A DNA stretch of 25,147 nt from Brachyspira pilosicoli (GTDB lineage Bacteria; Spirochaetota; Brachyspiria; Brachyspirales; Brachyspiraceae): NCBI RefSeq assembly GCF_019402445.1, contig NZ_SRZM01000130.1, positions 1 to 25,147 of the forward strand, given 5' to 3'. The translations under genes and the position numbers were made by a program. Positions 1-25,147 of this stretch are shown here, piece after piece (within the stretch, counting starts at the first letter, position 1; each line of letters opens with the position of its first letter). Below the pieces are notes generated by a model. It did not search any database. It was not told where the DNA came from and saw only the letters and a list, made by a program, of their open reading frames with translations.

Positions 1-44
1 TCTATAGATATATAATATTCTTTATTTTTCATTTTTATAAGCCT

Positions 45-1010
45 TTATATTCTATTTTTACTTCCTAAAAGTTCTATCTTATGTGAGTATAGTTTATAAA
101 GTTCTTTTCTGATAGGTAATGTATATACTCTAGGGTCTATAGCTTTAGGATTTTCTGCTAATATTTTTCTTGTATAAGCCAAAGCAGTAATCCAACCATC
201 AGAAGCTATATTGATTTTACATATAGCAGTTTTTGCAATTTTTTTTATTTCATCTTCTGGTATACCTTCAGCCTTTTCTATATTTCCACCATAATTATTT
301 ACCATATCAATTATTTCTTTTTTTAAAGAAGAAGAGCCATGTAATACTAAAGGAAAGTTAGGAACTCTATTTTCTATCTCTTTTATTATATCATATTTTA
401 TTATATTTTTACTATCACTCTTTATCTTTACAAGTCCATGGCTTGTACCTACAGATACTGCTAAACAATCTATATTAGTTTCTTTTATAAATATTTCAGC
501 TTTTTTAGGGTCTGTGTATATACTCATTTTTTTATCTTCACTATCAGATGGTTCTTCTTCTCCAGATAAAGCTCCCAATTCAGCCTCAACAGCAACCTCT
601 CTTTTATGAGCATACTCTGTTACCTTCTTTGTTAGTTCTATATTATCTTCAAAACTTAATGCACTACCATCTATCATTACAGCAGAAAAACCATTATCTA
701 TTGCAAGCACGCAATCTTCAAACTTCATTCCATGGTCTAAAAATAAAGATGCAGGTATGTTTTTACCAATTCTTTTAGCCCTTTCAATATTAGCTTTCAC
801 TAAATATGCTACAGTTTCAGGCTCTATCTGTCTTATTAAATTTGGAGATACTATCAATATAACTGGTGAGTTATTTTCTATACAAGCATCAAATATAGCA
901 TTTATTTGTTCTACAGATATAAAATTGAATGCTGGTATCGCATATTGACCATTATATGCTTTTTTAAATATTTCGCTTGGATTTACTAAACCTAATTCTT
1001 TATAATGCAT
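45..1010 (-). CDS. fba: Class II (zinc) ketose-bisphosphate aldolase
   Basis: This 321-residue protein is a class II, metal-dependent aldolase that reversibly cleaves a ketose 1,6-bisphosphate (or related bisphosphate) into dihydroxyacetone phosphate and an aldehyde in the cytoplasm. The three expected zinc histidines are visible: H93 in LDHG (with catalytic D92), H191 in GTSHG and H224 in LHGSSS. The conserved VEAELGALSGEE block lies at 141-152. Two substrate-loop motifs differ from classical fructose-bisphosphate aldolases: LHGSSS replaces LHGGSG, and KINIAS replaces the usual N-[IV]-D-T. From memory, tagatose-bisphosphate aldolases of the KbaY/GatY type also carry Ala there, so substrate specificity is open. 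It lies 27 nt after the PFK-family gene, with an AGGAG ribosome site, so the two are probably co-transcribed. The family call is secure; the exact substrate is not. Confidence 0.92.
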   Translation of the reverse strand: MHYKELGLVNPSEIFKKAYNGQYAIPAFNFISVEQINAIFDACIENNSPVILIVSPNLIRQIEPETVAYLVKANIERAKRIGKNIPASLFLDHGMKFEDCVLAIDNGFSAVMIDGSALSFEDNIELTKKVTEYAHKREVAVEAELGALSGEEEPSDSEDKKMSIYTDPKKAEIFIKETNIDCLAVSVGTSHGLVKIKSDSKNIIKYDIIKEIENRVPNFPLVLHGSSSLKKEIIDMVNNYGGNIEKAEGIPEDEIKKIAKTAICKINIASDGWITALAYTRKILAENPKAIDPRVYTLPIRKELYKLYSHKIELLGSKNRI

Positions 1011-1037
1011 AATAAAACTCCTCTTAATCTTTTTTAT

Positions 1038-2198
1038 TTATTTTAAATATTTGAATTTACTATATCTAGGGAAATCTCCAACCAAAGGTTCTATATAATC
1101 AATAAATGAATCATCTATAAATGTACCATTATTAATTATATATTTACTTGGAAGGTAATTTGTTTCTTGTGTTAATTCGTCAAAATTGTGATAAACCATT
1201 TTTGTGTTATATGGTTTAGAAGTTATTCTATCAAATGCTACAAACTTTCCAGTTTCACCATTAAATGCAATTTTTAATGCTTCTTCTCCTAATTCAAAGG
1301 CTTCTTTTTTGTCTATATCAGATGTATCTCTTGAAGAATTCCTTTGCATTAGTCCAAGATCTATAGTTCTTATTTTGCAGCTAAAATGATTTTTTATTTT
1401 ACTGTGAATTGTATTTAATATTCCGCCCATATTTAAATCTGAATTATTTTCAAACAAATATTTTCCATCTTCTGTTTTTACACCTTCAGATACTACAATC
1501 ATACATTTATTATTTTTATCATATATATTTTTGATATCATTTGTAAATTTATCAAAATCAAATACATTCTCAGGAGTATAAATTAAATCCGGATAACCAC
1601 ATAATTTATTAGCCAATAAGCATGCAGCAGCAAGCCATCCACATTTTCTACCCATAACCTCTATTATCATTATTAATCCAGAATCGTATACATTAAGCTC
1701 ATAAGATAGGTCTAATATAGATAATATAATATGTCTTGCTGCTGATGGGTACCCTGGAGTGTGATCTATTGAATAAATGTCATTATCTACTGTTTTAGGT
1801 ATGCCTATAATCGAACATTCGTACCCATAATTTATTAATCTTTTTTCTATTTCTTTACATGCCATTGCCGTACCATTTCCACCGTTTATGAGTAAATTTC
1901 TTATATCATACTTCTTTAAATTATCAATAAATATATCATACTCGTTTTCTAACATCTTATGTCTACTAGAGCCAAATATAGAACAAGGAGTGTTATATAA
2001 AAATTTTATCTCATCTTTGTCTTCTTTCATAATATCAACTATATTATCATTCAATACCCCCGAAAAACTATTTCTAGAAGCGTATAGTTTGTAGTTGTTT
2101 TTATTCATTTTCTCAAATTGAGATATAACCCCTAAAGCAGAGCAGTTTATTACAGATGTAGGTCCACCTGATTGTATGTATAAAGTATTTCCTGTCAT
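1038..2198 (-). CDS. pfk: 6-phosphofructokinase family (PfkA superfamily, PPi-type features)
   Basis: This 386-residue cytoplasmic kinase of the PfkA superfamily phosphorylates C1 of fructose 6-phosphate or a related ketose phosphate. Visible motifs are QSGGPT (9-14), GGNGT (106-110), PKTVDND (134-140) and the sugar-phosphate loop VMGRKCGW (181-188). The donor is uncertain. Lys135 is at the position that is Lys in pyrophosphate-dependent enzymes (Gly in E. coli PfkA). The GGNGT loop keeps the Gly typical of ATP enzymes rather than the Asp of PPi enzymes, and has Asn where E. coli has the metal-binding Asp103. The length is nearer to PPi-PFKs than to 320-residue PfkA. It is the first gene of a two-gene unit with the aldolase and is divergent from the xylulokinase-type gene, which suggests a role in a dedicated sugar pathway. 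Confidence 0.9.
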   Translation of the reverse strand: MTGNTLYIQSGGPTSVINCSALGVISQFEKMNKNNYKLYASRNSFSGVLNDNIVDIMKEDKDEIKFLYNTPCSIFGSSRHKMLENEYDIFIDNLKKYDIRNLLINGGNGTAMACKEIEKRLINYGYECSIIGIPKTVDNDIYSIDHTPGYPSAARHIILSILDLSYELNVYDSGLIMIIEVMGRKCGWLAAACLLANKLCGYPDLIYTPENVFDFDKFTNDIKNIYDKNNKCMIVVSEGVKTEDGKYLFENNSDLNMGGILNTIHSKIKNHFSCKIRTIDLGLMQRNSSRDTSDIDKKEAFELGEEALKIAFNGETGKFVAFDRITSKPYNTKMVYHNFDELTQETNYLPSKYIINNGTFIDDSFIDYIEPLVGDFPRYSKFKYLK

Positions 2199-2215
2199 TT
2201 ATAAATCCTATATTA

Positions 2216-2239
2216 TTATATTGTTATAATAATATAATA
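2216..2239. promoter_or_regulatory. Putative operator, copy 1 (PFK-aldolase unit)
   Basis: This 24-bp stretch matches 8554-8577 at 23 of 24 positions. The core TGTTATAATAATATAAT (2222-2238) is identical in both. In this copy the arms TTATATT and AATATAA form a perfect inverted repeat around an 8-bp centre, as expected for a dimeric repressor site. Both copies sit immediately after a -10 box. The motif is entirely A/T except for one G, so chance similarity must be considered. Confidence 0.4.
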
Positions 2240-2266
2240 ATATGATGTTTTTTCCTATTAGTCAAT
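2237..2266 (-). promoter_or_regulatory. Promoter of the PFK-aldolase unit
   Basis: On the minus strand a TTGACT -35 box (2261-2266) is separated by 18 bp from a TATTAT -10 box (2237-2242). Transcription would begin about 30 nt before the PFK start codon. A 24-bp sequence shared with the importer promoter lies directly downstream of the -10 box. Confidence 0.55.
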
Positions 2267-2293
2267 AATTTATATTTAAATTTTGTATTTTTA

Positions 2294-2311
2294 TGCTATA
2301 CTTAAAGTATA
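2294..2311 (+). promoter_or_regulatory. Extended -10 promoter and overlapping palindrome of the xylulokinase-type gene
   Basis: TGCTATACT (2294-2302) is an extended -10 element on the plus strand; no convincing -35 box precedes it. The -10 is the left arm of a 15-bp palindrome, TATACTT-A-AAGTATA (2297-2311), so a protein bound there would block the promoter. The start codon follows at 2336, preceded by an AGGA ribosome site (2325-2328). Confidence 0.45.
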
Positions 2312-2335
2312 TATAATATTTTATAGGATAGAATT

Positions 2336-3841
2336 ATGGATTGTTTCATAGGAATAGATTTAGGAACATCATCTGTAAAAACTTTAATAACATCTCAAAA
2401 GGCAGAAATGCTTTCAATTTCTCAAAAAGATTATAGTTTTGACACACCTTATTTAAATTGGGCAGAACAAGATATAGATGTATGGTGGAATGCCACAGTT
2501 ATTACAATAAAAGATGCTTTAAATCAATTAAAATCAAAATATAATAATGCTGTAATTAAAGCTATAAGTTTTTCAGGTCAAATGCATGGGCTTGTAGCTT
2601 TAGATAAAGATGGTAATCCTGTGAGAAAATCTATAATATGGTGTGATAGTAGAACTTCAAATGAAGTAAATTATATAAATGAAAAAGTAGGAAAAGACAA
2701 TATAATAAAAATAACACATAGTCCATTAGCAACTGGCTTTCAAATAGCATCACTTTTGTGGATAAAAAATAATGAAAAAAACAACTATGATAAAATATAT
2801 AAAGTGATATTACCTAAAGATTATATAAGATATAAACTTACTGGCATTATTGCTACAGATATAACAGATGCTGCTTCTACTTGTGCTTTTGATGTGAATG
2901 AGAATAAATGGTCTTATGAGATAATAAAAAAACTTGATATAAGAAGTGATATATTTCCAGAAGTATATTATCCTCATGAGATAGTAGGAAAAGTTAGTAA
3001 AAAGGCATCTGAGGAAACTGGTTTAGATGAAGGCGTTAATGTAATGTATGGTGGGGCAGACCAGGCAATGCAAGCTATAGGAAATGGAATTATAGAAACT
3101 GGTACTGCATCAATAACTATAGGTACGGGTGGGCAAATTTTTATGCCTATTAATAAAGCTGTATATAATAGCAACTCTCATACATTTAATTTTGTAATGC
3201 CAAATACTTGGTATTATTTAGGGGCTGCATTATCATCTGGGTTAGCATTGAAGTGGGCTAGAAATAACTTTTGCAGTAATGGAGAATCATTTGTAGATAT
3301 AGATTTGAATGCTGAAAAAATAGTAGCAGGTTGTGAAGGTTTAATATTTCTTCCATATTTAGCTGGTGAGAGAACTCCTCATATGAATAGTGATGCCTCT
3401 GCTATGTTTTTGGGGTTAACATTAAAGCATACTAAATATCATATTTTAAAATCTATAATGGAAGGTGTTGTATATTCATTAAAAGACTGTTTTTCAATAT
3501 TAACAGACGATATGCATTTTAAATGTGATAAGTTAATAGCCTCTGGAGGTGGTTCACACAGTAAACTATGGCTTCAGATACAGGCTGATATATTAGACAA
3601 AGAAATATATGTTTCTAAAACCAAAGAACAAGCTGCTTTAGGTGCTGTTATAACTTCCATTGTTGGAAGTGGAGTATATAGCAGTTACAAAGATGCTGTA
3701 AAAGAATTAATAAAGCATGATGATAAATCAATAATACCTATAAAAGAAAATGTAAGAATATATTCAGAGTATTATCAAATATTTAAAGAGGCTTATAAGG
3801 CAAATAAGCATTTAATGTCATCAATTAGAAATATAAAATAA
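2336..3841 (+). CDS. xylB: FGGY-family sugar kinase, xylulokinase-type
   Basis: This 501-residue FGGY carbohydrate kinase transfers phosphate from ATP to a sugar, most likely D-xylulose to give xylulose 5-phosphate. The N-terminal phosphate loop GIDLGTSSVK (6-15) is followed by SGQMHGLV (80-87), which is characteristic of the xylulokinase branch, then WCDSRT (102-107). The second domain has the catalytic aspartate in GGADQ (D242) and the adenosine motif GGGSHSKLW. Length matches the family (about 490-510). It is transcribed away from the PFK-aldolase unit and converges with the importer operon, leaving only 4 nt between the two stop codons. No isomerase or dehydrogenase is present in the window, so the sugar may arrive as a ketose or be isomerised by a gene elsewhere. 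Close FGGY relatives with other ketose substrates cannot be excluded. Confidence 0.88.
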   Translation: MDCFIGIDLGTSSVKTLITSQKAEMLSISQKDYSFDTPYLNWAEQDIDVWWNATVITIKDALNQLKSKYNNAVIKAISFSGQMHGLVALDKDGNPVRKSIIWCDSRTSNEVNYINEKVGKDNIIKITHSPLATGFQIASLLWIKNNEKNNYDKIYKVILPKDYIRYKLTGIIATDITDAASTCAFDVNENKWSYEIIKKLDIRSDIFPEVYYPHEIVGKVSKKASEETGLDEGVNVMYGGADQAMQAIGNGIIETGTASITIGTGGQIFMPINKAVYNSNSHTFNFVMPNTWYYLGAALSSGLALKWARNNFCSNGESFVDIDLNAEKIVAGCEGLIFLPYLAGERTPHMNSDASAMFLGLTLKHTKYHILKSIMEGVVYSLKDCFSILTDDMHFKCDKLIASGGGSHSKLWLQIQADILDKEIYVSKTKEQAALGAVITSIVGSGVYSSYKDAVKELIKHDDKSIIPIKENVRIYSEYYQIFKEAYKANKHLMSSIRNIK

Positions 3842-3852
3842 TAGATTATTTT
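3835..3852. terminator. Bidirectional AT hairpin over two convergent stop codons
   Basis: AAAATAAT-AG-ATTATTTT is a perfect inverted repeat that contains the stop codons of both the xylulokinase-type gene and the second permease. Each strand ends the stem with T residues. It may act as a compact bidirectional terminator, but the stem has no G-C pairs and would be weak. Confidence 0.35.
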
Positions 3853-4817
3853 ACTATAATATCTTTTCCTGTTTTATCAGAGTTAATATAAACAGCTATT
3901 ATTAGTATAAATCCTATTACTATATCTTTCCACAAAGCATGCACACCAATCATATTCATACCTGAGTATATTGATATTACAGTCATAACCCCTAAAAAAG
4001 TTCTTAATACGCTTCCCTTTCCTCCAGCCATAGAAGTACCACCCAAAGCAACAGCAGATATAGCTAATAATCCTAAAGAATCCCCAACAGTAGGAACAGA
4101 ACTTTTTAATTTGTAGGCATAAAGCACACCAGAAAGTGAACTGCATGCTCCACATATAATAAATGCTGATATTTGAGTTAATTTAGTATTTACTCCAGCT
4201 ATTCTAGATGACCTTGCATTAGCACCTAATGCAAATATGTTCTTTCCAAATTTTGTGTTTCTTTGTATAAAATATAGTATTATAATACATAATATAGAGA
4301 ATATAAACATAACAGGAAATATTCCAACATTTTCAGTAGCCCAAGAAATTATATGTCTTTTATTCATAGGAACTATACTTGAACCACCACCCGATTTAAT
4401 TAAAGCTATACAAGTCCATATATTTTGTGTACATAATGTAACTATAAATGAAGGTAATTTAAATTGTGAAACTATAATACCATTGAGTAATCCTATAAAT
4501 ATACCAAATATAAATAAATATAAGATGATAATATTTCCAACATCTTTAACATATATTCCAGTTAATACACAAGCACAAGAAGCTATAGCACCAGTAGATA
4601 AATCTATACCTCCTGTAAATAACACAAATGATATACCCCCAGCCATTAACATAAGAGGAGCCATTTCAAGCATTATGTTTTTTAGACCATATGTGCTTAA
4701 GAATCTAGGGTTAATTATAGTGAAAAATCCTACTACAAATATTACACTTAATATACATGCATATTCAGAATATTTTGATATATTAAACTTTTTTGTATTT
4801 TCTTTTACATCTTTCAT
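3846..4817 (-). CDS. Sugar ABC transporter permease (RbsC/XylH type), second permease
   Basis: This 323-residue polytopic membrane protein belongs to the BPD_transp_2 family of ribose/xylose-type ABC importers. Hydrophobic segments fill almost the whole length. The family motifs GGIDLSTGAI (near 66-75) and ALGGTSMAGGKGS in the C-terminal third, the coupling region facing the ATPase, are present. It is the last gene of the importer operon and starts 15 nt after the ATPase stop, behind an AGGGGG ribosome site. The operon has two different permease genes, as in Lsr or YtfT/YjfF systems, so the channel is probably a heterodimer. The family is certain; the substrate is not. Confidence 0.88.
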   Translation of the reverse strand: MKDVKENTKKFNISKYSEYACILSVIFVVGFFTIINPRFLSTYGLKNIMLEMAPLMLMAGGISFVLFTGGIDLSTGAIASCACVLTGIYVKDVGNIIILYLFIFGIFIGLLNGIIVSQFKLPSFIVTLCTQNIWTCIALIKSGGGSSIVPMNKRHIISWATENVGIFPVMFIFSILCIIILYFIQRNTKFGKNIFALGANARSSRIAGVNTKLTQISAFIICGACSSLSGVLYAYKLKSSVPTVGDSLGLLAISAVALGGTSMAGGKGSVLRTFLGVMTVISIYSGMNMIGVHALWKDIVIGFILIIAVYINSDKTGKDIIVK

Positions 4818-4832
4818 TGAATATTCCCCCTA

Positions 4833-6350
4833 TTACATCATTTTTTTTACTATATCTAACTGTGAAGGCTTATTATCTTTAGGACATTGAAATTCACCAT
4901 TTATAAGACCATCTTTCAAAACTATAATTCTACTAGAAAGCCCTATACACTCATCTAAAGTATCACCTAATAATATAACCGATATACCTCTATTTGTTAT
5001 ATCTCTTATTAATTTATATATCTCTTCTTTTGCCCCTATATCCACACCTCTAGTTGGGTGATTTAAAATTAAAATAGGTGCTTTACTTTCTAATGCCCTT
5101 GCAAATATTACCTTCTGAGCATTTCCACCAGAAAGTTGATTTATTCTATTCTTTATACTAAAACATTTTATTCCTATTGTTTTCACCCAGTATTCAGATA
5201 GTTTATCAATTTGTTTTTGTGAAACTATACCTAGTTTTGCAATTCTATCCAAACTAGATATAAATATATTATCAGCAATACTTAATATACCTATAATGCC
5301 TTCATCTCTTCTTTCTTTAGGTACGCATAAAATACCATTTTTTAAGGCATCATAAGGTGATCTAAAATTGCATTTTTTACCGAAAAAAATCATCTCTCCA
5401 GATGTAAAATCATCATCTCCACATAATACTTCACATAATGATTCTTTTCCAGAACCTTCTACCCCAGCAAACCCTAATACTTCTCCTTTTTTTAATTCAA
5501 AACTAATATTATTAAATACACCAAATTTGCTAAGATTATCTACTTTTAAAACTACTTCCTCTTCAGCCTCTTTTTGCATATCAATAGAAAAAAATTCACC
5601 CGTAGTAGATTTACCAACCATTTTCTCATATAAAATATATTCATCAGCATCTTTAGTATCTAAAACAGCAGTATTATCTCCATCTTTAAATACATAAATT
5701 CTATCAGTTATTTTTAAAACTTCATCTAAACGGTGAGATATAAAAATGATACCATTCCCCATCTCTTTCATATTTTGAATCTGTTTAAATAATTTATCTA
5801 TTTCATTGTTTGATAAAACAGTAGTAGGTTCATCTAATAATATTAAAGACTTTTCATTATTTTGAGAAACTATATCCAAAACTTTTGCTATTTCAACCAT
5901 TTGTCTTGTAGCAAAATCTATATCACGCACTTTCTTAGAAGGGTCTAAATTGCCCATATCTATTCTTTCTAATGCTTTCTTTGCATCTCTATTCATTTTA
6001 GCCCAATTTACAATACCTAGTTTAGAATACTTATTTTCTCTTCCTAAATATATATTTTGTGCTATTGTTAAATTTCCAATTAGAGATTGCTCTTGAAAAA
6101 CCATACCAACGCCATGTTTGTTTGATTCTATAATAGAAGAACAAAGATAGTTCTTTTTGTTCATTTCCATAGTTCCAGTACTTGGTTTTTCTGCCCCTGA
6201 AATAATTTTTAATAAAGTTGATTTTCCAGCCCCATTTTCTCCTATAAGTCCTACAACTTCTCCGCTATGAATTTCCATATTTATATTTCTTAAGACAGAA
6301 TTACCAGAATAACTTTTACCTATATTAACTGTTTTGAATAAAGCTTCCAT
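4833..6350 (-). CDS. Sugar ABC transporter ATPase with two ATP-binding domains (RbsA/XylG/MglA type)
   Basis: This 505-residue cytoplasmic protein carries two fused nucleotide-binding domains, the standard form for ribose/galactose/xylose importers. Domain 1 has Walker A GENGAGKST (37-45) and Walker B LILLDEPT (169-176); its signature region reads DFATRQ rather than LSGGQ. Domain 2 has GVEGSGKES (297-304), a good LSGG signature (406-409), but a Walker B reading LNHPT, with Asn430 and His431 where Asp-Glu is usual. Domain 2 is therefore probably poor at hydrolysis. The ATG at 6350 was chosen over a TTG four codons earlier because an AGGTTGG sequence lies 8 nt upstream of it and nothing suitable precedes the TTG. 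It follows permease 1 closely in the operon. Confidence 0.9.
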   Translation of the reverse strand: MEALFKTVNIGKSYSGNSVLRNINMEIHSGEVVGLIGENGAGKSTLLKIISGAEKPSTGTMEMNKKNYLCSSIIESNKHGVGMVFQEQSLIGNLTIAQNIYLGRENKYSKLGIVNWAKMNRDAKKALERIDMGNLDPSKKVRDIDFATRQMVEIAKVLDIVSQNNEKSLILLDEPTTVLSNNEIDKLFKQIQNMKEMGNGIIFISHRLDEVLKITDRIYVFKDGDNTAVLDTKDADEYILYEKMVGKSTTGEFFSIDMQKEAEEEVVLKVDNLSKFGVFNNISFELKKGEVLGFAGVEGSGKESLCEVLCGDDDFTSGEMIFFGKKCNFRSPYDALKNGILCVPKERRDEGIIGILSIADNIFISSLDRIAKLGIVSQKQIDKLSEYWVKTIGIKCFSIKNRINQLSGGNAQKVIFARALESKAPILILNHPTRGVDIGAKEEIYKLIRDITNRGISVILLGDTLDECIGLSSRIIVLKDGLINGEFQCPKDNKPSQLDIVKKMM

Positions 6351-6366
6351 AAATAATACCAACCTA

Positions 6367-7392
6367 TTATTTAGCTATAGTTTTTCTGTTTTTAGCTATA
6401 GTTAAAGCTACAGCTATTATGATTATAATTCCTTGAATGAGTTTTTTATAATAAGGATTTATACCCATTATTGTTAAAAAATTAGACAATTCAGTATATA
6501 TTAATACGCCTACAAATGTTTGAAGCATTCCACCTTTTCCGCCAGATAAAGATGCTCCACCTAATACAACTGCCGTTATAACAGGGAATAATTGGTCAGT
6601 ACCTATACTTACTTGACCTAATTTTAATCTCATACATGATAGAATTCCAGCTATGCTTGAAGTACATGCACATAATGAAAAGACTTTTATTTTTACAAGG
6701 TCTACATTAATTCCTGTTGATCTTGCCGCTATTTCATTATCTCCTATAGCATATACGGCCCTCCCAAAAGCTGTGAAATTAAGTATAATACAGCCTATAA
6801 AAAATACTATAAATGATATATAAGTTATATAAGGAATTCCTAAGAATGAGCCATTAGATATTGTTATAAATAAATCATAAGTTACTTTAGCAGGTGTTCC
6901 TCCGTAGGTTAGTACACCAAATCCAGTAATTATACTTCCTACTGCATAAGTTATAATAAAAGAAGATATTCTCATTTTTACATGCAATAAACCTGTGATA
7001 GCTCCTATTATTGAGCATATAACTATTGTAATTATAATACCTAAAATTCCAAAATCATTTTTGGTCATTGAATTTGCAACTAGTACAGATACAAATGCCC
7101 CAGAAAATCCCATAACCCCCTCTAATGATAAATCTATACTTCCTATCAATAAAACAAAAGTAATTCCTGTAGCTAATACTAAAGGAATTGACATTTGATA
7201 CATTAAATTAGTAATATTCTTCCAAGAAAAAAAGTTATTTACAAATATAGCAGCAAATATAGTAGTAATGATAAGTAATATCATAGGAGCATAAACTCTT
7301 ATCATATCTTTTTTGGCATCTTCTTTAACTTTATATGTGAACTGTTCGGCTACACTTTTTGAAGACATGTAATTTAATAATTTATTTTTCAT
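6367..7392 (-). CDS. Sugar ABC transporter permease (RbsC/XylH type), first permease
   Basis: This 341-residue integral membrane protein is of the BPD_transp_2 family. After a hydrophilic cytoplasmic N-terminus of about 30 residues come hydrophobic segments with the family motifs IGSIDLSLEGVMG and VLGGASLSGGKGG, the latter near the ATPase-coupling loop. It is clearly a paralogue of, but not identical to, the second permease at 3846-4817. Its stop lies 16 nt before the ATPase start. It is separated from the receptor gene by 65 nt holding a strong hairpin, which probably sets the expression ratio of receptor to membrane components. Confidence 0.88.
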   Translation of the reverse strand: MKNKLLNYMSSKSVAEQFTYKVKEDAKKDMIRVYAPMILLIITTIFAAIFVNNFFSWKNITNLMYQMSIPLVLATGITFVLLIGSIDLSLEGVMGFSGAFVSVLVANSMTKNDFGILGIIITIVICSIIGAITGLLHVKMRISSFIITYAVGSIITGFGVLTYGGTPAKVTYDLFITISNGSFLGIPYITYISFIVFFIGCIILNFTAFGRAVYAIGDNEIAARSTGINVDLVKIKVFSLCACTSSIAGILSCMRLKLGQVSIGTDQLFPVITAVVLGGASLSGGKGGMLQTFVGVLIYTELSNFLTIMGINPYYKKLIQGIIIIIAVALTIAKNRKTIAK

Positions 7393-7412
7393 CTATTAAT
7401 ACCTAATTTTTT

Positions 7413-7448
7413 TACAGTTGTTAAAATATTACTATTTTAACAACTGTA
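7413..7448 (-). other. Intercistronic hairpin between receptor and permease genes
   Basis: A perfect 16-bp stem (7413-7428 with 7433-7448) closes a TTAC tetraloop. It begins 9 nt after the receptor stop codon. No T-run follows on the minus strand, so it is not a classical terminator. By analogy with malE-malF style intercistronic structures, it probably protects the receptor mRNA 3' end and raises receptor yield relative to the downstream genes. Confidence 0.6.
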
Positions 7449-7457
7449 TTAATTAAT

Positions 7458-8525
7458 TTAAGGTTGTGGCTGATAACCGTCTATAGCAAACTCCAAATTA
7501 CTATAATCATAATCAGGAGTTCCTGTTATAAATTTTTCATACATTTCATCTACGTTAGAAGCATCTATGAATGAAGTTTTTGTATAAACCATACGTTCTT
7601 CTGGTGTCATATCATTAACATTTATTTTTCCAGTTGCAGCATAATAAGCATATGCAGCACCATATCCCATTAAAAGATAACCATCATTAGCTATAGTACA
7701 TACCATATCTCCATCTTTTATAGCATCATAAGCTGCTTTAATACCATCAGTACCATTAACTTTAATTTTACCATTTAATCCAGCTTGTTTAAGAGCCTCT
7801 ATTGCTCCTATAGCCATTGTATCATTTGCACAGAATATAGCATTTATTCCATCATTTCCATATTTAGCAAGCCATGTTTCTGTAATTTTTAAAGCTTCTT
7901 CCTGACTCCAAGATGCTACTTGCATATCTAAAACTTTGATATTTGGATATTCTTTTAAAGCTTTTTCAAATCCAGCATGTCTTGCTGTAGCAGCATCATT
8001 TCCTAATTGTCCATATAATTCACAAACAGTTCCTTTTCCACCTATTGAATCAAATAATGCTTTAGCTGTAATATATCCAGAATTTAAATCATTTTCTGTC
8101 ATGTGTATAACAAATTTGCTGAAGTCTTTAGGGTATAATCCTTCTGCTCTATGTGTTAAGATTGTTACATAACATCCTGCTTCTTCACAAATCTCTGCTA
8201 CATTTGCAGTAACTGCAGCACTAGATGGGTCTACAACGAATATAGCTTTTTCACCATGTTCTGCTATGAAATCTCTAATACCTTGAAGTAATTTATTATC
8301 ATCGCTATCTGAAGTTAATATTCTTGATTGCAAATTACTTACTTTACTTGCAAATAATTCAGCACCTTTTGCTTCTTGTGCCCAAAATTCATTATCTAAT
8401 GAGTGTATACATATACCTAAATAATAATCATCTGGATTTGAAGCTGTTTCTCCAGATTTTGAGCATGATACTATAATGACTAATGATATTAATACAAGTA
8501 TAGTATAAATAAATTTCTTAATCAT
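7458..8525 (-). CDS. Sugar-binding lipoprotein of the ABC importer (periplasmic binding protein type I)
   Basis: This 355-residue receptor of the RbsB/xylose-binding type captures the sugar for the importer. The N-terminus is a lipoprotein signal, KK followed by a hydrophobic stretch ending in IIVS-C with the lipidated Cys at 21. The mature part has the type I periplasmic fold pattern: GICIHSLDNEFWAQEAKGAE at the start of lobe 1, IRDFIAEHGEKAIFVVDPSS, and in lobe 2 the sequences AIFCANDTMAIGAIEALKQAG and KVNGTDG, which are standard for the family. The start has a strong GGAGGAAA ribosome site. It is first in the operon, transcribed divergently from the riboflavin operon. The sugar cannot be assigned from sequence alone; ribose, xylose or a polyol/ketose are all plausible. 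Confidence 0.9.
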   Translation of the reverse strand: MIKKFIYTILVLISLVIIVSCSKSGETASNPDDYYLGICIHSLDNEFWAQEAKGAELFASKVSNLQSRILTSDSDDNKLLQGIRDFIAEHGEKAIFVVDPSSAAVTANVAEICEEAGCYVTILTHRAEGLYPKDFSKFVIHMTENDLNSGYITAKALFDSIGGKGTVCELYGQLGNDAATARHAGFEKALKEYPNIKVLDMQVASWSQEEALKITETWLAKYGNDGINAIFCANDTMAIGAIEALKQAGLNGKIKVNGTDGIKAAYDAIKDGDMVCTIANDGYLLMGYGAAYAYYAATGKINVNDMTPEERMVYTKTSFIDASNVDEMYEKFITGTPDYDYSNLEFAIDGYQPQP

Positions 8526-8553
8526 TGTATTTCCTCCAATACTTAATTAAAAG

Positions 8554-8577
8554 TTATAATGTTATAATAATATAATA
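8554..8577. promoter_or_regulatory. Putative operator, copy 2 (importer operon)
   Basis: This stretch matches 2216-2239 at 23 of 24 positions and, like that copy, lies between the -10 box and the start codon of a minus-strand sugar gene. It begins with two tandem copies of TTATAATG/GTTATAAT. A common regulator of the importer and the PFK-aldolase unit is the simplest reading, but the sequence is low in complexity. Confidence 0.4.
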
Positions 8578-8580
8578 TAT

Positions 8581-8608
8581 AGTATATATATTATAAGTGC
8601 TTTGTCAA
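8581..8608 (-). promoter_or_regulatory. Promoter of the sugar importer operon
   Basis: On the minus strand a perfect TTGACA (8603-8608) and a TATACT (8581-8586) are 16 bp apart. The -35 sits in a CTTTGT/ACAAAAG imperfect palindrome, and an imperfect inverted repeat (8581-8597 with 8614-8628) flanks it, which may be a further regulatory site. It is back-to-back with the riboflavin promoter, with 35 bp between the two -35 boxes. Confidence 0.7.
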
Positions 8609-8643
8609 CAAAAGTTATAATATATACTAGAAATTTCGTATAC

Positions 8644-8671
8644 TTGACAATAAAAAAAAATTGTGTATACT
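8644..8671 (+). promoter_or_regulatory. Promoter of the riboflavin operon
   Basis: A perfect TTGACA (8644-8649) and TATACT (8666-8671) are spaced by 16 bp on the plus strand. Transcription would begin around 8678, just before the FMN riboswitch, as expected for this arrangement. Confidence 0.75.
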
Positions 8672-8684
8672 AATTAATATATAA

Positions 8685-8814
8685 ATCTTCGGGGCTAGGT
8701 GAAATTCCATACCGGCGGTAAAGTCCGCGAGCCTTTTTGATGTTTCTTTCATTCAAAAATGGCAGATTTGGTGCAATTCCAAAACCGACAGTTAAAGTCT
8801 GGATGGTAGAAGAT
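8685..8814 (+). ncRNA. FMN riboswitch (RFN element)
   Basis: The sequence carries the conserved RFN blocks in order: ATCTTCGGGGC, GGTGAAATTCC, ACCGGCGGTAAAGTCCGCGAGC, then GGCAGATTTGGTG, AATTCCAAAACCGACAG and AGTCTGGATGG, closing with GAAGAT. The 5' ATCTTC (8685-8690) pairs with 3' GAAGAT (8809-8814) to form P1. FMN binding should stabilise P1 and reduce expression of the downstream riboflavin genes. A terminator follows about 35 nt later, so control is probably transcriptional. Confidence 0.97.
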
Positions 8815-8849
8815 GTTTTTAATGTAAACTACATGTCAAAAAAATAATG

Positions 8850-8880
8850 CTCTAAGTGTGTAAACATTTAGAGTTTTTTT
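8850..8880 (+). terminator. Riboswitch-controlled intrinsic terminator
   Basis: CTCTAAGTG (8850-8858) pairs with CATTTAGAG (8865-8873), with one G-U pair, and is followed by seven T residues. A competing antiterminator is visible: AGATGTTT (8811-8818), which includes the 3' strand of riboswitch P1, can pair with AAACATTT (8862-8869), which includes the 3' arm of the terminator. FMN-bound P1 would therefore free the terminator. Confidence 0.85.
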
Positions 8881-8953
8881 GTTTATGGTTCATAGTATCC
8901 TACCAAAATATACCAAAGATTAATAAAAAATATTTTTTTAGAGTATTAATATT

Positions 8954-10072
8954 ATGCATGAAAAATATATGAGAATGGCTATAGAGGAAGCTAAAAAAGG
9001 AGAGGGTTTTACTAGTCCTAATCCTTTAGTTGGTGCTGTTATAGTGAAAGATAATAAAGTTATAGGTATTGGATATCATAAAAAATATGGGGAAAATCAT
9101 GCTGAGATTAATGCTTTTTTGGATGCAAAGGAGAGAGGAGAAGATGTTGAAGGAGCTGATATTTATGTAACTTTAGAGCCTTGTTCTCATTATGGAAAAA
9201 CTCCTCCTTGTGCTGATGCTATTATAAAAAACAAATTAAAAAAAGTTATTATAGGCTGTGTAGATTCCAACCCTAAGGTGGCCGGAAATGGTATAAAAAA
9301 ATTAAAAGATTCTGGAATTGAGGTTATAGTAAATGTACTTGAAGAAGAGTGCAGAAAATTAAATGAAGTTTTTTTCTACTATATAGCTAATAAAAGACCT
9401 TTTGTTGTGATGAAATATGCTATGACTATGGACGGAAAAATTGCTACAGTAAGCGGCAAATCAAAATGGATAACTAGTGAAAAAACAAGAGAGCATTCTC
9501 ATAGATTCAGAAATAAATATTCTGCTATAATGGTTGGGATAAACACTGTAATAGAAGATAACCCTATGCTTAATTGCAGGCTTCCAAGCACTAGAAACCC
9601 TATAAGAATAATTTTAGATAGTTCATTGAAAATAAGTTTAGACTCTAACATTTGTAAAACATCAAAAGATATAAAAACTTTTATAGCTACTGTTAAAACT
9701 GATGATGATAACAAAAATAAAAAAATAAAAGAGCTTGAAGGGCTTGGTTTAGAGATAATAAAAACAGAAAATGATAACGGCAAAGTAAGTTTAAATGATT
9801 TGATGAGAATACTCGGAGAGGAAAAAAATATTGACAGTGTGTATGTTGAAGGCGGTGCTACTTTACATGCAAGTTTATTGAAAGAGAAATTAGCGAATAA
9901 GGCATTGATTTATATAGCACCAAAAATATTCGGAGGATCAAAAGCAAAAACTCCAATAGGAGGCGAAGGAATAGATGATCCTGATAATGCTGTTAAACTT
10001 ACGGAAGGCAGCATAACAAAAATAGAAGACGATTTGTTTTTGGAGTATTATATAAATATAGAAAATAAATAA
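8954..10072 (+). CDS. ribD: RibD: diaminohydroxyphosphoribosylaminopyrimidine deaminase / 5-amino-6-(5-phosphoribosylamino)uracil reductase
   Basis: This 372-residue bifunctional cytoplasmic enzyme carries out the second and third steps of riboflavin synthesis: zinc-dependent deamination of the pyrimidine, then NADPH-dependent reduction of the ribosyl side chain. The deaminase domain (about 1-145) shows the zinc site H49-A-E51 and PCSHYGKTPPC with C77 and C86. The reductase domain (about 150-370) shows KYAMTMDGKIA, the GINTVIEDNP motif and VYVEGGATLHASLL. Length is normal. It is first in the operon behind the FMN riboswitch. The ribosome-binding site is weak (only AGAG about 10 nt upstream), unlike the later genes. 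No plausible alternative function. Confidence 0.97.
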   Translation: MHEKYMRMAIEEAKKGEGFTSPNPLVGAVIVKDNKVIGIGYHKKYGENHAEINAFLDAKERGEDVEGADIYVTLEPCSHYGKTPPCADAIIKNKLKKVIIGCVDSNPKVAGNGIKKLKDSGIEVIVNVLEEECRKLNEVFFYYIANKRPFVVMKYAMTMDGKIATVSGKSKWITSEKTREHSHRFRNKYSAIMVGINTVIEDNPMLNCRLPSTRNPIRIILDSSLKISLDSNICKTSKDIKTFIATVKTDDDNKNKKIKELEGLGLEIIKTENDNGKVSLNDLMRILGEEKNIDSVYVEGGATLHASLLKEKLANKALIYIAPKIFGGSKAKTPIGGEGIDDPDNAVKLTEGSITKIEDDLFLEYYINIENK

Positions 10073-10091
10073 TTGTTATTAATATAAATTG

Positions 10092-10146
10092 CAGTCCTTT
10101 TGGTTCTTTGGGTCACCAAAAGAACTGGGGTCTGGGGCAAAGCCCC
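10092..10146 (+). repeat. GC-rich double hairpin between ribD and ribE
   Basis: The first inverted repeat is CAGTCCTTTTGGT (10092-10104) with ACCAAAAGAACTG (10115-10127), one mismatch in 13. The second is GGGGC-AAA-GCCCC (10134-10146). No T-run follows. The sequence is far richer in G and C than its surroundings and looks like a small dispersed intergenic element or an mRNA processing structure. GTTCTTTGG inside the first loop can pair with the same right arm, giving an alternative fold. Confidence 0.5.
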
Positions 10147-10186
10147 AATTATAAAGCGAAATTGAATAAGAGGAAATTATTTAACA

Positions 10187-10825
10187 ATGTTTACTGGTAT
10201 AGTTGAAGAAATAGGAACTGTTAAATCGGTACAAAGCAAAGTTATTACGATAGAGGCAAGTAAGATATTTGATGATTTGCATTTGGGTGATAGCGTTGCT
10301 GTTAATGGTACTTGTTTAACTGTGTCTAGTTTTGATAATAAAATATTTAATGCAGATGTTACTCAAGAAACTTTGAACCGTACTAATTTAGGAAGTTTAA
10401 AAAACGGAAGTAAAGTTAATCTTGAAAGAGCTATGACATTAAGCGGAAGATTTGGAGGGCATATAGTAAGCGGACATATTGACGGAGTAGGAAGCATTAA
10501 GTCTATGAAGAAAGATGATAATGCTATAATACTTACTATTGAAGTGCCTAAACATTTAATGAAATACATTGTAGAAAAAGGTTCTGTTGCTGTTGATGGT
10601 ATAAGTTTAACTGTTGCTAGTTTAGCTGATAATACATTTTCTATATCTGTTATTCCGCATACATTAAAGGAAACTGTACTTTATTATAAAAAAGAAGGGG
10701 ACAAAGTTAATATTGAAAATGATGTTATAGGCAAATATGTTGAAAGGCTTTTAACATTTAAAGAAGACAATGACAGTAAAAAATCTAATATTACAATGGA
10801 GTTTTTGCTGAAAAATGGTTTTTGA
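10187..10825 (+). CDS. ribE: RibE: riboflavin synthase, alpha subunit
   Basis: This 212-residue enzyme dismutates two molecules of 6,7-dimethyl-8-ribityllumazine to riboflavin and the pyrimidinedione, which re-enters the pathway. It starts with the diagnostic MFTGIVEEIG and consists of two similar barrel halves: residues 1-95 with NGTCLTV, and about 96-190 with GGHIVSGHIDGVG and VDGISLTV. Length is as expected. It lies 114 nt after ribD, the gap holding the GC-rich double hairpin, and 55 nt before ribBA. Together with RibH it supplies the final two steps of the pathway. Confidence 0.97.
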   Translation: MFTGIVEEIGTVKSVQSKVITIEASKIFDDLHLGDSVAVNGTCLTVSSFDNKIFNADVTQETLNRTNLGSLKNGSKVNLERAMTLSGRFGGHIVSGHIDGVGSIKSMKKDDNAIILTIEVPKHLMKYIVEKGSVAVDGISLTVASLADNTFSISVIPHTLKETVLYYKKEGDKVNIENDVIGKYVERLLTFKEDNDSKKSNITMEFLLKNGF

Positions 10826-10880
10826 AAAATTTATTTAAGAAATATATTTGATTTACATAAAAATAAAAGGAGAGTTTAAA

Positions 10881-12080
10881 ATGGAAAATGTTTACAGCAC
10901 TATTGATGAGGCTTTAGAAGATTTAAGAAACGGTAAGATTATAATTGTTTCTGATGATGAAGATAGAGAAAATGAAGGCGATTTAATCTGTGCGGCAGAA
11001 TTTGCTACTACAGAAAATATCAACTTTATGGCTACTTATGCTAAAGGTTTGATATGTATGCCTATGAGTAAAGAAATTACAAATAAATTAAATTTAAATC
11101 AAATGGTTACAAAAAATACTGATAATCATGAAACAGCTTTCACAGTATCTATTGACCATGTTGACACTACTACAGGAATATCTGCAGTTGAAAGGTCTAT
11201 CACAGCTTTAAAAGTAATTGATGATAATTCTAAACCAGAAGATTTTAGACGCCCTGGTCATATGTTTCCATTACTTGCAAAAGAGGGAGGAGTGTTAGTT
11301 AGAATGGGGCATACTGAGGCTACTGTTGATTTGATGAGACTTGCAGGACTTAAAGAATGCGGTTTATGCTGCGAGATTATGAAAGATGACGGCGATATGA
11401 TGAGAAAAAATGATTTAATTGAGTTCTCTAAAAAACATAATCTTAAAATGATAACAGTATCTTCTTTAATAGACTATAGAAAGAAAAATGAAGATTTGAT
11501 GGAGCTTTATGCTAAGGCTAAAATGCCTACAAAATACGGCGAGTTTGAAATATTAACATTCGTAAACAAAATAACAAAACAGCATCATGTTGTACTTACT
11601 ATGGGAGATATTAGCGACGGTGAAGATGTTTTATGTAGGGTGCATTCAGAATGTTTGACAGGCGATGCATTAGGTTCTAGAAGATGCGATTGCGGAGAGC
11701 AGTATAATTATGCTATGCGTGCTATTGCTGAAGAGGGCAGAGGTATAATGGTTTATATGCGTCAAGAGGGCAGAGGAATAGGACTTGTTAATAAATTAAG
11801 AGCTTATGAGCTTCAAGATAAAGGGCTTGATACAGTTGATGCTAATAGAGCTTTGGGGTTTAGAGATGATATGCGTGAATATTATGAGGCTTATCAGATG
11901 CTAAAAAAATTGGGTATTAAGAGTGTGAGAATAATGACTAATAACCCAGAGAAGATAAAACATTTAGAAAATTACGGACTTGAAATAGAAGAGAGAATAC
12001 CTATACAGATAGAAGCAACAGAGTACGATTTATTTTATTTACAAACAAAAAAAGAGCGTATGGGACATATTCTTGATTAA
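10881..12080 (+). CDS. ribBA: RibBA: 3,4-dihydroxy-2-butanone-4-phosphate synthase / GTP cyclohydrolase II
   Basis: This 399-residue bifunctional enzyme feeds both branches of riboflavin synthesis. The N-terminal RibB half makes dihydroxybutanone phosphate from ribulose 5-phosphate: [11 protein letters not shown] (25-35) binds magnesium, followed by RPGHMFPL (124-131), GHTEATVDL (143-151) and CCEIM. The C-terminal RibA half opens GTP: zinc cysteines C258, C269 and C271 in [19 protein letters not shown], then [10 protein letters not shown] and MTNNPEKI. The open frame extends upstream to a TTG at 10848, but the ATG at 10881 is preceded by an excellent AAAGGAGAG ribosome site and matches the usual N-terminus, so that start was used. 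Active residues appear intact in both halves. Confidence 0.96.
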
Positions 12081-12370
12081 ATTGATAAGAAACTTGTGAG
12101 TATCTGATATTTGTAAGAATGTTAAGGGCTTATTATCAAACAAGTTTTTTATATATTTAGGAGGTTTATTAATTGTTAGGAGGTTTATGAAACGAGATAA
12201 AAATTATAATTAGATTTTATAATTTTTAATATTCACTTTTTGCAACTTTGGCGAAGTCCACCTGCGGTGTGCGGAGGGAAAAAGTTGAAAGAATATAAAA
12301 TTTATTGATTCTTATAATTTTAATCAGTAGTAAGAATTGAATAATTGTTATTTATAAGCAAGGAGTTATT
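12081..12370. other. Structured 290-nt junction between ribBA and the SH3-like gene
   Basis: This gap holds three things. (1) Two 7-nt complementary pairs in interleaved order after the ribBA stop (TTGATAA 12082-12088 with TTATCAA 12133-12139; AAACTTG 12090-12096 with CAAGTTT 12141-12147, then a T-run). (2) A tandem repeat of the 13-mer TTAGGAGGTTTAT (12157-12169 and 12176-12188), each a strong Shine-Dalgarno sequence; the second overlaps a possible 8-codon frame, MKRDKNYN, at 12187-12213. (3) A GC-rich inverted-repeat island at 12243-12287. No protein gene of normal size is present. Confidence 0.55.
12243..12287 (+). repeat. GC-rich inverted-repeat island
   Basis: CAACTTT (12243-12249) pairs with AAAGTTG (12281-12287) and encloses a strongly GC-rich core with an internal CACC-TGC-GGTG hairpin (12259-12269). 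The composition differs sharply from the flanks (almost pure A/T). It looks like a dispersed intergenic repeat unit; whether it recurs elsewhere in the genome cannot be seen here. Confidence 0.45.
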
Positions 12371-13240
12371 ATGAAAAAAATTATTTTATTTCTTTTAGGC
12401 ATTAATTTTTTATGGGCATTTCCGCCTAGTGAAGCGTATTTTTCTGAACTTTTAAGCGATGATGGTAAAGTGACAAAAAATACACTTAAAGCCTATAATG
12501 TAGAAAGTTATGGTATGGTTTATTTTGATGGAGAGATTACATTAACAGGAGTTCTTGAAAGATCTGATAATTATGATATGGGGGATAATTATACTGCTTT
12601 AAGATTTTATCCTGATAATAATGTAGATCTTCCTTTTTTATATGTTTCATCTGAAATGGATTTGAAAAATCAAGGTGCTTCTAAATATGGTGATTCTTGG
12701 GATTTTAGCGGCGTTGAATTTGACAGATTGGAATTCGGTGTTTTATTAAAAAATATTGAAGTAAAATTACCAGAACCTTTGAATAAAAGATTTTTAGGTG
12801 CTGCTGCTGTAAGAGCTGAAGTTACAATTAGAAATTATCGTTTTTATGGAGAAGGTGATGCATCAAGAGAGGCTTACGGTGATATTGTAGGTTTTAAGGC
12901 TTTAGGTGATGTAGAAACAAAGTATTTTAGTAAAAATAATTATAATTCAGGAAATGTTTCTTACAACGAACTTCAATATAATTCTAAAGACAATTATGTG
13001 AATATAAGAGATAAAGCAAATGGAAAAATAATAGGAAAGATTTTGAAAAGAGATATGATTTATAATGGGGGAGTTTTATTATCTATCAATGGAGAAGGTA
13101 TTGATTATGTGAATTATGAAGATATCGAAACAAAGTGGCTTGAAGTATTTTATCTTCCTCCAGAGGCTGAAGACGGAAAATATGCAATTCATGGCTTTGT
13201 GCATGGTTCACAGATAAAACTTGAAAACGGAGGCTATTAA
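12371..13240 (+). CDS. Secreted protein with C-terminal SH3-like domain, unknown function
   Basis: This 289-residue protein starts with a clear signal peptide (KK, hydrophobic LFLLGINFLWA, probable cleavage after Ala16), so it is exported. I do not recognise the central 20-200 region, which is rich in aromatic residues and beta-type alternation. Residues about 205-283 resemble a bacterial SH3 domain: NYVNIRDKANGKIIGKILKRD at its start matches the usual VNVRSGPS..VIG.L..G pattern, and GFVHGSQI at its end matches GWVHSSYL. Such domains often bind cell-wall or other extracellular ligands. The start has a good AAGGAG site. It lies in the same orientation between ribBA and ribH, but is separated by structured gaps of 290 and 138 nt, so it may also have its own transcript. 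No link to flavin metabolism is visible in the protein. Confidence 0.8.
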   Translation: MKKIILFLLGINFLWAFPPSEAYFSELLSDDGKVTKNTLKAYNVESYGMVYFDGEITLTGVLERSDNYDMGDNYTALRFYPDNNVDLPFLYVSSEMDLKNQGASKYGDSWDFSGVEFDRLEFGVLLKNIEVKLPEPLNKRFLGAAAVRAEVTIRNYRFYGEGDASREAYGDIVGFKALGDVETKYFSKNNYNSGNVSYNELQYNSKDNYVNIRDKANGKIIGKILKRDMIYNGGVLLSINGEGIDYVNYEDIETKWLEVFYLPPEAEDGKYAIHGFVHGSQIKLENGGY

Positions 13241-13378
13241 AAGAGCATAGCAATAATAATAAAATTTTATAGCAAATTTAAATATATAAAGCTAGATAAA
13301 TTGAACTGACGAAGGAAGTTAGAAGAGCCTAGATATCGGTAAATTTTCTAGCAAGCAAATTTAAAAAAGGATAGTAAA
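13241..13378 (+). other. Structured leader before ribH, flanked by 12-bp direct repeats
   Basis: GCTAGA-TA-AATT (13291-13302) pairs with AATT-T-TCTAGC (13342-13352) as a 10-bp stem. Inside is a 4-bp hairpin, AACT (13304-13307) with AGTT (13317-13320). The element is bracketed by a direct repeat AGCAAATTTAAA (13271-13282 and 13354-13365). The right copy ends within the ribH ribosome-binding site. This may be a regulatory RNA fold or a tiny inserted element with a target duplication; no coding capacity is evident. Confidence 0.45.
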
Positions 13379-13849
13379 ATGAAAACTTTTGAAGGAAAAC
13401 TCGTTAGCGAGAAAAAAATTAAAATCGGTATAGTATGTGCTAGATTCAATGAATTTATTGTTTCTAAACTTTTGGGCGGTGCATTAGATGCTTTATCTCG
13501 TCATGATATTAAAGACGATGATATTACTGTAGCTTGGGTGCCTGGTGCTTTTGAGATACCTCTAATAGCTTCTAAAATGGCTAAATCAAAAAAATATGAT
13601 GCTGTTATATGTTTGGGTGCTGTTATAAGAGGTTCTACTACTCATTATGATTATGTTTGTGCTGAGGTGTCTAAGGGTATTGCTAATGTTTCGCTTAATT
13701 CTGATATACCTGTAATGTTTGGAGTACTTACAACTGAAAATATTGAGCAGGCTATTGAAAGAGCTGGTACTAAAGCAGGAAACAAAGGTTTTGATTCTGC
13801 TATGGGTGCTATTGAAATGGTTAATCTAATCAGAGAAATAGAAAAATAA
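13379..13849 (+). CDS. ribH: RibH: 6,7-dimethyl-8-ribityllumazine synthase
   Basis: This 156-residue enzyme condenses 3,4-dihydroxy-2-butanone 4-phosphate with the ribitylamino-pyrimidinedione to form lumazine, the substrate of RibE. Visible family motifs are [12 protein letters not shown] (21-32), [11 protein letters not shown] (54-64), [15 protein letters not shown] (79-93) with the catalytic His89, and [24 protein letters not shown]. Length is normal; the family assembles as pentamers or 60-subunit capsids. The ribosome site AAAAGGA is at the 3' edge of the structured leader. It is the last gene of the riboflavin operon. Confidence 0.97.
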
Positions 13850-13870
13850 AATAGTTATAATAATTTAAAT

Positions 13871-13894
13871 AAATAATTTTATTTTAAAAATTAT
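13871..13894 (+). terminator. Weak AT hairpin after ribH
   Basis: AATAATTTT (13871-13879) pairs with AAAATTATT (13886-13894) about 20 nt after the ribH stop. It has no G-C pairs and no clear T-run, so it is at best a weak end of the riboflavin transcript. Confidence 0.25.
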
Positions 13895-13962
13895 TGTTAA
13901 TCTTGATTTATTATACATTATTACATAATATGTTTTTATAAACTATTTCAAGGATTATAACT

Positions 13963-15255
13963 ATGTCTATAGTAAAAGATTTAAAAAGTAAATTGCTTAT
14001 TGTAATACTAATTAGCTTAATAATTGGTGCTGTACTTGGAATGCTTGCTTCGGCATATGCATCCGCTGAAACATTAAAAAATTTGATTTCAATATCAGAC
14101 CCTATAGGTAATATTTTTATAAGGCTTTTAAAGATGATAGTAATGCCTGTAATTATTTTTACTTTAATAAGCGGGGTTTCAAGCATTTCACCAAAGCATC
14201 TTGGTATAGTAGGTATTATCATACTTCTTTTTTATATGATAACTTCTGTAATATCTTCTGTTTTTGGTCTTGCTGTAGGTAATTTAATAAAACCAGGTTT
14301 AGATTTGGATTTGAATATGGCTATGGCTACTACAAAAGAGTTTGTAAAGCCTAATTTTATAGACACGCTTCTTTCAACAATACCAACAAACCCTTTTTCA
14401 TCTTTTGCTAAAGGCGACGGAGATGTTCTTCCTACAATATTTTTCTCTATATTTTTTGGCATATCTTTGGCATTTTGCAGGGATAATGAAAAGACAAAAG
14501 ATACTGCAGAAATAGTTTATAAGTTCTTTGATGGATGTACACATATTATAATAAGAATTGTTGGCTGGATAATGTTTTATGCTCCTATAGGTGTATTTGC
14601 TTTAATATTTACAGTATTTGCAAAAAATGGTCCTGAGTCTTTTAAATCATTATTAAAGGTTACATATACAATATATATTGCTTTTGCTATTCAGCTTGTA
14701 ATTGTTTATAGTATAATCAATATCATATTTGGAATTAACCCTAGAAAGTTTTTAGTAAAAATTTTCGAGCCATTATTTACTGCATTTGTTACACGTTCTT
14801 CAGGCGGTACATTGCCTATATCTATGAAAGCAGCTGATGAGAAGATGGGTATTAATCAGGGTATTTATAGTTTTACTTTGCCTTTGGGTGCTACAATTAA
14901 TATGAATGGTACTGCTATATATTTAGGTATATGTGCTATATTTATATCAAATGCTACTGGCAATCCATTAGATTTTAATTCTCAATTAACTGTTGTAATA
15001 GTATCTGTGCTTGCTGCTGTTGGTACTGCTGGAGTTCCGGGTGCTGGTTCTATTATGCTTCTTATGGTTCTTAATTCTATTGGTCTTGATATTAACTCTA
15101 ATGTAAATGTTGCTGCTGCTTATGGTATGATACTTGGAATAGATGCTATACTTGATATGGGAAGAACTGCTCTTAATATATCTGGAGATTTATGCGGTAC
15201 TGCAGTGGTTGCTAAAATTACTAAACAGATGGATATGAGTAAGTGGCAAGATTAA
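13963..15255 (+). CDS. Cation:dicarboxylate / acidic amino acid symporter (DAACS family, GltP/DctA type)
   Basis: This 430-residue integral membrane protein takes up glutamate, aspartate or C4-dicarboxylates with sodium or protons. The family landmarks are all visible: helical hairpin 1 with RSSGGTLP (278-285), the NMNGT ion-binding motif in TM7 (313-317), hairpin 2 with GTAGVPGAG (354-362), and TM8 with D394, D398, R401-T, N405 and D409. Arg401 corresponds to the arginine that holds the substrate side-chain carboxylate in GltPh, which supports an acidic substrate. The start has an AAGGA site 8 nt upstream. It is a single gene between the riboflavin operon and the beta-glucoside pair. Glutamate/aspartate versus dicarboxylate cannot be separated confidently. 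Confidence 0.93.
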   Translation: MSIVKDLKSKLLIVILISLIIGAVLGMLASAYASAETLKNLISISDPIGNIFIRLLKMIVMPVIIFTLISGVSSISPKHLGIVGIIILLFYMITSVISSVFGLAVGNLIKPGLDLDLNMAMATTKEFVKPNFIDTLLSTIPTNPFSSFAKGDGDVLPTIFFSIFFGISLAFCRDNEKTKDTAEIVYKFFDGCTHIIIRIVGWIMFYAPIGVFALIFTVFAKNGPESFKSLLKVTYTIYIAFAIQLVIVYSIINIIFGINPRKFLVKIFEPLFTAFVTRSSGGTLPISMKAADEKMGINQGIYSFTLPLGATINMNGTAIYLGICAIFISNATGNPLDFNSQLTVVIVSVLAAVGTAGVPGAGSIMLLMVLNSIGLDINSNVNVAAAYGMILGIDAILDMGRTALNISGDLCGTAVVAKITKQMDMSKWQD

Positions 15256-15297
15256 ATATTTATTGAAGTTTGTTCAAAAAATTGTTAAATAAAATAA

Positions 15298-15328
15298 AGG
15301 CTTTTAGTGGAGAAAACACTAAAAGCCT
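15298..15328 (-). terminator. Intrinsic terminator between symporter and 6-phospho-beta-glucosidase
   Basis: A perfect 12-bp stem, AGGCTTTTAGTG with CACTAAAAGCCT, encloses a 7-nt loop. On the minus strand it is followed by TTATTTTATTT, which fits termination of the glucosidase transcript 27 nt after its stop. On the plus strand the following bases are not T-rich, but the hairpin may still mark the symporter mRNA end. Confidence 0.75.
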
Positions 15329-15354
15329 CTACAATAAAATAAAAAATACCTCTA

Positions 15355-16872
<1,518 letters not shown>

Positions 16873-16887
16873 TTAATATAACTTTAA

Positions 16888-16916
16888 TTGAATTTATGAA
16901 ATTTGATAATTATACT
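16888..16916 (+). promoter_or_regulatory. Promoter of the PTS IIC gene
   Basis: TTGAAT (16888-16893) and TATACT (16911-16916) are separated by 17 bp on the plus strand, 38 nt before the start codon. No antiterminator hairpin of the LicT/BglG type is evident in the short leader. Confidence 0.6.
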
Positions 16917-16953
16917 ATAAATAGTGAAAAGAAAATTTTAAGGAGAGATTAAA

Positions 16954-18294
16954 ATGAAAGAAAAGTTTAATGCTTTTATGGAAAGCAAATTTCTTCCAAT
17001 AATGTCAAAAATTGCTATGAACAGATATTTGAACGCTATTAAAGATGGTTTTGTATTTGCAACACCGTTTATTATTATAGGTTCTTTTGTATTATTGTTA
17101 TTTAATTTACCTTTGAGTGATAAGACTAATTTTATGTATTTCCCTCCTTATGAAAATTTTGTGCAGGCATTTTCAGGAAATTATATACAAATATTTAATG
17201 TTAGTATGGGTATAATGTCGTTGTTTGTTTCCTTTGGTATAGGATATTCTTTAGCTGGATATTATGGTCAAGACCAAATTACAAATGGTTTATTGTCTAT
17301 GTATGCTTTTCTTTTATTATCTGCAAAGTCTTTAGCTGTAACTGTAGTAGGTGCTGCTGCTGAATTATTGCATGTAGCTGAAGAGGTTAATGTTGGAGTA
17401 TTAGATGCAAGATATTTAGATGCTAAGGGGCTTTTTGTTGCTATTATTGCAGCGTTGTTGTCTGTAGAAATTTCTAGATTTTTAGTTACTAAAAAGATTA
17501 TGATTAAACTTCCTGAGTCAGTTCCTCCTGCTATATCTAAATCTTTTGAAATATTAATTCCTGTAGCTGTTATTTCTTTCTTATTCCAAACTGTAAATAT
17601 GCTTATACAAAATGGTATGAAAATTATGGTTCCAGATTTAATTATGAAGATTTTACAGCCATTGTTAAATATGTCTGATGGTTTAGTATCTATAATAATT
17701 ATATTGTTATTGATACATATATTATGGTTCTGCGGTATACATGGTGCTAATGTTGTTAATGCTGTTTTACAACCAATTGCTCTTACTAATTTAGCTATTA
17801 ATCAGGCTGCTCTTGCTGCAGGTGAACAAATACCGAAAGTTTTATCTGGTGAGTTTATGAATAGTTTTGTATATCTTGGAGGTTCTGGTGCTACTTTAGG
17901 TTTATGTATTGCTATGATTATGACTAAAAATGCTCATATGAAATATATTGGTAAACTTTCTATAGTTCCTGGTTTCTTTAATATTAATGAGCCTATAATG
18001 TTTGGTGCTCCTATAGTAATGAATCCTATATTTGTTATTCCTTTCCTTTTAACACCTATAATTAATGCAACTATAAGCTATATATTTATGAAGCTTAATA
18101 TAATAGGTAAGGTTGTAGCATTAGTTCCTTGGACTACTCCTTCTGTGTTAGGTTCATTTATATCTACTAATTTAAATGTTGTAGCTCCTTTACTAATAAT
18201 TGTATTAATTGTATTAGATTATTTTATATATAAACCTTTCCTTAATATGTATTTAAAAGAATTAGAAAAAGAAGAGAGTACATCAAACCAATAA
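16954..18294 (+). CDS. celB: PTS sugar transporter subunit IIC, lactose/cellobiose (CelB/ChbC) family
   Basis: This 446-residue membrane protein is the sugar-translocating IIC component of a phosphotransferase system for cellobiose, chitobiose or similar beta-glucosides. It is hydrophobic through most of its length, begins with the typical amphipathic FMESKFLPIMSKIAMNRYL segment, and carries GFFNINEPIMFGAPIVMNP, in which the NEP glutamate is the conserved sugar-binding residue. No IIA or IIB domain is fused to it, and none is encoded in the window, so those must come from elsewhere. It is expressed divergently from the 6-phospho-beta-glucosidase, which would hydrolyse the imported phosphosugar. 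The ribosome site AAGGAGAG is strong. Confidence 0.92.
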   Translation: MKEKFNAFMESKFLPIMSKIAMNRYLNAIKDGFVFATPFIIIGSFVLLLFNLPLSDKTNFMYFPPYENFVQAFSGNYIQIFNVSMGIMSLFVSFGIGYSLAGYYGQDQITNGLLSMYAFLLLSAKSLAVTVVGAAAELLHVAEEVNVGVLDARYLDAKGLFVAIIAALLSVEISRFLVTKKIMIKLPESVPPAISKSFEILIPVAVISFLFQTVNMLIQNGMKIMVPDLIMKILQPLLNMSDGLVSIIIILLLIHILWFCGIHGANVVNAVLQPIALTNLAINQAALAAGEQIPKVLSGEFMNSFVYLGGSGATLGLCIAMIMTKNAHMKYIGKLSIVPGFFNINEPIMFGAPIVMNPIFVIPFLLTPIINATISYIFMKLNIIGKVVALVPWTTPSVLGSFISTNLNVVAPLLIIVLIVLDYFIYKPFLNMYLKELEKEESTSNQ

Positions 18295-18306
18295 GTATAT
18301 ATTTAT

Positions 18307-18346
18307 AATAAGAGGCTAGATATTAAATGATATTTAGCCTCTTATT
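18307..18346. terminator. Bidirectional terminator between celB and the U32 gene
   Basis: A 17-bp stem (18307-18323 with 18330-18346, one G-U pair) with a TAAATG loop contains AAGAGGCTA/TAGCCTCTT. It starts 13 nt after the celB stop and its right arm covers part of the stop codon of the minus-strand U32 gene, so it serves both convergent genes. Only short T-rich runs follow on either side. Confidence 0.7.
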
Positions 18347-20498
18347 ATTTTATATAAATCTCACCAGTTTTATTTTTTATATTCTCTAAAATAAAGCTTG
18401 TTTTATTATGCACCCTCACACAATCAAATATTACAATATTTCCTTTGTGGTCAATAATATCTTCTTCTTTGCATTTAGAGCACCCAACAGACATACTCTT
18501 TGGACAGAAGGCAAAGTTCATAGCAGGAATCAAACCTTCTTTTATAGATAATGTGTGTTTTAAATTTTTACCTGCCTCAATGGCTGATATGACAACATCA
18601 ACTCCTAATTTATATAAAAAGTCTACAGTATAGTTATTAATTGCATTAAGCCCGATTCCAGCCCATAATATAGCTTTTCCTTTTAATGCTTCAATATGCC
18701 CTAAGTTATTGCATATTACAATCATATTATTTGTTTTTTCTACTATATTTTTTATCACTTCTATATCTTTATCAAATGTTACATGAGGAAGAATTATTCC
18801 ATCTATTTTTTTATTTTCAAAAAGCTTAATTATATTTTCATCATAAACATTTGGAAATAATATTTTTTTGTCATAATGAATATCAGAATATAAATTAATT
18901 TTCTCTTCATTGCCTGCAATTAAAACTTTTATATTTGTATTTGGGTAATTAATATTTGTGTATATATTTTTATTATAATTAATTTTTTTTGATTGCATCA
19001 AGATATTTTCTAATTTTTCAATTAAACCTCTTCTTGCTTCATTTAAAATTTTAACAGGTATAAAAGGATTTTTGAATTTTTCTTCTATATTAATATTTTC
19101 AAATTCAAATACGGTTCCTCCTGTTTTTGAAAGAGAATTAAAAATATCTTCTTTAGTTGTTGCTTTAGTTTTAGCTTCTTGAAGTGTGTAATCGCTTATA
19201 TATTCTATATTGTTTAGTCGCTCATCATATTTACTTGTAACTACTAATTTTATTTTTTCATTATTAAACCCAATAATGCAACTTAAATCAAGCAAATGCT
19301 TAAAATTATCACTTTCAATTATTTTATCTGCCTCGTCCATTTGAAGTTTATCAGTGGTTCTATAAACTTCATCACCTACATTTACATTTTTTATAACAGC
19401 CGAAAAATTCAAATTTCCTTTTGCTCTTTTTACTCTCACATTATCTTTATATAAATCAGAAATCTGCATTCCTACTTGACCGCTATCTCCAAATGAAAGC
19501 CCATCATAAACATTTAATTCTTTTTCTGCTTTTATATATATTTTATTTTTCTTATAAGCTACAACTTCTCCTATATATTCACCGTCATGACTAGGCTTAT
19601 AATTTTCAAAAATATCTTTTGAATTATAATAATACCCTTGAGAAAATCCGCCTCTATTAAAAATCTTCATCAAACTTTCTTTATATTTTTGGGTAGGTAT
19701 ATCTTTATTTTCTAAAGCCAAATCAATTGCCTGTCTATATATTGAAGTTGTGATTGCTGCATATTCGCTTCTTTTAGCACGTCCTTCTATTTTAAAAGAA
19801 GTTATTCCGCTTTCTAGTAAATTTGGAATTATATCAATAGTCATTAAATCTTTAGTGCTTAGAGGATAATCGGTTTTTCCTCCAGTATATTCCATTCTGC
19901 AAGGCTGAGCACATGCTCCTCGGTTTGCACTTCTGCCTCCATGCAAATAAGAATAAGCACATTGCCCAGAAAAACTTACGCATAAAGCTCCATGCACAAA
20001 AGTTTCAAGTTCTATGTCTGTGTTATCTCTAATATATTTTATATTCTCTAAACTCATCTCACGTGCTAGAACCACTCTGTCAATGCCAATGCTTTTAAGC
20101 AGTTTTACACTATCTAAATTGTTACAAGACATCTGTGTGCTTGCATGCATGGCAATATTTAAATTATTTCTAACAATATCTATAATTCCCAAATCCTGAA
20201 CTATAATAGCATCGGCTCCCAAATCAGAAACACTTTTTATTAATGGAAGTACTTTATCAATTTCATCATTATAAACTAAAGTATTGACTGTAATATAAAC
20301 ATTCACATTTCTTAATTTTGCAAACTTTATATTATTTTCTAGAGCCTTTTCATCGAAGTTTTCTGCAGCACCTACTCTCGCATTAAAACTTTTAGTGCCA
20401 AAATACACAGCATCAGCCCCTGCATTAACAGCAGCCTTTAATCCCCTCTCATCTCCAACAGGTGCGAGCAGTTCTATTTTTTTGTTTTTATTATTCAA
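18345..20498 (-). CDS. Peptidase U32 family protein, RlhA/YdcP-like
   Basis: This 717-residue protein has the U32 family core in its N-terminal half: ELLAPVGDERGLKAAVNAGADAVYFG (9-34, the family start), QDLGIIDIVR, HASTQMSCNN and the block ELETFVHGALCVSFSGQC. Cysteines 173, 180, 196 and 200 match the four-cysteine arrangement thought to hold an iron-sulfur cluster in this family. The C-terminal half is longer than in small U32 proteins and ends with a second cysteine cluster (CPKSMSVGCSKCK). In E. coli the long member RlhA is needed for a 23S rRNA C2501 hydroxylation; that role is likely but not proven here, and the old collagenase label is doubtful. The start is a TTG with AGGAA 6-7 nt upstream; no suitable ATG lies near the conserved start. 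Confidence 0.88.
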   Translation of the reverse strand: MNNKNKKIELLAPVGDERGLKAAVNAGADAVYFGTKSFNARVGAAENFDEKALENNIKFAKLRNVNVYITVNTLVYNDEIDKVLPLIKSVSDLGADAIIVQDLGIIDIVRNNLNIAMHASTQMSCNNLDSVKLLKSIGIDRVVLAREMSLENIKYIRDNTDIELETFVHGALCVSFSGQCAYSYLHGGRSANRGACAQPCRMEYTGGKTDYPLSTKDLMTIDIIPNLLESGITSFKIEGRAKRSEYAAITTSIYRQAIDLALENKDIPTQKYKESLMKIFNRGGFSQGYYYNSKDIFENYKPSHDGEYIGEVVAYKKNKIYIKAEKELNVYDGLSFGDSGQVGMQISDLYKDNVRVKRAKGNLNFSAVIKNVNVGDEVYRTTDKLQMDEADKIIESDNFKHLLDLSCIIGFNNEKIKLVVTSKYDERLNNIEYISDYTLQEAKTKATTKEDIFNSLSKTGGTVFEFENINIEEKFKNPFIPVKILNEARRGLIEKLENILMQSKKINYNKNIYTNINYPNTNIKVLIAGNEEKINLYSDIHYDKKILFPNVYDENIIKLFENKKIDGIILPHVTFDKDIEVIKNIVEKTNNMIVICNNLGHIEALKGKAILWAGIGLNAINNYTVDFLYKLGVDVVISAIEAGKNLKHTLSIKEGLIPAMNFAFCPKSMSVGCSKCKEEDIIDHKGNIVIFDCVRVHNKTSFILENIKNKTGEIYIK

Positions 20499-20531
20499 AT
20501 CATTTCCTATTAATTATATATTTATTGCAAA

Positions 20532-20559
20532 ACTATAGCATATAAGTAAATGAATTCAA
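20532..20559 (-). promoter_or_regulatory. Promoter of the U32 gene
   Basis: On the minus strand TTGAAT (20554-20559) and TATAGT (20532-20537) are 16 bp apart, and the -10 is extended (TGCTATAGT). It lies 34 nt upstream of the TTG start codon. Confidence 0.55.
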
Positions 20560-20719
20560 GTGCTGAATAAATTTTTGACAGTTAAATTTATATTGTTTTA
20601 AGAAATTTATATATATAAATTATATCGTCTCATTTTTTGTAGTTTAAAAAAGAATAAAAAAACGTAAGTAAAAATATTACAAAATGAATTATTAATAATA
20701 ACAACTATATATAACTTTA
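20560..20719. other. Gene-free gap between the U32 gene and the TOPRIM gene
   Basis: Apart from the U32 promoter just outside it, this AT-rich gap holds one perfect 18-bp palindrome of A and T only (20604-20621) and no open frame of interest. The palindrome may be a weak terminator for the TOPRIM/ATPase operon. A lone TTGACA on the plus strand (20575-20580) has no matching -10. Confidence 0.4.
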
Positions 20720-21253
20720 TTAAAAAATATTTTCTAAAAAGTTTTTCAGATCATTCAAATAGATATTATCAAAGTCAACATAAGGTGTTAAATCAAAATC
20801 TTCAGCTTTAATATTATTCTTAAAACCAAATCCGCTCATATAGGCGAATACTTTTGATTTTTTAGCTTGATGTTTTAAATTGGGTGTTTGGTTAATTAAA
20901 TAATCTATACAGCTTTCATAATTTTCATAACATTGAAGTACTTCTTTATATATTGCTATTTTCTCAATTAATGTTTCTAAATTTCCAATATCTTTATTAT
21001 TTGGAAATAGAAATATTTTATTATTTTTTATATCTAATTTATTAAGCTGATTTTCTATATTAATCTTTGATTCATTATAATCATCGTCAGCATCAAATAT
21101 TATTATAAAATCTTCCTTTTTTAATTCCTTATGATTTACAATATTATCTTTTCCTCCTATTGATACTATTTTAGTATAGTTTCTAATATTTAAATATTTT
21201 AAATAAGACTCTAGAAATTTTTTATCTGAATCGCCTTCAACAATAATTCTCAT
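20720..21253 (-). CDS. Small TOPRIM-domain protein (DUF3226-like) paired with an AAA ATPase
   Basis: This 177-residue cytoplasmic protein consists essentially of one TOPRIM-like domain. The N-terminal IIVEGDSDKKFLESYL (3-18) contains the conserved acidic Glu6, and IIIFDADDD (50-58) supplies the DxD pair (Asp54, Asp56) that would bind magnesium. IGGKDN (32-37) and FLFPNNKDIGNLETLI match the pattern I associate with DUF3226 proteins. TOPRIM domains are nucleases or nucleotidyl-transfer enzymes; in OLD, Gabija GajA and PARIS AriB they are effectors. It starts 2 nt after the ATPase stop, so the two are translationally coupled and likely act as one complex. The family name is from pattern memory and uncertain; the TOPRIM assignment is better supported. 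Confidence 0.7.
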   Translation of the reverse strand: MRIIVEGDSDKKFLESYLKYLNIRNYTKIVSIGGKDNIVNHKELKKEDFIIIFDADDDYNESKINIENQLNKLDIKNNKIFLFPNNKDIGNLETLIEKIAIYKEVLQCYENYESCIDYLINQTPNLKHQAKKSKVFAYMSGFGFKNNIKAEDFDLTPYVDFDNIYLNDLKNFLENIF

Positions 21254-21255
21254 TA

Positions 21256-22269
21256 TTAGTCTCTCATTTCATTATTATTTTCTATGAGGTTTGAAAAATT
21301 TTCTTGACTGTAATTTATCACGTCAATATTGTTTTCTTTATTATAATATACATTATAAACGGAAAGCATATCTTTATAGTTTTTTTCTATTAAACATTCA
21401 TTTAAAATTTCAAGTAATTCTTTATTATGAGTAGTTATAAAAAATTGTAGCTCATATTCTTTAGATAAAGTTAAAATATTTTCAAGTAAAGTTTTAATAC
21501 TTTCAAAATGCATTCCATTTTCAATTTCATCAATAACAATATATTTATTTCCAGCAACCATTGAAGCTATTATTGATATATAAGTCTGAAATCCTTTGCC
21601 CATATATTTAATATTTATTGTATGATTTAAATTTTCTAAACTTACTACTATAGTATTTCCTAGAAATCTAATATCATTTATTTTATTATCAAATTGTTTA
21701 TATATTTCTCTAAATTTTTCAATATAATCATTATTTGATAGTATTTTTTTTAAATTATTATATAAAGTAAGATTATTTTCAAAATTTTCTACTGTTATAA
21801 ATATAATATCATTATAAATTTTATCTTCTGGAATTATTGTGATATTATTATCTTTATAATTGTATTCAACAGAGAATATTTTTTCATCATTATCTTTTTT
21901 TATGAATAAAAGTTTATTTATTAAATTATTTCCATTATTATTCCTTAAAATTGCAAAACTATTTATATTATCTTTTTGTATCTTTATATTAATATTTTTT
22001 TTATCAAAAATATAATTCAAAGATATTACATTGTTATAATTATAATCATGAAATAATGATTCAAAAGCATCATCATCATTAAATATACTTCTTAATGCAA
22101 ATAAAATGTATAATGATACAGGAGATTGTTCTAAAGAGATGTATATAGCTTCAAGCAAAGAAGTTTTTGAAGTGTTAGCTTTACCTATGAAAAAATTAAT
22201 ATTTTTAAAATTATCTATTTTTAATTTCTTTATTCCTCTAAAATTCTCTATCTCTAAACTTTCTAACAT
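21256..22269 (-). CDS. OLD/AAA15-type ATPase, partner of the TOPRIM protein
   Basis: This 337-residue protein is an SMC/ABC-like ATPase of the AAA_15/AAA_21 group. The N-terminus MLESLEIENFRGIKKLKIDNFKNINFFIG is classical for OLD/RecF-like ATPases. The P-loop is unusual: GKANTSKTS (29-37) has Ser34 where the invariant last Gly of Gx4GK[ST] is expected. A signature-like MGKGFQTYISIIASM (223-237), Walker B YIVIDEIENG (243-252) with Glu248, and the H-loop FITTH (277-281) are present. The middle 50-200 is very rich in Asn, Asp and Lys and poorly conserved-looking. There is no TOPRIM domain at its C-terminus; that function is supplied by the next gene, 2 nt downstream. Such split ATPase/TOPRIM pairs are typical of anti-phage modules. 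The ribosome site is weak (AGAGAA). Confidence 0.82.
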   Translation of the reverse strand: MLESLEIENFRGIKKLKIDNFKNINFFIGKANTSKTSLLEAIYISLEQSPVSLYILFALRSIFNDDDAFESLFHDYNYNNVISLNYIFDKKNINIKIQKDNINSFAILRNNNGNNLINKLLFIKKDNDEKIFSVEYNYKDNNITIIPEDKIYNDIIFITVENFENNLTLYNNLKKILSNNDYIEKFREIYKQFDNKINDIRFLGNTIVVSLENLNHTINIKYMGKGFQTYISIIASMVAGNKYIVIDEIENGMHFESIKTLLENILTLSKEYELQFFITTHNKELLEILNECLIEKNYKDMLSVYNVYYNKENNIDVINYSQENFSNLIENNNEMRD

Positions 22270-22651
22270 TGTAGTTCTCTTTATTTTATATTTTTATTAA
22301 TTATATATTTTTTTCTGATTATATACAAGTAATTAAAATAATTTATACTATATATGTATATTGACTTTTGTATTTTAATTATTTATACTTTTAAAAGTTG
22401 TATTATATAAGAAATAATAATAAAGCTAATTTCCAAATTAGTAATGTAAGTCTACATACTTATATATTAGTAATAAGTCGCTTAACGTTTTGCAAGGCAG
22501 CATTACTTGCGTAATAGCAATGATATGAAAGTATATCATTTTATATATAGTAATAATAAAATATAATTTATAAAAATTGTGAGCATCTAGCAAATTTATT
22601 TGATAGAGTTTGATTAGCGAACAATTTTTATTAGTAATAATAGGAACTAAA
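22270..22651. other. Hairpin-rich non-coding region between the ATPase and ankyrin genes
   Basis: This 382-nt stretch has a plus-strand promoter at 22361-22389 and several inverted repeats downstream: CTAATTT-CC-AAATTAG (22426-22441), GCAAG/CTTGC (22492-22510), ATTAC-TTGC-GTAAT (22502-22515), AATGATAT-GAAAGT-ATATCATT followed by TT (22519-22542), and a 9-bp stem AAAAATTGT/ACAATTTTT (22572-22580 with 22621-22629) enclosing an inner hairpin. Local GC content rises around 22475-22520. No convincing protein gene is present. It is either a long leader of the ankyrin gene or a small RNA plus a shorter leader. Confidence 0.5.
22361..22389 (+). promoter_or_regulatory. Plus-strand promoter before the ankyrin gene
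   Basis: TTGACT (22361-22366) and TATACT (22384-22389) are separated by exactly 17 bp. The nearest plus-strand gene starts about 260 nt downstream, so the transcript has an unusually long untranslated leader or encodes a small RNA. Confidence 0.6.
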
Positions 22652-23674
22652 ATGCTAAAAAAATATATTGTGTTAATTATCGTTGGAGTAGTTTTAATGG
22701 TCAATGATTCTTATGGTATAACTCAAGATGAAAGAAATTTCCTTCATGCATGCCGTTATGGTCAAATGTATGTAATTGAAGAATTAATTGATAAAGTTAA
22801 TATTAATGTTCAAGATGAAGAAGGATTTACTCCTTTAATGAATGCTGTAACAGAAGGAGAAATAGAGGTTGTTAAAATTTTATTAGAGCATAATGCAGAT
22901 GTTATTAAAATAAAAGATAATAAGGGAAGAAATGCATTTTTCTGGGCTGCTGTTTTAGATGAACTTGAAATCTTAAAACTATTTGAAAAATATAATCCTG
23001 ATTTTAATGTGTCAGATAATTATGGTTCTAATGTTTTCTTTTTTACTAGAAAAAAGGAAACCGTTAATTATTTCCTTCAACATGGTGCAGATATAAATAA
23101 AAAAAATAAATCTGGAAGAACTCCTTTAATACAGCATTCTTTAGCATATGAAAATCAAGAACATGTAAAGTTTTTACTTGAAAAAGGTGCTGATATTAAT
23201 GCTCAGGATAATGAAGGTGTTACTACATTGATGTTTGCTGTTCAAACTGATAAAGTAAAAATAATAGATATATGTTTATCAGAAAATGCAGATATTAATA
23301 TAAAAGATAATGAAGGAAAAACAGCTTTATTTCATACAATATTATCTTTTGGTGTTTTAGAGAATGTTAAGGCAATGACGGAAGATATGTTTGGAGATCA
23401 TGCTAAAACAGACTATATAAAAGATTATATGAATCAGAAGAAAATGGAGGAAACAGATACGGCTATTAGACTTATAAAATTATTAGTATCTAATGGTGCC
23501 GATATTAATGCTCAAGATAACAAAGGAAACACTTTATTAATGTATGCTATAGAACTTCGCAATGAACCTCTTATAAATGAGATATTAAAATTAAATCCTG
23601 ATGTGAATATAAAAAATAAAAAAGGAAAAACAGCTAATGATATAGCAAAGGAGTGCGGTTATAAAATAATATAA
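22652..23674 (+). CDS. Exported ankyrin-repeat protein
   Basis: This 340-residue protein begins with a signal peptide (MLKKYIVLIIVGVVLMVNDSYG, probable cleavage near residue 22) and then consists almost wholly of ankyrin repeats, about eight. Good units include DEEGFTPLMNAVTEGEIEVV (55-74), KSGRTPLIQHS (153-163), NEGVTTLMFAVQTDKVKII, NEGKTALFHTI and NKGNTLLMYAIELRNEPLI; each ends in the typical GADIN or PDVNI turn. One repeat carries an insertion of about 36 residues (232-268). Ankyrin repeats bind other proteins; with the export signal a periplasmic, surface or host-directed role is likely, but the partner is unknown. The frame extends upstream to a TTG at 22610, but the ATG at 22652 has an AGGA site and gives a proper signal peptide, so it was chosen. 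Confidence 0.9.
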   Translation: MLKKYIVLIIVGVVLMVNDSYGITQDERNFLHACRYGQMYVIEELIDKVNINVQDEEGFTPLMNAVTEGEIEVVKILLEHNADVIKIKDNKGRNAFFWAAVLDELEILKLFEKYNPDFNVSDNYGSNVFFFTRKKETVNYFLQHGADINKKNKSGRTPLIQHSLAYENQEHVKFLLEKGADINAQDNEGVTTLMFAVQTDKVKIIDICLSENADINIKDNEGKTALFHTILSFGVLENVKAMTEDMFGDHAKTDYIKDYMNQKKMEETDTAIRLIKLLVSNGADINAQDNKGNTLLMYAIELRNEPLINEILKLNPDVNIKNKKGKTANDIAKECGYKII

Positions 23675-23700
23675 TTTTATTTTCTTATCATATAATCAAT

Positions 23701-23841
23701 TTATTTTGTATTTCTGCTTCCGCATTTAGGACATTTATGCTTAGAAAGTATTATATCCACAATATTGATTTTGTGAGTTTTTTCAAATATTTTACCGCAA
23801 TCATTACATTTATAAAGGAAAGGTCCATTAAAAGGCAACAT
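23701..23841 (-). CDS. Small zinc-ribbon protein (FmdB-like), 46 residues
   Basis: This short gene encodes 46 residues with two CxxC knuckles: YKCNDCGKIFE (C12, C15) and HKCPKCGSRNT (C37, C40). The spacing of about 21 residues between knuckles fits a zinc ribbon, and YKCNDCGKIFE resembles the start of FmdB-type regulatory proteins. It has an excellent AAGGAG ribosome site 6 nt before the ATG, which makes it a real gene despite its size. It starts 37 nt after the stop of the HrgA-like gene on the same strand, so the two may be co-transcribed. It converges with the ankyrin gene. The molecular function is unknown; nucleic-acid or protein binding is the usual role of such ribbons. Confidence 0.75.
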   Translation of the reverse strand: MLPFNGPFLYKCNDCGKIFEKTHKINIVDIILSKHKCPKCGSRNTK

Positions 23842-23878
23842 AAAAAACTCCTTAATTATTAATTTAGTTTACACCCTA

Positions 23879-24853
23879 TTAATTAGGATTATTAAATCTT
23901 CCGCTATTCATTAATCCATTCATGAAAACAACTCTATCATCATTATCATGTTTTAATAATCTATTTACATCTTTTATAAATAATTCAAATTGTTTATTGT
24001 TACAAAGTTTATGCATAGTGTCTATATCTAAATTATTTCTTTTTTGGGCAGAAAATAATATTTCTGAATCTTCTGGGTTATAATAATTTAATTTTATTAC
24101 TCCTACTCCAAAAGACTGATTTAATCTTTTAATCTCTTCCATTAATTCATCATAATTATTTTCGTCTATATTCATAGCAACAAGCCAAGCCTCATTAGCC
24201 CATCCAGAATTTGATAATGCTTGAAAATAATATTCTGTTAAATTACTAAGTGTAAGTTTTAATTTTAATTCATAAGCATAAAGTTCTGTAGTTGGCAGGT
24301 TTATATGATTAAATAATTCTAAAACTGATTTATTAATATAATCTTTAAAAGTAACAGCTACAATATCAGGAGTGCCCCATTTCATTTTTCCTTTTAGGTT
24401 AACATCTGTGGCATTAGCATTAATTGTTTTAGAATATATTTTCATTGAGTGTAAATATTTTGTGAGCGGTATATGCAAATCTTCTTCTAATATTTTTTTA
24501 TTTGTAGAATTGTTTTCAACGATATCATCTGCATCTTCTTCATCTATTGAAGCATTAATTTCATTTATTAAATTTTGATTAGAGCTATTTATTTTGCTTT
24601 TTAATAAAAATTTACCTTTACCAACTTTAGTAAAGATTGTAGTATCTGGATTATATTTAATGTCCGAATATATTTTTGAACTGAGACTATCCTTTGGGGT
24701 TTTACTCATTTGAAAATCTGGATTATTTTGTTTGCCTTTTTCTTCTATTTGTTTATCATAACCTAGTTCGCAAGCCTTTTCCCATATCTCATCAACTTTC
24801 ATAGGTACATCGCTTTGCTCTAAAACTTTTTTAGCTGCATCATAATATGTCAT
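23879..24853 (-). CDS. hrgA: HrgA-like protein: HARE-type winged-helix N-terminus and PD-(D/E)XK-like core
   Basis: This 324-residue protein starts with a domain (1-85) resembling HARE-HTH: TYYDAAKKVLEQSDVPMKVDEIWEKACELG, then the SLSSKIYSDIKYNPDTTIFTKVGKGKFLL strand-turn segment. After an acidic linker (100-125) the C-terminal part has a pattern like a PD-(D/E)XK nuclease: WGTPDIVAV with Asp163, then YAYELKLKL with Glu195 and Lys197, followed by YYFQAL with Gln211. This architecture matches COG2958/HrgA, known from a Helicobacter pylori locus where it replaces a restriction gene. Nuclease activity is inferred from the motif only. The ATG is preceded by AGGAG. Location near the ATPase/TOPRIM pair supports an accessory defence-type role. 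The family call is moderately secure. Confidence 0.7.
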   Translation of the reverse strand: MTYYDAAKKVLEQSDVPMKVDEIWEKACELGYDKQIEEKGKQNNPDFQMSKTPKDSLSSKIYSDIKYNPDTTIFTKVGKGKFLLKSKINSSNQNLINEINASIDEEDADDIVENNSTNKKILEEDLHIPLTKYLHSMKIYSKTINANATDVNLKGKMKWGTPDIVAVTFKDYINKSVLELFNHINLPTTELYAYELKLKLTLSNLTEYYFQALSNSGWANEAWLVAMNIDENNYDELMEEIKRLNQSFGVGVIKLNYYNPEDSEILFSAQKRNNLDIDTMHKLCNNKQFELFIKDVNRLLKHDNDDRVVFMNGLMNSGRFNNPN

Positions 24854-25127
24854 AGCTAACTCCTAAAACTTATACACTAATAATACACTATTTTTGTAAA
24901 AACTCTATAATTTTATACGATTTAGGAATTAACTGTATTTAAGTTTAATAAGTTTGTCAGTTTTTTATTTTATATTTTTTGAAAATATTAATAACAATAA
25001 TGATTTATTTATGAATTATAATATACAAAAACAAAATATATATTAATATTTAAAACTTGTATATTTTTATATAAATTAATAGATAAAAATTAAAATATTG
25101 TTTATAATATTTATATAGGATTTGTAT
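24854..25127. other. AT-rich gap with no recognised element
   Basis: This 274-nt gap is almost pure A/T. It should contain the minus-strand promoter of the HrgA-like gene, but no clear -35/-10 pair stands out. A TATAAT (25103-25108) on the plus strand may serve the gene starting at 25128; no -35 box was found for it. Confidence 0.4.
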
Positions 25128-25147
25128 ATGTCAGGATTAACATTTTG
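25128..25147 (+). CDS. Possible start of a gene cut by the window edge
   Basis: An ATG at 25128 follows TATAGGATTTGT, with AGGA about 8 nt upstream, and opens a frame MSGLTF that runs off the window. A TATAAT lies about 20 nt upstream of it. Too little is visible to name a product. Confidence 0.45.

What the first reader, a model, noticed from the sequence alone, without database searches (positions are those of the whole stretch)
20720..22269. Compact two-gene ATPase + stand-alone TOPRIM module: candidate anti-phage system
Seen: a 337-aa OLD/AAA15-type ATPase is followed after 2 nt by a 177-aa protein that is essentially one TOPRIM domain (Glu6, Asp54, Asp56). Known: OLD and GajA fuse these domains, while PARIS (AriA/AriB) and RloA/RloB split them. 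Inferred: this is a minimal split member; both proteins are shorter than I recall for PARIS, and the TOPRIM looks DUF3226-like rather than DUF4435. The neighbouring HrgA-like gene fits a defence setting.
Basis: partly seen in the sequence, partly recalled or inferred. Interest (0 to 1): 0.72.

Follow-up and report, generated by a model that had tools for sequence, protein, structure and literature searches.

The report
AbiL-type anti-phage gene pair in Brachyspira
Two neighbouring Brachyspira genes form an already catalogued kind of bacterial suicide defence against viruses (AbiL), and related copies suggest that the presumed virus-sensing middle of one protein is swapped between strains while the killing part changes little.

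Summary
In detail: a 337-aa OLD/RecF-type ABC ATPase (21256-22269, minus strand) is followed after 2 nt by a 177-aa DUF3226 TOPRIM protein (20720-21253) with Glu6, Asp54, Asp56. The claim of an unclassified module does not hold: PADLOC has profiles for both genes as AbiL (AbiLi E=1.5e-65; AbiLii E=4e-11). The pairing is solid: 31 of 31 DUF3226 matches in 26 Brachyspira genomes follow such an ATPase, and 72 of the best 80 named relatives of the ATPase have the TOPRIM gene directly downstream. The pair lies beside a conserved U32 gene where relatives keep intact, broken or tail-only copies, as defence genes do. Most likely function: abortive infection, the ATPase restraining and triggering a two-metal TOPRIM nuclease; untested. 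The new element is inside AbiLi. In the window's subfamily (23 proteins) the middle, about residues 44-220, forms five alleles 29-46% alike, while C-termini are 76-100% alike across alleles and the TOPRIM partners compared are 86-93% alike to the window's. C-terminus and middle contradict each other, as recombination predicts. Orphan AbiLi-like ATPases of the genus, and the other paired subfamilies, show no such pattern. This points to the middle as an exchangeable, probably trigger-sensing module.

The parts
21256..22269 (-). AbiLi-type ABC ATPase, 337 aa; P-loop residues 29-36 (GKANTSKT, Ser in place of the second Gly), Walker B around I246-D247-E248
   Evidence: PADLOC AbiLi PDLC02336 1.5e-65, profile 1-340 of 340; Pfam AAA_15/AAA_21; conserved residues; AF2 pLDDT 87.9, pTM 0.89; fold matches Rad50/SMC heads, PtuA, GajA, AriA
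20720..21253 (-). AbiLii-type stand-alone TOPRIM (DUF3226), 177 aa; E6, D10, D54, D56, E93, K132 conserved
21610..22140 (-). Variable middle module of AbiLi (about residues 44-220), proposed trigger-sensing part; five discrete alleles in the window's subfamily. Right boundary clear, left boundary uncertain: the first 48 residues partly follow the alleles
   Evidence: segment identities and allele clustering
18345..20498 (-). Conserved flank: U32 peptidase-family gene (context, not part of the system)
   Evidence: Pfam PF01136; long DNA match in 25 of 26 Brachyspira genomes, in G005 as two pieces of about 800 and 400 nt; G001 has only a 55-nt match
23879..24853 (-).
   Evidence: Pfam HARE-HTH 6e-12, no PADLOC match; matches in 16 of 26 genomes; junctions
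22610..23674 (+). Flank: ankyrin-repeat gene between the HARE-HTH gene and AbiL (context)
   Evidence: Pfam ankyrin families; a homologue at 65-66% identity lies on the same fetched stretch as the AbiL copies of G016 and G024

Best explanation
It is a chromosomal AbiL-type abortive-infection module. AbiLi, an SMC/Rad50-like ABC ATPase that probably oligomerises, holds the TOPRIM nuclease AbiLii inactive and senses infection through its variable middle lobe. A phage product changes or releases the complex, and AbiLii then cleaves nucleic acid by two-metal chemistry and stops growth before phage are released. Shown here: gene pair, family matches, predicted folds, conserved acidic residues, linkage, turnover at one site, allele pattern of the middle. 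Inferred: phage defence, oligomerisation, restraint, trigger sensing, two-metal chemistry, growth arrest. The substrate is undecided; I lean slightly to tRNA or other RNA, by analogy with the other two-gene system PARIS, over DNA.
For: PADLOC AbiLi/AbiLii profiles match both genes. Near-obligate linkage. Predicted TOPRIM fold closest to OLD C-terminal nucleases with conserved acidic residues. ATPase fold like PtuA, GajA, OLD, AriA, Rad50 and SMC heads. Turnover at one site: intact, broken and tail-only copies. Allele pattern of the middle. Literature, passages only: lactococcal AbiL is one of the two-gene phage abortive-infection systems, and AbiLii of Fusobacterium nucleatum inhibits E. coli growth (PMC3985639); two AAA + TOPRIM_OLD pairs were tested as toxin-antitoxin pairs and compared with AbiL (PMC10440598); AbiL-like genes were reported in Lactobacillus brevis prophages (PMC6805780). 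PARIS mechanism: PMC11455837 (whole text), PMC12409363 (passages).
Against: No phage or toxicity data for this pair. F. nucleatum AbiLi did not neutralise its AbiLii, and lactococcal AbiLii was not toxic in E. coli (PMC3985639), so a simple toxin-antitoxin reading is doubtful. PMC10440598 mentions AbiLii together with RloB rather than DUF3226, so the AbiL label may cover more than one TOPRIM type. The AbiLii profile match is moderate (41 bits; PDC-M38B 32.5). No tblastn match in 72,556 plasmid records at 1e-5 (ATPase) or 1e-2 (TOPRIM), and none in phage records at 1e-5 for the ATPase.
Confidence: 0.75

Rival explanations
1. OLD/Gabija-like mode: ATPase and TOPRIM stay together as one DNA-cutting complex that attacks phage DNA directly, without release of a free toxin and without RNA cleavage.
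Against: The genes are separate, as in PARIS. The direct neighbours of the pair are a U32 and an ankyrin gene, not a GajB-like helicase. Neither point excludes a standing complex.
Confidence: 0.35
2. Plain toxin-antitoxin or selfish module kept for its own sake, with no phage role.
For: AAA/TOPRIM_OLD pairs were tested as toxin/antitoxin pairs in E. coli (PMC10440598, passages).
Against: Frequent loss at the site, leaving in five genomes only a TOPRIM tail, does not look addictive. A changing middle module is easier to explain by changing targets.
Confidence: 0.12
3. Housekeeping TOPRIM enzyme such as an RNase M5-like maturase with an unrelated ATPase neighbour.
For: OLD, RNase M5 and DnaG active sites are alike (PMC6755086, passages); DUF3226 also rings in one of 14 control genomes, Methanocaldococcus jannaschii; its context there was not examined.
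Against: No M5 family among Pfam or NCBIfam hits; 9 of 26 Brachyspira genomes have no DUF3226 match and others have up to four; 31 of 31 matches are next to an AbiLi-type match.
Confidence: 0.02
4. The mosaic pattern of AbiLi reflects very fast amino-acid change in a surface lobe rather than recombination.
For: Among codons for identical residues, the same-codon share in the middle (45 of 57) is not lower than in the ends (30 of 41; 68 of 84), TOPRIM (122 of 150) or U32 (446 of 622), G000 against G016. The first 48 residues partly follow the alleles (94-100% within, 77-96% between). No donor was found in the set.
Against: Middle identities are bimodal: 178 of 903 pairs below 50%, 18 at 50-70%, 707 at 70% or more when the ends are at least 85% alike. 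C-terminus and middle contradict each other. The codon test has little power in an AT-rich genome; its baseline was not computed.
Confidence: 0.2

Closest known systems
AbiL (abiLi/abiLii), Lactococcus lactis and PADLOC profiles PDLC02336/PDLC02338
   Same: Two-gene ATPase then TOPRIM; both PADLOC profiles are matched over nearly their full length
   Different: Chromosomal contig of a Brachyspira; the lactococcal sequences could not be compared directly; AbiLii profile match is moderate (41 bits)
PDC-M38 (PADLOC candidate system, M38A + M38B)
   Same: Second-best profiles for both genes (112 and 32.5 bits)
   Different: Weaker than AbiLi (220 bits) and AbiLii (41 bits)
PARIS (AriA/AriB)
   Different: No DUF4435 match; AriA profiles score 47-48 bits against 220 for AbiLi; both proteins shorter (solved AriA 464 residues; PARIS chains taken to be AriB 305-306 residues)
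OLD nucleases and Gabija GajA
   Same: TOPRIM fold and acidic residues; ATPase fold
   Different: Domains fused there, separate here; direct neighbours are a U32 and an ankyrin gene, no helicase
RNase M5
   Same: TOPRIM chemistry (PMC6755086, passages)
   Different: No family match, patchy distribution

Membership tests
AbiL | AbiLi-family ATPase | tested here: met
   PDLC02336 1.5e-65, residues 1-336 against profile 1-340 of 340. The profile is not specific by itself: weak matches ring in 13 of 14 control genomes
AbiL | AbiLii-family TOPRIM gene | tested here: met
   PDLC02338 4.1e-11, residues 34-175 against profile 10-122 of 125
AbiL | Two genes adjacent, same strand, ATPase first | tested here: met
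   2 nt gap; 31 of 31 matches in the genus, 72 of the best 80 named loci
AbiL | Sequence relationship to the Lactococcus lactis prototype | not tested
   Prototype sequence not at hand; no tblastn match in plasmid records, where its plasmid may not be held
AbiL | Phage abortive-infection phenotype needing both genes | not testable with these tools
   Wet-lab question
   Pfam scan up to E=1 lists DUF3226 and no DUF4435; no AriB among the 6 PADLOC hits
PARIS | AriA-family ATPase as best match | tested here: not met
   AriA 48.0 and 46.8 bits against AbiLi 220 bits
Gabija | GajA fused ATPase-TOPRIM with GajB helicase | tested here: not met
   Separate proteins; direct neighbours are U32 and ankyrin genes
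OLD class 1/2 | ATPase and TOPRIM in one polypeptide | tested here: not met
   Two ORFs
OLD-type TOPRIM nuclease chemistry | Conserved Glu, DxD, second-metal acidic residues and lysine | tested here: inconclusive
   E6, D10, D54, D56, E93, K132 conserved; equating D10, E93 and K132 with OLD E404, E508 and K562 is by spacing only, OLD residues from PMC6755086 (passages)
RNase M5 | M5 family profile match and stable housekeeping distribution | tested here: not met
   No match in Pfam or NCBIfam up to E=1; patchy, multi-copy distribution

The most novel reading that the evidence does not exclude
In this AbiL subfamily the middle of AbiLi (about residues 44-220, perhaps with the N-terminus) is an exchangeable recognition cassette. 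Recombination through the conserved C-terminus/TOPRIM gene, and the conserved gene start, swaps it between strains under phage pressure, much as type I restriction enzymes swap target-recognition domains (comparison recalled). It would identify the phage-sensing part of AbiL, whose trigger I found described in none of the passages I read.
Probability: 0.5. Interest if true: 0.6.

Novelty: new member of a known kind. Interest (0 to 1): 0.4.

Why it matters
As a gene pair it is an ordinary addition to AbiL, but it ties the uncharacterised Pfam family DUF3226 to a defence gene pair across many phyla (no paper in the open-licence library searched names DUF3226). The allele pattern gives a concrete, testable guess at which part of an OLD-type defence ATPase recognises the phage, and natural alleles on a similar background with which to test it.

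Tried and rejected
PARIS, Gabija, fused OLD and RNase M5 membership: tested, rejected. Prototype AbiL on plasmids (both proteins) and phages (ATPase only): no match. Profile of the TOPRIM against PDB sequences up to E=1: no match. Foldseek gave no TOPRIM match at E<=0.001 (best 6nk8, 2.4e-3), so the OLD link rests on the second aligner and residues. Codon test for age of the middle module: did not support older divergence, low power. HARE-HTH gene as co-defence partner: no PADLOC model, mostly found without intact AbiL. Recombination donor: none seen; no pair of low end identity has high middle identity. The other end clusters (45, 9, 7 and 1 members) each show a single middle allele, so swapping was seen only in the window's subfamily of 23. 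Misses among the 80 named loci: L104 (orphan), L105 and L144 (followed by an ORF that by its opening residues looks like a DNA methyltransferase; my reading, no family search), L115 and L137 (contig ends), L121, L131, L157 (broken or weak TOPRIM matches). The allele analysis used 85 of the 91 ATPases P0121-P0211 (length 325-380 aa), from 120 listed of 234 found. TOPRIM partners of alleles were matched by equal longest-contig length in the two searches, an inference, save for G016. In one search I compared the 31 DUF3226 matches with 44 AbiLi-type matches that I picked from the longer list.

Papers: PMC3985639, PMC10440598, PMC10568477, PMC3710099, PMC12409363, PMC6755086, PMC9252829, PMC10326533 and PMC6805780 seen as passages; PMC11455837 as whole text; the rest as search listings only.

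Full report
Observation. The two ORFs lie where stated: an ATPase of 337 aa at 21256-22269 and a TOPRIM protein of 177 aa at 20720-21253, both on the minus strand and 2 nt apart. Pfam gives AAA_15/AAA_21 for the first and DUF3226 for the second. The named TOPRIM residues are conserved: E6 nearly invariant, D54 and D56 invariant among 27 relatives. The host is a Brachyspira: the closest hits that carry an organism name are Brachyspira (TOPRIM 83%, ATPase 88% identity).

Identity. PADLOC profiles name both genes. AbiLi PDLC02336 matches the ATPase at 1.5e-65 (220 bits) over the whole profile, and AbiLii PDLC02338 matches the TOPRIM at 4.1e-11 (41 bits). The next best profiles are those of candidate system PDC-M38 (112 and 32.5 bits); GajA gives 61 bits and AriA (PARIS) 48 bits. 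A caveat: one paper mentions lactococcal AbiLii together with RloB (PMC10440598, passages), and I could not compare with the lactococcal proteins themselves.

Linkage. Of 26 Brachyspira genomes, 17 have DUF3226 matches. All 31 matches (30 genes, one in two pieces) are on the same strand downstream of an AbiLi-type match; 28 have gaps of at most 48 nt. In a scan of named genomes with the ATPase alignment, 72 of the best 80 loci have a DUF3226 ORF directly downstream (E<1e-5). By their record titles they include Campylobacter and Helicobacter, Bacteroidales, Mucispirillum, Deltaproteobacteria, a cyanobacterium and a planctomycete. Of the eight misses, two are contig ends, three are broken or weak TOPRIM matches and three have no TOPRIM match.

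Context and turnover. The pair lies just upstream of a U32 peptidase-family gene that has a long DNA match in 25 of 26 genomes. At this site G016 has an intact pair. G022 has a broken ATPase, 1.8 kb from U32. G024 keeps the first 101 residues of the ATPase and TOPRIM residues 21-175, with nothing recognisable between. Five genomes (G019, G008, G004, G003, G007) keep only a stretch of 27-47 residues of the TOPRIM from residue 130 or 131 on, beginning within 1 nt of the stop codon of the HARE-HTH gene; in G007 the U32 gene is on another contig, so the site is inferred there. In 12 genomes the stretch upstream of U32 that I examined has no TOPRIM match at 1e-6 (G006, G023, G012, G014, G018, G025, G010, G015, G002, G017, G021, G011; some stretches are short). 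Among these, G012 keeps about 120 nt of the region ahead of the ATPase right after its HARE-HTH gene, G002 has a 73-nt match starting at the very end of the TOPRIM gene, and G023 shows a short sequence resembling the start of the TOPRIM tail (by eye). Five genomes (G001, G005, G009, G013, G020) were not resolved. Such gain, decay and loss fits a defence locus.

Allele pattern. Between the orthologous-site copies G000 and G016, U32 DNA is 87% and TOPRIM DNA 86-92% identical per 90-nt window, but the ATPase middle falls to 60-73% DNA and 35% protein identity, with the first 48 residues at 88% and the last 52 at 94%. Among 85 ATPases from the protein search, pairs whose ends are at least 85% alike are bimodal in the middle: 178 of 903 below 50%, 18 at 50-70%, 707 at 70% or more. 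The 23 sequences of the window's end cluster carry five middle alleles (10, 5, 5, 2, 1 members); the four other end clusters (45, 9, 7, 1) carry one each, so the pattern is confined to the window's subfamily. Over all 253 pairs of the 23: between alleles (187 pairs) the middle is 29-46%, the N-terminus 77-96% and the C-terminus 76-100% identical; within alleles (66 pairs) 70-100%, 94-100% and 83-100%. So the C-terminus ignores the alleles, while the N-terminal 48 residues partly follow them; the left boundary is therefore uncertain. Direct contradictions: P0130 (A) and P0141 (D), and P0126 (A) and P0137 (C), have identical C-termini, while P0140 and P0147 share allele D (87%) with C-termini 83% alike. 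G016, assembled as a single contig, carries allele D (86% to P0140) with a C-terminus 99% like an allele C protein and 93% like P0140, which speaks against a metagenome-assembly artefact. Nine orphan AbiLi-like ATPases of the same genus serve as a control: their middles track their ends at every distance. Against recombination: the share of identical codons at conserved residues is not lower in the middle, and no donor was found. I did not run a formal breakpoint test.

Mechanism. Known AbiL work, from passages: AbiL is a two-gene lactococcal phage abortive-infection system; AbiLii of F. nucleatum inhibits E. coli growth and its AbiLi does not neutralise it; lactococcal AbiLii was not toxic (PMC3985639). 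PARIS supplies the best-studied split model, with the ATPase sequestering the TOPRIM and a phage protein releasing it to cut tRNA (PMC11455837 whole text; PMC12409363 passages). I propose that AbiLi restrains and senses, its variable middle lobe contacts the trigger, and AbiLii is a two-metal nuclease. All functional steps are inferred. A standing OLD-like DNA-cutting complex is the main rival.

Verdict. A real and well-linked AbiL-type pair, a new member of a known kind. The exchangeable middle of AbiLi is the part worth following; I found no report of it in the listings and passages, which cover open-licence PMC papers only.

Noticed in passing
L104 (same place as L064), L065, L014, L013, L016, L017, L079, L080, L067: AbiLi-like ATPases of 332-344 aa (nine examined) with no TOPRIM ORF found downstream, in Brachyspira genomes; in L104/L064, L014 and L013 the same gene follows (protein starting MINILCYGDSNTFGS, GDSL-esterase-like by eye). 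By eye they lack the C-terminal E-x-R residues that are invariant in the paired AbiLi alignment.
   Followed up: partly
window 21256-21275: The invariant C-terminal E-x-R of AbiLi is encoded by purine-rich codons just before the TOPRIM start, so its conservation may partly reflect the ribosome-binding site of the next gene.
   Followed up: no
window 22162-22185 (ATPase residues 29-36): The P-loop has Ser instead of the second Gly (GKANTSKT) in the window's subfamily, whereas the wider alignment consensus has Gly.
   Followed up: no
G024:C8:2030355-2032288 (locus L183): AbiL copy in which an ATPase N-terminal piece and a TOPRIM piece lie in long open frames (496 and 541 aa) with unrecognised sequence between.
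   Followed up: partly
window 23701-23841, minus strand: 46-aa ORF between the HARE-HTH and ankyrin genes with two CxxC pairs, a small zinc-ribbon-like protein by eye.
   Followed up: no
window 8681-8818, plus strand: FMN riboswitch (RF00050, 116 bits) ahead of genes that look like riboflavin synthesis genes by eye.
   Followed up: no
L105 7121-8356 and L144 2169-3272: AbiLi-like ATPases of Prevotella/Bacteroidales records followed not by TOPRIM but by an ORF that looks like a cytosine-5 methyltransferase and then one resembling an Hsp90/MORC-type ATPase (by eye), perhaps a different system.
   Followed up: no
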